In this document: positions 1-45,511 of the stretch, piece by piece
Layout: each line of letters opens with the position of its first letter
Numbering within the stretch: the stretch's first letter is position 1
From: Candidatus Shapirobacteria bacterium
GTDB taxonomy: Bacteria; Patescibacteriota; Microgenomatia; 0-14-0-10-38-17
DNA: 45,511 nt
Reading direction: 5' to 3'
NCBI GenBank assembly: GCA_018052565.1
Contig: JAGPNC010000001.1
Span: 1 to 45,511 of the forward strand
The notes under the pieces: model-generated
What the model was told of the DNA's origin: nothing
Seen by the model: only the letters and a program-made list of their open reading frames with translations
The model's database searches: none
Made by a program: the position numbers and the translations under genes

Positions 1-197
1 CCGTCGCCAGCCTTAGTCGCGGGAATAAACCCATATTCGGTGGGATAAAAAACCGAGCTATAAAGAACCCTGTCAAGAACAAAGGCGTTTAGGCTCTCTT
101 CCCATTCATATTTATTAGAAGTCTGACGAGGAACCTCAATGAAGGCATAAACTAATCTCGGCGGTTTTGGCCCTGATGTTGTTAAAAATCCTTTCAT
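1..197 (-). CDS. ppa: Inorganic pyrophosphatase, N-terminal part (runs off the left edge)
   Basis: The reverse strand reads from an ATG at 197 out through the left edge, giving 65 residues. They match the start of family I soluble inorganic pyrophosphatase: an [15 protein letters not shown] stretch, then [19 protein letters not shown], the beta-barrel region that positions pyrophosphate and metal in this family. The enzyme hydrolyses PPi to phosphate in the cytoplasm and pulls nucleic acid and aminoacyl-tRNA synthesis forward. The catalytic aspartates lie beyond the edge and cannot be checked. It diverges from rpmE across a 73-bp gap. The family assignment is firm from motif spacing; the full length is unknown. 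Confidence 0.88.
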
Positions 198-257
198 TTT
201 TTGTTTCTTTAATTCTTACGGGAGAAAAAGATTATATCATATTTTCCTTTCTTGTGG

Positions 258-263
258 TAGAAT
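258..263 (+). promoter_or_regulatory. Predicted -10 element for rpmE, implying a leaderless mRNA
   Basis: TAGAAT preceded by TGTGG ends 7 nt before the rpmE ATG at 271. With normal sigma-70-like spacing transcription would begin at or next to the start codon. No clear -35 is seen. The same GTAGAATA word precedes the gene at 10580 and, as TTAGAATA, the tRNA at 11492. Confidence 0.45.
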
Positions 264-270
264 AAGAACA

Positions 271-573
271 ATGAAAAAAGATATTCATCCTAAATACTAT
301 CCTCAGGCCAAGGTAACCTGCGCTTGCGGCAACACCTTCACCACCGGCTCAACCCAACCGGAAATTAGGGTGGAAATTTGCGCCCAATGCCATCCCTTCT
401 TCACCGGCGAAACAAAGTATGTCGACAGCGGCGGTCGGGTCAAGAGATTTGAGGATTGGCGGCAAAAAGCCCAAGAAAAGCCACATCGGAAAAAAGATAA
501 AAAGAAAATTGCCTTCGAGGCAACACCTGCCTCACTTAAAGAAATGCTGGAAAAGGCAAAAAAAAATGGCTAA
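271..573 (+). CDS. rpmE: 50S ribosomal protein L31
   Basis: This is a 100-residue L31 of the zinc-binding type. It starts [17 protein letters not shown] and carries CACG near residue 18 and [10 protein letters not shown] near residue 37, the paired cysteines that bind zinc, followed by the conserved FTG and GRVKRF. The lysine-rich tail of about 30 residues is longer than the usual 66-75 aa protein and may add rRNA contacts (inference). L31 sits at the central protuberance of the large subunit. Its stop overlaps the ATG of the release-factor gene by 8 bp, so the two are probably translationally coupled. The rpmE-prfA order is widespread in bacteria. Confidence 0.95.
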
Positions 574-1237
574 CGCAATCTTAGAAGTAAGGCCAGGCCC
601 CGGGGGAGAAGAGGCAAGAATTTGGCAAAAAGATCTTTTGCGAATGTACACCCGGTTTGGGACCAAAAGAGGGTGGCAGGTTGAAGTTTTGGATGAAAAT
701 ACTCTCCGCCTTAGGGGGGAAAAAGCCTGGGAAACTTTAAAAAATGAAGCGGGGGTTCACCGTGTCCAACGAATTCCCAAAACAGAAAAAAGGGGTCGGC
801 AACATACTTCTACGGCCACGGTAGCCGTACTACCGGAAATTCCAGAAACCGAACTTCACCTATCTTTGGAAGAAATCGAATTCGAGGCCTTCCGCGCCGG
901 CGGCCATGGAGGTCAAAATGTTAATAAGGTAGCTACCGCGGTTCGCCTCCGCCACAAGCCAACAGGGCTGGTTGTCTCCTGCCAATCACAGCGATCACAA
1001 GAACAAAACCGCCAGCTGGCGCTAAATTTACTTCGAGCCAAACTTTGGCAACAAGAAGAAGAAAAAAAAGAACAAAAAATTAATCAGTTGCGCCGACAGG
1101 CAATCGGCAGCGCGAAAAGGGCGGAAAAAATGAGAACTTATAACTTCCCCCAAAACCGCGTTACTGATCATCGCCGAGGCCGGTCGTGGAAAATCTTGGG
1201 CGAGGTGATTGACGGCAACTTAGAAAAAATCATTTAA
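566..1237 (+). CDS. prfA: Peptide chain release factor 1, short form lacking domain 1
   Basis: The 223-residue product reads stop codons and triggers peptide release. It opens directly at the PCRF core ([13 protein letters not shown], residues 5-17). The anticodon-like PxT motif is PKT at 71-73, which marks it as RF1 type (UAA/UAG) rather than SPF-type RF2. The catalytic GGQ is at 115-117 ([10 protein letters not shown]), and the C-terminal [12 protein letters not shown] is present. Bacterial RF1 is about 360 aa. The N-terminal helical domain 1 (about 100 aa) is absent, and about a dozen residues are missing between domain-2 strands. The frame stays open upstream to 419, but that part overlaps rpmE in another frame and shows no RF1 similarity, so I start at 566. 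PrfH-type rescue factors also lack domain 1; the rpmE linkage argues for prfA. Confidence 0.85.
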
Positions 1238-1246
1238 ACTCCCCGG

Positions 1247-2404
1247 CTATCCCGTCCTCTCTTGTAAGATCACTTCTATTTCCTGGCTTTCCCCTTTCCG
1301 CCAGCGCATTATTTTTATCTTGTCGCCCACTTTCTTTTTGTTAATAATCTCCACCAAGCCTCCCTTGGTGTCTTTTATTTTTTGGCCATCGATAGAAATA
1401 ATAATGTCACCGGGCTTAATCCCTGCCTCATCCGCTGGCGAGCCAGCTACCACCTCAGCCACATATGCCCCCTCCGGAATCTCATTTAAAATAGCCGCCT
1501 CCTGAGAGACCATCATATAATTAACCCCTAAAAAGGGCCGAGAGAATTCTCCCGTTTGACGAAAAGTAGCCAATGCCTCTTTTACGGTGTTAATTGGCAA
1601 GGCAAAACCAATATTTTCTGCTCCCGACGCCACCGCCACATTTACCCCAATCACCTGACCAGCAGAATTGATTAGGGGCCCGCCAGAATTACCCGGGTTA
1701 ATCGCCGCATCAGTTTGGATAACATTGTCCAATTCTTCAATATAGCCCTCAAAAACGGAGCCGGCGGTAATACCCCGGCCAAGACCGGAAATAACTCCCG
1801 TTGTCACGGTATGGCGAAATTCCCCCAAAGCAGTACCAATGGCCACCACAAATTGACCCACTTTAAGACTATCGGAGTCTCCTAATTCTACCGGCGCTAG
1901 CCCTTGCGCCTCAATTTTTAAGAAAGCCAAGTCGTTCGCCGGGTCCCGATAAATATTCTTCACCGGGTATTTCTTATTATCAGCGGTAATCACCTCATAT
2001 TCCGCTTTCGTATCCGCCACCACATGCTTGTTGGTAACAATCAAGCCCTGCGAATCAATCACAAAACCCGTCCCCACGTCCTGTTGAATTTCCCGTTCGC
2101 TATTGGGAAAAGTAAAGCCGAAAAAAGAAAAAAGATCAGAGGGCAACCCCACCGTCTGTTTTTTCTTCATCCCCACCGTTACCACCGAAGGCGACGCTTT
2201 CTCCGCCACCTCAATGACCACCGATTCTTCTTTTACTACCTTTTGCTCAACTACCGCGGGAGAATTTGACGGCAAAGAAGTGGCCGCAGTAAAACGATCC
2301 AAAAATCCGAAATGAAATTGGCGGTCAAGCAAAGCACCACCTAAAACCAGCCCCACCGCCAAAAGAACAATCGCAAAGTTAATAAGAAAATTCTTTGGTC
2401 TCAT
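1247..2404 (-). CDS. htrA: HtrA/DegP-family serine protease with one PDZ domain
   Basis: The protein has 385 aa. One N-terminal hydrophobic segment (residues 8-25) anchors it, with the rest presumably outside the membrane. The trypsin-like domain carries the catalytic triad His127 (VTNKHVV), Asp158 (ANDLAFLKI) and Ser240 (NPGNSGGPLIN). One PDZ domain follows from about residue 290 (FLGVNYMMV, then AYVAEVVAGSPADEAGIKPGD). This is the usual layout for envelope quality-control proteases that degrade or refold damaged exported proteins. The stop lies 9 bp from the convergent release-factor stop. A possible partner is the pair of anchored proteins encoded upstream (2621-3865), but the gap of about 215 bp suggests a separate transcript. 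Confidence 0.93.
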   Translation of the reverse strand: MRPKNFLINFAIVLLAVGLVLGGALLDRQFHFGFLDRFTAATSLPSNSPAVVEQKVVKEESVVIEVAEKASPSVVTVGMKKKQTVGLPSDLFSFFGFTFPNSEREIQQDVGTGFVIDSQGLIVTNKHVVADTKAEYEVITADNKKYPVKNIYRDPANDLAFLKIEAQGLAPVELGDSDSLKVGQFVVAIGTALGEFRHTVTTGVISGLGRGITAGSVFEGYIEELDNVIQTDAAINPGNSGGPLINSAGQVIGVNVAVASGAENIGFALPINTVKEALATFRQTGEFSRPFLGVNYMMVSQEAAILNEIPEGAYVAEVVAGSPADEAGIKPGDIIISIDGQKIKDTKGGLVEIINKKKVGDKIKIMRWRKGESQEIEVILQERTG

Positions 2405-2460
2405 AGCGCCATTCTAAATAACATTCTGCTCATTTCTGCTGCCTCACCCCTTCATCCAAA

Positions 2461-2590
2461 CAAATTAAATTCAAAATTCAAAAGGTAAAAGTTAAAATTT
2501 CAATTAAAAAGTCAAAAAATTTTTTTACTTTTGAATTTTTCCGCCAGCCCCGCCACGGTGGGGCCAAAGGCGGATTGACCTTCAAATTTC
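2461..2590. repeat. AT-rich intergenic inverted repeat with GC-rich core
   Basis: Left-arm words such as AAATTCAAAAGGTAAAAG face right-arm words such as TTACTTTTGAATTTTT. A GC-rich hairpin (CCCCGCCACGGTGGGG) lies beside the right arm. It belongs to the dispersed family found across the window. No gene is seen in this gap. Confidence 0.6.
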
Positions 2591-2620
2591 TTTACTGGCT
2601 TAACCTTTTTATTCTTCCTT

Positions 2621-3412
2621 TCAGAAGGCTTCTCCTGTTGGACTTAAAAGGGGGGTTATTTCTCCCTCGCTCCACAGATAAATTAAGGTCGCTTCAAGTC
2701 GTCCGCTTTCTCCCTTTTCTCCTACCAAAACAACTCTTCCTCCTTTTTCTAAGCTGGCAAAATTCGTTTTTACCGCTTCTTTCCCTTTTTCTTTTTTAAT
2801 AACTTTTGCTTTCCCTGCTATTACTTCCAACACTTGGCCACTATTTTCTTCCAGGCTAAAAACGGCCTCTTCCTGAGAAATGTCACTTACCTTACCAAAG
2901 TAAGACTGACGCGCCAGCTTTTGCGGCTGGCTTTTGATAATTCTCTTCGCCGCTAATCTTGGGGCAGATAAGCGCGCCTGATAACCCATCACGACCAAAA
3001 AATCCCCCTTTTTTAAATCTTCGGCGGTAATTTTTTGACGGTTTTCATCAACAAAAACAGTTTCCTCGTCAAAAGTAACCGTCACTTCACCGCCGCCTTT
3101 TAATAAAATTATTATTCCTTTCTTAATTTCCGCTGAAACAACTTCTCCCACCCAGCCCCTTTTTACCGGCGTTGGCGCCTCTTCCGTTTCTTGAATAAGC
3201 GCTTCTACCTCTTCCTCAAGCCGGATCACTTTCTGGTTGTTTGTTTCGCTTGCCGGCACCTCAAGCGTTTCCTCTGCTTCCGCCAACGCCGTTACCTCTT
3301 CCTGAACTAATTGGCTTAAATCTACCGCAAAGACTCGCCTCCCCCAAAAAACCAGCAAAAAAATAGCTAAAAAAAGACTTATTGGGAAAATTACTCCCTT
3401 TTTCTTACTCAT
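2621..3412 (-). CDS. Membrane-anchored hypothetical protein with a beta-rich exported domain
   Basis: This 263-aa product is not assigned to a named family. Residues 1-29 are a signal or anchor (MSKKK followed by a hydrophobic run and VFA). A glutamate-rich, probably helical stretch follows (about 32-80). From about residue 85 a short beta-domain pattern appears (GWVGEVVSAEIKKGIIIL, then VTVTFDEETVFVDENRQK). A second similar unit starts near 170 (YFGKVSDISQEEAVFSL). These units resemble DUF5666-like OB/SH3 repeats of exported proteins, an impression I could not test. It lies 12 bp downstream of the Ig-like protein gene, so the two are probably co-transcribed and envelope-located. Confidence 0.7.
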   Translation of the reverse strand: MSKKKGVIFPISLFLAIFLLVFWGRRVFAVDLSQLVQEEVTALAEAEETLEVPASETNNQKVIRLEEEVEALIQETEEAPTPVKRGWVGEVVSAEIKKGIIILLKGGGEVTVTFDEETVFVDENRQKITAEDLKKGDFLVVMGYQARLSAPRLAAKRIIKSQPQKLARQSYFGKVSDISQEEAVFSLEENSGQVLEVIAGKAKVIKKEKGKEAVKTNFASLEKGGRVVLVGEKGESGRLEATLIYLWSEGEITPLLSPTGEAF

Positions 3413-3424
3413 AAAAGGTGCTTT

Positions 3425-3865
3425 TTAAATCTTAGCGGTAGAATAAATTAAAGTCAAGTTTGCTTCTGCCTTGCTGCCATCTTTGTCATAAGCGGTAACT
3501 TTTATTTCGTTTACCCCGCCCACAAGAAGGATTTCGGTTTCAAACTTACCCTCACCATCTGCCTCAACAATATTCTCCCCCTCAGGATAAATTACCACCA
3601 CCACACTTCCCGGCGCCGTTTCCCCTTTTAAAACCACTTTCTCCTCTCCGCTAATACTTTCATCCTCAGGGCTTTCAATTTTAAGAGGAAGAGAGAGGAC
3701 AGGAGTAAGAAGGGCAAGAGTAGGGGATTGATTTTCAATCGGCGCTGACGAAGGCACCGCTAAGTTTTTCTCGCTGGTGGTCCTGCTTGTCCACCAAAGC
3801 CCGCCCATAACAAGAAGACCCAAAATCACGCCGCCAGCAATTGCCAAAATAACTTCCTTGCGCAT
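3425..3865 (-). CDS. Membrane-anchored protein with one bacterial Ig-like domain
   Basis: The 146-aa protein has a single N-terminal transmembrane anchor (residues 7-26), a low-complexity linker rich in Ser/Pro/Leu, then one beta-sandwich domain from about residue 60. That domain has the pattern of bacterial Ig-like or glucodextranase-B-like modules (VVLKGETAPGSVVVV, ADGEGKFETEILL, GVNEIKVTAYDKDG). Such domains act as extracellular spacers or adhesive modules. It is first in a two-gene reverse unit with the 263-aa protein. A 21-bp palindrome lies 12 nt upstream of its ATG. Fold confidence is good; the precise role is unknown. Confidence 0.75.
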   Translation of the reverse strand: MRKEVILAIAGGVILGLLVMGGLWWTSRTTSEKNLAVPSSAPIENQSPTLALLTPVLSLPLKIESPEDESISGEEKVVLKGETAPGSVVVVIYPEGENIVEADGEGKFETEILLVGGVNEIKVTAYDKDGSKAEANLTLIYSTAKI

Positions 3866-3877
3866 ATATATTTTCCC

Positions 3878-3898
3878 AGACTATATATACTATAGTCT
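3878..3898. promoter_or_regulatory. 21-bp dyad just upstream of the Ig-like protein gene
   Basis: AGACTATA and TATAGTCT form a perfect 8-bp dyad around a 5-bp centre. The dyad lies 12 nt before the reverse-strand ATG at 3865 and contains TATA-like words usable as a -10. It could be an operator overlapping a promoter or simply an AT-rich promoter; no poly-T tract follows, so it is not a terminator. Confidence 0.4.
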
Positions 3899-3947
3899 AT
3901 ATCTGTCTCCATTGTCAATGGGAAAAATTTATGGTAGTATAACTATA

Positions 3948-4072
3948 ATTCAAAAGTTAAAATTTAAAATTCAAAATTACAAGTTTAAATTCAAAAGTAA
4001 AACGAGAAAACTTTTAACTTTTGACTTGCAATTTTTAATTTTGCATTTTAACTTTTGAATTTTTGAAGCAAT
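3948..4072. repeat. AT-rich intergenic inverted repeat
   Basis: Left arm words AATTCAAAAGTTAAAATTT and AATTCAAAATTACAAG are matched by ACTTTTGACTTGCAATTTTT and TTTTAACTTTTGAATTTTT on the right, giving a long imperfect hairpin. It lies upstream of the MBL-fold gene. There is no GC core in this copy. Confidence 0.65.
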
Positions 4073-4106
4073 TTAGTCACTTAACAATTTAAGCAACAAG
4101 TTTTAG

Positions 4107-4757
4107 ATGGAAATCTGGTACTTAGGTCATTCTTGCTTTCGCTTACGCGCCAGAAATGGGGTCATTGTTACCGACCCCCACGACCCCCAAATTGGCTTCA
4201 AAATGCCTAGGGTGAGCGCCGATATTGTCACCATTAGCCATGATCATTTCGATCACAATCGTTCCGACTTGGTAGAAGGTAGCCCAAAAGTCTTAAGATG
4301 GCCGGGAGAGTATGAAATTAAGGAAATTTTTATTACCGGCTTGCCCTCTTATCATGATAAACAGCGAGGCCAAGAGAGGGGGGAAAACGTTATTTTTCTT
4401 TTCGAAACCGAAAAAATAAAAATTTGTCATTTGGGCGATCTAGGAGAAAAACCAACCGCAAGGGTTTTAGAAACCATCCACTCCGCTGATATTCTTTTCC
4501 TCCCCGTGGGGGGCACTTTCACTCTTTCTCCCCAAGAAGCAGCCTCCTTGGCCAAGGAGCTTGAACCAAAAATTGTCATTCCGATGCACTACCAAGTTCC
4601 CGAGCTAGTCGGAAATTTAAAAGAAAAATTATCCCCTTTGTCTGAATTTGAAAAAGCGTGGGGTCAAAAACTAGAAATTCTTTCAAAATTAAACATCACT
4701 CCAGATGATCTTCTCTTGAGCGAAGGGGCAAGAGTAGTCGCTTTAGAAAGAAGATAA
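4107..4757 (+). CDS. Metallo-beta-lactamase-fold hydrolase (UlaG/UPF0173-like)
   Basis: The 216-aa protein is a stand-alone MBL-fold domain. The first metal motif is H45-D-H47-F-D49-H50 (ISHDHFDH). A third metal ligand is expected in HLGDLG near residue 112, and a late histidine occurs in IPMHYQVPE. The opening MEIWYLGHSCFRL and the short length fit the UlaG-like/UPF0173 group, which includes phosphodiesterase- or lactonase-type enzymes with mostly unknown substrates. It is probably cytoplasmic, as no signal sequence is seen. No Shine-Dalgarno site is visible and an intergenic hairpin precedes it. The substrate cannot be deduced. Confidence 0.88.
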   Translation: MEIWYLGHSCFRLRARNGVIVTDPHDPQIGFKMPRVSADIVTISHDHFDHNRSDLVEGSPKVLRWPGEYEIKEIFITGLPSYHDKQRGQERGENVIFLFETEKIKICHLGDLGEKPTARVLETIHSADILFLPVGGTFTLSPQEAASLAKELEPKIVIPMHYQVPELVGNLKEKLSPLSEFEKAWGQKLEILSKLNITPDDLLLSEGARVVALERR

Positions 4758-4794
4758 AAGTCAGTAAGTCGTAATCAGTAACGCGTAACGAACA

Positions 4795-5061
4795 AGAGAC
4801 AAATGCAGAAATCAAAATGCAAATGTCAAGTTGAAATCGCAAATCTCAAAACTCAACAAATGGCAAAACGACAATGCAAATCTCAAATCTAAAAAAACAC
4901 TTTCAAACTTAAGAAAGTTTTGCCATTTACCATGTAGTTTTACCATTTGACATTTGCCATTTGAGTTTATTCATATTTTGCATTTTTCTCTTTCATTTTG
5001 AATTTTTACGCCAGAGGCGCATCCGCCTTGGGCGGGAACTTTTAACTTTTAACTTTCTTTC
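4795..5061. repeat. Intergenic inverted repeat running into the dnaB start codon
   Basis: Words of the type CAAATGGCAAAACGAC and CAAATGCAAATC on the left are complemented by GTTTTGCCATTT, CATTTGACATTTGCC and TTTGCATTTT on the right. A GC hairpin CCGCC-TTG-GGCGG lies at 5023-5035. The element ends in repeated TTTTAACTTT and abuts the dnaB ATG at 5062. No gene is seen. Confidence 0.65.
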
Positions 5062-6384
5062 ATGCCTTCTCCTATTCGTATTCCCCCCCATTCCGACGAA
5101 GCCGAAGAATCAGTCTTAGGCGCGATTTTAATTGATAAGGATGCTATTGTTGCCGTCGCTCCTAAATTAAAACCAGAATTTTTCTACGACGAAAGTCGGG
5201 GGCTTATTTTTAAAGCCGCCCTTTCTCTTTATGAAAAGAGAAAACCTATCGACTTAGTTACTTTAAGCGAGGAAATAAAGAAAGAGAAGGCTTCAGCTAA
5301 AATAGGGGGGAAGGCATACCTGGCAAAATTAACAAATTTAGTCCCTACCGCTGCTAATATTGAAGAATACGCTCAAATTATTAAAGATAATTTCGTTAAA
5401 AGAAGGCTCATCAGTTTGGCAGCACAAATTTCTTCCTCCGCTTTTGAGGAAAAAGAAACAACAGAAAAAATCTTGGATCAGGCTGAGGGAGAAATTTTCT
5501 CTCTTTCCCAGTCGAACTTACAAAGAAGCTTCATCCCCTTGCGGGAGGTGCTGTCTGAATCATTTGACCGCTTAGACGAACTTCATAAAAGAGCGGGGGG
5601 TCTACGGGGAGTGCCTACCGGCTTTGCCGATTTGGACAACCTTTTGGCCGGCATGCAGGCCTCAAACATGCTTGTTTTAGCCGCTCGTCCGGGAATTGGC
5701 AAGACCGCCTTAGGCTTAAATTTCGCCCGCCATGCGGCGGTAGAAGAAAATTTAACCGTTGGTTTTTTTTCTTTAGAAATGAGCCAAGAAGAATTAGTTG
5801 ACCGCCTCTTGGTCCGTCAAGCTCAAATTGACAGCTGGAAGCTAAAAACCGGCCGCCTAGATGAAGATGACTTCGCCCGTCTTTCTGAGGCGATGGGCAC
5901 CTTGGCCGAAGCGCCTCTTTTTATCGACGACACGCCGGGGATCTCTGTCGCCGAAATGCGTACCAAAGCCAGGCGCCTGCAAACAGAAAAAAGCTTAGAT
6001 CTTATTATTGTTGATTACCTTCAATTAGTTCATGGCCGAAACTTGGAAAATCGCGTTCAGGAAGTTTCGGAAATTTCTCAAGGGTTAAAAAATTTAGCCC
6101 GGGAACTTAAGGTCCCTCTTCTGGCCATTTCCCAACTCTCCCGAGCCGTGGAAATTCGGGGAGGGCAACGTCCCCGCCTGGCTGACTTGCGCGAAAGCGG
6201 CTCTATCGAGCAAGATGCCGACGTGGTAATGTTTCTTTACCACGAAGATGAAGATGATCGGGAAAATGTAACCCTAGAGGTTGCTAAACATCGTAATGGA
6301 CCTTTGGGCCAAATTAACCTTCGTTTTGTTCCTAAACAAGTAAGCTTTTACCCGATGGAGAAAAGGCTAGGGGAGAAAGAGTAA
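5062..6384 (+). CDS. dnaB: Replicative DNA helicase DnaB
   Basis: The 440-aa product is a full-length DnaB, the hexameric 5'-3' helicase that unwinds DNA at the replication fork. The N-terminal primase-binding domain starts PHSDEAEESVLGAIL (9-23). A linker spans roughly residues 110-180. The RecA-like ATPase begins at GVPTGFADLDNLLAG. Walker A is ARPGIGKTALG (about 208-218) and Walker B is LIIVDYLQLV, followed by the arginine-rich QLSRAVEIR and the DNA-binding LRESGSIEQDADVV. The ATG at 5062 is supported by its position just before the conserved start. There is no ribosome-binding site; the upstream sequence is the pyrimidine-rich end of the intergenic repeat. No intein is present. Confidence 0.97.
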   Translation: MPSPIRIPPHSDEAEESVLGAILIDKDAIVAVAPKLKPEFFYDESRGLIFKAALSLYEKRKPIDLVTLSEEIKKEKASAKIGGKAYLAKLTNLVPTAANIEEYAQIIKDNFVKRRLISLAAQISSSAFEEKETTEKILDQAEGEIFSLSQSNLQRSFIPLREVLSESFDRLDELHKRAGGLRGVPTGFADLDNLLAGMQASNMLVLAARPGIGKTALGLNFARHAAVEENLTVGFFSLEMSQEELVDRLLVRQAQIDSWKLKTGRLDEDDFARLSEAMGTLAEAPLFIDDTPGISVAEMRTKARRLQTEKSLDLIIVDYLQLVHGRNLENRVQEVSEISQGLKNLARELKVPLLAISQLSRAVEIRGGQRPRLADLRESGSIEQDADVVMFLYHEDEDDRENVTLEVAKHRNGPLGQINLRFVPKQVSFYPMEKRLGEKE

Positions 6385-6700
6385 AAAGAATAAGTTAAAA
6401 GTTCCCGCCCAGGGCGGGTCTCTGCCCGAGGCTGACAGGCCTCTGGCCTGCGCCTCTGGCGGACAACGCAAAACTCAAATCTGAAAGATAGGTAATTCGT
6501 AATCCGTAACCCGTAACCGGTAATGATTAAAGATAAAGCAGTTCTTTTCTTTAAATTACGAGTTACTATTTACCAGTTACAAGTTACTGTTTTTTTAGTT
6601 TTAACATTTACTATGTAGTTTTGCGTTTTGAGATTTAACATTTGAGTTTATTTATATTTTGCGATTTGCATTTTGAGTTTACTTATACTTGCATTAAATT
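6385..6700. repeat. Large intergenic inverted repeat with GC palindrome
   Basis: The gap of about 320 bp holds a perfect CCCGCCC-A-GGGCGGG hairpin at 6404-6418. This is followed by a GC-rich stretch with GGCCTCTGGCC, then AT-rich arms (GTAATTCGTAATCCGTAACC facing TTACGAGTTACTATTTACC, and AACATTTACTATGTAGTTTTGC). No gene is seen apart from repeat sequence; the hairpin may end dnaB transcription. Confidence 0.6.
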
Positions 6701-6708
6701 AAATAAAT

Positions 6709-7374
6709 ATGTCTCTAAATTTACCTCTCATCAGCTTCCCCATCTTTGGCTTGGTCCTTTTTTTGGGGTTTTTCGTCGCTTCTTTTTGGTTTTTCAAAAA
6801 CACAAAAGAAGAGTTCGTAGACGAAGAGCAAGCAATCAGTTTTATTTTCTGGGTTTTTTTAAGTTGGTTGCTTTGCGGCCGCTTTTTCTTTTTTATTACC
6901 AACCTTAAAAGTTTCCCTTCTTTTTGGGCCCTTTTTCTCCCCTGGCAGCACCCGGGCCTTTCTTTCGCCGGTGGTATTTTAGGAATGGCTCTAGCCGCAA
7001 AAATTTGGGCGAAAAAAAATAAATTTAATCTCTGGCGCATTTCTGACCCGGCTCTTTTTCCTCTCCTTTTTTTCCAAGAACTTTTCTCTCTTGGTCAATT
7101 TTTATCCACTCAACAAAATTTTTACTTCTTTGTCTTTCTCATCCTCCTTCTTGGCTCCCCTTTGGGAATTTTCATTAAGAAAAAATATCGCTCTTTTTCC
7201 TGGTATCCTTCGGGTAAAATTGGCCTAACCTTTCTGGCTGTTTTAGCCTTTGTTTTAATCAGTTTTTCCATACTTGCTTTTTGCCATCCTCTTAGGTTAT
7301 ACTTTGAAGGCTTGGGAACGCTTTTAATAGGGGGAGTGGCTATTTGGTTAATTTACCAACGCCGCCAGCCATAA
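6709..7374 (+). CDS. Integral membrane protein, divergent prolipoprotein diacylglyceryl transferase (Lgt)-like
   Basis: The 221-aa protein has about six or seven hydrophobic segments. Two places recall Lgt, the enzyme that transfers diacylglycerol to the lipobox cysteine of prolipoproteins: LLCGRFFFFITN matches the GxRLxYVLFYN region, and PGLSFAGGILGMALA matches the FHGGLIGG loop. The catalytic His of HGG is replaced (F-A-G-G), and the conserved RxGN and ER motifs are not evident, so activity is doubtful. It is shorter than the usual 260-290 aa. It precedes a DksA-type gene by 28 bp. The alternative is a generic membrane protein; the Lgt relationship is inference from short motifs. Confidence 0.6.
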   Translation: MSLNLPLISFPIFGLVLFLGFFVASFWFFKNTKEEFVDEEQAISFIFWVFLSWLLCGRFFFFITNLKSFPSFWALFLPWQHPGLSFAGGILGMALAAKIWAKKNKFNLWRISDPALFPLLFFQELFSLGQFLSTQQNFYFFVFLILLLGSPLGIFIKKKYRSFSWYPSGKIGLTFLAVLAFVLISFSILAFCHPLRLYFEGLGTLLIGGVAIWLIYQRRQP

Positions 7375-7402
7375 AAATTTAATCCGCCAGCGGGCGGAAA
7401 AA

Positions 7403-7816
7403 ATGAGCCAGAAAAATAAAAAATTACCAGCAAAAAAGAAGGCGGAAGAAACAGCTATTCGCTTCCCAGCCAGCGTTTTAAAACCAGTGGCTGGTTTCTT
7501 AGTTAAAGAGGAAAGGGAAATTTTAAAAAAATTACACCTTCTTTCTAAGGAAGATCCTTTCGCTAATCCCACCCGCCTGACAGACAACGCCGCACCTGAT
7601 AATGAAGCCCTAGAACAAATAGACCATCTTAAAAACCAAAGCTTGCAGGAACAATTAAAGAAAAATCTCATTCAAGTACGGCGGGCCCTAACGCGTCTTA
7701 AAATCGGTAAATATGGCATTTGCGAGGAATGCGGCCAAATGATTGATACCGATCGGTTGATGATTTATCCTCACGCTACCTTATGCGTCAAGTGTGAGCA
7801 AAAGAAAAAGAAGTAA
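7403..7816 (+). CDS. DksA/TraR-family C4 zinc-finger protein
   Basis: The 137-aa protein has a lysine-rich N-terminus, a central helical region (residues 35-100, ending in QVRRALTRLKIGKYG) and a C-terminal C4 zinc finger. The finger cysteines are C107, C110, C128 and C131 (YGICEECGQ and TLCVKCE). Family members bind the RNA polymerase secondary channel and modulate initiation with or without ppGpp. The acidic pair at the coiled-coil tip that is critical in DksA is not obvious, so it may act differently (inference). The stop at 7814-7816 touches or overlaps the next gene, suggesting coupled translation. Confidence 0.88.
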   Translation: MSQKNKKLPAKKKAEETAIRFPASVLKPVAGFLVKEEREILKKLHLLSKEDPFANPTRLTDNAAPDNEALEQIDHLKNQSLQEQLKKNLIQVRRALTRLKIGKYGICEECGQMIDTDRLMIYPHATLCVKCEQKKKK

Positions 7817-8579
7817 AGTGAGCATCGACTATAATTTAATTGACTACTCTTCTTATTGGCAGGGTCGACAATACGAAGCAGAAGCGGAAAAAATTGCCCT
7901 TCAAAAACTTTTCTCTTTTCTCCCCAAAAAGAGACAAAAAACTATTCTGGAAATAGGTGCCGGTTTTGGCCGCTTGGCAAACTTTTACGCTCCTCTTTTT
8001 AAGAATGTTATTCTAATTGAACCGTCAGAAAAGCTCTTAAAAGAAGCCAAAGAAAATTTGGCTGACCAAAAGAATATTGTCTTTCTTTTGGGAAAAGGAG
8101 AAGCGCTCCCCCAAGAGAGCCATAGTATTGATGTTGCTTTAATGGTGCGGGTGAGCCACCATCTTAACGATCTTAATCTTGTTCTTGGGGAGATAAATCG
8201 TGTTTTAAAACCAAACGGCTTTCTTATTCTCGAGTTTGCCAATAAAATTCATTTCAAAGCTCGTATCCGCGCTCTGGCAAGGGGAAATTTTTCTTTCTCC
8301 AAAAATTTAGTGCCGCAAGACCAGCGACGGCAAAGCAAAAATGACCCTCAAATCGTTTTCTTAAATCATCATCCCCGGGTTGTCCTTAAAACTCTTTCTA
8401 AAAACAGCTTTAAGGTTAAAAAAATTCTCTCCGTTTCTAACTTCCGGTCCCCATTTTTAAAAAAAGTTATTCCTCAAAGATGGCTTCTTTTTTTAGAAAA
8501 AAATACCCAGGATTTTTTGGCGCCCTTTTGGTTTGGCCCTTCTATTTTCATCTTGGCCAAAAAGAACACTTTTCCCTGA
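7794..8579 (+). CDS. Class I SAM-dependent methyltransferase
   Basis: The 261-aa product has motif I ILEIGAGFGRLANFY (near 52-66) with the acidic end of strand 2 in VILIEPSEKLL. Motif IV is SIDVALMVRVSHHLND, followed by EINRVLKPNGFLILEF. This is the Methyltransf_11 type that methylates small molecules or lipids, so the substrate is unknown. Two GTG starts are possible: 7794, which overlaps the DksA-like gene by 23 bp, and 7818, 1 bp after its stop. The second gives VSIDYNLIDYSSYW and looks more natural, but neither has a clear ribosome-binding site. The C-terminal half (residues 150-261) is unassigned and basic. Confidence 0.88.
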   Translation: MSKRKRSKVSIDYNLIDYSSYWQGRQYEAEAEKIALQKLFSFLPKKRQKTILEIGAGFGRLANFYAPLFKNVILIEPSEKLLKEAKENLADQKNIVFLLGKGEALPQESHSIDVALMVRVSHHLNDLNLVLGEINRVLKPNGFLILEFANKIHFKARIRALARGNFSFSKNLVPQDQRRQSKNDPQIVFLNHHPRVVLKTLSKNSFKVKKILSVSNFRSPFLKKVIPQRWLLFLEKNTQDFLAPFWFGPSIFILAKKNTFP

Positions 8580-8710
8580 TTCCTTCCCCCAAGATAACAG
8601 CAACAAGCTACTACCCCCCCTGCGCAAAACACCTTGATCCTTAGCTTATCTTTTACTTCCGGCTCTTCTTAAGAGTCTCATTAAAGGAGATTTCCCGCGA
8701 CGAAATACTT

Positions 8711-9352
8711 TTAACTTTTAACTTTTAAAGTTTGACTTATCTTCTTTCCCTCCTCAATCTCGGCCATAAATTGATTCACGCCTGCTGCCCAAGAACCATT
8801 AGAAAGAGGCGTATATTTGCTCATGATCTCTTCGGGCGTTCTAAGCCCCTGATTAAAATAATCTTCCCGTAGCCCCCGCGCGACGGTCTCAATCGCTTCT
8901 TCCCAGCTTGAGAAGCCGAGCGTCCCCCGACTATGAATTCCCCATCCCCAAGCATTGTAAGAACCAGCGGGAATTTTTTTGCCTAAATTTGATTCTTGTT
9001 GGGCAATTGCTACCAAAAGCCTATAGTCAATATCATACTTCTGCGACACCGCAAAAATATAATCGGCATAAGGTTCAAGAGGCGAATGATAATAAGCTAA
9101 GTATTGACGCAACAATACTGGTCGGGCATCAACGCCACGAACTTCAAAAGAAAGATTGCCACCTGTAGGAGGAAGAGCCGCATAAAGCCGCAACAAAGAG
9201 AGCGGGACGGTGGTTTCCTCTGCCAGTAATTCGCTACTATTCGCCTGTTGGCCCAAAAGCCAAAAAGAAGAAAAAAGCGCCACCGGCGAAAAGAGCAAAA
9301 ACATCACCATCAAAAGCAGTTTGCCCCACCAATACCCTTTTAATTTATTCAT
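8711..9352 (-). CDS. Membrane-anchored lysozyme-like / glucosaminidase-type murein hydrolase
   Basis: The 213-aa protein has an N-terminal transmembrane segment (residues 10-33), so the catalytic domain is likely outside the membrane. From about residue 95 it shows a lysozyme-fold pattern: DYRLLVAIAQQESNLGKKIP with the probable catalytic Glu in QQESN, then YNAWGWGIHS, SSWEEAIETVARGL and the WAAGVNQFMAEIE helix. This resembles the Flg_J/glucosaminidase or SLT-like superfamily, which cleaves the glycan of peptidoglycan. It stands alone on the reverse strand between forward genes. Substrate linkage (muramidase or glucosaminidase) cannot be decided from the sequence. Confidence 0.78.
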   Translation of the reverse strand: MNKLKGYWWGKLLLMVMFLLFSPVALFSSFWLLGQQANSSELLAEETTVPLSLLRLYAALPPTGGNLSFEVRGVDARPVLLRQYLAYYHSPLEPYADYIFAVSQKYDIDYRLLVAIAQQESNLGKKIPAGSYNAWGWGIHSRGTLGFSSWEEAIETVARGLREDYFNQGLRTPEEIMSKYTPLSNGSWAAGVNQFMAEIEEGKKISQTLKVKS

Positions 9353-9539
9353 AAAGCCTATCTTTCTAAACTTTAATAAAACAGAAAGTATTTGTCAAGC
9401 CCGTCCCGCCGTTTCAGAAGATAAATGATGATTGGCCGTTTTCTCAAACTGGCAGGAAAGATGTCAGCTGCCAACATTTGCTAACAGCAACAGCAGGGTT
9501 GCCATTTCCGGGAAAATAAGTTAAAATAGCCCTTATTAC

Positions 9540-9665
9540 ATGGGTAAAAGACAAGGGGAAAATAGACTATCGCCAAAGAAAGCGGGAAAAGAGGCGTTAC
9601 TTAAAACGGCCTTTTTCCGCCCTCAGCCAAAGAAAATCTTCCGAGTTAGTCAGCACCGAGTTTAA
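9540..9665 (+). CDS. Small basic hypothetical protein (41 aa) upstream of trigger factor
   Basis: An ATG at 9540 opens a 41-codon frame rich in Lys and Arg (starts MGKRQGENRLSPKKAGKEAL, ends FRVSQHRV) and stops 13 bp before the trigger factor ATG. A TAAAAT -10-like word lies at 9523-9528, 11 nt before the start. There is no Shine-Dalgarno site. Composition is similar to small ribosome- or nucleic-acid-binding proteins, but no family is recognised. It occupies an otherwise empty gap of about 325 bp. It could be chance; conservation upstream of tig in relatives would decide. Confidence 0.35.
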   Translation: MGKRQGENRLSPKKAGKEALLKTAFFRPQPKKIFRVSQHRV

Positions 9666-9678
9666 TTAAGCCTTTCTT

Positions 9679-10536
9679 ATGGCGCAAATTAATTTAAACA
9701 AACTTCCGGACAATAGCTTGGAAATCATCGTTAAAACTCCTTGGGAGGAAATTGAGAAGGAATACCAAAAAACGCTTGAAGAAATTCAAAAAGAAGCTAC
9801 CCTTCCCGGCTTTCGCAAAGGCAAGGCTCCCAAAGCGCAAGTAGAAAAATCAGTCGGCAGAGAAAAAATTTATCAAGAGGTAATTGAGCAGTTGGTACCC
9901 CGCCTTTATCAAGAAGCGGTAATAAATCAAAAAATTAACCCCATCGTCAGCCCTAAGGTAGAACTCATCTCGGCCCAAGAAGGAAAAGACTGGGAAATAA
10001 AATTTACTACTGCCGAAAAACCAGAGGTTAACTTGGGAAACTACCAAGAAGAAGTTAAAAAAATAAACGCCAAGGGGAAAATCTGGACGCCAGAAAGCGA
10101 GGAGAAAAAAAAGCCAGAAGAAAAAGAGGAAGAAGAGAGAAAAAAGCTTGACCAAATTATAGAAACACTTTTAAAAACAAGCCAAGTAACCCTGCCCGCT
10201 ATTCTATTGGAAAATGATGTTAACCAAAAACTTGCCGGTTTAATCGAAAAAACCGAAAAATTAGGCCTTACCCTAGAGCAGTATCTGACCTCGGTGGGGA
10301 GAACAGCCGAAGACATTCGTCAGGAATACCTTGAAGAAAGCCGAAAGAGCTGGCAGCTGGAACTGGTCTTGGCAAAAATTGCCGACGAGGAAAAAATCAC
10401 TGTTAGCGAGGAAGAAATTGACCAATTCATCAACCAAGCGCCGCAAGAGGATCAAAAAAGTCTTGGCCAAAAACGCTATCTCATCGCCGCCATATTAAGA
10501 CAACAAAAAACCTTAAATCTTCTGAAAGATTTTTAA
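9679..10536 (+). CDS. tig: Trigger factor lacking the PPIase domain
   Basis: The 285-aa protein has the N-terminal ribosome-docking domain with the signature GFRKGKAPK (about residues 41-49) in place. After LGNYQEEVKKI (about residue 120) it passes through a charged lysine/glutamate linker (130-155). It continues straight into the C-terminal chaperone arms (QVTLPAILLENDVNQKL, LEQYLTSVGRTAEDIRQEY). The FKBP-type peptidyl-prolyl isomerase insert of about 100 aa, usual in the roughly 430-aa protein, is absent. Holding of nascent chains at the ribosome exit does not need that domain in studied trigger factors. It was probably reduced together with the other trimmed translation proteins here. Confidence 0.92.
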   Translation: MAQINLNKLPDNSLEIIVKTPWEEIEKEYQKTLEEIQKEATLPGFRKGKAPKAQVEKSVGREKIYQEVIEQLVPRLYQEAVINQKINPIVSPKVELISAQEGKDWEIKFTTAEKPEVNLGNYQEEVKKINAKGKIWTPESEEKKKPEEKEEEERKKLDQIIETLLKTSQVTLPAILLENDVNQKLAGLIEKTEKLGLTLEQYLTSVGRTAEDIRQEYLEESRKSWQLELVLAKIADEEKITVSEEEIDQFINQAPQEDQKSLGQKRYLIAAILRQQKTLNLLKDF

Positions 10537-10564
10537 AAAACTTGCAAAGCACCAAAGCTTATAG

Positions 10565-10570
10565 TAGAAT
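10565..10570 (+). promoter_or_regulatory. Predicted -10 element upstream of the 206-aa hypothetical gene
   Basis: TAGAAT within TTATAGTAGAATAGC ends 9 nt before the ATG at 10580. A second TATAAG overlaps the last bases before the ATG. As at rpmE, transcription would start a few bases from or at the start codon, and no Shine-Dalgarno site is present. Confidence 0.4.
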
Positions 10571-10579
10571 AGCTATAAG

Positions 10580-11200
10580 ATGAAAAGTCAGACTCAGAGC
10601 CAGAAAATAACAAGCAATACTTTAGGCGAAGAACTAAGAAGAACTCTCCGGGAAGAGATAGCACAAAACTTCCCCCGTGAGTTTGTGGCGCAATTTCAAG
10701 GAGAAAAAAAAGCATCGCAAGAAATTTTCCCTGGCCAAAGCATTTGCCCAACCGAAAATCAAGAAAGTGGCAGTCAAGAAAAAAGACCCCCCTTTGCTTT
10801 CCCTTTTTATCGGGAAAGCCAAAAAGAATCCTTACATGTTCTACAAGAAAGTGCTGCAGAGATTAACAATAAGATGGGGGTCGAAGCCTTAAAAAGAGAA
10901 ATAAAAGAAGAAGTAGAAAAAATAAAAGAGACGTGCACAGGGTTGAGCCAAGAGCTCGACAACACCGCCGCTCAGGAAAACCTCTTGCCAACCCCCCCTA
11001 GCCGTAATCTTTTTTCTTTCTTAGAAAATCTTTTAAAAACCCTACGGGCATTACGGGAAAAAATTGAAGATAGCCAAGTGTGGCTCGCCGCTTCGGCCCA
11101 AAGACAAAGCCGGCGTAATTTCTTTTGGGGACAAGTTAAAAAATCCGGCAGCAAATTCCTTCTTTCTTCCGATCGCACCCCCGCTACCCAAACGGGATAA
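10580..11200 (+). CDS. Conserved-looking hypothetical protein, coiled-coil, possibly DUF5660-like
   Basis: The 206-aa soluble protein has no signal sequence. The N-terminal half has an acidic helical start (LGEELRRTLREEIAQNFP), a linker, then a predicted coiled coil at about 95-125 (KREIKEEVEKIKETCTGL) and another helix at 150-172. The C-terminus is RRNFFWGQVKKSGSKFLL followed by SSDRTPATQTG. That ending reminds me of the DUF5660 group reported in candidate-phyla genomes, but this is from memory and unverified. No enzymatic motif is visible. It follows tig by 43 bp and appears to have its own promoter. Confidence 0.65.
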   Translation: MKSQTQSQKITSNTLGEELRRTLREEIAQNFPREFVAQFQGEKKASQEIFPGQSICPTENQESGSQEKRPPFAFPFYRESQKESLHVLQESAAEINNKMGVEALKREIKEEVEKIKETCTGLSQELDNTAAQENLLPTPPSRNLFSFLENLLKTLRALREKIEDSQVWLAASAQRQSRRNFFWGQVKKSGSKFLLSSDRTPATQTG

Positions 11201-11244
11201 AATTTTCCCCACGTCAAAAGAGTTACTATAACTATAGCGGCAAG

Positions 11245-11349
11245 ATGAGACTAACCACCCCGGCAAGGGAAAAGTTGCTAAATTGTTGGGTTTCTCCGGT
11301 TGATTCGCTGTGGGCAAAAAACAAAATAACCAAAATGGTTGTGACATAA
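11245..11349 (+). CDS. Possible 34-aa small protein ending in a large palindrome
   Basis: An ATG at 11245 opens 34 codons (starts MRLTTPAREKLLNCW, ends KITKMVVT). Upstream, TACTATAACTATAGCGGCAAG places -10-like words about 7-15 nt from the ATG, the same geometry as the leaderless-looking promoters at rpmE and 10580. The TAA stop falls inside the 42-bp palindrome at 11339. No family is recognised and the evidence is weak; this may be an untranslated short RNA region instead. Confidence 0.25.
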   Translation: MRLTTPAREKLLNCWVSPVDSLWAKNKITKMVVT

Positions 11350-11380
11350 AATTGAGCGATCGCTCAATTTTATGTCACAA
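11339..11380. repeat. Perfect 42-bp palindrome, no loop
   Basis: The left arm TTGTGACATAAAATTGAGCG plus A is followed at once by its exact reverse complement, centred on GCGATCGC. There is no mismatch and no spacer. No T-run follows on either strand, so it does not look like an ordinary terminator. It lies 111 bp upstream of tRNA-Val. It could be a cruciform-forming site, a dimeric protein operator or a resolution/termination site. Confidence 0.9.
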
Positions 11381-11480
11381 GGGGAAGAAACCTAATTTTC
11401 ATCAGCACAGCGGCTACGGTCGCCCCGCAGTACTTTAACAATTTAACCACCAAACAATTTAAATATGTTAGAATAATAAC

Positions 11481-11486
11481 TATAAT
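11481..11486 (+). promoter_or_regulatory. -10 element of the tRNA-Val promoter
   Basis: A consensus TATAAT lies 5 nt before the first base of the mature tRNA, preceded by TTAGAATAATAAC. No strong -35 is seen. The short distance means transcription starts at or almost at the tRNA 5' end, leaving little or no leader for RNase P. Confidence 0.6.
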
Positions 11487-11491
11487 TTCAG

Positions 11492-11565
11492 GGGCAGTTA
11501 GCTCAGTTGGCTAGAGCATTCGCTTGACATGCGAAAGGTCACAGGTTCAAGCCCTGTACTGCCCA
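11492..11565 (+). tRNA. tRNA-Val (anticodon GAC)
   Basis: The acceptor stem GGGCAGT pairs perfectly with ACTGCCC. The D stem is GCTC/GAGC. The anticodon stem TTCGC/GCGAA encloses the loop TTGACAT with anticodon GAC, reading GUC/GUU. The T arm is ACAGG-TTCAAGC-CCTGT. The discriminator base is A, and the genome continues CCT, so the 3' CCA is not encoded and must be added by nucleotidyltransferase. Confidence 0.97.
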
Positions 11566-11624
11566 CCTCGTTATTTAGTATTATGTACCAAATGGCAGGG
11601 ACATAATTCTTTAGGATAGAATAT

Positions 11625-11730
11625 CGTCATTTTGAGGAAACGAAGCCTCCGCTTGAAGCGGGGCAAAGTGACCGAAGAGCCCCCCCTTAAAAAATCCTTC
11701 CCCTTCGCTTCGCCCAGGTTCAAGATGACG
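11625..11730. repeat. Imperfect inverted repeat beginning CGTCAT and ending ATGACG
   Basis: CGTCATTTTGAGG at the left faces CAGGTTCAAGATGACG at the right, with GAAGCCTCCGCTTGAAGCGGGGC and TTCGCTTCGCC inside. This resembles a widespread family of dispersed bacterial hairpins with GTCAT..ATGAC ends and ATCCTTCGCTTCG inside. It is non-coding. It lies between tRNA-Val and the accessory locus and may be an insertion hot spot. Confidence 0.6.
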
Positions 11731-11820
11731 AAGCTACTTATGATGAAAGATTATATTCCAACCACATAGCTTAATGCTTTATTTCTACTGCCGCGATCCA
11801 GTTATGCCGAATACGACCGA

Positions 11821-12003
11821 GAACTTAAGAAAGTTAAGAAAGCCAAAGGATTTTTCTAGGAAAAATTAGCGAGGTTAACCAATGCCCCAACAATACAATT
11901 ATTTATTAAAATTGAGAATAGTAAAAACCAAAATCAAACGCTTAATGTTCTTAAGAAAATCGCGAAAGACTTGGGTGTTTTAATTGATGATTTAATAAAA
12001 TAA
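11821..12003 (+). pseudogene. XRE-type helix-turn-helix regulator remnant, copy A
   Basis: In one frame the sequence reads ELKKVKKAKGFF, a TAG stop at 11857-11859, then EKLARLTNAPTIQLFIKIEN and TLNVLKKIAKDLGVLIDDLI up to a TAA at 12001. This is the layout of small XRE/Cro-type DNA-binding antitoxins or regulators (KxSQExLARL...IKIExG...PTLxxLxKIAKxLGVSxDDLI) with the SQ pair replaced by a stop and the N-terminus lost. The part from 11882 onward is repeated at 14309. It ends 15 bp before the DUF2330-like gene. Confidence 0.7.
11882..12000 (+). repeat. 5' cassette repeat H, copy A
   Basis: About 119 bp starting ATGCCCCAACAATACAAT and ending in TTAATAAAA. It is near-identical, with only a handful of substitutions, to 14309-14427. 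It covers the C-terminal half of the XRE remnant. Each copy lies directly before an unrelated secreted or membrane protein gene. Confidence 0.9.
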
Positions 12004-12018
12004 TCGTAAAATAAAACT

Positions 12019-13860
12019 ATGAAAAAAATATCAAATCTCATCACGTTATCGTTAATTATATTTTTAGCGGTATTTTCTTTTATCCCCAAATCAGTATTAG
12101 CAGACGGTATGGTGGTTATACCTGATCCTTACTCAGACAGATGGGATTATTCAAATGAAAGCAACCAGCAAGCGTTTATCAATTATGATGGGGATTTGCA
12201 AAAAATGATTATCAGTGTTGGACTTGAGGGAGAACACAGCAAGGAAGTTGTTTGGCTTTTCCCGGTTCCTGCCGACCCAAATAAAGTTGCGATTGATGTT
12301 TTGGAGAGCCTACCTAGATTAAGCGGAGAAGAAATTTCAGGAAAAGCAAGATCTAACCTTGATGATAAAACAGAGTGGTTACAGATGACACAGCTTTATA
12401 CAATACCGCTTGTCTCGGCCTATGAAACACGCAAGGTAGCGAGCGAAAATGTAAATAAAGCTTTTGACGCACCACAAGGAATTAACGGGATGAGAGAACC
12501 TGATGTTATAGTTTATGAACACTTAGACAAAGAGGGGATTTCTTCGGAAATAATTACGGCAAAAACGGCCAACGGTTTATATGATTATCTAAAAAGAAAG
12601 GGGCTCAAAATTGAGATTGGTTCAATTCCAGTTCTGAATAATTATATTAGTAAAGATTATTCTTTTGTAATCTCGTGGATTACTCCTCAAACAGCATCTG
12701 TTGATAGGAATGAAATTGAAACCTACTTAAATAATTACCTACTAAACCATTATGATAATAAATTGGGAAGGCTAATCGACACATTCTTCGAAACCCATCC
12801 TCAATTAAAGGATCAAACTTCACGCTTTTCGGCTATTGATACGAACCCAGCTTTGAAAGAAGAACTAATAACGCAAATAGAAAATACAATTCAAGAAGAT
12901 CCATTACTACTGCCAAGAGCTCCGACCAAAAATCAGTGGGGCATTTTCGTCACCTTTCCAACACGAAATATCTATTATCCGCTACTTCCCACAAGCGTAT
13001 ATGGAAGCAAAACTGTTCCAACCACAATAAGAGTGATTGGGCATGTTTCACCGAAAATATTTCAGGACATAAAAAGTTATACCAAAACCGAATATTATGT
13101 TGATGGCCACGCCAGTTTCGCCGATGACATAAAAAACTTTTATGACGGACAGAGCAAAGAAATTAAATACACAAAGGTAGAAATCAACGCACCGTCAAAA
13201 TTCCTAACTGATGACTTATGGATCAGCAATTCTACGCCTATAAAAACTTACTACTCAACATTTTTTGCTAAATATCCTGCAACTAGTGCGATACTTTTAC
13301 TAATTATAAGTTCGTTAATAGCTGGAGTTTTGGTAGGTTGGATTATTTTTAAGTCATTAAGAAAAAATATGTTTAAGCTGGGGCTCGTTGGACTATCCAA
13401 CTGTTTGTCAATTCTGGGCTTATTGATAACAACCGTTCTTATCAGCACAAAAGAAAAAGATGAAGACATCAAGCCAGTGCTCACTGAAATAGAACAAAAG
13501 GGTTATGTCTGGAAAAGGAAGCTCGCGGCTATTCTATTAGTGGCCGACTCGCCATTTTTATTAATTTCCTTTCCTAGTCTAATCGAAGAATTGGTAGATT
13601 CATTTGGTCCGGGTTATTTCTACGCGACAGAACAGCTCACATTAGTATTAGTTTTAGTCGCAGTATTGATATTTTCTCTAATAATCAAAAGAGTAAGGCC
13701 GGAAGACAAAAATTTGTTTGAGCAGCTTAAATTAAACAATTATTCATCGTGGTCATTTCAGCCGAAAGATAGAGCAAAAATTATATTTGTTCCCCTCTTT
13801 TCAGTTTCTTTCCTGGGAATTTCCTGGTTGTTAGTCAAATTAGTTGGGCTTACGGTTTAG
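12019..13860 (+). CDS. DUF2330-like secreted/membrane protein
   Basis: The 613-aa product has a cleavable-looking signal peptide (residues 1-28, ending VLADG), then a long exported region. Its start, DGMVVIPDPYSD with NQQAFINYDGDLQKMIISV and VVWLFPVPADPNKV, has the pattern of DUF2330 (an exposed DGMM..P start, an IFYDG-type core and the WxxPVP motif). From about residue 418 there are five hydrophobic segments (e.g. AILLLIISSLIAGVLVGWII), so the C-terminus is an integral membrane domain. Function is unknown. It lies between repeat H (copy A) and repeat R (copy 1), the same frame of repeats that flanks the serpin gene, pointing to acquisition as a cassette. Its AT-leaning base use differs by eye from thrS downstream. 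Confidence 0.7.
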   Translation: MKKISNLITLSLIIFLAVFSFIPKSVLADGMVVIPDPYSDRWDYSNESNQQAFINYDGDLQKMIISVGLEGEHSKEVVWLFPVPADPNKVAIDVLESLPRLSGEEISGKARSNLDDKTEWLQMTQLYTIPLVSAYETRKVASENVNKAFDAPQGINGMREPDVIVYEHLDKEGISSEIITAKTANGLYDYLKRKGLKIEIGSIPVLNNYISKDYSFVISWITPQTASVDRNEIETYLNNYLLNHYDNKLGRLIDTFFETHPQLKDQTSRFSAIDTNPALKEELITQIENTIQEDPLLLPRAPTKNQWGIFVTFPTRNIYYPLLPTSVYGSKTVPTTIRVIGHVSPKIFQDIKSYTKTEYYVDGHASFADDIKNFYDGQSKEIKYTKVEINAPSKFLTDDLWISNSTPIKTYYSTFFAKYPATSAILLLIISSLIAGVLVGWIIFKSLRKNMFKLGLVGLSNCLSILGLLITTVLISTKEKDEDIKPVLTEIEQKGYVWKRKLAAILLVADSPFLLISFPSLIEELVDSFGPGYFYATEQLTLVLVLVAVLIFSLIIKRVRPEDKNLFEQLKLNNYSSWSFQPKDRAKIIFVPLFSVSFLGISWLLVKLVGLTV

Positions 13861-13903
13861 AAATTTTTGGTGACTTTCCAGTAATGCTGACACAAAATTC
13901 GGT

Positions 13904-14094
13904 GGCAAGAAACGAGAGTGGGCAAAAATTCCTTCCCCCCCAATTTCTTTCCTTTTTGCCTGCACGAGCGTTCAGTTTGGCGCACACCTGCCCGCCGAAT
14001 CCTTGGCGCAGGCAGGAAACGCGCCTGTTAGTTCCGTTTAAAAAAGGTTCGGATCTCATCAAATAATCGCACTAAAAAAACATCAAGCATTTGG
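13904..14094. repeat. 3' cassette repeat R, copy 1 (191 bp)
   Basis: It begins GGCAAGAAACGAGAGTGGGC and ends AACATCAAGCATTTGG. It is matched base for base over 191 bp by 15818-16008 with about three substitutions. Inside is an imperfect hairpin, CCTGCCCGCC-GAATCCTT-GGCGCAGGCAGG. It lies 43 bp after the DUF2330-like gene. Confidence 0.95.
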
Positions 14095-14109
14095 CGCCAA
14101 ATATCATGT

Positions 14110-14305
14110 ATAATTAAAATTTCAAAATTCAAATATTAGATAGTAAACCTGCCTGCGGCAGGCAGGACTATATGGCAAATGTTAAATCTTTTTAAAAGCT
14201 TAAAAGCACTTTAAGGTTTTGAATTTTAGGTTGTCCCGCCATGGGGGATCCCACTATGGCAGTGGTAGTTTTAACATTTGCCATTTACGTTTTGAATTTT
14301 TAATC
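14110..14305. repeat. Intergenic inverted repeat between the two cassettes
   Basis: AT-rich arms (TGGCAAATGTTAAATC facing TTTTAACATTTGCCATT) enclose GC palindromes CCTGCCTGCGGCAGGCAGG and GTCCCGCCATGGGGGATCC. It is the same family as elsewhere in the window. It separates repeat R copy 1 from repeat H copy B. No gene is seen. Confidence 0.6.
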
Positions 14306-14308
14306 TTT

Positions 14309-14427
14309 ATGCCCCAACAATACAATCATTTATTAAAGTTGAGAATAGTAAAAACCAAAATCAAACGCTTAATGTTCTTAAGAAAATCGCGAAAGACTTG
14401 GGTGTTTTAATTGATAATTTGATAAAA
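14309..14427 (+). repeat. 5' cassette repeat H, copy B
   Basis: This is the second copy of the 119-bp repeat at 11882-12000. Differences include ATTATT to ATCATT, AAATTG to AAGTTG and TTTAATA to TTTGATA. Similarity stops abruptly at ATGCCCC on the left, where copy B adjoins an unrelated intergenic repeat. Confidence 0.9.
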
Positions 14428-14430
14428 TGA
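14311..14430 (+). pseudogene. XRE-type helix-turn-helix remnant, copy B (C-terminal fragment)
   Basis: In frame it reads APTIQSFIKVENSKNQNQ then TLNVLKKIAKDLGVLIDNLI to a TGA at 14428. This is the second half of the XRE domain with no start and no DNA-recognition helix. It is coextensive with repeat H copy B and ends 47 bp before the serpin ATG. It is almost certainly not a functional protein. Confidence 0.65.
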
Positions 14431-14477
14431 GAAAAAACATAAACAAGGTTAAAAAATAACCTAAATTTTTTAAGAAT

Positions 14478-15731
14478 ATGACTAAAAAATTTTTACTAAT
14501 CGCATTAATAGTTGTTGCGGTTGCTGGTGTAGCTACGGCGGCAGTGTTGTTTCTTTTCCCATATAACCCTGCTCAACCGCCGCGAACAGACGATACGAAT
14601 TCAACCCCGCAAGGGATTAAAGATGTTGTTAATGCAAATAATAAATTCGCTTTTGACTTATATTCTCAATTGAATAAATCCGAAAAAGGAAATATTTTCT
14701 ACTCCCCGTATAGTATTTCAGCCGCATTGGCGATGACTTATGAGGGGGCAAAGGGACAAACCGCTGATGAGATAAAGTCCGTTTTTCATTTTCCCGACAA
14801 CAACATTTTAAGACCAAATTTTGCCGCAATTTACAATGGCATCAATAAAGGTACGAAAGATTATGAATTGAAAACTGGAAATGCTTTATGGGTCCAGAAA
14901 AATTTTCCTTTGCTTCCTGATTTCACAAGCAGGGTTGAAAAATATTATGGAGGGAAAACGGCTAATTTGGATTTTATCAAAGAAAGCGAGAAATCAAGAC
15001 AGGTAATCAATGACTTCATAGGAGAACAGACGAATAATAAGATTAAAGACTTAATTCCCCCTGGTTCTCTTGACAATATGACGCGGCTTGTTTTGACTAA
15101 TGCAATTTATTTTAAGGGAACTTGGCAATGGGAATTTGATACTTCAGATACCCGAAATGAGGATTTCAAGATTACGGTGGACAATATCGTAAAAGTCCCG
15201 ATGATGAAGATGAATCCAGAAAAAGCAAGTTTCAATTATGCCGACACTGAAGATGCTCAAATTTTGGAATTACCATATAAGGGCGACAAAATCTCAATGT
15301 TGGTGATATTACCAACCAAAGATCTTGCTTCAATAGAATCTTCTTTAACAGCGGAAAAATTGAACGAGTATAAATCCAAGATGAAAGAAACGAAGTTGGA
15401 GTCAATATCGCTTCCAAAATTTGAGTTCGGTACCAAGTATTTCATGAAAGATGCCTTGAGCGCATTGGGGATGCCAACCGCCTTTTCAGAAAGTGCCGAC
15501 TTTTCCGGAATAACAGGGAAAGAAGATTTATATATTAACTTCGTTATCCATCAAGCGTATGTTAAGGTTGATGAGAAAGGAACAGAAGCAGCAGGAGCAA
15601 CTGCTGTCGGTATAGAAACTGTAGCAGACGTGCCAAGGTTTAATGCGAACCATCCGTTTATCTTTATTATCCAAGAAAAAGATACCGGAAACATCCTATT
15701 TTTGGGCAGGGTAATCAATCCAGCAAATTAA
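14478..15731 (+). CDS. Membrane-anchored or secreted serpin (serine protease inhibitor)
   Basis: The 417-aa protein has an N-terminal hydrophobic segment (5-28) followed by a Pro/Thr linker, then a full serpin fold. Recognisable parts are NKFAFDLYSQL, NIFYSPYSISAALAMTYEGA, LVLTNAIYFKGTWQWEFD, PMMKMNPE and the end NILFLGRVINPAN. The hinge is of the inhibitory type (GTEAAGAT, 368-375), so it should trap a target protease as a covalent complex. Counting from P15 at Gly368 puts P1 at Val382, which would suit an elastase-like or alpha-lytic-like protease (inference). The gene is flanked by repeat H copy B and repeat R copy 2, as the DUF2330-like gene is by the other copies. It is likely acquired; it may protect an epibiont's surface proteins from host or competitor proteases. 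Confidence 0.95.
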   Translation: MTKKFLLIALIVVAVAGVATAAVLFLFPYNPAQPPRTDDTNSTPQGIKDVVNANNKFAFDLYSQLNKSEKGNIFYSPYSISAALAMTYEGAKGQTADEIKSVFHFPDNNILRPNFAAIYNGINKGTKDYELKTGNALWVQKNFPLLPDFTSRVEKYYGGKTANLDFIKESEKSRQVINDFIGEQTNNKIKDLIPPGSLDNMTRLVLTNAIYFKGTWQWEFDTSDTRNEDFKITVDNIVKVPMMKMNPEKASFNYADTEDAQILELPYKGDKISMLVILPTKDLASIESSLTAEKLNEYKSKMKETKLESISLPKFEFGTKYFMKDALSALGMPTAFSESADFSGITGKEDLYINFVIHQAYVKVDEKGTEAAGATAVGIETVADVPRFNANHPFIFIIQEKDTGNILFLGRVINPAN

Positions 15732-15817
15732 AACTCTAGGTGGTTCATTTCGAAAAGCGGAATACGAAATTCGGCGGCGGCGCCCCGGAATCAGCCCACC
15801 AGAGGCGGACGCCACGG

Positions 15818-16008
15818 GGCAAGAAACGAGAGCGGGCAAAAATTCCTTCCCCCCCAATTTCTTTCCTTTTTGCCTGCACGAGCGTTCAGTTTGGCGCACA
15901 CCTGCCCGCCGAATCCTTGGCGCAGGCGGGAAACGCGCCTGTCAGTTCCGTTTAAAAAAGGTTCGGATCTCATCAAATAATCGCACTAAAAAAACATCAA
16001 GCATTTGG
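15818..16008. repeat. 3' cassette repeat R, copy 2 (191 bp)
   Basis: This is the second copy of 13904-14094, with about three substitutions (GAGAGC for GAGAGT, GGCGGGAAAC for GGCAGGAAAC, GTCAG for GTTAG). It lies 86 bp after the serpin stop. Both copies are followed by a similar ATCATGTATAATTA stretch. Confidence 0.95.
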
Positions 16009-16034
16009 TATTAAAATCATGTATAATTATAATA

Positions 16035-16225
16035 TAAAAATATCAAGAACTAAAATTACAACTTAAAATTCAAAATTACTAGAAAAAATTCATAATTTAT
16101 CGTTTTTTATCTTTAGACTACAGCCCTGTCTCTATCCTTAAAGTTTTAAGGTTTAAACTTTAGTCTTAACATTTAGTATTTGCCATTTGAGTTTATCTAT
16201 ATTTTAAATTTTAATTTTTAATCTC
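16035..16225. repeat. AT-rich intergenic repeat upstream of thrS
   Basis: Words such as AAAATTCAAAATTACTAG face TTTAACATTTAGTATTTGCC and TTTTAAATTTTAATTTTTAA before the thrS ATG at 16226. No T-box-like leader (no specifier or antiterminator consensus) was recognised. No gene is seen. Confidence 0.5.
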
Positions 16226-17971
16226 ATGCCCTATAAAAGCAGTTCCCTTTCAACCATGCGCCATTCGGCCGCCCATGTTTTGGCCGCCGCGGTTTTAAAA
16301 CTTTACCCCCAGACAAGGCTGGGCATTGGCCCGGCGATCGAAAATGGTTTCTATTACGACTTTGAGTTTGAGAAACCCCTTTCAAAAGAGGATCTTCCCA
16401 AAATTGAAGCCCAAATGGCAAAAATTATCAAAAAAGATTTTCCCTTTATTAAAAAAACCGCTTCTCTTGCCGAAGCCAAAAAAATATTTAAAAACCAGCC
16501 CTATAAATTAGAATTAATCGAAGACTTAGAGGGTAGGGGAGAGAAAGAGGTTTCCCTCTATCAAAGCGGCGATTTTTTGGATCTTTGTGCCGGACCCCAT
16601 GTTGAAAGCACCGGCAAAATCGGCTCTTTAAAGCTTCTTTCTTTGGCCGGAGCCTATTGGCGAGGAAGCGAGAAAAATCCCATGCTTACCCGTATTTACG
16701 GCACTGTCTTCCCCACCAAAGAAGAGCTTGAAAACTATCTTCACCAGATAGCGGCTGCCGAAGAAAGAGATCACCGTCTTTTAGGAAAAAAACTGGATCT
16801 TTTTTCCTTTCATCCTGATGCTGCCCCCGGCGATGTTTTTTGGCATCCCAAGGGTTATTTTTTAATGAAAAAACTGATTGAATTTTGGCGGGAAGAGCAT
16901 GAAAAGCAGGATTATGGCGAGGTGCGCACGCCAGAAATTCTAAAAAATGAGGTGTGGCGGCAAAGCGGCCATTTAAAATCCTTTGCTGACAAGATGTACC
17001 AAATAAAAACCCCCGACTCTGAATCGTGGGATGCCTGTATTAAACCTATGAATTGTGACGGGGGAATAATGATCTACCAAGGCAAGCTTCGTTCCTATCG
17101 CGACCTTCCTTTGCGCCTGGCAGAAATTGGGGTGGTTCATCGCTTTGAGGCCTCGGGAGAGCTCCATGGCATCATCCGCCCTCGCGAATTCACTCAAGAT
17201 GATGCTCATATCTTTTGTACTCCCAATCAAGTCGAAGAAGAAATTAAAAAAATTATCGATCTTTGCTTTTATTTCTATAAAGTCTATGAGCTTAAGCTTG
17301 ACCACTTAGAGCTTTCAACTCGACCAGAAAAATCAATCGGGGCAGACTCAACGTGGGAAAAAGCCGAAAAAATTATGAAAAAAGTTTTAAAAGAAAGTGG
17401 CGTTCCCTATCAAATTAACCCCGGCGAAGGGGCTTTTTACGGTCCAAAAATTGATTTCCATTTGCGCGATTCGCTAGGCCGCACCTGGCAATGTTCTACC
17501 ATTCAGCTTGACTTTGCCCAACCGGAAAATTTTAATCTTTTTTACATCGACGAGAAGGGCAAGAAAAAAAGACCTGTTATGATCCATCGCGTTATTTATG
17601 GATCGTTAGAGCGTTTTTTAGGAATCTTAATTGAGAACTGCGGTGGCGCTTTTCCTTTTTGGCTCGCCCCTGTCCAGGCCAAAATTATTCCCATTAGCGA
17701 TAGAGAAATATCCTATAGTATAGGAATATTAGGGAAATTAAAGGAAGGAGGCCTGCGGGCAGAATTGGACGACCGCTCCCAAAGCGCTTCCGCGAAAATC
17801 CGTCAAGCCCAAGAAGAAAAAATTCCTTATATGATTATCGTTGGCCAAAAAGAAGAAAAAAACCAAACCATTAACATTAGAACGCGGGAGGGGAAAATTT
17901 TAGGAGAGAAAAAGTTAGCCGCGTGGATAGAAAGCATCGCTCCTCTTGCCAAGGCGCCTTCTCTATGTTAA
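16226..17971 (+). CDS. thrS: Threonyl-tRNA synthetase lacking the TGS domain
   Basis: The 581-aa enzyme attaches threonine to tRNA-Thr. It starts at the editing domain: RHSAAHVLAAAVLKLYP carries the HxxxH pair and DLCAGPHV supplies the other metal-site Cys and His. The class II core includes PMNCDGGIM (zinc Cys), TQDDAHIF (zinc His), YGPKIDFHLRDSLGR, WQCSTIQLDF and MIHRVIYGSLERF (zinc His plus motif 3 Arg). The anticodon-binding domain is at about 480-575. The N-terminal TGS domain (about 60 aa) of the 640-aa enzyme is missing. PMNCDGG replaces the usual PMNCPGH. The gene lies directly right of repeat R copy 2 and marks the end of the accessory locus. Confidence 0.96.
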   Translation: MPYKSSSLSTMRHSAAHVLAAAVLKLYPQTRLGIGPAIENGFYYDFEFEKPLSKEDLPKIEAQMAKIIKKDFPFIKKTASLAEAKKIFKNQPYKLELIEDLEGRGEKEVSLYQSGDFLDLCAGPHVESTGKIGSLKLLSLAGAYWRGSEKNPMLTRIYGTVFPTKEELENYLHQIAAAEERDHRLLGKKLDLFSFHPDAAPGDVFWHPKGYFLMKKLIEFWREEHEKQDYGEVRTPEILKNEVWRQSGHLKSFADKMYQIKTPDSESWDACIKPMNCDGGIMIYQGKLRSYRDLPLRLAEIGVVHRFEASGELHGIIRPREFTQDDAHIFCTPNQVEEEIKKIIDLCFYFYKVYELKLDHLELSTRPEKSIGADSTWEKAEKIMKKVLKESGVPYQINPGEGAFYGPKIDFHLRDSLGRTWQCSTIQLDFAQPENFNLFYIDEKGKKKRPVMIHRVIYGSLERFLGILIENCGGAFPFWLAPVQAKIIPISDREISYSIGILGKLKEGGLRAELDDRSQSASAKIRQAQEEKIPYMIIVGQKEEKNQTINIRTREGKILGEKKLAAWIESIAPLAKAPSLC

Positions 17972-18001
17972 ACTTATACACCAGTTTGCGCAAAAATTAA
18001 C

Positions 18002-18514
18002 TTGAAAACGCCAAAATTTTATCGTCTTAATCAGTATATTAGCGCCCCAACATTGCGAGTTTTAAACGAAGAGGGAAAACAAATTGGCATTTTAACGCGC
18101 GATGAGGCCTTAAAAAAAGCCCAAGAAGAAAAACTCGATTTAGTGGAAATCGCGCCGCAGGCAACACCACCAGTAGCCAAAATTATTGACTTTAAAAAAT
18201 TTAAATATTTAGAAGAGAAAAAAGAAAAAAGGGGCCAAAAGGGAACGCAAAAAACGAAAGAAGTAAAAATGAGACCTTTTATCGGCGAAAATGACTTTAA
18301 TTTTCGTCTTAAACGTGCCCAAGAGTGGCTTAAAGAAGGACAAAATGTTCGGGTAACGGTCAATTTCCGCGGTCGAGAATTTACCCAAAAAGAGGCCGGC
18401 TTTTCTCTTCTAGAGAAATTTTCCCAAGGGGTTTCTTCTTTTGGACAACCAAAAGATAAACCAAAAATGATCGGGCCAAACCTCTTTATTACGCTAGAGC
18501 CATTAAAACAATGA
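18002..18514 (+). CDS. infC: Translation initiation factor IF-3
   Basis: The 170-aa protein keeps the 30S subunit free and checks the initiator tRNA. The N-domain carries RLNQYISAPTLRVLNEEGKQ and GILTRDEALKKA, then LDLVEIAPQATPPVAKIIDF, the family signature before the lysine linker. The C-domain starts KEVKMRPFIGENDFNFR. The start is a rare TTG at 18002; a non-ATG start fits the well-known use of unusual infC start codons for autoregulation in other bacteria. It lies 31 bp after thrS. The TGA stop overlaps the rpmI ATG by 4 bp. The infC-rpmI-rplT order is classical. Confidence 0.96.
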   Translation: MKTPKFYRLNQYISAPTLRVLNEEGKQIGILTRDEALKKAQEEKLDLVEIAPQATPPVAKIIDFKKFKYLEEKKEKRGQKGTQKTKEVKMRPFIGENDFNFRLKRAQEWLKEGQNVRVTVNFRGREFTQKEAGFSLLEKFSQGVSSFGQPKDKPKMIGPNLFITLEPLKQ

Positions 18515-18708
18515 AACAAAAAAGAAAAACAAAAAAATCATTGGCTAAAAGATTTAAAATCACCAAGGCGGGGAAAGTTTTGCACCGCTCCTCTTTCGGC
18601 CGCCATCTTAAAAGCGCCAAAGGGAAAAGCCAAAAAAGCCGCTACCGCAAACCAAAGGAGCTAACTGGAAAAATGGCGAAAAAGATTAAACAAGTAGCCG
18701 GAAAGTAA
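18511..18708 (+). CDS. rpmI: 50S ribosomal protein L35
   Basis: The 65-aa protein is strongly basic with the L35 layout: KTKKSLAKRFKITKAGKVLH, then RSSFGRHLKSAKGKSQKSRY and RKPKELTGKMAKKIKQ. The length matches the family. The ATG overlaps the infC stop (ATGA), which suggests translational coupling. A strong hairpin lies in the 120-bp gap between this gene and rplT. Confidence 0.94.
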   Translation: MKQKRKTKKSLAKRFKITKAGKVLHRSSFGRHLKSAKGKSQKSRYRKPKELTGKMAKKIKQVAGK

Positions 18709-18746
18709 AAAAGCTGTATTTAATATTAAGTATTAATTATAAATAA

Positions 18747-18785
18747 AATTCAAAAATCCCCGCCTTGGGCGGGGAATTTTGAATT
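18747..18785. repeat. GC-core hairpin between rpmI and rplT
   Basis: AATTCAAAAATCCCCGCC and GGCGGGGAATTTTGAATT form an 18-bp stem with one mismatch around a TTG loop. It could act as an attenuator or processing site inside the infC operon, where L20 autocontrol is known in other bacteria, or be just another copy of the intergenic repeat family. Flanking words TTTTGCATTTTGAATTTTGC belong to that family. Confidence 0.6.
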
Positions 18786-18828
18786 GCACTTTTGCATTTT
18801 GAATTTTGCATTTTGAATTTATCAAGCC

Positions 18829-19203
18829 GTGCGCGTTAAAACAGGCACTGTCCGCCACACTAAACACCAAAAAACCTTAAAGGCGGCTCGCGGTTATCGC
18901 ATGACCAAAAACCGCCTTTACAAAGTGGCTCATGAAGCTGAACTTCATGCCGGCCAATACGCTTTTGCCGGCCGGAAAAATCGGAAGAGAGACTTCCGCC
19001 AACTTTGGATTAGCCGCCTTAACGCTGCCCTCAAGCCATACGACCTAAAATATAATCAGTTCATTGCGTTGATGACAAAAAACAAAATCGACATTAACCG
19101 CAAAATATTAGCCAATTTAGCCCTTGATGATCCTCAAGCTTTTGCCACTTTAGTAGAAAAAGTAACCGCCAAAGAAGAAAATGGTAAACAAGCTAAAAAT
19201 TGA
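18829..19203 (+). CDS. rplT: 50S ribosomal protein L20
   Basis: The 124-aa protein has the conserved start RVKTGTVRHTKHQKTLKAA followed by ARGYRMTKNRLYKVAHEAEL. It then has the rRNA-binding AFAGRKNRKRDFRQLWISRL and NAALKPYDLKYNQFI. L20 is an early 23S assembly protein and, in several bacteria, represses its own operon. The start is GTG at 18829, chosen because it gives the exact family start; no Shine-Dalgarno is seen. The last 23 bp overlap pheS. Confidence 0.96.
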   Translation: MRVKTGTVRHTKHQKTLKAARGYRMTKNRLYKVAHEAELHAGQYAFAGRKNRKRDFRQLWISRLNAALKPYDLKYNQFIALMTKNKIDINRKILANLALDDPQAFATLVEKVTAKEENGKQAKN

Positions 19204-20215
19204 AGCTCTTAAGACCAAGGCAGAAGAAGAAATCAGGCTTTGTCAAAAAAAAGACGAACTTGAGAGCTTAAGAATTAAATATCTAGGCAGAAAAGGGCTT
19301 TTAACTAGTTTAATTAAAGAGCTGCCTTCCGTTTCTCCTCTTGAAAAAAAAGAACTCGGCTTTCTCTTAAACCAAGGTAAAAAGGAAATTGAAAATCTTC
19401 TCAAGGACCGGGAAAAGAAAATAATTAAGGAGGCAAGGGGAGAGTGGCTTGACCTCACTTTGCCGGGTAAAGTTCCTCCCCAAGGCCATCTTCACCCTAC
19501 CACTACCGCCATTTGGGAAATTAGCCAACTTTTTTACCACTTGGGTTTCACCCTAGTCTCTTACCCCGAAGTGGAATGGGAGTACTTTGCCTTTGAAGCT
19601 CTTAATATGCCTAAAAACCACCCTGCCCGCGACGATTTTGAAACTTTTTTTGTTGATGCCCCCACCCATCCTAAATTCGGAAAAGTAGTTTTGACCCCCC
19701 ATACTTCTTCCGGACAGGTAAGAGAAATGCGACGAGTGGGCCAACCGCCAGTGCGGATGATTAATATTGGTAAATGTTATCGACCCAACTGGGACGCCAC
19801 CCATTTACCCATGTTTCACCAGTTTGAGGGATTAGTAATCGATAAAGACATCAATCTTTCTCATCTTAGGGGAATTTTTGACTACTTCGTCAAGAATTTT
19901 TATGGCCCAAAGCGAGAAATTAGGCTTCGCCCGTTTCATTTCCAATTTACCGAGCCATCTTTTGAGGTTGATATCAGCTGCGCTGTTTGCGGTGGCAAGG
20001 GCTGCCGCCTTTGCAAGCAAGGCTGGCTGGAATTAGGCGGTTCAGGCATGGTTCATCCTAAAGTGCTGGCGGCAGGAGGCATTAACCCCAAAATCTATTC
20101 AGGATTTGCCTTTGGTTGGGGCATCGAGCGGACCTTTATGATGAAAAGCGATTTAAAATTAGACGATATTCGTCTTCTTTACCAAAATGACGGCCGATTC
20201 TTAGAACAGTTTTGA
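19181..20215 (+). CDS. pheS: Phenylalanyl-tRNA synthetase alpha subunit
   Basis: The 344-aa class II subunit has the N-terminal coiled coil (about 1-85, LESLRIKYLGRKGLLTSL). The catalytic core carries PPQGHLHPTT, VEWEYFAFEALNMPKNHPAR, TPHTSSGQVREMR (motif 2 region), IGKCYRPNWDATHLPMFHQF and the motif 3 stretch GFAFGWGIERTFM. A Cys4 knuckle (CAVCGGKGCRLC) sits before GWLELGGSGMVHP and probably binds zinc, as in some relatives. It pairs with PheT in an alpha2-beta2 enzyme. It starts inside the end of rplT, so it belongs to the same transcript. Confidence 0.96.
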   Translation: MVNKLKIEALKTKAEEEIRLCQKKDELESLRIKYLGRKGLLTSLIKELPSVSPLEKKELGFLLNQGKKEIENLLKDREKKIIKEARGEWLDLTLPGKVPPQGHLHPTTTAIWEISQLFYHLGFTLVSYPEVEWEYFAFEALNMPKNHPARDDFETFFVDAPTHPKFGKVVLTPHTSSGQVREMRRVGQPPVRMINIGKCYRPNWDATHLPMFHQFEGLVIDKDINLSHLRGIFDYFVKNFYGPKREIRLRPFHFQFTEPSFEVDISCAVCGGKGCRLCKQGWLELGGSGMVHPKVLAAGGINPKIYSGFAFGWGIERTFMMKSDLKLDDIRLLYQNDGRFLEQF

Positions 20216-20259
20216 GACACGAACTAACACAAATAAGAAACGAATAAACACGAACGAAC

Positions 20260-20411
20260 GAATGAAAATAATTCAAAGGCCAAAATTCAAGCCGCCAGCT
20301 GGCGGACAAGTCAAAAATTAAAAGTTTTTGTTCTACTTTTGAATTCTAACCTGTACTTTTAACTTTTAAATTTTAACTTTTAACTTTTATTTGTACTTAA
20401 TACTATTTCTT
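20260..20411. repeat. Intergenic repeat ending at the pheT start
   Basis: The segment holds CCGCCAGCTGGCGG (perfect palindrome, 20292-20305), then TTTTAACTTTTAAATTTT-type words and TTGTACTTAATACTATTTCTT immediately before the pheT ATG. The ATACTTAATAC word is the same repeat that encodes pilin leaders downstream. Confidence 0.6.
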
Positions 20412-22466
20412 ATGAACATTCTTATTCCCGCCTCCTGGCTATCCGATTTTTTGAAAACAAGGGCCCCAGTTGAGGAAATTGCCCGCTATCTTTCTCTCTG
20501 CAGTCAATCGGTAGAAAGAATTCGCCCGGTAGACGACGGGGATAAAATTTTAGAAATTGAGATTACTTCCAACCGGCCCGACTGTCTTTCGGTAATCGGT
20601 ATTGCTCGCGAAGCCAACGCCGCCCTTATCAGCAATGGCTTTTCTTCTTCTTTTCTGCCCCCCAAAAAGGAAAAAACTAACTTGGCTCCTCTGCCTAAGT
20701 TGCCCCTAAGAGTGAGTATTAACCCTCCCGCGATTTGTCCACGCTTTTGTGCCCTGCTTATTGAAAAGGTTAATGTTGGCCCTTCTCCAAAAATTATCCA
20801 GCAAAGGCTCGAAAAAGTAGGCCTGAGGGCAATCGATAATGTCGTTGATGTTTCCAATTATTTAATGATCGAAACTGGCCAGCCAATCCACACCTTTGAT
20901 TATGATAAGATCTTAGGCCAAAAAATGGCAATGAGACTTTCCCGAAAAGGGGAAACAGTAAAAACGCTAGACGGTGTTACAAGAAAACTGCCCGGCGGCG
21001 ATATTGTCATTGAAGACGGAAAAGGGCGGTTGATCGATCTTTGTGGCATTATGGGAGCAGAAAACAGCGCCATTGACAAAAACACTCGCCGCGTTCTTTT
21101 TTTTGTTCAGGCTTATAATCCTGTCTTAATCCGGCGCACCTCAATGCTTTTAGGCCACCGCACCGAAGCGGCAATGCGTTTTGAACGAGGCATCGATCTT
21201 GAGGCTATCCCGGAAGTTGTTTTTAGAGGAGCAAAAATGATTGCCCAAAACGCCGGCGGGAAAATTACCTCCCGTTTAATTGACATTTACCCCCAAAAGA
21301 AATCCCCAAAAATCGTTCCCCTAAATTTTGCCAGAGCGGCTAAGATTATCAACGCCCCTATAAGTGCAGAAAAAATGATCAATAGCCTCGCTCTTTTAGA
21401 ATTCAACCTCCAAAAGAAAACTAAAGAAAAAGCTACCTTTTTGGTTCCCAGCTTCCGAAGCGATGATATTTCCTGCCAAGAAGATCTGGTCGAGGAAATT
21501 GCTCGCCTCTATGGTTATTTTAACTTAAAAAGCATCCTTCCGCCCTTGCCGGAAAATCTCACTCCGCCACCGGGAAAGGCCGATCCGCAAAGAAAAGGAA
21601 AGTTCGAGCCACTTTTCTTGTGGGAGAAAAAAGTTAAAACTTATCTTTGCCATCAAGGCCTTTGGGAAAGTTTTTCTTATTCATTCATCAGCCAAGAATT
21701 AATTAACAAAAGCAATATTAAAAAAACCCTCTTGCGCCTTAAAAACCCTATCTCGGCGGAATTTGAATATTTACAGAATTCTCTTTTACCGTCCCTCTTG
21801 CAAACCTTTTCCCAAAATCAAGCCCACTTTCCTACCGTTTCCTTTTTTGAATTGGCCAATGTTTACCTGCCAAAGCCCAAAAATTTGCCGGAGGAAAAAA
21901 GGCAACTGGCCGTCTTGAGCCCAGAAAAGGATATCTTAAAAGCCAAGGGCATTGTTGAAGGTCTTTTTTGGGAATTAGGAATTAAAAATTATTCCTTTAC
22001 CCCCAAAAAAATAGAGGAATCTTTTTGGTCAGAAAAAAAAGATGGCACCCAAATTATCGTTAACCAAAAAAAGATAGGGTTTTTGGGGTTTATCAATGAG
22101 GAAATTCTCAATAATTTCCAAATTAAAACTCCGCTGGTTAGTTTTGTTCTTGATTTCGAATCGCTCGCCCAACAGGCGACAACCGCGAAGGCTTATTCGC
22201 CTATTTCTCTCTTCCCCCCCATCATTGAAGATCTCACTTTCTCCTTTCCCGAAAAAACTTATCTTGGTCCGGTAATCAGCGCTATCAAGGCCGCTTCTTC
22301 TCTAGTTAAAAAGGCGGAAATAACAAGCGTTTTTGGCAACCGCAGAACCTTTCGCCTTACCTATCAGCACCCCCGCCGCAATCTCAACGCTGGCGAGGTT
22401 AAAAAACTAAGAAAAAAAATTATCGAAAACTTGGAAGAAAAATTCTCTGCCGAAGCGGTAGTTTAG
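20412..22466 (+). CDS. pheT: Phenylalanyl-tRNA synthetase beta subunit, short form without the EMAP-like tRNA-binding domain
   Basis: The ATG at 20412 gives MNILIPASWLSDFLKTRAP, the normal PheT start; an upstream TTG at 20391 would add seven residues and is unlikely. Of 684 aa, the order is a short N-terminal segment, the B3/B4 editing region (SNRPDCLSVIGIAREANA and RAIDNVVDVSNYLMIETGQP), B5 (about 300-370), the class II-like core and a C-terminal FDX-ACB domain (ISLFPPIIEDLTFSFPE to the end). The roughly 110-aa tRNA-binding module that usually follows residue 40 is missing. The protein stabilises the alpha active site, edits Tyr-tRNA and binds tRNA-Phe. The stop overlaps a reverse-strand relic. 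Confidence 0.95.
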   Translation: MNILIPASWLSDFLKTRAPVEEIARYLSLCSQSVERIRPVDDGDKILEIEITSNRPDCLSVIGIAREANAALISNGFSSSFLPPKKEKTNLAPLPKLPLRVSINPPAICPRFCALLIEKVNVGPSPKIIQQRLEKVGLRAIDNVVDVSNYLMIETGQPIHTFDYDKILGQKMAMRLSRKGETVKTLDGVTRKLPGGDIVIEDGKGRLIDLCGIMGAENSAIDKNTRRVLFFVQAYNPVLIRRTSMLLGHRTEAAMRFERGIDLEAIPEVVFRGAKMIAQNAGGKITSRLIDIYPQKKSPKIVPLNFARAAKIINAPISAEKMINSLALLEFNLQKKTKEKATFLVPSFRSDDISCQEDLVEEIARLYGYFNLKSILPPLPENLTPPPGKADPQRKGKFEPLFLWEKKVKTYLCHQGLWESFSYSFISQELINKSNIKKTLLRLKNPISAEFEYLQNSLLPSLLQTFSQNQAHFPTVSFFELANVYLPKPKNLPEEKRQLAVLSPEKDILKAKGIVEGLFWELGIKNYSFTPKKIEESFWSEKKDGTQIIVNQKKIGFLGFINEEILNNFQIKTPLVSFVLDFESLAQQATTAKAYSPISLFPPIIEDLTFSFPEKTYLGPVISAIKAASSLVKKAEITSVFGNRRTFRLTYQHPRRNLNAGEVKKLRKKIIENLEEKFSAEAVV

Positions 22467-22760
22467 CCAACCATTCGTCTCTTTTCCGCCTTCTCAATTG
22501 TTTTTCGCAACCAATCAGGATATTTTTGGTTATTAACCATATTGACTGTATCTTCCCAACAAAATTCCGGATGCTCTTCGCATAGCTTGACTTTTTTTTG
22601 ATCTGCAAAGCACAAGGAATCAATTATTGTTAATTAAAAGTATTTTCTTCTCTAACAAATGTCCACGCATTAAAAACGGCGACTGGCATTACCTTAGGGG
22701 CTTGTCTTTCCTTCTGCCACTCTTGCCACTGTCTCTTCTGATTTTCCCCCAAATTTTGCC
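22463..22760 (-). pseudogene. Broken unidentified coding relic
   Basis: Two reverse-strand open pieces in different frames look like real protein. The upstream piece is NLGENQKRQWQEWQKERQAP then VMPVAVFNAWTFVREENTF. The downstream piece is IIDSLCFADQKKVKLCEEHP then EFCWEDTVNMVNNQKYPDWL and ends at 22463. They are separated by a stop and a frame change. No family is recognised. It is part of the 3-kb decay zone. Confidence 0.35.
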
Positions 22761-22864
22761 CAACTCTCAAGTATATCAAAATTATTGAAATCAATATCCT
22801 TAAGGTCGCTTTTTTGCAAGACTAAATATTTTTTCGCTCAGTGTTAAAAAGGCAAGTTGCGACT

Positions 22865-23680
22865 TTAATCGCCAAATTTTTCTAACGATTTCATTAAACG
22901 GTTAACTTTTTGCTTAGCGTCTAAATCTCTATAATTAAACCTCCAAAAATATTCGCTAAAAAATAGATAGGGTATTTTCTTCTAAAGTTGCCCTTGGCGG
23001 CTAGTTTCCTTTTTAAGTATCCCCACACCGCCCCCGGAATATCGCTGTGGCTTTCGCTTTTGATATATTCTCCTTCTCAATGTTCTGCCAACATAACTCT
23101 TGGCCGCTAATCCTGCGCGTGAATTGTGGGTATCGGAATAAATTTTAGTTCCCGGTTTACCTTTTTTTCAATAATCGGGATCAAATCTTTAACCTTATTA
23201 TCATCTACCCGCCCGGCAAAACTCTGGCAAGTCTCTAGAGGATACCAAAAACAGGCCGATTGGCGTTTCCAGGGCCTCTTTTAGATTCTCTGCCCGTTAA
23301 TTTTTCCTTTAACAAATATTTCTTAATTTTATTCTTCTTTTGGCCGCCTAAATAGGTCTCGTTAACTTCCACAGTATTGAAAAATATCCTAGCTTATCTT
23401 TAAAGAATTTCCCCCAAAAGACAAATAGTTTCAAAAATAGGCGATTACTATCCCTAGGCTTATAAGGCAATGTCTCTAACAAAATGGCCTGAAACAAACC
23501 AATAGAAATTCATTCCAAAATAACTTTTTAATATTTAAATTGGCAATCTTGGTTTAAACTCGCCGCATCTCGCATTTTAATTCGCCCTTTCTGTCTTCGT
23601 GTAATTTTTTATTTGAGGACGGATACGCCTTTTGCTTGATATAGTGGCTATTTTATCGTGTTCTGGCGGTCGTCTTAGTG
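22865..23680 (-). pseudogene. Degenerate IS1595/ISXO2-type transposase
   Basis: Reading the reverse strand and switching frame several times recovers an ISXO2-like DDE transposase. A zinc-ribbon-like start (HYIKQKAYPSSNKKLHEDRK) is followed by VEVNETYLGGQKKNKIKKYL, KRGPGNANRPVFGIL, FAGRVDDNKVKDLIPIIEKK, PGTKIYSDTHNSRAGLAAKS, WGYLKRKLAAKGNFRRKYP and SEYFWRFNYRD with a stop at 22865. The first catalytic Asp of VEVDETYxGG is now Asn, and at least three frameshifts and several stops are present. It is inactive. Terminal inverted repeats were not identified. Confidence 0.8.
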
Positions 23681-23689
23681 GCTTACCCT

Positions 23690-24200
23690 AGAATATCAAA
23701 AAATAGGCGAGGCACCGAAGGCTCAAATCGACTCCTTATTCAGTGGCTTCAAATCATTTAGGATGAAGTAAGAAAACCCGAAAGCACTTTCAAAGAAAGT
23801 TTCTGAAGAGAAAACCAAAAAAACAAACCCCAAAATGTTTGGTGGAAAGCTCTGCTTTTATTTTTTATGGTACGCTTAAAAGCGGAAAACCCTGGCAAGC
23901 ACTTAAAAGAGAACTTTGGCATAGAGTACCTAAAGTGTAAATATACATCTCCCTAGGCAAAGAAAAAACGCCTATTGAATAAATTGAGAGAGAAAATGTA
24001 GTTGCGACCACAGCTGTGTCTGCTACCGCAACTACAGTTCTCAATCGCATCGTCGCCGGGCGTTATATTCTCCAGACTCGAATCCCTGTTGAGGATCTTC
24101 GCAATACCGTCCAGCGAAAGGCCGCACAATGGGAGTGACCGGTAACGGGGCCGCTGTCTTGCCGAAACAAGCCCCGCAGGTTTGTCTATGAAATTTTGCC
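23690..24200. other. Non-coding remainder of the decay zone, left part
   Basis: No gene with a convincing start is seen. A forward frame without an ATG ends ILQTRIPVEDLRNTVQRKAA at about 24138, and a forward stretch near 23866 reads GTLKSGKPWQALKREL before stops. Both may be eroded coding sequence, but neither matches a family I recognise. No tRNA, tmRNA, RNase P or SRP RNA signature was found. Confidence 0.4.
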
Positions 24201-24569
24201 TTAAACTTCTACTTCCTTTTTACACAAATTGTCGATAACTTCCTGGTGAAGGCGCACGGCTTCCTCGGCAACCCCTTCGTCAATCTCGGCGACAAGAGCT
24301 TGGATGAATGAAGGAACGTACACAGACAGAACACCCCTCATCACCGGCCAAGGAATCGACACTTCGTAGACACAATCTAAGAACAACTCCGCGACACCAA
24401 GCGCGTTTAATCGCTGACCAGCTGCCCTAGAGGAAAAACACCGGGAAAACCGATCTCTCATGTAATTATTCGGGCCCATGTCCACAATACGCAACCGTTC
24501 CATGATTTCTCCCTCGCCCGGAAGAGTTATAGTCCTCGAGATAATTTCTTTCATATCTCCTTCTTCCAT
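24201..24569 (-). CDS. Orphan hypothetical protein, 122 aa
   Basis: This is an intact frame inside the decay zone. The product is acidic and soluble, with a helix-rich C-terminus (PSFIQALVAEIDEGVAEEAV). Its codon use looks more GC-rich than its surroundings. GGGGAG lies 7 nt before the ATG at 24569 (24577-24582), a clear ribosome-binding site. A second AAGGAGAT precedes an in-frame ATG at 24554, so either start is possible. No family is recognised. The intact frame and ribosome-binding site among eroded DNA suggest a recently acquired or still selected gene. Confidence 0.6.
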   Translation of the reverse strand: MEEGDMKEIISRTITLPGEGEIMERLRIVDMGPNNYMRDRFSRCFSSRAAGQRLNALGVAELFLDCVYEVSIPWPVMRGVLSVYVPSFIQALVAEIDEGVAEEAVRLHQEVIDNLCKKEVEV

Positions 24570-24576
24570 AGTTTTT

Positions 24577-24582
24577 CTCCCC
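24577..24582 (-). promoter_or_regulatory. Shine-Dalgarno site of the orphan gene
   Basis: GGGGAG on the reverse strand with a 7-nt spacer to the ATG at 24569. It is notable because most genes in this window show no ribosome-binding site. Confidence 0.55.
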
Positions 24583-24599
24583 TAACTACCACAGTAAAT

Positions 24600-25540
24600 T
24601 GATAATACGCTAGGCTGTGTCCTAATCATTGCCGCATTCGCGCAAACAAGGATCAAGCTCATCGCCCGACAGATCGACTTTTATCACGTGATTCCTCAGA
24701 CAGCCGAATTAAGTTTATCCCCGAAGGAGAGACTCTGCTTTCTCGGCTTTTATCTGGTTGGTTAAAAAATACAATATATATATCCAAACCTCTAAAACGA
24801 CTTTAAGGCGTTTTAGGAAGTTGTCGGCACTTACGCTTTATTCAATCTCTTGTAATTGATAGACTCAGACATCGTTCGTCTCCTCGTAAAATCGAAATTC
24901 GGACAACTGCCCGGTCAATCGGACGGATAACACTCCAAGCGAAAGAGTTCTACACTCAAGGCGCTATCTACTCACCACAAGAGGATAGATTCCGCAACTT
25001 GTTAAAGAACAAAAATTACCAGACTTAAAAATAAAGCGCGGCAAATAGCGCTCTTTTAGCATCTTGCAAGCGACATTATACCAAATCAGGCCAGAAATTG
25101 TATAAGTCAAGCGCTTAGGCAACATTCTCCCTGCCTCGCCGACAGGTGTAGGCAAATTCGGGATGATGTTGAATTAATTCACAGCAGCATTAGGAATTAT
25201 GCCCCCGCCGTTAAACATGAGAATAATAGCATAGACTATTATTTCTTTATTAGAAGTAATATGCAGTGTCTCTCAGAGTTATAAAAAGACGGATTTATTA
25301 GCAATTAATGCTCTAAGGCGTTTCAAAGTAAGTAAAAGTACTTTATCATGAGATTTTTATTTGGCAAGAAGTTTCTAACCGGTAGTTATCCATCACTCCC
25401 GCTATTTATCCCGCAGTGTGAACTTAAATCATAAAAACAGATTTTGTTTAAAAATTTACCCGGGGAGAATTAATTTTTACCAAAAGCGCAAATATTCTCC
25501 CTTTAGGAGATCTTCCGTAGGAGGGAGAAAACCCGCCTTT
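24600..25540. other. Gene-free stretch of the decay zone, right part
   Basis: About 940 bp with no frame that has a plausible start and product. A forward frame from about 24811 to 25028 is open for roughly 70 codons but lacks a start codon. The characteristic AT-rich hairpin repeats seen elsewhere are also missing here, so this DNA differs from ordinary intergenic sequence and may be eroded foreign DNA. Confidence 0.45.
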
Positions 25541-25561
25541 GGGGTGTAAATATAAAAACAC

Positions 25562-28210
25562 TTACGGCGTTGGGGTCGGAGAAAAAATAGGAGTAGGCAC
25601 AAGAGAAGGAGTAGGGGAGGGAGCTAATGTTGGGGAAGAAAGGGGCGTTGGCGTGGGAGCTTGCCAATCCCAGGGGACATTTACGCCAATTTTAATCTCC
25701 CTCTCTTTTTCCCTCCCCTTCACATCCCGTACTTTAGCTTTTAGACGGTGGGGCCCGTCGGGCAAAACCAGAGTTAGCCGATAGGGCGGCGAAGTAAAGG
25801 TCTCTTTTTCCTGATCATCGGCCCAAATTTTTACCCATTCAACCTTTTCTAAAGAATCCACTTCTATCTCCACCTCAAATTTATTATTCACTTCCTCTTC
25901 TTTTTTTGGCTTTTTAAAACGGACGGCTAACTCCCCTCCTTGGCAATACTCCTTTGGGGGATGATAACGAGGGTCTTCCTGAGCCGCCACCCATTCGTCA
26001 ATTCCTTTCTGCCACCGATTTTCTCCCCCCCAATAATCAGCAAAAGGATCCCCTTCGTTAAAGACAAAAAATTCTTTCTCTTCGTAATTTCCACTGGCAA
26101 CATCCTCCGGCGTCGCCAGCTTTCCCTCATCACGGCAAATCTTCAAAAGAACGTGGACCTTATCTTCTCCTTGGGGCTGGGTGCCCTTAAGAAAATATTC
26201 CGGACGGGAAGGAAAACCGTCATGAGCCGCTTGACCAGAAACAACATCAATATCCATTTTAACCACCTCTTCGGAAAGAGTAAAACCAACATTAGGCTTA
26301 CCATCTAGGGCGGCCATAATAACCCGCCGCCAAATGGGGCTAGCACCGGAAATTCCTGAAGCTACCTGTTTCATCGAAGAATTATCGTTATTACCTACCC
26401 ACACCCCCACTAAAACCTGCGGTGTCCAACCCACCGCCCAATTATCCTTCATATTATTGGTCGTCCCGGTTTTCACCGCCACTTGGCGGCCGGGAATGTT
26501 AAGGAGAGAATTAGCCCCAAAAGAAATTAAGCGAGCATTATTATCTGAAAGAATATCAGAAATAATAAACGCTTCGCCCTGAGTTAAAACTTGCTTTCCT
26601 TTGGTAGGCTTAAATTCTTCCAAAACTTCCCCCTTTTGATTTTCTACTTTTAGAATTGCTGTCGGCTCAATTTTTAAGCCGCCGTTGGCGAAAGCCGAAT
26701 AGGCACTCGCCATGTCAATTAATCTTACCTCACCGCCGCCTAAGGTGACCGCCAAGCCAAACTTAGATAAATTTTCTGCTGTTGGCTTAAGGGTAGTAAA
26801 CCCCATTTCATAGGCCGTTTCCAACATGTTTTCCAAGCCTACCTGCGCCAGCATTTTCACCGCCGGCACGTTTAGCGAATTACCTAAGGCAGGACGCATT
26901 AAAACCGGCCCATGATACTTGCCATCGTAATTAACGGGAATATATGGTTTTTCTTTAGAAGCGCCGGGAAATTCTGTTTTCGTGTCAAGCAAAAGATGAG
27001 CCGCCGTATAACCTTTTTTTAAAGCGGTCACATAGGTCACCGGTTTAATCGCCGAGCCGGGTTGGCGCAAACCTTGAGTAACGACATTTACTTTGCCAAA
27101 ATTAGGCTCGTTATAATCTCGCGATCCTACCATCGCCAAAATTTCGCCCGTGACAGGATCTAAAACAATCACCGCTCCATTAGTAATATTTAAGTTGACC
27201 ACTTTTTCTAATTCTTCGGCGACGATTTTTTCTGCCTCCTCCTGAAGATCTAAGTCAAGGCTTGTGGTCACTTTCAAGCCTCCATTTTCTACCATCTCCT
27301 CGCCGTAACGATTAACCAGAAGCTGTTTAACAAACATCACAAAATGGGGAGCGGCGAAATCGGATGTCCGCGCCGCAAATTGAACCTGATCCAACTCTTT
27401 CTCTGCCTGTTGGCGCTGCTCGGAAGTAATATAACCGTCCTCTTCCATCCGGCGCAAAACGTGCTTCGTCCGTTCCTTGTAAGCTTCAGGGTTGGCGCCA
27501 AAGGGAGAATAAGCGGTTGGCCCTTGCGGTAAACCGGCAAGAATAGCTGATTCTGTCAGAGTTAGTTGGGAAACGGGCTTGCCAAAATAAAGCTCTGAAG
27601 CCGCTTCTACACCTCGAGTATTGCCTCCATATGGGACTTCATTGAGGTACATTTCTAAAATTTGGTCTTTAGAAAAACGAGCTTCAATTTGTATTGCCAA
27701 AATAAACTCCTTGATTTTCCGTTCCAAGGTCCGCTCTGAAGTTAATAAAACATTTTTTACCAACTGCTGCGTAAGGGTAGAACCACCCTGAAGCTGATGG
27801 TGGAAGATGATGTTATAAAAAGCCCGAGCAATCCCCTGAAGGGAAAAACCCTTATGCTGATAAAACTCTTTATCTTCGATGGCAATCGTGGCCTGCCGTA
27901 AAGCCTGCGGTATCTGATTTAAACTTACTGGCGTTCGTTTTTCTTCCTGATAGATATCATAAAGCAACTTTTGGTTGCGGTCGTAAATACGCGTCGCAAA
28001 ACCCTCGCGGCGCACCACTTTCCCGGGCTGGGGCAAATCCCGAGCATACCAGGCAAAAAGAGCAATCGTCCCCAAAATAGCCGCCAAAATAAAAATTCCT
28101 AAACCCATCAGCGCTTTTTCCCAAGGAAAAGTTCTCTTAGCCCTACCTCGTCTAAGAGAGCCATTTTTTTTCCTCATTCTTTTCTGCCACTTTTTAAACC
28201 AGTCGTCCAT
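25562..28210 (-). CDS. Class A penicillin-binding protein (PBP1A type) with Ig-like domain and Thr-Pro tail
   Basis: The 882-aa bifunctional enzyme polymerises and cross-links peptidoglycan outside the membrane. It has a cytoplasmic basic start, a transmembrane segment (34-55) and a GT51 glycosyltransferase (IEDKEFYQHKGF with Glu112, QGGSTLTQQLVKN, EMYLNEVPYGG). The transpeptidase carries S386-x-x-K389 (PGSAIKP), S445-L-N and K580-T-G. After about residue 770 an Ig-like module follows (FEVEIEVDSLEKVEWVKIW, then GPHRLKAKVRDVKG). It ends in a Pro/Thr/Ser tail of TPTP repeats, a likely wall-spanning or glycosylated linker. It diverges from a 38-aa membrane peptide gene across a 53-bp gap that must hold both promoters. 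Confidence 0.96.
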   Translation of the reverse strand: MDDWFKKWQKRMRKKNGSLRRGRAKRTFPWEKALMGLGIFILAAILGTIALFAWYARDLPQPGKVVRREGFATRIYDRNQKLLYDIYQEEKRTPVSLNQIPQALRQATIAIEDKEFYQHKGFSLQGIARAFYNIIFHHQLQGGSTLTQQLVKNVLLTSERTLERKIKEFILAIQIEARFSKDQILEMYLNEVPYGGNTRGVEAASELYFGKPVSQLTLTESAILAGLPQGPTAYSPFGANPEAYKERTKHVLRRMEEDGYITSEQRQQAEKELDQVQFAARTSDFAAPHFVMFVKQLLVNRYGEEMVENGGLKVTTSLDLDLQEEAEKIVAEELEKVVNLNITNGAVIVLDPVTGEILAMVGSRDYNEPNFGKVNVVTQGLRQPGSAIKPVTYVTALKKGYTAAHLLLDTKTEFPGASKEKPYIPVNYDGKYHGPVLMRPALGNSLNVPAVKMLAQVGLENMLETAYEMGFTTLKPTAENLSKFGLAVTLGGGEVRLIDMASAYSAFANGGLKIEPTAILKVENQKGEVLEEFKPTKGKQVLTQGEAFIISDILSDNNARLISFGANSLLNIPGRQVAVKTGTTNNMKDNWAVGWTPQVLVGVWVGNNDNSSMKQVASGISGASPIWRRVIMAALDGKPNVGFTLSEEVVKMDIDVVSGQAAHDGFPSRPEYFLKGTQPQGEDKVHVLLKICRDEGKLATPEDVASGNYEEKEFFVFNEGDPFADYWGGENRWQKGIDEWVAAQEDPRYHPPKEYCQGGELAVRFKKPKKEEEVNNKFEVEIEVDSLEKVEWVKIWADDQEKETFTSPPYRLTLVLPDGPHRLKAKVRDVKGREKEREIKIGVNVPWDWQAPTPTPLSSPTLAPSPTPSLVPTPIFSPTPTP

Positions 28211-28263
28211 CTTACTTTCTTGAATTTAAGATCATTTTAGACTAAAATAAAAGAATAGACAAG

Positions 28264-28380
28264 ATGAAAGATAAAAAGAGTAAAAAAATCATCAGCTTGG
28301 TAATTATTATCGCCTTCGCCGCGGTTATCCTCACCTCCCTAATTCCTTTTGTGGGGACAATCTTTATGGGGAAACGGTAA
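28264..28380 (+). CDS. Small single-pass membrane protein (38 aa)
   Basis: An ATG at 28264 opens 38 codons: a lysine-rich start (MKDKKSKK), one hydrophobic segment (IISLVIIIAFAAVILTSLIP) and a short tail ending GKR. Positive-inside topology is consistent with a real membrane peptide. It is divergent from the PBP gene and precedes an intergenic repeat. A TAGAC/AAAGAATAGA stretch upstream could serve as -10. No family is recognised. Confidence 0.5.
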   Translation: MKDKKSKKIISLVIIIAFAAVILTSLIPFVGTIFMGKR

Positions 28381-28384
28381 GATA

Positions 28385-28498
28385 TACATACAAAGTCAAA
28401 ATGCAAAATTCAAAAATCAAAATGATAATTAAAAATTCAAAAGTAGAGCAGAAACTTTTGACTTTTGAATTTTAACTTTTGACTTTTATATATAATAC
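28385..28498. repeat. AT-rich intergenic inverted repeat touching the recG start
   Basis: TTAAAAATTCAAAAGTAGAG faces ACTTTTGACTTTTGAATTTT. The right arm passes into TATATATAATAC, which directly precedes the recG ATG at 28499. There is no GC core and no ribosome-binding site. Confidence 0.6.
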
Positions 28499-30541
28499 AT
28501 GTCCCTCACTCTTGCCGATCCTGTTAAAAAACTTCCTAAAATTAACAAAAGTTATCTCCCTAAACTTAAAAAATTAGGCATTAAAACCGTTGAGGATCTC
28601 CTTTACCACTTCCCTTCCCGGCACATTGATTTTTCCCTGGTTTCCAAAATTAACCAAGCTCAGGCAGGAGAAATTTTAACTATTCGCGGCCAAATAGCCA
28701 AAGTTACCAGCGAGCCAAAAGGAAGGGGGAAAAGCATCCAACGTGCTACTATCATTGATGAAACAGGACAAATTAATGCCGTTTGGTTTAACCAACCATA
28801 TTTAGTTAAAAGCCTTTCGGGAAAAACAATCAGTCTTTCTGGCGAAGTAAAACAATTTAATAACCGTTTAATTCTTTCTTCCCCTGATTTTGAAGTAAGC
28901 TCTCCTTATCGAAAAAATATTCATACCGGCCGGCTCGTGCCGGTTTATCCCTCAACCGCCGGCCTTTCTTCGCGCTGGCTGCGTTGGCAAATTAATAATG
29001 CTTTAAAGCTGGCTGCCGACCAAATTAAAGAATTTTTACCCCCAAGCTTGCTTCTCGCTCAGGGCTTTTTAAACCAGCAAGAGGCAATTAGAAAAATTCA
29101 TTTCCCGGAAAACAGAATTGCCTTAGAAAAAGCGCGGGAAAGACTCTCTTTTGATGAGTTATTTTGTTTTCAACTGGCTGGTTTTTGGCGAAAAGCAAGG
29201 TGGCAGAAAGAAAGAAAAGCTTTCCCTTTTCAACCTCATCCAAAAAAAGTTAAAGCTTTTTTAAAAACTCTTCCTTTTTCTTTAACTGACGCTCAAAAAA
29301 AGGCTATTAAAATCATTTTAGAAGACCTGAGCAAAAATAAGCCGGCCAATCGCCTTCTCCAAGGCGATGTGGGTAGCGGCAAAACGATTGTCGCCGCCAC
29401 CGCTTCCTATGTCGCTTTCTTAAATAAGAGAAAAACCATCTTTATGGCACCCACGGAAATCTTGGCCCAGCAACACTACCAAACATTAAAAAAGCTTCTT
29501 CCCCAGTTAAAGATCGGCCTCCTAAGCTCTACCAGCAAGAAAAATACTAACCGCGCCGATATCCTGGTCGGCACCCATGCCCTGCTTTTCAAAAAAAAGC
29601 TGCCAGAGAATGTTGGTTTGCTTGTTATCGATGAGCAACACCGCTTTGGTGTTGCCCAACGATCCACTTTGCTTGAAAAAGGATCGCAAGAAAATCTTTT
29701 TCCCCACCTTCTTACTCTCAGCGCTACGCCTATCCCTCGCACCATCGCCTTAACCTTTTTGGGTGATTTGGATCTTACCTACTTAGACCAAATGCCGCCG
29801 GGCAGAAAACCGGTAAAAACCTGGCTTATTCCAGCCGAAAAAAGAAGTGCTGCCTATGCCTGGGCAGAAAAGGAAATCAAGGAAAATAACCAACAAGCGC
29901 TTGTCATCTGCCCCCTAGTGGAAGAATCGGAAAAAGAGCCTCTAAAAAATATTAAAGCAGCGACCGCGGAATACGAAAAGCTGAAAGATGTTTTCCCCTC
30001 CCTCAGGCTCGCCCTCCTTCATGGTCGAACTAAAAACCAAGAAAAAGAAAAAATTCTTAAACAATTTGCACGGGGCAAAATTGACATCCTAGTAACAACT
30101 CCCATTGTTGAAGTAGGCATTGATATCCCCGGCGCCAATTTAATTATCATTGAGGCCGCCGACCGCTTTGGCTTAGCCCAACTCCACCAGTTGCGGGGAC
30201 GGGTAGGCAGGAGAGAAAAACAGGCCTATTGTCTTCTCTTTGCCTCGCCGCAAGCCAGCCAAAAAAGTCTCAAGCGCCTCAAGCTTTTCGGCCAAACCTA
30301 CTCCGGTCTAAAATTAGCCCAAATAGACCTTGAAGAAAGGGGACCGGGAGAAATTTATGGCACCGCTCAACATGGTTTTCCCCAAACAAAAATTGCCTCC
30401 CTGACTAACGCTAAACTAATTGAAAAAGCACAAAAAATGGTCAATGACTTTGGGCCCAAATTCTTAAAATCGCCCGAAAAGTTCTCTCTCTTGAAAAAAA
30501 AGCTTAAAGATTATACAATAGAACCCGTAGAAGCAAACTAG
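28499..30541 (+). CDS. recG: ATP-dependent DNA helicase RecG
   Basis: The 680-aa protein is a full RecG, which remodels stalled replication forks and branch-migrates junctions. The wedge/OB domain occupies about 50-150 (ILTIRGQIAKVTSEPKGRG). The helicase domain has Walker A LLQGDVGSGKTIVAA, motif II VIDEQHRFGVAQR, motif III LTLSATPIPRTIALTF, motif V VGIDIPGANLIIIEAADRFG and motif VI LHQLRGRVGR. A TRG-type C-terminal end follows (LEERGPGEIYGTAQHGFP). Length is close to the usual 690 aa. The start has no ribosome-binding site. Confidence 0.96.
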   Translation: MSLTLADPVKKLPKINKSYLPKLKKLGIKTVEDLLYHFPSRHIDFSLVSKINQAQAGEILTIRGQIAKVTSEPKGRGKSIQRATIIDETGQINAVWFNQPYLVKSLSGKTISLSGEVKQFNNRLILSSPDFEVSSPYRKNIHTGRLVPVYPSTAGLSSRWLRWQINNALKLAADQIKEFLPPSLLLAQGFLNQQEAIRKIHFPENRIALEKARERLSFDELFCFQLAGFWRKARWQKERKAFPFQPHPKKVKAFLKTLPFSLTDAQKKAIKIILEDLSKNKPANRLLQGDVGSGKTIVAATASYVAFLNKRKTIFMAPTEILAQQHYQTLKKLLPQLKIGLLSSTSKKNTNRADILVGTHALLFKKKLPENVGLLVIDEQHRFGVAQRSTLLEKGSQENLFPHLLTLSATPIPRTIALTFLGDLDLTYLDQMPPGRKPVKTWLIPAEKRSAAYAWAEKEIKENNQQALVICPLVEESEKEPLKNIKAATAEYEKLKDVFPSLRLALLHGRTKNQEKEKILKQFARGKIDILVTTPIVEVGIDIPGANLIIIEAADRFGLAQLHQLRGRVGRREKQAYCLLFASPQASQKSLKRLKLFGQTYSGLKLAQIDLEERGPGEIYGTAQHGFPQTKIASLTNAKLIEKAQKMVNDFGPKFLKSPEKFSLLKKKLKDYTIEPVEAN

Positions 30542-30544
30542 AAA

Positions 30545-30705
30545 GTATTAAGTATTATGTATAAATAATAATAAGTTAAAAGTTAAGATTTAAAGGTCAA
30601 AATTGCAAGTAAAAATTAAAAAGTAAAACAGAAACTTTTAGCTTTTAACTTGTAATTTTGAATTTTTACTTTTAACTTTTAACTTTTGACTTTTAACTTT
30701 CCTTT
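30545..30705. repeat. AT-rich intergenic inverted repeat upstream of rpmF
   Basis: AAGTATTAAGTATTATGTAT begins the element. AAGTAAAAATTAAAAAGTAA faces TTACTTTTAACTTTTAAC, and GGTCAAAATTGCAAG faces CTTGTAATTTTGAA. It ends with TTAACTTTCCTTT directly before the rpmF ATG. No gene is seen. Confidence 0.65.
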
Positions 30706-30915
30706 ATGACTGCCTTACCAAAACGAAAAATTTCTACCCAAAGAGGAGGAAAAAGAGAACGAGCGTGGAAAAGTCAACTCCGCGGCAAAGCGCTAATTAT
30801 TTGCTCCCACTGCCAGAAAAAAATTCCTCCCCATCAAGCTTGCCCCTATTGCGGCTATTACAAAAATATCCCCGTCCTAAAGATTAAAGAAAAGTCTCAA
30901 ACCAAGGAGGGATGA
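30706..30915 (+). CDS. rpmF: 50S ribosomal protein L32
   Basis: The 69-aa protein is a zinc-ribbon L32: basic start (MTALPKRKISTQRGGKRERA), then CSHCQKK and CPYCGYYKN as the two CxxC pairs. L32 lies near the peptidyl-transferase side of the large subunit. The stop TGA overlaps the nusB ATG by 4 bp, suggesting coupling. The usual partner in other bacteria (YceD/plsX) is not here. Confidence 0.93.
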   Translation: MTALPKRKISTQRGGKRERAWKSQLRGKALIICSHCQKKIPPHQACPYCGYYKNIPVLKIKEKSQTKEG

Positions 30916-31283
30916 AAAAAGGAAGCGATCCTCGCCACAAAGAAAGGCAGGCAGTTTTGAAAGAACTTTTTGCCCAATCTTTTTCCCCCCAAAACCCTAA
31001 AGCCCTAAAAGAAAAAACCAAAAAGATTCTCAAGTTAATACCAGAAATTGATAAGATAATTGAAAAAGCGGCGCCGGAATTTTTGATTGAGGGAATTAAT
31101 AAAATTGATCTAGCCATTCTGCGACTGGCCGTTTTTGAACTCCTCTGGGAGAAAAAAGAACCGCCAGCGGTGGTCATCGATGAAGCGGTTGAGTTAGCAA
31201 AAGAATTCGGCAGCCAAAATTCGCCTAAATTTGTTAACGGTGCCTTAGGAGCAATTCTTAAAACCCAAAATTCCCATGTTTAA
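30912..31283 (+). CDS. nusB: Transcription antitermination factor NusB
   Basis: The 123-aa all-helical protein has the NusB layout: an N-terminal helix with RHKERQAVLKELFAQSF, the middle IDKIIEKAAPEFLIEGINKI and the C-terminal signature LAILRLAVFELLW. It then has VVIDEAVELAKEFGSQNSPK and FVNGALGAI. It binds boxA RNA with S10 (NusE) to support rRNA transcription. It sits between rpmF (4-bp overlap) and rnc (8-bp overlap), giving a compact RNA-metabolism operon. Confidence 0.93.
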   Translation: MKKGSDPRHKERQAVLKELFAQSFSPQNPKALKEKTKKILKLIPEIDKIIEKAAPEFLIEGINKIDLAILRLAVFELLWEKKEPPAVVIDEAVELAKEFGSQNSPKFVNGALGAILKTQNSHV

Positions 31284-31986
31284 TCCTAGCGAAATTGAAA
31301 AAACTATTGGCATTATTTTCAAGGATAAAAATTGGCTCAAAAAAGCTTTTACCCACCGCTCTTATCTTAATGAGGAGAGGGGAGGGGAAAGAGTCTCTAA
31401 CGAGCGATTGGAGTTTTTGGGTGACGCCATCTTAGAGTTCTGGATTTCCGAAAAGCTTTTTAATCTCTTTCCTGATTACCCCGAAGGCAAACTTACCAAC
31501 TTTCGCTCCCGATTGGTCTGCACTCCATCTTTAGCAAAAATAAGCCGGCGGCTAAACTTAGGAAATTTTCTTCTTTTATCCCGCGGCGAAGAGAAGGAAA
31601 ACGGCCGAGAAAACCCCTCGCTTCTGGCAAATACTTTTGAGGCGTTGGTGGGCGCCATTTACCAGGACCAAGGCCTTAAAAAAACGGCGGCTTTTTTGGA
31701 AAAGCAACTGAAAAAGGAAATTAAAAAAACTGCCCGGCAAAGCCTCCTTAAAGATTATAAGAGTTATCTCCAGGAAATAATTCAAGAAAAAGAAAAAATT
31801 ACCCCCAGCTATAAACTTTTAAAAAGTAGCGGCCCTGCCCACAAAAGGAAATTCGTTTTTGCGGCCATGGCGGGAGGAAAAAAAATCGGGGAGGGGAGGG
31901 GAGCTTCAAAGCAAGAAGCGCAACAAAAAGCGGCCCAACAAGCTCTGGAAAAACTGGGGCTTGTTGCCAAAGAGAGCAAAGAATGA
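31276..31986 (+). CDS. rnc: Ribonuclease III
   Basis: The 236-aa double-strand-specific endonuclease matures rRNA and cuts structured RNAs. The catalytic RIII domain contains FTHRSYLNEE and the signature NERLEFLGDAILEFWISEKL with the metal-binding Glu/Asp. It continues through ANTFEALVGAIYQDQG, which supplies the second acidic set. A dsRNA-binding domain occupies about 160-232 (DYKSYLQEIIQEK, GASKQEAQQKAAQQALEKL). The many long hairpins in this genome's intergenic regions are potential substrates (inference). Confidence 0.95.
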   Translation: MFNPSEIEKTIGIIFKDKNWLKKAFTHRSYLNEERGGERVSNERLEFLGDAILEFWISEKLFNLFPDYPEGKLTNFRSRLVCTPSLAKISRRLNLGNFLLLSRGEEKENGRENPSLLANTFEALVGAIYQDQGLKKTAAFLEKQLKKEIKKTARQSLLKDYKSYLQEIIQEKEKITPSYKLLKSSGPAHKRKFVFAAMAGGKKIGEGRGASKQEAQQKAAQQALEKLGLVAKESKE

Positions 31987-32016
31987 TAAAATTAAAAATT
32001 AATTTCCTAAATTCAC

Positions 32017-32247
32017 GTGCTTAAAATTCGCCTCTCCCAGGTAGGTAAAAAAAATCAACGCTCTTACCGTATTGTCGTCAGCGAGAAAAGAAGCAAACGA
32101 GACGGCAAAAACGTCGAAATTATCGGCGCCTATAACCCTAATTTAGAACCGCCGCTTTTGAAAATAAAAGAGGATCGCCTCTTGTACTGGTTAAAAGAGG
32201 GGGCCCAAATGACGCCAACGGTAAGAAAATTAATTAACCAACAATAA
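32017..32247 (+). CDS. rpsP: 30S ribosomal protein S16
   Basis: The 76-aa protein has the conserved S16 start LKIRLSQVGKKNQRSYRIVV followed by SEKRSKRDGKNVEIIGAYNP, then WLKEGAQMTPTVRKLI. The start is GTG at 32017, fixed by the family alignment; no Shine-Dalgarno is visible. It lies 30 bp after rnc and 1 bp before the KH-domain gene. This is the common rpsP-khpA pair, though rimM and trmD do not follow here. Confidence 0.95.
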   Translation: MLKIRLSQVGKKNQRSYRIVVSEKRSKRDGKNVEIIGAYNPNLEPPLLKIKEDRLLYWLKEGAQMTPTVRKLINQQ

Positions 32248-32248
32248 A

Positions 32249-32479
32249 ATGGAAGAATTTTTGGATTATTTGATTAAACAAATTGTCACTAATCCTGAAG
32301 AGGTTAAGATTGAAAAAGAGGAAAAAGATGGCCAGCTATTTTTTTCTATTGAGGTGGCCGAAAAAGACCGGGGCCGCCTTATCGGACGGGGCGGCAACAT
32401 TATTAATTCTCTGCGCCACCTTTTAAACATCAAGGCGCAAAAAGAGGGCAAGCAAGTTTTTTTAAGGCTTAACTTTTAA
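32249..32479 (+). CDS. khpA: KH-domain RNA-binding protein KhpA
   Basis: The 76-aa protein is a single type II KH domain with the GxxG loop in GRLIGRGGNIINSLRHLL (about 46-63) and the usual LDYLIKQIVTNPEEVKIE start. KhpA proteins bind structured RNA and, in other bacteria, influence cell size and small-RNA pathways together with KhpB/EloR. Translation is probably coupled to rpsP (1-bp gap). Confidence 0.92.
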   Translation: MEEFLDYLIKQIVTNPEEVKIEKEEKDGQLFFSIEVAEKDRGRLIGRGGNIINSLRHLLNIKAQKEGKQVFLRLNF

Positions 32480-32641
32480 CCCGATTTTCACGAAAAACCT
32501 GATTCTGCCTCATTTTTGACTTCAATCTCGATTTTTTCAGCACACTAATTTGCGAAAATCGGTTTAGGTTTACAAGGCAAGAGTTTCTTCACCCGTTCTG
32601 AGAGAAAAACTTTCTTGGGGCAAATTCTCGGGTCAATTCTC
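32480..32641. other. Convergent gap with a spaced inverted repeat
   Basis: CCGATTTTC at 32482 and GAAAATCGG near 32554 are exact complements about 60 bp apart, between the convergent khpA and pilO genes. It could form a bidirectional termination structure; there is no clear T-run. Confidence 0.35.
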
Positions 32642-33388
32642 TTAGGGGCTTAGAGATTCCCCTTGAGAAGAGGGAACAAAAGGGTCACGGGCCGGATCAA
32701 AGGTCTCCAGCGCCCCTTCTTCCGCCGCTAACTCGCCCCTTCCCAAAACTTCTAATTTCGCAATTTCCTCATACGCTTTTTCTTCTGCTGTCGTGGGCAA
32801 AATTATTTTTTCACTCACTTTCTCGCTCTCAACCGGCGAGAAATAGAAGGTCAGAACCGCATCAAGGGCGCTCCCCTTCTCGGCGGAGAAATTAAAAGAA
32901 GCCTTTTCCAAACCTACCACCGGCAAAATTTGGTAAACGCGCTTTAAAAAAGCTTGTCCTTGGTCTAGTGCGCCCGTCGCTTTAATAGCCACTTTGACTT
33001 CTTCTACCTTACTACTTCCTTTTACCTCTTCTTTGCTAATTTTCCCCGGCGAAAAGCTAATCTCCTCCGCCATGAGGCCATTTTCTATGGCCAATAACTT
33101 GGCGGCCGAAAGGATAAAAACCGGATCTTTAGTGCGCGGCAAGGCTTTCAGCGTCAGCCCAATCTTATCCTCCAGGCCTTCGTCAACAAAAGATTTCAAC
33201 TGGGTTAATTTTTCCGCCAAATCTTTATTTTCCTGCTCCAAACGGGCATTTGTTTCTCTCAAATTGCTTACTTTGCCAAGCGACGATGTTAACAAAGAAA
33301 GGGTTAGCAAAATTATCGCCGCCGCGCCGACATAGGGTAAAAACGGTTGGTACCGCCTGAGCCCGCCTAAATCAAGTTTGAATTCCAT
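32642..33388 (-). CDS. pilO: Type IV pilus alignment protein PilO-like
   Basis: The 248-aa protein has one N-terminal transmembrane helix (17-38) and a coiled coil (40-70, SNLRETNARLEQENKDLAEK). A ferredoxin-like periplasmic-type domain follows (about 75-190) and a disordered acidic tail. The layout and its place directly after PilN identify it as PilO, which with PilN and PilM forms the inner-membrane alignment complex. Sequence similarity to model PilO is low; the assignment rests on topology and gene order. The tail (RDPFVPSSQGESLSP) resembles linker segments of PilP-like partners, and no separate PilP is seen. Confidence 0.8.
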   Translation of the reverse strand: MEFKLDLGGLRRYQPFLPYVGAAAIILLTLSLLTSSLGKVSNLRETNARLEQENKDLAEKLTQLKSFVDEGLEDKIGLTLKALPRTKDPVFILSAAKLLAIENGLMAEEISFSPGKISKEEVKGSSKVEEVKVAIKATGALDQGQAFLKRVYQILPVVGLEKASFNFSAEKGSALDAVLTFYFSPVESEKVSEKIILPTTAEEKAYEEIAKLEVLGRGELAAEEGALETFDPARDPFVPSSQGESLSP

Positions 33389-33396
33389 AAGATAAT

Positions 33397-33933
33397 TTAA
33401 AATTCAATAGTCAAACTAAAATTAAAGGTCGGGTTCTTTTCGTCTTTAGCGAGAGAATTAAGGGTTGCCTTTTTAAACCACTCGCCCTTCTTGTTTGTAT
33501 AATGATCAAGAAAACTGGAAATAGGCAAAATCTCCCCCTCACCGCTTAATTGGATTTTCCCCGCTCCGACTTCAAGGCTTTTTAAGTTTATTTCTGCCGG
33601 CAGGCTTGCCACGACTTTTTCAACCGGCGCGGCCAAGTCTGGCCGCTTTTTTAAAAGAGGATCAATCTTTCCCACCCGATCTTTAAAAATCAAAATTTGG
33701 CCTAAGTTTTCCTTTTGGGTTTCAAGCTCACTCACCAAATCTGCCTTTTCTTTCTTTAAGTCCCCATTTTTCCGACCTAAAATCAGCGAATAGCCCAAAA
33801 TACCCCCTAATATTAACACCCAAAGCAGAAGTACCCCCGCACTTGTTCTTAACGCTTTTTGGAACTTTTCCTTTTCTTGTAAATCAGCCGTTTCGCCTTC
33901 TTTGAGAAAGCTGATCTCTTCCTGTTTTGCCAT
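33397..33933 (-). CDS. pilN: Type IV pilus assembly protein PilN-like
   Basis: The 178-aa protein starts with a cytoplasmic segment of about 28 residues containing ISFLKEGETADLQ, similar in position to the INLLP-type PilM-binding motif of PilN. It is followed by a transmembrane helix (30-50), a coiled coil (55-80) and a small exported ferredoxin-like domain (LPAEINLKSLEVGAGKIQLS). It lies between pilM (22-bp gap) and pilO (8-bp gap) in one transcript. Confidence 0.82.
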   Translation of the reverse strand: MAKQEEISFLKEGETADLQEKEKFQKALRTSAGVLLLWVLILGGILGYSLILGRKNGDLKKEKADLVSELETQKENLGQILIFKDRVGKIDPLLKKRPDLAAPVEKVVASLPAEINLKSLEVGAGKIQLSGEGEILPISSFLDHYTNKKGEWFKKATLNSLAKDEKNPTFNFSLTIEF

Positions 33934-33955
33934 TTTGAGGAAAGAAAACTTAACA

Positions 33956-34969
33956 CTATTCTACTTCTCTTTTAGCCAAACCAATGGCGACCGCGTAAAC
34001 GGGACCGTCATCCAAAAACTTCTCAAAAACTTGCTGGTTAATCTCTAAGGGGAGGAAAGGATTAGCAATTTCTGTTTCCGCCCCTAAGGCCGCGGCAATG
34101 TCTTGAGGAACGCTAGGAAGCCCCGCTGAACCACCCGAAAGAATAATTCTCTTCACCGTTTCCTTTTTTTCCTGCTCAAAATATTCAATTGCCTTTTTCA
34201 TTTCGTTAGTCACACTTTTAACAAGAGGAACTAAAATTTTCCTGATTTTCCCCTCCAGCACTTCCTCGTTTAAACCATAGGCCTTTTTGTATTCCTCCGC
34301 TTGGGTAACTTCCATCCCCAATTCACGAGCCAAAGTTTTAGTAAGAGTTTCCCCCGCCACCGGGAAAGAGCGGGTTAAATAAATTTTTCCTCCCCGGCTG
34401 ATGGCAAAATTACAACTTTTAAAACCAAAATCAACCACCATTGCGTTGGGGCTATCGGGAGGAACCAAAGCTCGGTTTAGGGCTAGAAGCTCCGTCTCTA
34501 AAGCTAAAGGCTGGAGCTGAGCCATCTTCAGCAAGTCAAGATATTTTTCTACCAATCTTTTCTGCGCCGCCACCAAAAAAACCTCGCAAACCTTAGCCTT
34601 TTCATCTTTCTCAATTAACTGGTGACGCAAAACCGCTTCTTCCAAGGGAAAGGGGACAAAAGCATCCGCTTCGTATTGCAAAGAAGAGGCCAGCTCTTCC
34701 TCGCTCATTAAAGGCATTTTAACCACCCGCGTCACTAACTTGCTCTCCGGCAGGGCCGCCACCACGTTTGTGGTTTTAATCCCCAGATCCATCATCAGTT
34801 TCTTAATAGCCTCAGCTACTCTTTGCTGATCTTGCGGATTTTCCGAAAGCAAGCCCGGCTGAGGGGTTTCCGTTTTCCCCAAAGCTAAAAGTTGAAAGCG
34901 ATCGCCTTTTTTGGCCACTTGAGCGATCTTAATCGTCGCTGAACCGATATCTAAACCAAAGAAATCCAT
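33956..34969 (-). CDS. pilM: Type IV pilus assembly ATPase-like protein PilM
   Basis: The 337-aa actin-like (FtsA-type) protein begins FFGLDIGSATIKIAQVAKKG, the phosphate-1 loop. It also has VVAALPESKLVTRVVKMPLM, MVVDFGFKSCNFAISRGGKI (phosphate-2) and RIILSGGSAGLPSVPQDIA (adenosine motif). PilM is cytoplasmic and binds the N-terminus of PilN. It is the first gene after a terminator, so pilMNO probably has its own promoter. AGAGGAG lies about 14 nt before the ATG, rather far for a standard ribosome-binding site. Confidence 0.94.
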   Translation of the reverse strand: MDFFGLDIGSATIKIAQVAKKGDRFQLLALGKTETPQPGLLSENPQDQQRVAEAIKKLMMDLGIKTTNVVAALPESKLVTRVVKMPLMSEEELASSLQYEADAFVPFPLEEAVLRHQLIEKDEKAKVCEVFLVAAQKRLVEKYLDLLKMAQLQPLALETELLALNRALVPPDSPNAMVVDFGFKSCNFAISRGGKIYLTRSFPVAGETLTKTLARELGMEVTQAEEYKKAYGLNEEVLEGKIRKILVPLVKSVTNEMKKAIEYFEQEKKETVKRIILSGGSAGLPSVPQDIAAALGAETEIANPFLPLEINQQVFEKFLDDGPVYAVAIGLAKREVE

Positions 34970-35001
34970 ATAAAAAATTTTAATACTCCTCTTTTAAGAT
35001 T

Positions 35002-35026
35002 AAAAAAAAACTTGACAAAAGTCAAG
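35002..35026 (-). terminator. Intrinsic terminator separating the pilin cluster from pilMNO
   Basis: On the reverse strand CTTGAC-TTTT-GTCAAG forms a 6-bp stem followed at once by nine T residues. It lies 22 bp after the stop of the last pilin gene (35049). The stem is short, so read-through into pilM is possible. Confidence 0.75.
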
Positions 35027-35048
35027 GACCGGATAGATATCTTCAAAA

Positions 35049-35579
35049 CTATTTTTTATTTCTCAAAAAAATTGTCTTTGTAAAAGTTTCTTGGGCAATC
35101 TCCTCAGGCCGGGTCGAAGTACCAATTTGTTTAAGGGTAAAACTAATTGTCACCTTGCCAGGAGATTCATCTTCTAGTTTAATATTTTCGCAAGTAAAGA
35201 CATTGCAATTATTTAAAGTAATATTAGTGCTGGTTAAGCGGGCGCTATCAGAAGCAAGTGAAATTTGCGTCATGCCATTAATTATTTGTGATAGACAACT
35301 AAAAACTACTTCCTGACTATCATTGTTAGTGATCTTCAGAACGGAGGGCTGACATTCTTTTATTTCCCGACTGCCGCTAATAGCTTTATCCATTATGTCT
35401 AAAGCGTAATTACCGCTTTGACGAATTTCTTTCATCAAGTTTGCCTTAGCATTACTTTTCAAAATTGAAAAAAGGGAAGTGGTCACCAAAACAGCTAAAA
35501 TCATAAAAACTGCCACCACCACCAAAATCTCAATAAGGGTAAAACCACGGCGAGAGGGGGAGCTAGTATTAAGTATCAT
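35049..35579 (-). CDS. Prepilin, PilW/PulJ-like minor pilin
   Basis: The 176-aa protein has a type III signal: MILNTSSPSRRG, then FTLIEILVVVAVFMILAVLV, with cleavage after Gly and the Glu at position +5. The C-terminal head (about 130 aa) is beta-rich and contains cysteines (CQPSVLK, VFSCLSQ, NNCNVFTCENI). Size and position beside a PilV-like gene fit the minor pilins that prime pilus assembly. The leader codons ATGATACTTAATACT are a copy of the intergenic repeat. Confidence 0.87.
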   Translation of the reverse strand: MILNTSSPSRRGFTLIEILVVVAVFMILAVLVTTSLFSILKSNAKANLMKEIRQSGNYALDIMDKAISGSREIKECQPSVLKITNNDSQEVVFSCLSQIINGMTQISLASDSARLTSTNITLNNCNVFTCENIKLEDESPGKVTISFTLKQIGTSTRPEEIAQETFTKTIFLRNKK

Positions 35580-35868
35580 ATATCAAAAAATTCAAAATAC
35601 AAAAGGTAAAATTCAAAAATAAAATAATAAATCAAAGATCAAAGATCAAAGTGCCTGCCTCGCCGGCAGGCGGGTAGAGCCAAGATCAAAAACCAAAGTT
35701 TTAATCCGCCAACTGGCGGATTTGAATTTTGATCTAGGTTCTAATCTTTGCCCTTTGCATTTTGCGTTTGCTTATTACCTGTTACGAGTTACTAACTTTT
35801 GACTTTTTCGCCAGAGGCAGGCCCGCCTTGGGCGGGAGCTTTTGACTTTTGACTTTTAATTATTTCTC
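35580..35868. repeat. Intergenic hairpin element, pilin family B
   Basis: AAATTCAAAAATAAAATAAT, ATCAAAGATCAAAG and TAGAGCCAAGATCAAAAACC recur at 38450-38575, with TTTGAATTTTGATCTAGG on the right arm. The GC cores are CCTGCCTCGCCGGCAGGCGGG and CCGCCAACTGGCGG. A second block near 35812 holds CGCCAGAGGCAGGCCCGCC. No gene is seen. Confidence 0.7.
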
Positions 35869-35870
35869 TC

Positions 35871-36311
35871 TTACCACCTTGTTAAATAAGTTTTCACTTC
35901 TTCCCGATGCTCTCCCTGACTGTCAGTCCAAAAGGTTGTCACCGTTATTATAATCTTATCTAAGCCTTCTTTGGCAACATTAGCCTCTCGTTTAAAGACG
36001 CCATCAACTAACTCATTAGAGTTGCAGTTTCTGTGGCGACTAAGATCAAGAGTATTCAGGCAATAATTACCCTCTGCAAGTCTGCTATAAAATGCCGACC
36101 AGCCCTTGGCTCGCTCTGACCGCAACCACTCGGTGGCCTGGCGGTTCAGGGCTACTGCCCGCGCTCGGTTACGGGAATACTGAATATTACGCACCGCCAC
36201 CGTGGCTCCGGCCACTAAGGCCACCAAAATAAGCGTGGCGATGGCAACAGTCACCACCACCTCTACCAACGACTGGCCGGAAGAAGAATGGGAATAAGTA
36301 TTAAGTATCAT
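35871..36311 (-). CDS. Prepilin, PilV-like minor pilin with unusual processing site
   Basis: The 146-aa protein has a leader MILNTYSHSSSG followed by QSLVEVVVTVAIATLILVAL. Phe+1 of the canonical GFTLIE is Gln, but Glu+5 is kept, as is common in PilV/GspI-type minor pilins. The C-terminal part has a beta-sheet pattern (KIIITVTTFWTDSQGEHREE). The gene sits between PilW-like and FimT-like genes. Confidence 0.82.
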   Translation of the reverse strand: MILNTYSHSSSGQSLVEVVVTVAIATLILVALVAGATVAVRNIQYSRNRARAVALNRQATEWLRSERAKGWSAFYSRLAEGNYCLNTLDLSRHRNCNSNELVDGVFKREANVAKEGLDKIIITVTTFWTDSQGEHREEVKTYLTRW

Positions 36312-36459
36312 GGATTAAAAAAATTCAAAAGTTAAAAGGCAAAATTTAAGTTTTAATCTCAAAACTTAAATGTCAAATGGCAAAACTACATGGCAAATGT
36401 TAAATCTTTTTAGAGTTTTGAGAATAGTTTTCTTTTAGATTTGAGTTTTAACATGTAAT
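36309..36459. repeat. 151-bp pilin-upstream repeat, family A copy 1
   Basis: It starts at the reverse-strand ATG of the PilV-like gene (CATGGATTAAAAAAATTCAA) and ends TTTTAACATGTAAT. It is nearly identical to 37013-37163 (one substitution noticed). It contains an internal inverted repeat (CTCAAAACTTAAATG facing GAGTTTTGAGA; TGGCAAATGTTAAATC). Confidence 0.9.
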
Positions 36460-36541
36460 TTTGAGTTTTGAGTTTATCTATAATTCGACTTTTAACTTTT
36501 TCCGCCAGAGGCACACCCGCCTTGGGCGGGGACTTTTATCC

Positions 36542-37015
36542 TCACTCTATCTCTATCTCTCCATTTTTCCTAATCGTTATTGTTTTTTTTCGGCTGCCTA
36601 AGCTTAAAGTAATTGTTGTTTCTGCTGATAAGTTTGTTGCTCCAGTCAGGGGAGCAAAAACAAAACTGCCATTATAATTATTATCAGAAACTCCAGCTGG
36701 ATAATAAAAAGTTTGTAAAACATAATTGCCGCTGCCACATTTTTCTATAATTCGATAGCCATTATCAACGTTATTAAAATTTACTTCGTAACCAGCTGTT
36801 TCACCACTACAGTTCGCTTTTCTTACCGCCATTGCCCAACTACGCACTTGGCGCAAGTTGTTTTTCAAATCCTGCGCCGCCGCATCCAGCGTCTGCTGTT
36901 CGTTAAAAGTTTGCCACGAGGCCAACCCAAAACCGGCTAAAAGAAGAATAATGCTGGTTGTTACCAAAAGCTCAATCAGGGTAAAGCCAAGTTTGTATTT
37001 AGTATTTCGTATCAT
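36542..37015 (-). CDS. Prepilin, GspH/FimT-like minor pilin
   Basis: The 157-aa protein has the leader MIRNTKYKLG and then FTLIELLVTTSIILLLAGFG. The helical part is followed by FNEQQTLDAAAQDLKNNLRQ and VRSWAMAVRKANC, the GspH/FimT pattern. The head is beta-rich with cysteines near the middle. The leader again matches the ATAC-type repeat (ATGATACGAAATACTAAATAC). Confidence 0.87.
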   Translation of the reverse strand: MIRNTKYKLGFTLIELLVTTSIILLLAGFGLASWQTFNEQQTLDAAAQDLKNNLRQVRSWAMAVRKANCSGETAGYEVNFNNVDNGYRIIEKCGSGNYVLQTFYYPAGVSDNNYNGSFVFAPLTGATNLSAETTITLSLGSRKKTITIRKNGEIEIE

Positions 37016-37163
37016 GGATTAAAAAAATTCAAAAGTTAAAAGGCAAAATTTAAGTTTTAATCTCAAAACTTAAATGTCAAATGGCAAAACTACATGGCAA
37101 ATGTTAAATCTTTTTAGAGTTTTGAGACTAGTTTTCTTTTAGATTTGAGTTTTAACATGTAAT
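37013..37163. repeat. 151-bp pilin-upstream repeat, family A copy 2
   Basis: This is the second copy of 36309-36459, at the equivalent place before the FimT-like gene. Near-identity over 151 bp between two AT-rich non-coding stretches points to recent duplication or gene conversion. Confidence 0.9.
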
Positions 37164-37190
37164 CTCATCCGCCAGCTGGCGGATGAGATT
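37161..37190. repeat. Perfect 30-bp palindrome in the pilin intergenic region
   Basis: AATCTCATCCGCCAG is followed immediately by its exact reverse complement. The core CCGCCAGCTGGCGG also occurs at 20292 and 38579. The remaining gap up to 37366 contains a second GC motif (CCTGCCTTGGGCGGG) and no gene. Confidence 0.85.
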
Positions 37191-37366
37191 TGAGATTTTT
37201 ATACTTTTTCCGCCCATGGCAGGCCTGCCTTGGGCGGGAACTTTTACATTTTGTCCATACTTGAACCTAATACACAATATTCACTACTTATCCATCGTAG
37301 CGAAATCAGGGAAAAATTGCAAGCAATCCTTTTACCCTAGGAGGGGATAGAAACGAAGAGGGAACC

Positions 37367-37804
37367 TTAGGGTGGGCAAAGCTTATAATTGCAGGGATCG
37401 GCACCACAGCTACAACTTCCAGTGCAATTAGTAGATACCGAACCGCCCTCAAGATAAGCGCAAAGAACATAGCTTGTACCTGAAGAAGAATAGCTGTAAT
37501 TCCACGTCGAAGACTTTGGGTCTTGGGGCACTTGCTGCATATAGGTAACGGTGGAGCCAGTGCAAGAACCAGTCAGGGAACCCCCAAAACTGATGCTAGC
37601 CGGATAACTGCCACAATCCCCCCGGTAAATTTGCAGGGCGGCGCGGATTTGCTCCAGATCCGCTTTCCGTTTGGCATCACGAGCCTGCCGGTTGGCCGCC
37701 TGATAGGAAACCACACCAATCGAGGTTAAAAGGGCGATAATCGTTGCCGCCACCAGAACTTCAATCAGGGTAAAGCCACCTTTGCATTTAGTATTTGGTA
37801 TCAT
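37367..37804 (-). CDS. Type IV pilin / pseudopilin, cysteine-rich tail
   Basis: The 145-aa protein has the leader MIPNTKCKGG then FTLIEVLVAATIIALLTSIG. The GspG-like helix extension is ANRQARDAKRKADLEQIRAA, followed by LQIYRGDCGSYPAS. The C-terminus is cysteine-rich (CTGSCSCGADPCNYKLCPP), so disulfides or metal binding are possible. It is one of five GspG/PilA-like genes in a row, likely duplicates. Confidence 0.87.
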   Translation of the reverse strand: MIPNTKCKGGFTLIEVLVAATIIALLTSIGVVSYQAANRQARDAKRKADLEQIRAALQIYRGDCGSYPASISFGGSLTGSCTGSTVTYMQQVPQDPKSSTWNYSYSSSGTSYVLCAYLEGGSVSTNCTGSCSCGADPCNYKLCPP

Positions 37805-38009
37805 GAATTAAAAAAATTCAAAATGCAAATCTCAAAATGTAAAATGAAAGATTAAAATGCAAAATTATTGAAACTAAAAAGAAAATTCTTTTTTTCTTTT
37901 CATTTTACATTTTCATTTTATCCATCAGCCCCGTACCGTATGGTGCAGGGCCAGTTGGCGGATTAAGTTTTAAGATTTGAGTTTTACTTATACTCAATAC
38001 TAATCTTTC
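37805..38009. repeat. Pilin intergenic hairpin, family C copy 1
   Basis: AAAATGAAAGATTAAAATGC then AAACTAAAAAGAAAATTC, facing TTTTCATTTTACATTTTCAT, with a core TCCATCAGCCCCGTACCG to GGCCAGTTGGCGGA. The same block recurs at about 39175-39280 and 39920-40045. No gene is seen. Confidence 0.75.
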
Positions 38010-38444
38010 CTACTGCAAATTCTTAACACAGAAATACGATCCTCCCGAAGCAAAATGGCACGCATTATTGTCAGCATTCCCGGTACTCCCTTCTAAAGCG
38101 GCGCAATAACAATAAGAAGAAGCATTGCAGCCAGAAGAATTATAAACATAAGGGCTAGCATTTTTAGGATCGGTAGGAATAATAAAAGTATTGTCTGTTT
38201 GTATTGTTATCGATCCGCCTGAAGCCGGGCAAGAAGAAGGATAAGAGCCACTATGCGCGGCGTAATATTGCTCAAAGGCGTCTTGGATTGCCTTCATGTC
38301 GCCTTGCCTCTTAGAATCTCGCGCCCGCTTTTGGGCAGTGGAGTAGGAAACGGTGCCCATGGCTGTCAAAATGCCAATAATAGCGATCACAATCAAAAGC
38401 TCCAAAAGCGTAAAGCCAGGTTTGTATTTAGTATCTTGTATCAT
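38010..38444 (-). CDS. Type IV pilin / pseudopilin
   Basis: The 144-aa protein has the leader MIQDTKYKPG then FTLLELLIVIAIIGILTAMG and the GspG-like QKRARDSKRQGDMKAIQDAF with EQYYAAHSGSYPSS. The head has a cysteine set (CPASGG, GCNASSYCYC, NACHF). It is a close relative of its neighbours, so tandem duplication is likely. Confidence 0.88.
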   Translation of the reverse strand: MIQDTKYKPGFTLLELLIVIAIIGILTAMGTVSYSTAQKRARDSKRQGDMKAIQDAFEQYYAAHSGSYPSSCPASGGSITIQTDNTFIIPTDPKNASPYVYNSSGCNASSYCYCAALEGSTGNADNNACHFASGGSYFCVKNLQ

Positions 38445-38686
38445 GTATTAAAAAAATTCAAAATTCAAAAGGCAAAATTCAAAAATAAAATAATAAATCA
38501 AATATCAAAGATCAAAGCGTAGAGCCAAGATCAAAAACCAAAGCTTTAAAATGTTTTTGAATTTTGATCTAGGTTCTATCCGCCAGCTGGCGGATAGAGT
38601 TTTGAGTTTTACTTATACATAATACTTAATACCTAATACTTGATACTTAATACATGATACACCATACAAAATACAATATGCAAGTT
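38445..38686. repeat. Pilin intergenic hairpin, family B copy 2
   Basis: TAGAGCCAAGATCAAAAACC and GAATTTTGATCTAGGTTCTA form the arms, with a perfect 24-bp palindrome (TCTATCCGCCAG plus complement, 38575-38598). Serial ATACTTAATACCTAATACTT words follow at 38615-38665. No gene is seen. Confidence 0.75.
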
Positions 38687-39166
38687 CTATGGCTCCGTGC
38701 GCATAATTCCCACATCATTAGGGCAATCTACGCCTAATTGCCCCTCAGTAACAGCATCAGGATCAGATTTATTTTCTAAACAAGCAACCAGCTTATATGT
38801 CAGACTATCGCCCGCCGCACGAGGAATAACTAAAACATATCGCCAGCCTAGGCTTCCCGTTTGGGGATCGCAGGGAAACTTGGGCATATAAATTGTCCCA
38901 TCAGCCGATTGCCAAGAAGCATTGCAAGCCACCGGCTGAAAGGGATCGCCACCAAGGGGATAAGCTGGCGAAGATTGGTCCATTTTGTAAAGTTCTAACG
39001 CTTTTTGGATCTGTTCTAAATCAGACTTTCTTTGCGCATCCCGCGCCCGTTCCCGCGCGCTCATGTAATTAGGCAGAATCAAGCCCGCCAAAAGACCAAT
39101 AATCACCATCACCACCAAAAGCTCAATTAAGGTAAATCCGGCTTTGTATTTAGTATCTTGTATCAT
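38687..39166 (-). CDS. Type IV pilin / pseudopilin
   Basis: The 159-aa protein has the leader MIQDTKYKAG then FTLIELLVVMVIIGLLAGLI, followed by SARERARDAQRKSDLEQIQK and ALELYKMDQSSPAYPLGGD. Its leader codons equal those of the gene at 38444. The head has two cysteine pairs and a PCDPQTGSLGWRYVL loop resembling the GspG calcium/loop region. No ribosome-binding site is visible. Confidence 0.88.
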   Translation of the reverse strand: MIQDTKYKAGFTLIELLVVMVIIGLLAGLILPNYMSARERARDAQRKSDLEQIQKALELYKMDQSSPAYPLGGDPFQPVACNASWQSADGTIYMPKFPCDPQTGSLGWRYVLVIPRAAGDSLTYKLVACLENKSDPDAVTEGQLGVDCPNDVGIMRTEP

Positions 39167-39410
39167 GGATTAAAAAATTCAAAATGAAAGATTAAAATGC
39201 AAAATTATTAAAACTAAAAAGAAAATTCTTTCTTTCTTTTCATTTTACATTTTCATTTTGCCCGTCAGTTGGCGGACAAAAGTTAAAAGTTTTCTTGTTT
39301 TACTTTTGAATTTTAGCTTGTAATTTTAACTTTTAACTTTTAACTTTTGACTTAATTTATTTATACTTAAATAATACTTAATACTTGATACCTAATACTT
39401 AATACAATTT
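39167..39410. repeat. Pilin intergenic hairpin, family C copy 2
   Basis: AAAATGAAAGATTAAAATGC and AAACTAAAAAGAAAATTC recur here, facing TTTTCATTTTACATTTTCAT, with the core GTCAGTTGGCGGAC. Tandem ATACTTGATACCTAATACTT words lie at 39365-39405, next to the end of the downstream gene. No gene is seen. Confidence 0.75.
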
Positions 39411-39890
39411 CTACTGGCACGTTGCGTTCGGGCTGGCAAGGCAATAGTTGCATTCTTCTCCTCCCCCACAATCGGTCCCTCCGTAAGGCCCGCCCTTATC
39501 CGAATCTTCCGAATGTTCTAAAAGGGCATAAAGTTTAAAATAGGAACCCTTTGTGTCTGTTTCGTAATAATATTGAAAATTATTCGCCGGATCAGCGGGT
39601 AATTGCTTCATATAAATAGTTTTCCCGTCGGTAAATTCATTTCCCCAGCTAATTCCCATAATTTTCCCTCCCGTCGCCGCAGGATAACGACCATAATCAT
39701 TGTAATACATTTCCAGCGCCCGCGCTATTGACTCCAAACTCTCTTTTCTTTGCGAATCTCGCCCCCGCTTTTGAGCAGTAAAAAACTGCCCCAGACCAAC
39801 ACTAGACAAGATCCCTAAAATCGCCACAACCACCAAAAGCTCGATGAGGGTAAAGCCACGACGAGGAGAGGAATTGGTATTAAGTATCAT
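39411..39890 (-). CDS. Type IV pilin / pseudopilin
   Basis: The 159-aa protein has the leader MILNTNSSPRRG then FTLIELLVVVAILGILSSVG and QKRGRDSQRKESLESIARAL with EMYYNDYGRYPAATGG. It ends in a cysteine-rich GTDCGGGEECNYCLASPN. The first codons (ATGATACTTAATACC) copy the intergenic repeat. It is a probable paralogue of the genes at 37367 to 39166. Confidence 0.88.
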   Translation of the reverse strand: MILNTNSSPRRGFTLIELLVVVAILGILSSVGLGQFFTAQKRGRDSQRKESLESIARALEMYYNDYGRYPAATGGKIMGISWGNEFTDGKTIYMKQLPADPANNFQYYYETDTKGSYFKLYALLEHSEDSDKGGPYGGTDCGGGEECNYCLASPNATCQ

Positions 39891-40116
39891 GTATTAAAAA
39901 AAATTTAAAATGCAAATCTTAAAATTCAAAATGAAAAATTAAAATGCAAAATTATTAAAACTAAAAAGAAAATTCTTTTTTCTTTTCATTTTACATTTTC
40001 ATTTTGTCTGCCAACCCCGCACCAAAATAGTAGGGAGCCAGCTGGCGGACAAGTTAAAAGTCAAAAGTTTTTTTGTTTTACTTTTGAATTTTATTTATAT
40101 ATAATACTTAATGCCA
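39891..40116. repeat. Pilin intergenic hairpin, family C copy 3
   Basis: The family C arms recur (AAACTAAAAAGAAAATTC and TTTTCATTTTACATTTTCAT), with a core CCAACCCCGCACC to AGCCAGCTGGCGGAC. The right end carries ATATATAATACTTAATG. No gene is seen. Confidence 0.75.
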
Positions 40117-40800
40117 TTAGTTACACTCTCCGCCACAGGCAGGAAAACCTTCATTACAATAACATTTACTACCGGTATATTTTGTAGGGCATTGCTTCCT
40201 CGGATTAGGGCAACATTCTCGCCAGCTGCTGCCCATGACATTACACCCGCTCCCTTTTTGACAGGCATGCCATAAGTTGTTCTCCGCGCAAAATCTTTCC
40301 CCACTCTCAAGGTTCACATTCGGGCTGGAAACACCATAGTTAAAGGGAAAGTTATAGGGAAAGTTCGTTTGCCCTGCTTTTATCGGTCCGCAACCCCACG
40401 CGCAACCAACGGCCGCAATCGCGGGATCCTTTTCCCACTTAAGAGTAGTATAAATTCGATAGTGTTTGGGGCAACTAGCGCCGTCTTCAGGATAATAATA
40501 GTAGCTCCCGCCGGTAGCCGGATCGCAGGGAATCGTCCCCAAATATGGCCTTAGTTTATCCGCTTCGCCTGTTTCACAGGAAACCTCCGCGGGGTAGCAC
40601 CCTTTATCATTATAATAATCCTCTAGGGCAATTGCCAGCCGGTCAAGATCCGACTTCTGGCGAGAATTGGTTGCCTGATCTCTTTTTTCCAGAGGATTAA
40701 AAAAATTTAAAAAAAGCACCGCCAAAAGGCCGATAATTGCCACCACGATAAGCACCTCAATCCAGGTAAGACCCGGCTGGGAGCCAGTATTAAGTATCAT
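40117..40800 (-). CDS. Large cysteine-rich pilin / pseudopilin
   Basis: The 227-aa protein has the leader MILNTGSQPG then LTWIEVLIVVAIIGLLAVLF, a noncanonical but Glu+5-containing signal. The pilin head (SDLDRLAIALEDYYNDKGCY) is extended by about 80 residues with at least twelve cysteines near the C-terminus (ECCPNPRKQCP, YCNEGFPACGGEC). That tail resembles small disulfide-rich or metal-binding modules and might form a pilus-tip adhesin (inference). Confidence 0.85.
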   Translation of the reverse strand: MILNTGSQPGLTWIEVLIVVAIIGLLAVLFLNFFNPLEKRDQATNSRQKSDLDRLAIALEDYYNDKGCYPAEVSCETGEADKLRPYLGTIPCDPATGGSYYYYPEDGASCPKHYRIYTTLKWEKDPAIAAVGCAWGCGPIKAGQTNFPYNFPFNYGVSSPNVNLESGERFCAENNLWHACQKGSGCNVMGSSWRECCPNPRKQCPTKYTGSKCYCNEGFPACGGECN

Positions 40801-40930
40801 ATACTAAATCAAATTCAAAATTTAAAAGTCAAAAGGTAAAATTTCAAGTCAAAAGTCAAAAGTTTTTTTGCCTTACTTTTGAATTATTAAAGCAACCTGC
40901 AACGGATAGATAATAAAACAATTGAATAAT
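40801..40930. repeat. AT-rich intergenic repeat without GC core
   Basis: AAAAGTCAAAAGGTAAAATT and CAAGTCAAAAGTCAAAAGTT face GCCTTACTTTTGAATTATT. It is a shorter member of the family, between the prepilin peptidase stop and the next pilin's start. Confidence 0.5.
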
Positions 40931-41776
40931 TTAAACTTTTACAAGGTTTAGCACCCTTGTCACCGTCTCCCAAATTTGCTCCCCAAAAAACCAAGAAATA
41001 AAGGTGCTGGCAACCAAAAATGGGCCAAAGGGAATTTGGCTTTTCATCTTGGCTTTTTTGCCTAAAATCAGTATGACACCGCTTAGGGCTCCTGTCAAGA
41101 AAGCCAAATATAGGGCAATAATTATTTTGGGATAACCCAAGAAAATCCCCATTAAAAACACTAATTCCACATCACCAAGACCCATAGTATCTTGATGAAA
41201 AATTTTGGGGCCTAAAAAATAAAGCAGGTAAAAAAAGAGAGTGGCGGCAAGGGCGGAAAGAAGGGAGTAGTTGGGAGTTGGTAGTTGGTAGTTGGGGGAG
41301 GGGAAAAGACGATAGAGTAGGGTAAGACCAACGGCGGCATAAACAACTTGATCATAAACCAATTGATATTTAAGATCGGCAAAAAAGATCACCAAAAGCA
41401 GGCTAGCCAAAACATAGCTGAAAGATAAATTAGCCACATTTGCTAGCGATAATTCATCAATGGCACCCAAAGGAAGAAAAAAATAGGTAATTAAAACAAA
41501 AGTTAATCCGGTGGTTAATTCCACCACCGGCAGCCAAAAGGGAATAGGGGAGCGGCAATAACGGCAACGGCCGCCAAGACGAAGATAGGAAAAAAGGGGA
41601 ATAAGATCGTGCCAAGCCAATTTATGGCGGCACTTCTCGCAGTAGGACCCTCCCCAAACCACCGTTTCCCCCCGCGCCGGCCGGTCAATTAAAACATTCA
41701 AAAACGAGCCAATAAAGGTGCCGAAGATAAAAATAAGAAGGTAGAAAAGAAGCATTGCTAAATTGCTAAAATACAC
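40931..41776 (-). CDS. pilD: Prepilin peptidase (A24 family) with N-terminal zinc/methyltransferase-type domain
   Basis: The 281-aa integral membrane aspartyl protease removes prepilin leaders. The N-terminal domain has GSFLNVLIDR and two CxxC pairs (C46/C49, C71/C74). The catalytic Asp pair is D134 (FADLKYQLVYD) and D202 in the GLGD motif (MGLGDVELVF). Between them, residues 158-171 (FPSPNYQLPTPNYS) are translated from a tandem AGTTGGT-type DNA repeat, an apparent insertion in a loop. The start is GTG at 41776, or ATG at 41758 (MLLFYLL), which is equally plausible. It lies within the pilin cluster it serves. Confidence 0.94.
   Translation of the reverse strand: MYFSNLAMLLFYLLIFIFGTFIGSFLNVLIDRPARGETVVWGGSYCEKCRHKLAWHDLIPLFSYLRLGGRCRYCRSPIPFWLPVVELTTGLTFVLITYFFLPLGAIDELSLANVANLSFSYVLASLLLVIFFADLKYQLVYDQVVYAAVGLTLLYRLFPSPNYQLPTPNYSLLSALAATLFFYLLYFLGPKIFHQDTMGLGDVELVFLMGIFLGYPKIIIALYLAFLTGALSGVILILGKKAKMKSQIPFGPFLVASTFISWFFGEQIWETVTRVLNLVKV
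41267..41297. repeat. Short tandem repeat inside the prepilin peptidase gene
   Basis: GTAGTTGGGAGTTGGTAGTT continues as GGTAGTTGG on the plus strand, i.e. three to four units of about 7 bp. In the reverse reading frame it encodes PNYQLPTPNY. Such words also occur as intergenic repeats in other bacteria. Confidence 0.75.
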
Positions 41777-41826
41777 GAATTAACACGAATGAAAAACGAA
41801 TGGGCACAAATAAGCGAATAAAATGT

Positions 41827-41942
41827 AGGGGCAAAACTATGTTTTCGTCCCCGCGGATAAGATAATATGTTTTTGGCGTGGCTTTGTAGGGGCGTATTGC
41901 AATACACCCACCCCTCGGGCGCTCGCAAGAAACGCCCCTACA
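41827..41942. repeat. TGTAGGGGC dispersed inverted-repeat element
   Basis: TGTAGGGGCGT at 41885 and ACGCCCCTACA ending at 41942 form an 11-bp terminal inverted repeat around a spacer with CCTCGGGCGCTCG. A related half unit (GGGGCAAAACTATGTTTTCG then TCCCC) lies at 41830-41854. This TGTAGGGGC..GCCCCTACA family is known as a dispersed element in many unrelated bacteria (recalled, not checked). No gene lies in this gap of about 280 bp. Confidence 0.7.
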
Positions 41943-42053
41943 TTACGCGACGCGCTTTTCTTGGTGCGAACTGAAGTTCGCTACTCCACTTTTAGAAAAT
42001 CGCCCGCTTTCAATGCAAAAACTCCCTTCCTCAAATCCCAACCCAAAATTTCC

Positions 42054-42641
42054 TTATGGCAAACAAGAAAAACAGGTGTCGGGCGGATTAGCTTCACTAC
42101 CAGCAGTAGTACAAGGGGCAGGGCATGCTTCAGCTGGAAAATCTGTGGGCAAAGCCCCATAATCAACATGAGCGCTGCACCGCTTGTAAGCCTCCAGCCC
42201 CATCGCTGCCGACGCCGGATTAAAACAAACATAGGTGCTATCTCCCTGTTCGCCCTTATTGTAAATATATAAAGGGTTAGCACCACCAGAGATAATCCTG
42301 GTAATATAAGATTCTTTTAGCTCGGCAGAAGCCCCCGCGGAAAGAAGCTCAAGTATTTTTTGTCCATCAGCTCCAAAAGCTTGGTTTGCCGCCGTGATTT
42401 CTGTCCAAGTTAAATTAGTGTTTTCGCTGGACGCATTTGCCATCCAGGGATAATAGCCCACCGTCGCATAATAGCGATCAATGGCGTTAATTAACTGCTC
42501 GGCATCGGAACGAGTCGCCGTATCGCGCGAGCGATCCATTTGTTCCACCGGGTTAATCGCCGATAAAACCGCCACCGCCAAAATACCCAAGAGGGTGATA
42601 ACGATCAAAAGCTCAATTAAGGTAAAACCTTTATTTTTCAT
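42054..42641 (-). CDS. pilA: Major type IV pilin candidate
   Basis: The 195-aa protein has a minimal leader MKNKG then FTLIELLIVITLLGILAVAV, with cleavage after Gly5. The head contains a GspG-like NPVEQMDRSRDTATRSDAEQ and a long insert rich in Asn, Ser and Ala. It has a C-terminal cysteine-rich tail (CPAPCTTAG, CFSCLP). Unlike the eight other pilins it does not use the MIxxT leader, has a full Shine-Dalgarno site and lies directly after pilC. These features suggest the most strongly expressed, structural subunit (inference). Confidence 0.88.
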   Translation of the reverse strand: MKNKGFTLIELLIVITLLGILAVAVLSAINPVEQMDRSRDTATRSDAEQLINAIDRYYATVGYYPWMANASSENTNLTWTEITAANQAFGADGQKILELLSAGASAELKESYITRIISGGANPLYIYNKGEQGDSTYVCFNPASAAMGLEAYKRCSAHVDYGALPTDFPAEACPAPCTTAGSEANPPDTCFSCLP

Positions 42642-42647
42642 TTTTCC

Positions 42648-42658
42648 TCACCTCCTTT
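42648..42658 (-). promoter_or_regulatory. Full-consensus Shine-Dalgarno site of the major pilin gene
   Basis: AAAGGAGGTGA on the reverse strand lies 6 nt before the ATG at 42641. It is a near-perfect complement of the 16S 3' end. No comparable site was seen before the other pilin genes. Confidence 0.85.
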
Positions 42659-42659
42659 C

Positions 42660-42790
42660 TTTAGTAAAATTCCAAATTACAAATAATCCTCCAAGGGCGG
42701 ATCCCGCTGTGGCGGGACAAATTACAAAAAAATAATTCGCTCATTCGCGTCTATTCGTTTCTCATTCGTGTCAATTCGCGTATTTCAACG
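42660..42790. repeat. Short intergenic repeat between pilC and the major pilin
   Basis: AAATTCCAAATTACAAATAA is followed by GGGCGGATCCCGCTGTGGCGGGAC, then CATTCGCGTCTATTCGTTTC-type words. Similar ACGAATTAACACGAATG words occur at 41773 and ACACGAACTAACACAAATAA at 20217. Confidence 0.5.
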
Positions 42791-42803
42791 ATTTACAATT
42801 TTA

Positions 42804-44015
42804 TTAGAATTGAGAAGTAAGGTTGTATATCGGCATAATCACCGCGATTACCAAAAACCCTACTCCCAACCCTAATATAATCATAATAATCGGCTCGATG
42901 GCCGCTGTCAAGCCCTTAACCGCCGCCTCGGTTTCGCTTTTAAAATAGGTGGCCACTTTTGCCAGCGCCTCGTCTAAATTACCGGTGCCTTCCCCCACCG
43001 CCACCATCTGATAAAAAATAGGGGGAATTATTTCTCCCGACAATGAAAGCATCTCGGAAAGAGAACGGCCTTTTTCAACCCCGCGCGCCGCCGCTTTAAT
43101 TGTCTCCCGAAAAAGGCTGTTGTTCGCCACGCCGGCGACAATATCCAAGGCTTCAACCAAAGGAAGACCGGTTTCCACCAATAAACTTAAGGTGCGGGCG
43201 ATATTGGTTAAATTGGTTTTCTCCTGCAAAGGGCCAACTATTGGCAGTTTTAAAATCAAGCGATCTATTTGCTTGGCTCCCGCCGGGGTACGTCGAAAGG
43301 CAATAAAACCATATACCGCCACTACCAAAATTATCAAAACTATCCACCAAAAACGCACCATCGCCCCGGAAATAGCCATTAAAATCTTCGTTGGCGTGGG
43401 CAAATCCGCCCCCAGCTCACTGTAAAGCGAGGTCATCTGGGGAATAACCGCCACCATCATAATAATCGCCACCACCACCATCGCCACAATAACAATCACC
43501 GGATAAATCATTGCCCCTTTAATATTGCCACGAAAGTTCTTCTCCTCCTCCATATCCTCAGCCAAACGAAGTAAAACCTTATCCAAAACCCCGGCCGCCT
43601 CTCCCGACTTAACGGAGGCAATATAGGCTTGGTTAAAAATGTGCGGGTAACCGGCCAAGGCTTCACCCAAACTCATCCCCCCTTCAACTTTTCGCAAAAT
43701 TTCCTCCACCGTGGGCGCAAATTTCGGACTCACTTGCTCTTTAAGGGAAAAAAGAGCGTCGTTTATCGGCAGGCCAGCATTAACCATGGTCGAAAGCTGG
43801 CGGGTAAAAACCACCACCTCATCAGCAGAAACCTTGCCTTTTTTGCCAAAAGATAAATTCCCTAAGTCAATTCTCGTTCCTCCCCCTTCCCGAAGATTAA
43901 TCACAAAAAAACCTTTTTCTTTAAGCAGAGAAAGGGCTTTTTCTTTTGTCGCCGCCTCAACCGTTCCCTCTACTGTCCGACCGCTGGCATCCTTGGCTTT
44001 GTAAGTAAATTCCAT
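42804..44015 (-). CDS. pilC: Type IV pilus inner-membrane platform protein PilC
   Basis: The 403-aa protein has an N-terminal EFTYKAKDASGRTVEGTVEA, the usual PilC/GspF start. Two T2SSF domains follow (about 68-190 and 270-392), each ending in membrane helices (YPVIVIVAMVVVAIIMMVAV; IIMIILGLGVGFLVIAVIMP). The signatures VVFTRQLSTMVNAGLPI and ANNSLFRETIKAAARGVEKG are present. PilC couples the cytoplasmic motor ATPases to pilin polymerisation. It lies between pilT and the major pilin, all on one strand. Confidence 0.95.
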   Translation of the reverse strand: MEFTYKAKDASGRTVEGTVEAATKEKALSLLKEKGFFVINLREGGGTRIDLGNLSFGKKGKVSADEVVVFTRQLSTMVNAGLPINDALFSLKEQVSPKFAPTVEEILRKVEGGMSLGEALAGYPHIFNQAYIASVKSGEAAGVLDKVLLRLAEDMEEEKNFRGNIKGAMIYPVIVIVAMVVVAIIMMVAVIPQMTSLYSELGADLPTPTKILMAISGAMVRFWWIVLIILVVAVYGFIAFRRTPAGAKQIDRLILKLPIVGPLQEKTNLTNIARTLSLLVETGLPLVEALDIVAGVANNSLFRETIKAAARGVEKGRSLSEMLSLSGEIIPPIFYQMVAVGEGTGNLDEALAKVATYFKSETEAAVKGLTAAIEPIIMIILGLGVGFLVIAVIMPIYNLTSQF

Positions 44016-44039
44016 GTTATTATAAGCAGATTATCGTTA

Positions 44040-44292
44040 TAACAGAAGCCAAAATAAAAACCGTTAAGAGCCAAAATAAAAAAATTTTTAGTGCAAAGCG
44101 CAAAGATCAAAATGCAAAACCAAGTTCGAAGATCAAAAACAAAAATCAAAAATAATCTTTGGCTTTTGATCTAGGTTTTGTCCATCAGCCCCGCACCGAA
44201 ATGCTACAGAGCCAGTTGGCGGACAAGTTAAAAGTTCTTTTACTTTTTAATTTTTAATTGCAATTTTAACTTTTGACTTTTAACTTTTGACT
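44040..44292. repeat. Intergenic hairpin element between pilT and pilC
   Basis: AAGATCAAAATGCAAAACC and AAGATCAAAAACAAAAATCA face GGCTTTTGATCTAGGTTTTG. The core TCCATCAGCCCCGCACCG to AGCCAGTTGGCGGAC matches those at 37921 and 40010. No gene is seen. Confidence 0.7.
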
Positions 44293-45363
44293 TTATTTCC
44301 CTACCTGCCGCATTAGTTCCCGCGGCCGCAAAGCATAGGCCTGAGCCGTCTCGAGACTCACTTTTCCCTCATTAACCAATTTCGCCAGCGATGTTTCTAA
44401 ATTAACCATTCCCGCCTCTTGCGAGGTTTGAATAATGTTATCAATTAAATGGCTCTTCCCCTCCCGAATCGCTGTTTTCACTGCCATACTCCCTGTCATT
44501 ACCTCGCAAACTGGCAAGCGCCCCCCTCCCAATGCTGGCACCAGCCTTTGGGAAATCACTCCTTCCAGCACCTGACTAAATTGGATTCTTGCCTGTTCTT
44601 TAGAACCTTCCGGAAAAATATCAACAATTCGATCCACGGTTTGCGCCGCCGAATTGGTGTGGAGAGTAGAAAAGACCAAATGCCCGGTTTCGGCGATGGT
44701 AAGAGCGGCAGAAATTGTCTCTAAATCACGCATTTCTCCCACAAAAACCACATTGGGATCTTCCCGCAGACAAGAACGGAGGGCTAAGTCCCACGAATGA
44801 GTGTCGCGATTAACTTCCCGCTGAGAAATAATGGCCTCTTTTGGCTCGAAGGTAAACTCTACCGGATCTTCCACCGTTACAATATGGCACTTTCTCTTTT
44901 GATTAATTTCTTCAATCATGGCGGCAATCGTCGTCGACTTGCCATGACCCGTAGGACCGGTAACCAAGATAAAGCCCTGCTTAATTTTAATAAAATCGTG
45001 ACAAATGGGGGGAAGGCTAAGTTCGTCTACCCCCGAAATTGCCTTAGGGATCACTCTTAAAGAAGCGGCTAAGGTGCCTTTTTGGTGGTAAGCATTAATC
45101 CGAAATCTTGCCTCGCCTGGCAAATCAAACGAAAAGTCAAGCTCTAAATTAGTATTGATAATTTCTTTTTGCTCCTCCGTACAAAGCGAAAAAACCATTT
45201 CTTCAATTTCGCCTAGAGAGAGATTTTTCTCTTCCGGCAGCGAGAAAAGTTCGCCATCAATACGCAGCGTCGGCGGCAGATTAGCTAAAAGATGCAAATC
45301 GGAAGCCTGGCGCTTCATGGCCTGGTCCAAAAATCGTTTAAGCTTTGGTGTTGGCTCGAGCAC
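44293..45363 (-). CDS. pilT: Type IV pilus retraction ATPase PilT
   Basis: The 356-aa hexameric ATPase has the PilT start (KRQASDLHLLANLPPTLRID). Walker A is GPTGHGKST (136-144), with His in place of the usual Ser. The Asp box lies in IVTVEDPVEFTF, Walker B in VFVGEMRDLETISAA and the His box in GHLVFSTLHTNSAAQTVDRI. The AIREGK motif needed for retraction in PilT is present near residue 305. The start is GTG at 45363. It is the first gene seen of the pilus locus; PilB is not present in the window. Confidence 0.95.
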   Translation of the reverse strand: MLEPTPKLKRFLDQAMKRQASDLHLLANLPPTLRIDGELFSLPEEKNLSLGEIEEMVFSLCTEEQKEIINTNLELDFSFDLPGEARFRINAYHQKGTLAASLRVIPKAISGVDELSLPPICHDFIKIKQGFILVTGPTGHGKSTTIAAMIEEINQKRKCHIVTVEDPVEFTFEPKEAIISQREVNRDTHSWDLALRSCLREDPNVVFVGEMRDLETISAALTIAETGHLVFSTLHTNSAAQTVDRIVDIFPEGSKEQARIQFSQVLEGVISQRLVPALGGGRLPVCEVMTGSMAVKTAIREGKSHLIDNIIQTSQEAGMVNLETSLAKLVNEGKVSLETAQAYALRPRELMRQVGK

Positions 45364-45379
45364 AATATTTCTTTAACTA

Positions 45380-45412
45380 ATCAAATAGTACTATAAATTC
45401 TTCTTGCTTTGA
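45380..45412 (-). promoter_or_regulatory. Possible promoter of the pilus locus upstream of pilT
   Basis: On the reverse strand TTGTCA (45412-45407) is followed after 16-19 nt by TAGTAC/TACTAT, about 20-25 nt before the pilT GTG. It is close to sigma-70 consensus but of uncertain spacing. Beyond it (45415-45511) lies another AT-rich repeat arm (AAATTCAAAATTCAAAATGC). Confidence 0.4.
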
Positions 45413-45511
45413 CAAAAGCTAAACTAATAAATAAATTCAAAATTCAAAATGCAAAAGTCAAAATTTCAAGTTAAAAGTTAAAAGTTCTTTTACTTTTTTA
45501 ATTTTTAATTG

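Follow-up and report, generated by a model that had tools for sequence, protein, structure and literature searches.

A perfect 42-bp palindrome of a Shapirobacteria genome, probably a miniature mobile element, belongs to a repeat family resembling the palindromes that bracket PaaX-like genes in related bacteria

Among short dispersed palindromes of bacteria, REP/REPIN sequences are bracketed around a cognate gene, the RAYT, that carries the same palindromes on both sides; some copies lie inside genes and solo copies are thought to be mobilised in trans by the RAYT (PMC3733652). The Rickettsia palindromic elements (RPE), about 150 bp long, are found in frame within unrelated housekeeping genes of a reduced genome (PMC10969869). 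HIP1 of cyanobacteria has the sequence GCGATCGC (PMC4390886). Here we describe a palindrome in the genome of a Candidatus Shapirobacteria bacterium and compare it with these systems; the stretch of 45,511 nucleotides that was analysed is referred to as the window. The palindrome is probably a miniature mobile DNA element, and not a one-off sequence or an integration site.

At positions 11339-11380 of the window the sequence TTGTGACATAAAATTGAGCGA is followed immediately by its exact reverse complement, which gives 42 bp without a spacer (Table 1). A sequence-only reading of the window had called it a perfect loop-free palindrome that is rare by chance, and both statements hold: the 21-base arms are exact, about 1.8e-8 perfect palindromes with arms of at least 21 are expected in the window at its own base composition, and the longest perfect arm in ten Markov-1 simulations of 193.5 kb was 10. 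As single-stranded DNA the palindrome folds with -19.5 kcal/mol (z -9.8). Its flanks are ATGG and GGGG, and the next longest perfect palindromes in the window, of 30 and 24 bp, both belong to another family. The central octamer is identical to HIP1; identity with HIP1 was rejected by count, since GCGATCGC occurs only 6 times in the 193.5 kb sampled (1.3 expected), three times as the centre of the palindrome family described below.

Table 1. Positions in the window of the palindrome, its parts and the neighbouring tRNA gene
Feature	Position	Strand	Remark
Left arm	11339..11359	+	exact palindrome read from the sequence
Right arm	11360..11380	+	exact reverse complement of the left arm
Centre GCGATCGC	11356..11363	.	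inner CGATCG fits the CGNNCG centre of PaaX-bracketing palindromes
Outer TGACAT box	11342..11347	+	same register as the (T)GACA box in PaaX-bracketing palindromes
Mirror box ATGTCA	11372..11377	+	
Covariance model R2 match, 40.3 bits	11340..11379	.	top match among the 40 genomes searched
tRNA-Val (GAC)	11492-11567		

The window palindrome is not unique and belongs to a small dispersed family. In the genome to which it belongs (the own genome, G000, an assembly of 840,423 bases in 44 contigs), a 148-kb sample of 15 stretches held a second perfect palindrome, of 40 bp, at C12:979-1018, and a pattern search of the whole genome gave five sites. These share the arms TGACATAAA and carry a TGACAT box on both sides. 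The covariance model R1, which was built from the five, added C36:35974-36019 and C23:7531-7584, while a weak match at C21:6183 (E 2.2) was left out of the count. In all, the own genome has seven full copies and one half copy, at C21:10779. The sequence-only reading had named relatives with a single arm as a finding that would speak against it; none was found, a half copy being present in the own genome.

The two perfect copies (on C6 and C12) show paired differences at arm positions 3 and 14. Five of the seven full copies have a CG-centred core like GCGATCGC, in place of which the copies on C27 and C23 have CGCCARYTGGCG. All seven are intergenic and none lies within a convincing gene, the C23 site overlapping one 86-codon reading frame of doubtful status; where a copy has two clear neighbours, these are mostly co-directional. 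Could the palindrome have arisen by misassembly or strand fold-back, the genome being metagenome-assembled? Such an artefact is exceedingly improbable, because independent copies with differing inner arms and flanks stand on C5, C12, C23, C27 and C36 and the second perfect copy carries its changes in both arms as pairs; relatives show the same architecture.

Other inverted repeats are present in the same genome. Palindromes with the core CGCCAGCTGGCG (usually TCCGCCAGCTGGCGGA) occupy 18 sites, in the window at 1010, 20293, 35707, 37161-37190 and 38575-38598; their outer arms vary between copies, some copies are perfect to 24-30 bp, and we have set them apart from the family of the window palindrome as a different one. 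The copies at C27:10484-10533 and C23:7531-7584 (L225, L228) are composites in which outer arms of the TGACATAAA type enclose a core of the CGCCAGCTGGCG type; they give the impression that the centre of one palindrome was exchanged for the other. Two family copies (L010, L011; C5 and C21) have another dispersed hairpin, approximately ATTTCTGC..AATCAACTCCGGAGGTTGATT, no more than about 100 bp away. In addition, A+T-rich inverted repeats of AAAAGTTAAAA / AATTTTGAATT-like units are found in many spacers between 28392 and 44272 of the window, including those around pilin-like genes at 35-43 kb.

The palindrome lies 139 bp past the stop codon of the gene before it, and 112 bp upstream of tRNA-Val. 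Upstream are the genes for trigger factor and a DUF5660 protein; downstream, after the tRNA, come a protein of 613 aa that matches DUF2330 below the threshold, then a serpin and a synthetase of the threonyl type. The serpin gene (14478-15731; PF00079, E 4e-122) is located not far downstream of tRNA-Val in a small bacterial genome. The sequence-only reading had placed the palindrome at the left border of an accessory region and proposed a binding, resolution or integration site. An attachment, resolution or integration site at such a border, for which the distance to the tRNA gene speaks, is very unlikely and largely refuted: two related genomes (G002 and G009, where the tRNA of the latter has another anticodon) have trigger factor, gene and tRNA-Val in the same order, and the palindrome is absent from both. 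The tRNA is no element-specific target, because its neighbourhood is conserved there without the palindrome; moreover, the other six full copies of the own genome are intergenic elsewhere, and the five neighbouring proteins that were scanned include no integrase. The spacer before the tRNA is 291 bp in the own genome, 92 bp in G002 and 24 bp in G009, and no exact empty site was present among the closest genomes compared, which belong to other genera. What survives of the earlier proposal is the binding site, in the sense that the palindrome is probably recognised by a DNA-binding protein linked to mobile DNA, while the tRNA-linked border does not stand.

The location also suits a bidirectional terminator or mRNA-end hairpin, in which the inner stem TTGAGC-GATC-GCTCAA with its A and T tracts would end the DUF5660 gene ahead of tRNA-Val. 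The tRNA has a promoter-like site of its own (11458-11486), and the palindrome scored as terminator-like, with the tail CCATTTTGGT, on the minus strand only. On the plus strand only four T (TTTT) follow the inner stem, which fits the earlier statement that a standard terminator with a T-run is not present; termination has no need of the conserved outer TGACAT boxes, and terminator-like sites in the window are barely more numerous than in shuffled sequences (35 vs 28.7 and 34 vs 29.4). As termination would leave the sequence conservation across the copies and the match to the PaaX brackets unexplained, we regard this reading as quite unlikely. Termination by the palindrome could be a secondary effect.

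The bracket palindromes came into view in related genomes. A search with R1 of 280 genomes of the class gave eight genomes besides the own one at E <=0.01, of which about three are expected by chance, the four weakest (E 0.005-0.007) possibly being such chance matches. Three of the ten sites outside the own genome touch PaaX-like genes. In G255 one gene lies between two near-identical palindromes, and its 261-aa product matches PaaX_M (1.9e-22), PaaX_C (9e-7) and Cas2 (1.1e-5); in G056 the match overlaps the start of another PaaX-like gene. PaaX_M, a domain of the PaaX repressor, was found in 121 of the 280 genomes, with up to 11 copies each, and is carried by 7/8 genomes with R1 hits vs 114/271 others (p 0.013). 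The profile search gave no PaaX_M match in the own genome, and the stretches fetched from it contain no PaaX-like frame, with one weak match at E 0.0035.

We then compared the surroundings of 87 PaaX_M loci, namely 30 that were returned and 57 picked from at least 150 so as to favour multi-copy genomes, all chosen by score and copy number with no random draw. If a bracket palindrome is defined by a CGNNCG centre and by 12 or more pairs out of 18, such palindromes stand at 84/174 gene ends vs 1/166 control windows from the same stretches (p 4e-29), and matching ones are present on both sides of 35/87 genes vs 0/79 controls. They are 34-40 bp long and centred on CGNNCG; the upstream centre mostly lies 0-60 bp ahead of the start codon and the downstream centre mostly 0-39 bp past the stop codon. 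About half of the ends lack such a palindrome, and some genes have none on either side (e.g. L327, L328, L331). The two ends of one gene are matched: in the 39 genes with at least 12 of 18 pairs at both ends, the palindromes of the same gene agree on average at 28.5/40 positions, vs 16.2/40 for different genes. In the alignment A2, made from the 24 genes with CG..CG centres (48 ends), paired changes number 282 (shuffles, 133) and the CG..CG columns show no variation, both features being biased there by the preselection of the ends for pairing and centre; the comparison with control windows (84/174 vs 1/166) is therefore the fair count.

Many of the proteins encoded between these palindromes are short (about 170 aa) and multicopy. 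Winged-helix matches are found in one of them (L304), and among 86 aligned PaaX-like proteins the Asp position of the FDIPE motif is Asp in 78 and Glu in 8; this Asp is catalytic in Cas2 and might serve a nuclease action here. The Cas2-like, probably DNA-binding proteins of the bracketed genes have been little studied.

Models built from other genomes recognise the window palindrome. A weight matrix was derived from 33 of the 39 genes (66 ends, none from the own genome), six genes having been dropped whose ends disagreed or were without the common centre. With this matrix the window palindrome is the top site of the 45.5 kb, at 22.2 bits with the next at 14.7, and in the 148-kb sample of the own genome it places C12 first and C5a second; five of the own copies score 15.4-22.2 bits and those on C27 and C23 fall below zero. 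The covariance model R2, for which 48 PaaX-bracketing palindromes from other genomes were used, scores the window palindrome highest among 40 genomes (E 3.4e-7), these being the first of each kind, PaaX_M-positive and PaaX_M-negative, among the PaaX_M results. With the own genome excluded, R2 sites are present in 10/20 PaaX_M-positive vs 2/19 PaaX_M-negative genomes (p 0.009), and 7/17 PaaX-positive genomes remain without the three training genomes (p 0.04). The window palindrome has both the CGNNCG centre and the TGACA-type boxes in register. We class it as a solo relative and not as an element end, because no PaaX_M gene lies between two copies in the own genome.

Solo copies are frequent in some relatives. 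The single-contig genome G043 has 54 R2 matches, counted over both strands, at E <=0.1, and none of 18 stretches with R2 sites fetched from it contains a PaaX-like reading frame; its solo copies form subfamilies, one of which is similar to the ends of L293, a PaaX gene of that genome. Two solo copies of G001, which is of the same family as the own genome, share arms with the ends of its PaaX gene, and in G218 and G255 solo copies match the PaaX ends of the same genome; a solo palindrome of G197 is unlike both PaaX-side palindromes fetched from that genome. Some solo copies sit after or inside genes. In nine scanned reading frames G043 and G001 carry in-frame copies, and four of these were compared with solved homologues: the copy corresponds to extra residues 84-95 in TatD, 398-409 in a ValRS-like protein and 357-368 in MurE of G001, whereas in YchF it occupies residues 240-251, a variable loop, with no added length. 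One glycosyltransferase gene of G043 (L354, 4194-5312) contains two CGATCG-centred palindromes in frame.

A fixed-spacing pattern was run on 59 genomes, among them the own one; in the others it matched with 3 mismatches only, and its reversed control also matched in many genomes. R2 at E <=0.1 matched 5 of the 155 stretches of a background set, which comprised 37 viral stretches and 118 stretches of genome records, out of at least that many matched by a loose pattern: two of Doudnabacteria (L133 and L168), one of Parcubacteria (L085), one of a Deltaproteobacteria MAG (L107) and, weakly, one of Secundilactobacillus (L150). This corresponds to 3/6 records counted as CPR vs 2/112 other genome records, and no PaaX-like ORF was found in the five stretches. 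The Doudnabacteria palindromes are at 1392-1431 of L133 and 439-478 of L168. Judging from such sequence matches, the family may extend past the class to which the window belongs. The exact core pattern had no match in the viral contigs, where the single PaaX-like gene found had no bracketing palindrome. Distant PaaX relatives occur in 16 plasmid records, all from actinobacteria, and phage-family profiles gave weak matches only.

How do these palindromes compare with the described systems? Like REP/REPIN sequences they are dispersed in many copies, with seven full ones in the own genome and the 54 matches of G043. RAYT, however, is a Y1/HUH transposase, whereas the protein bracketed here has a PaaX/Cas2 fold, and a RAYT link in the own genome was rejected on zero matches to Y1_Tnp (PF01797). 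The palindrome centre is a loop-free CGNNCG, and the GTAG or CGTC tag at the foot of REP/REPIN hairpins is lacking at the window palindrome; among 33 bracketed elements, GTAG was near three, CTAC near three and CGTC near one. In-frame intragenic copies, as described for the RPE, are seen in the relatives G043 and G001; the seven own copies are intergenic. The size (about 40 bp) and a likely partner gene in relatives set the palindromes apart from the RPE. As in MITEs and the terminal inverted repeats of IS elements, this is non-autonomous short inverted-repeat DNA, but here a single palindrome without an interior makes up the element, with no established target-site duplication. In the open-access library searched, no paper joined PaaX or Cas2-like proteins with palindromic repeats.

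The likeness of the bracketed genes to the PaaX repressor family (PF20803 PaaX_M, PF08223 PaaX_C) raises the main rival, according to which the palindromes are operators of a PaaX-like autorepressor, the upstream copies being promoter-operators and the solo copies its regulon, with no movement needed. The genes score far above the cut-off of PaaX_M, a domain of the repressor, although the match of the G255 protein to the PaaX equivalog TIGR02277 is far below the cut-off (67 vs 265 bits). The upstream palindromes keep to the short distance from the start codon given above, and many contain TTGACA. Recent duplication of whole PaaX elements is likewise lacking: no near-identical recent copies were found, and the flanks of some PaaX genes are homologous in different genomes (e.g. 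L269/L296), so that these genes seem to have been inherited and not to have hopped. RAYTs are mostly inherited vertically, and in both respects the PaaX elements resemble them. An operator does not account for the second, matching palindrome right behind the stop codon, nor for solo copies after and inside genes, some of which add residues to housekeeping proteins, and the own genome keeps perfect copies without the regulator; many bracketed proteins, unlike the repressor, are short, multicopy and placed between paired palindromes. As an account of the whole family the operator is thus unlikely, while an operator role of the upstream copy in addition is likely.

We favour, with some reserve, the reading of the window palindrome as a solo, non-autonomous copy of a miniature palindromic class whose cognate protein is a PaaX-like protein with winged-helix and Cas2-like domains. 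The class would comprise palindromes of about 36-46 bp with a CGATCG-type centre and TGACA-type outer boxes. The PaaX-like protein would dimerise through its Cas2-like domain, the winged-helix domains of the dimer would bind the symmetric arms or an extruded hairpin, and the protein, presumably by catalysis of its own, would mobilise or copy the palindrome in trans. Partner and palindrome are not seen together in the own genome because it has no PaaX_M match; there the gene would be absent, perhaps lost, or unassembled, and the seven copies would therefore be orphans, two of them still perfect and the others decaying. By analogy, the best reading is a REPIN/RAYT-like logic with a Cas2-fold partner, in which the window palindrome is an orphan miniature mobile palindrome whose movement we infer.

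More tentatively still, and at a strength that we would call doubtful, the palindromes may represent an undescribed class of mobile DNA in ultra-small bacteria, in which a winged-helix and Cas2-fold protein, without Cas1 or an HUH or DDE transposase, recognises and spreads its cognate palindromes of about 40 bp as a self-contained system, also in frame into housekeeping genes. If true, CRISPR-independent DNA mobility by a Cas2-fold protein would have a living example here. If the favoured pairing of palindrome and protein is right, many small bacteria would hold a palindrome and PaaX/Cas2 system that parallels REPIN-RAYT with a different protein fold. This would suggest a cellular role for many PaaX-like genes (121/280 genomes searched), would account for the scattered perfect palindromes in otherwise streamlined genomes, and would make it possible to test whether proteins of the Cas2 fold take part in DNA mobility apart from CRISPR.

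Follow-up and report, generated by a model that had tools for sequence, protein, structure and literature searches.

The interval between the tRNA-Val and thrS genes of this Candidatus Shapirobacteria genome probably holds two decayed gene cassettes, one behind the other, from a family of non-autonomous mobile cassettes that belongs to this bacterial class. Judged by sequence comparison, these cassettes look like carriers of unrelated cargo between distant families of the class, and the two repeats of the interval, H and R, would be what two related, decayed cassettes have in common. Comparison of the genomes shows how a complete cassette is built: it opens with an inverted R end bearing a hairpin of type b, followed by the gene for an XRE-family regulator, which has a palindromic operator of its own. 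The cargo, a single unrelated gene or operon, begins a few to about 120 bases past the stop codon of the regulator, and an R end bearing a hairpin of type a closes the unit.

The interval between tRNA-Val and thrS

The window, that is, the whole stretch of 45,511 nucleotides analysed here, belongs to contig C6 of an 840-kb draft genome in 44 contigs; the relatives of the organism are small-genomed, and its gene content points to Patescibacteria. The order between tRNA-Val and thrS is H, a DUF2330-like gene, R, a spacer, H, a serpin gene, and R (Table 1), as described in the initial annotation, and both repeats are indeed near-identical. The H copies (11882-12001 against 14309-14428) differ at 4 of 120 positions (97% identity; blastn within the window, E=2e-52), all four differences lying close to the two ends of H, while the R copies differ at 3 of 191 (98% identity; E=1e-99 with flanks), and every one of these substitutions is a transition. 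An independent dispersal of the two repeats throughout the genome was looked for and is not the case: H and full-length R are each present only twice in the 840-kb draft, at this locus. That the cargo genes are unrelated was also borne out, as neither blastn nor tblastx revealed anything in common between the cargo A and cargo B regions. The match of cargo A to DUF2330 is just under the Pfam cut-off, and that of cargo B to serpins, proteins best known from animals, has an E value of 4e-122. Relatives of the former were found in 3 other genomes of the class and of the latter in 11.

Table 1. Features of the tRNA-Val/thrS interval and its neighbours (positions in the window)
Feature	Positions	Strand	Remarks
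tRNA-Val (gac)	11492..11567	+	left neighbour of the insert; ARAGORN
Decayed XRE-type HTH regulator gene, cassette A	11806..12003	+	in-frame TAG at 11857-11859; weak Cro/C1-type HTH match
Repeat H copy A, 3' end of XRE gene	11882..12001	+	
Cargo A, DUF2330-like membrane protein, 613 aa	12019..13860	+	
Inner hairpin type a (CCAGTAATGCTG) and ACACAAAATTCGGT, R end of cassette A	13878..13903	+	
Repeat R copy A, 3' terminal element of cassette A	13904..14094	+	nested palindrome CCTGCCCGCCGAATCCTTGGCGCAGGCAGG
Spacer, member of dispersed AT-rich foldback family	14095..14308	+	
Repeat H copy B, XRE gene remnant	14309..14430	+	cut at ATGCCC
Cargo B, serpin, 417 aa	14478..15731	+	
Inner hairpin type b (ATTTCGAAAAGCGGAAT) and ACGAAATTCGGCGGCG, beside R copy B	15747..15779	+	in other genomes type b sits 5' of cargo
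Small G+C-rich palindrome insert	about 15780..15817	+	R copy B only, absent from copy A
Repeat R copy B, 3' terminal element of cassette B	15818..16008	+	
thrS	16226..17971	+	right neighbour of the insert

The initial annotation had taken H both for a part of an XRE-type regulator, broken off in copy B, and for the 5' end repeat of a unit. The first view holds and the second does not: by its sequence, H is the final part of the XRE regulator gene that belongs to the cassette itself. Copy A retains a longer stretch of this gene than copy B, the H frame running on upstream, and its decayed gene shares 47% identity with an intact XRE gene from another genome (G021). The ATGCCC at which copy B is truncated is the same six bases as at the start of thrS.

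The spacer (214 bases) comes from an AT-rich foldback family that has about 60 matches across the genome, and its segment 14140-14280 has a fold z score of -3.7. Compared with the thrS leader, it turned out not to be a copy of it; its closest matches are other places in the genome, and the leader ranks low. The shared ATGCCC, standing beside such a spacer, is therefore only suggestive of a duplication breakpoint. Two similar copies of the foldback family lie 704 bases apart elsewhere in the window (36379-36412 and 37083-37116), and a perfect 42-base palindrome (TTGTGACATAAAATTGAGCGATCGCTCAATTTTATGTCACAA) is located upstream of tRNA-Val, at 11339-11380. Promoter-like and terminator-like matches in the interval were at or modestly above the shuffled expectation and were not used as evidence.

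R ends, regulators and cargoes in other genomes of the class

When a relative of R from G042 served as the query, 39 of 374 class genomes yielded members of the R family, single-contig genomes among them (e.g., G019 and G105), with up to 93% identity between families. Many of the copies form inverted pairs, 1.5 to 3 kb apart, around one gene. Inverted pairs enclosing cargo were seen in G042, G065, G073, G082, G156, and G305; the window retains the 3' ends only, and a search upstream of its XRE remnant detected no 5' R end. The different 5' and 3' repeats initially proposed as the ends of a unit thus give way to an inverted pair of R ends, which bounds the complete units. Since many R ends lie at contig ends, several units are incomplete.

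In the alignment, the constant part of R consists of ACGAAATTCGGCGGCGG, then a hairpin formed by GGGCAAAAA...TTTTTGCCC, then GTTCAAAAAAGGTTCG and the outer end, and the inner hairpin comes in two kinds, a and b. Hairpin a is 3' of the cargo in all nine cases and hairpin b is 5' of it in 9 of 10, the single exception being copy B of the window; when the window is left out, the figures are 8/8 and 9/9 (Fisher P 4e-5). As copy B carries the hairpin type otherwise found 5' of the cargo, it appears to be rearranged. R could be ruled out as a known structured RNA, there being no such Rfam match, and also as a thrS leader, since it follows the DUF2330 gene as well and many unrelated genes in other places.

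An intact XRE gene separates the cargo from the 5' R end in G065, G082, G156, and G305, preceded in each by the palindromic sequence TTTGGTAGTATA...TACTACAATACTACCAAA. The regulator is 90 to 97% identical at the amino acid level in nine genomes from nine families. At the DNA level the coding sequence averages 86% identity, and third codon positions account for 743 of the 1045 differences, whereas the 85 bases past its stop codon are unrelated in each genome (30% identity, the chance level). XRE matches within R loci numbered 10 against 0.09 expected, about 100 times the class-wide density (Poisson P ~1e-17); most of the XRE loci with less similar regulators (52 to 71% identity) show no R end. 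Remnants resembling H, derived from the 3' parts of other XRE genes, were found directly upstream of the cargo in G042 and G073 and directly past an R end, as in the order of the window, in G305 and G026.

The search of other genomes for H-cargo-R units with other cargo, which the initial annotation had proposed, found them within the class. By Pfam, their cargoes include DUF3160, Ppx/GppA, glyoxalase, rhomboid, and D12 methylase proteins, as well as restriction enzymes of type I, NgoPII type, and Eco57I type; several have no Pfam match. Known defence genes were ruled out as cargo save for the three restriction enzymes, which were the sole PADLOC matches. The cargoes are unlike one another, except for one DUF3160 cassette common to G082 and G317, genomes of different families, at 85 to 91% DNA identity. 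The G317 copy (L285) is split by about 1.1 kb containing a 320-aa transposase-like reading frame. No transposase or recombinase was detected by Pfam in the cargo of G042, G065, G073, G082, G156, G305, or G325. A mobiliser was sought among the gene families that recur beside R; these are methylases, large serine recombinases (LSRs), and XRE regulators, and none of the enzymes among them lies within R pairs.

Comparison of the tRNA-Val/thrS interval in relatives, likewise proposed at the outset, revealed an empty site in G002, of the same family, where thrS starts 46 bases past tRNA-Val and the upstream genes (trigger factor and a DUF5660 gene) match those of the window. In G346, from another family, an R end adjoining thrS lies 78 bases from tRNA-Val, and R also forms the end of a second contig, where it adjoins trigger factor and a gene read as a DUF5660 homologue. 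The G346 cassette (L222 and L228) has an ArsR-like regulator first, instead of XRE, and both contig ends fall inside this regulator. A thrS search of the contigs of other genomes returned only distant genomes (at most 55% identity) and so gave no close empty-site comparison; for the G019 cassette, an empty orthologous site sought in two genomes of its genus yielded no clear homologous flank. The outer ends of R lie within 300 bases of a tRNA gene in 4 of 37 cases, which is suggestive only. Inspection of the G325 outer ends by eye, with no empty site of a close relative at hand, showed no target duplication.

Origin of the tandem arrangement

We propose that two related insertions beside tRNA-Val would have placed H-DUF2330-R and H-serpin-R side by side, and that decay would later have affected the regulator genes as well as the R ends on the 5' side, copy B ending up with an exchanged inner hairpin. 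Several observations count against this reading: the window shows no 5' R end, copy B bears the hairpin type of the opposite side, neither a transposase or recombinase inside the cassettes nor a target duplication was found, most loci with less similar regulators show no R end, several units are incomplete, and the spacer does not copy the thrS leader. The R ends may serve as recognition sites of a mobilising enzyme supplied in trans. The regulator may govern expression of the cargo through a promoter common to both, in the manner of C proteins in restriction-modification systems; this is suggested by the layout, the third-position bias of the substitutions, and the restriction cargo of some cassettes. 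The initial annotation had held that either cargo exchange or repeated insertion was needed. As cassettes of one lineage have a common regulator and common ends with different cargo, two successive insertions suffice, and exchange in place between fixed ends becomes unnecessary. Its notion of a mobile or exchangeable cassette is supported in part, in that H-cargo-R units recur with other cargo.

Exchange in place is nevertheless possible, if on balance unlikely: in a cassette duplicated or shared in the population, homologous recombination in the regulator tail and the R end would have replaced the cargo. This would fit the abrupt change at the stop codon of the XRE gene and close to the inner hairpin of R, the position of the four H differences near its two ends, and the inner hairpin of copy B, whose type differs from that of copy A as though it had arrived with the serpin. 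Donors sharing these ends would, however, have to be present in the population, and none were seen, and the differences are too few for crossover mapping. We consider it improbable, and less likely than exchange in place or two stacked cassettes, that one H-DUF2330-serpin-R block was duplicated in tandem and then lost one cargo per copy, the junction of copy B marking the breakpoint at ATGCCC. The six-base identity between the truncation of H copy B and the thrS start codon, a leader ahead of H copy B that ends like the thrS leader, and the near-identity of H and of R with everything different in between argue for such a history. Against it, the stretch separating R copy A from H copy B is no copy of the thrS leader and has better matches in other places of the genome, and the lost cargo left no trace. 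Moreover, the regulator and the R ends already accompany single unrelated cargoes in other genomes, so that an ancestor with two cargoes is unnecessary. These genomes contain scattered R-family pieces and AT-rich repeats, and H and R might be unrelated dispersed repeats lined up by chance, but this is very hard to reconcile with the confinement of H and full-length R to this locus within the genome and with the recurrence of the regulator-cargo-R order in other families, with strong enrichment and a fixed polarity of the ends.

Another proposal leaves the stacked cassettes in place and concerns the enzyme: the cassettes would be parts of integrative elements moved by an LSR at tRNA genes, elements whose XRE regulator and restriction cargo are of the same kind. 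In G365, G178, G060, G325, and G001, LSR genes whose 3' ends are near or overlap a tRNA gene lie near XRE-cargo units or R ends, the same XRE-NgoPII-Dcm-Vsr unit accompanies an LSR in G046 and G365, and one LSR lies near R in G315. We nonetheless rate this variant as rather unlikely, since the interval of the window contains no LSR gene, nor does any R pair, most LSR loci have weak R-like traces only, and, in contrast to att sites, the R ends stand in inverted orientation. The proximity of LSR genes to XRE-cargo units or R ends is a lead rather than a finding.

Relation to known elements and implications

The closest known kind of element is the mobile insertion cassette (mic/MIC), as defined in PMC3913671. 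The first one to be described, MIC231A1 of Bacillus cereus, is moved by the IS231A transposase; the qnrD cassette of that paper has 24-bp ends and a 2-bp target duplication. As in those elements, a passenger gene lies between inverted repeats, no transposase gene is present, and the ends are common to different cargoes. New features would be the length and polarity of the ends and the near-constancy of the regulator: the R ends measure about 100 to 250 bp, contain several hairpins, and come in two distinct types, a dedicated XRE regulator precedes the cargo, and neither a helper nor a duplication is known here. Restriction-modification units under C-protein control have been described as mobile elements with imperfect inverted end repeats (PMC3874152, PMC3031569), and the cassettes resemble them in their inverted end repeats, in the XRE/HTH controller gene upstream, and in the restriction cargo that several carry. 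Most of the tested cargoes, however, are not restriction genes (serpin, DUF2330, DUF3160, Ppx/GppA, rhomboid, and glyoxalase). A controller directly upstream of restriction genes was found in G046, G315, and G365 and not in the window, and as the cargo of the window does not consist of restriction genes, we do not class it as a C-protein-controlled unit. In G365 (L287, 2559-7758), an LSR gene adjoins the XRE-NgoPII-Dcm-Vsr restriction unit and ends close to a tRNA-Ser gene; in G046, of another genus (L294, 62-4595), an LSR gene adjoins such a unit, with an R-like end past its 3' side.

With integron gene cassettes, the units share single unrelated genes between conserved ends and a tandem arrangement, and differ from them in the inverted ends on both sides and in having their own regulator and operator. 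Integron cassettes were rejected, as six R sequences contained no attC core motifs (RYYYAAC/GTTRRRY) on either strand. Carriage by phages or plasmids was rejected as well: the R patterns and the serpin had no matches in viral contigs, and R had none in plasmids. The regulator had no confirmed relative in viral contigs, and in phages only relatives of less than 60% identity.

Taken further, the cassettes may tentatively be regarded as a dedicated gene-cassette exchange system of one small-genomed class, with polar multi-hairpin ends and a common regulator, arbitrary cargo, spread between families, and stacking beside tRNA genes, moved in trans, possibly by a tRNA-targeting LSR. No description of a carrier of this kind was found in the literature searched. 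The gain of accessory genes continues even in bacteria whose genomes are very small, and the carrier could explain the spread of serpins among these bacteria. With a pair of ends that can be recognised and a regulator that hardly varies, the mobile accessory genes of the class could be listed, and the same markers would predict which proteins travel with restriction systems.
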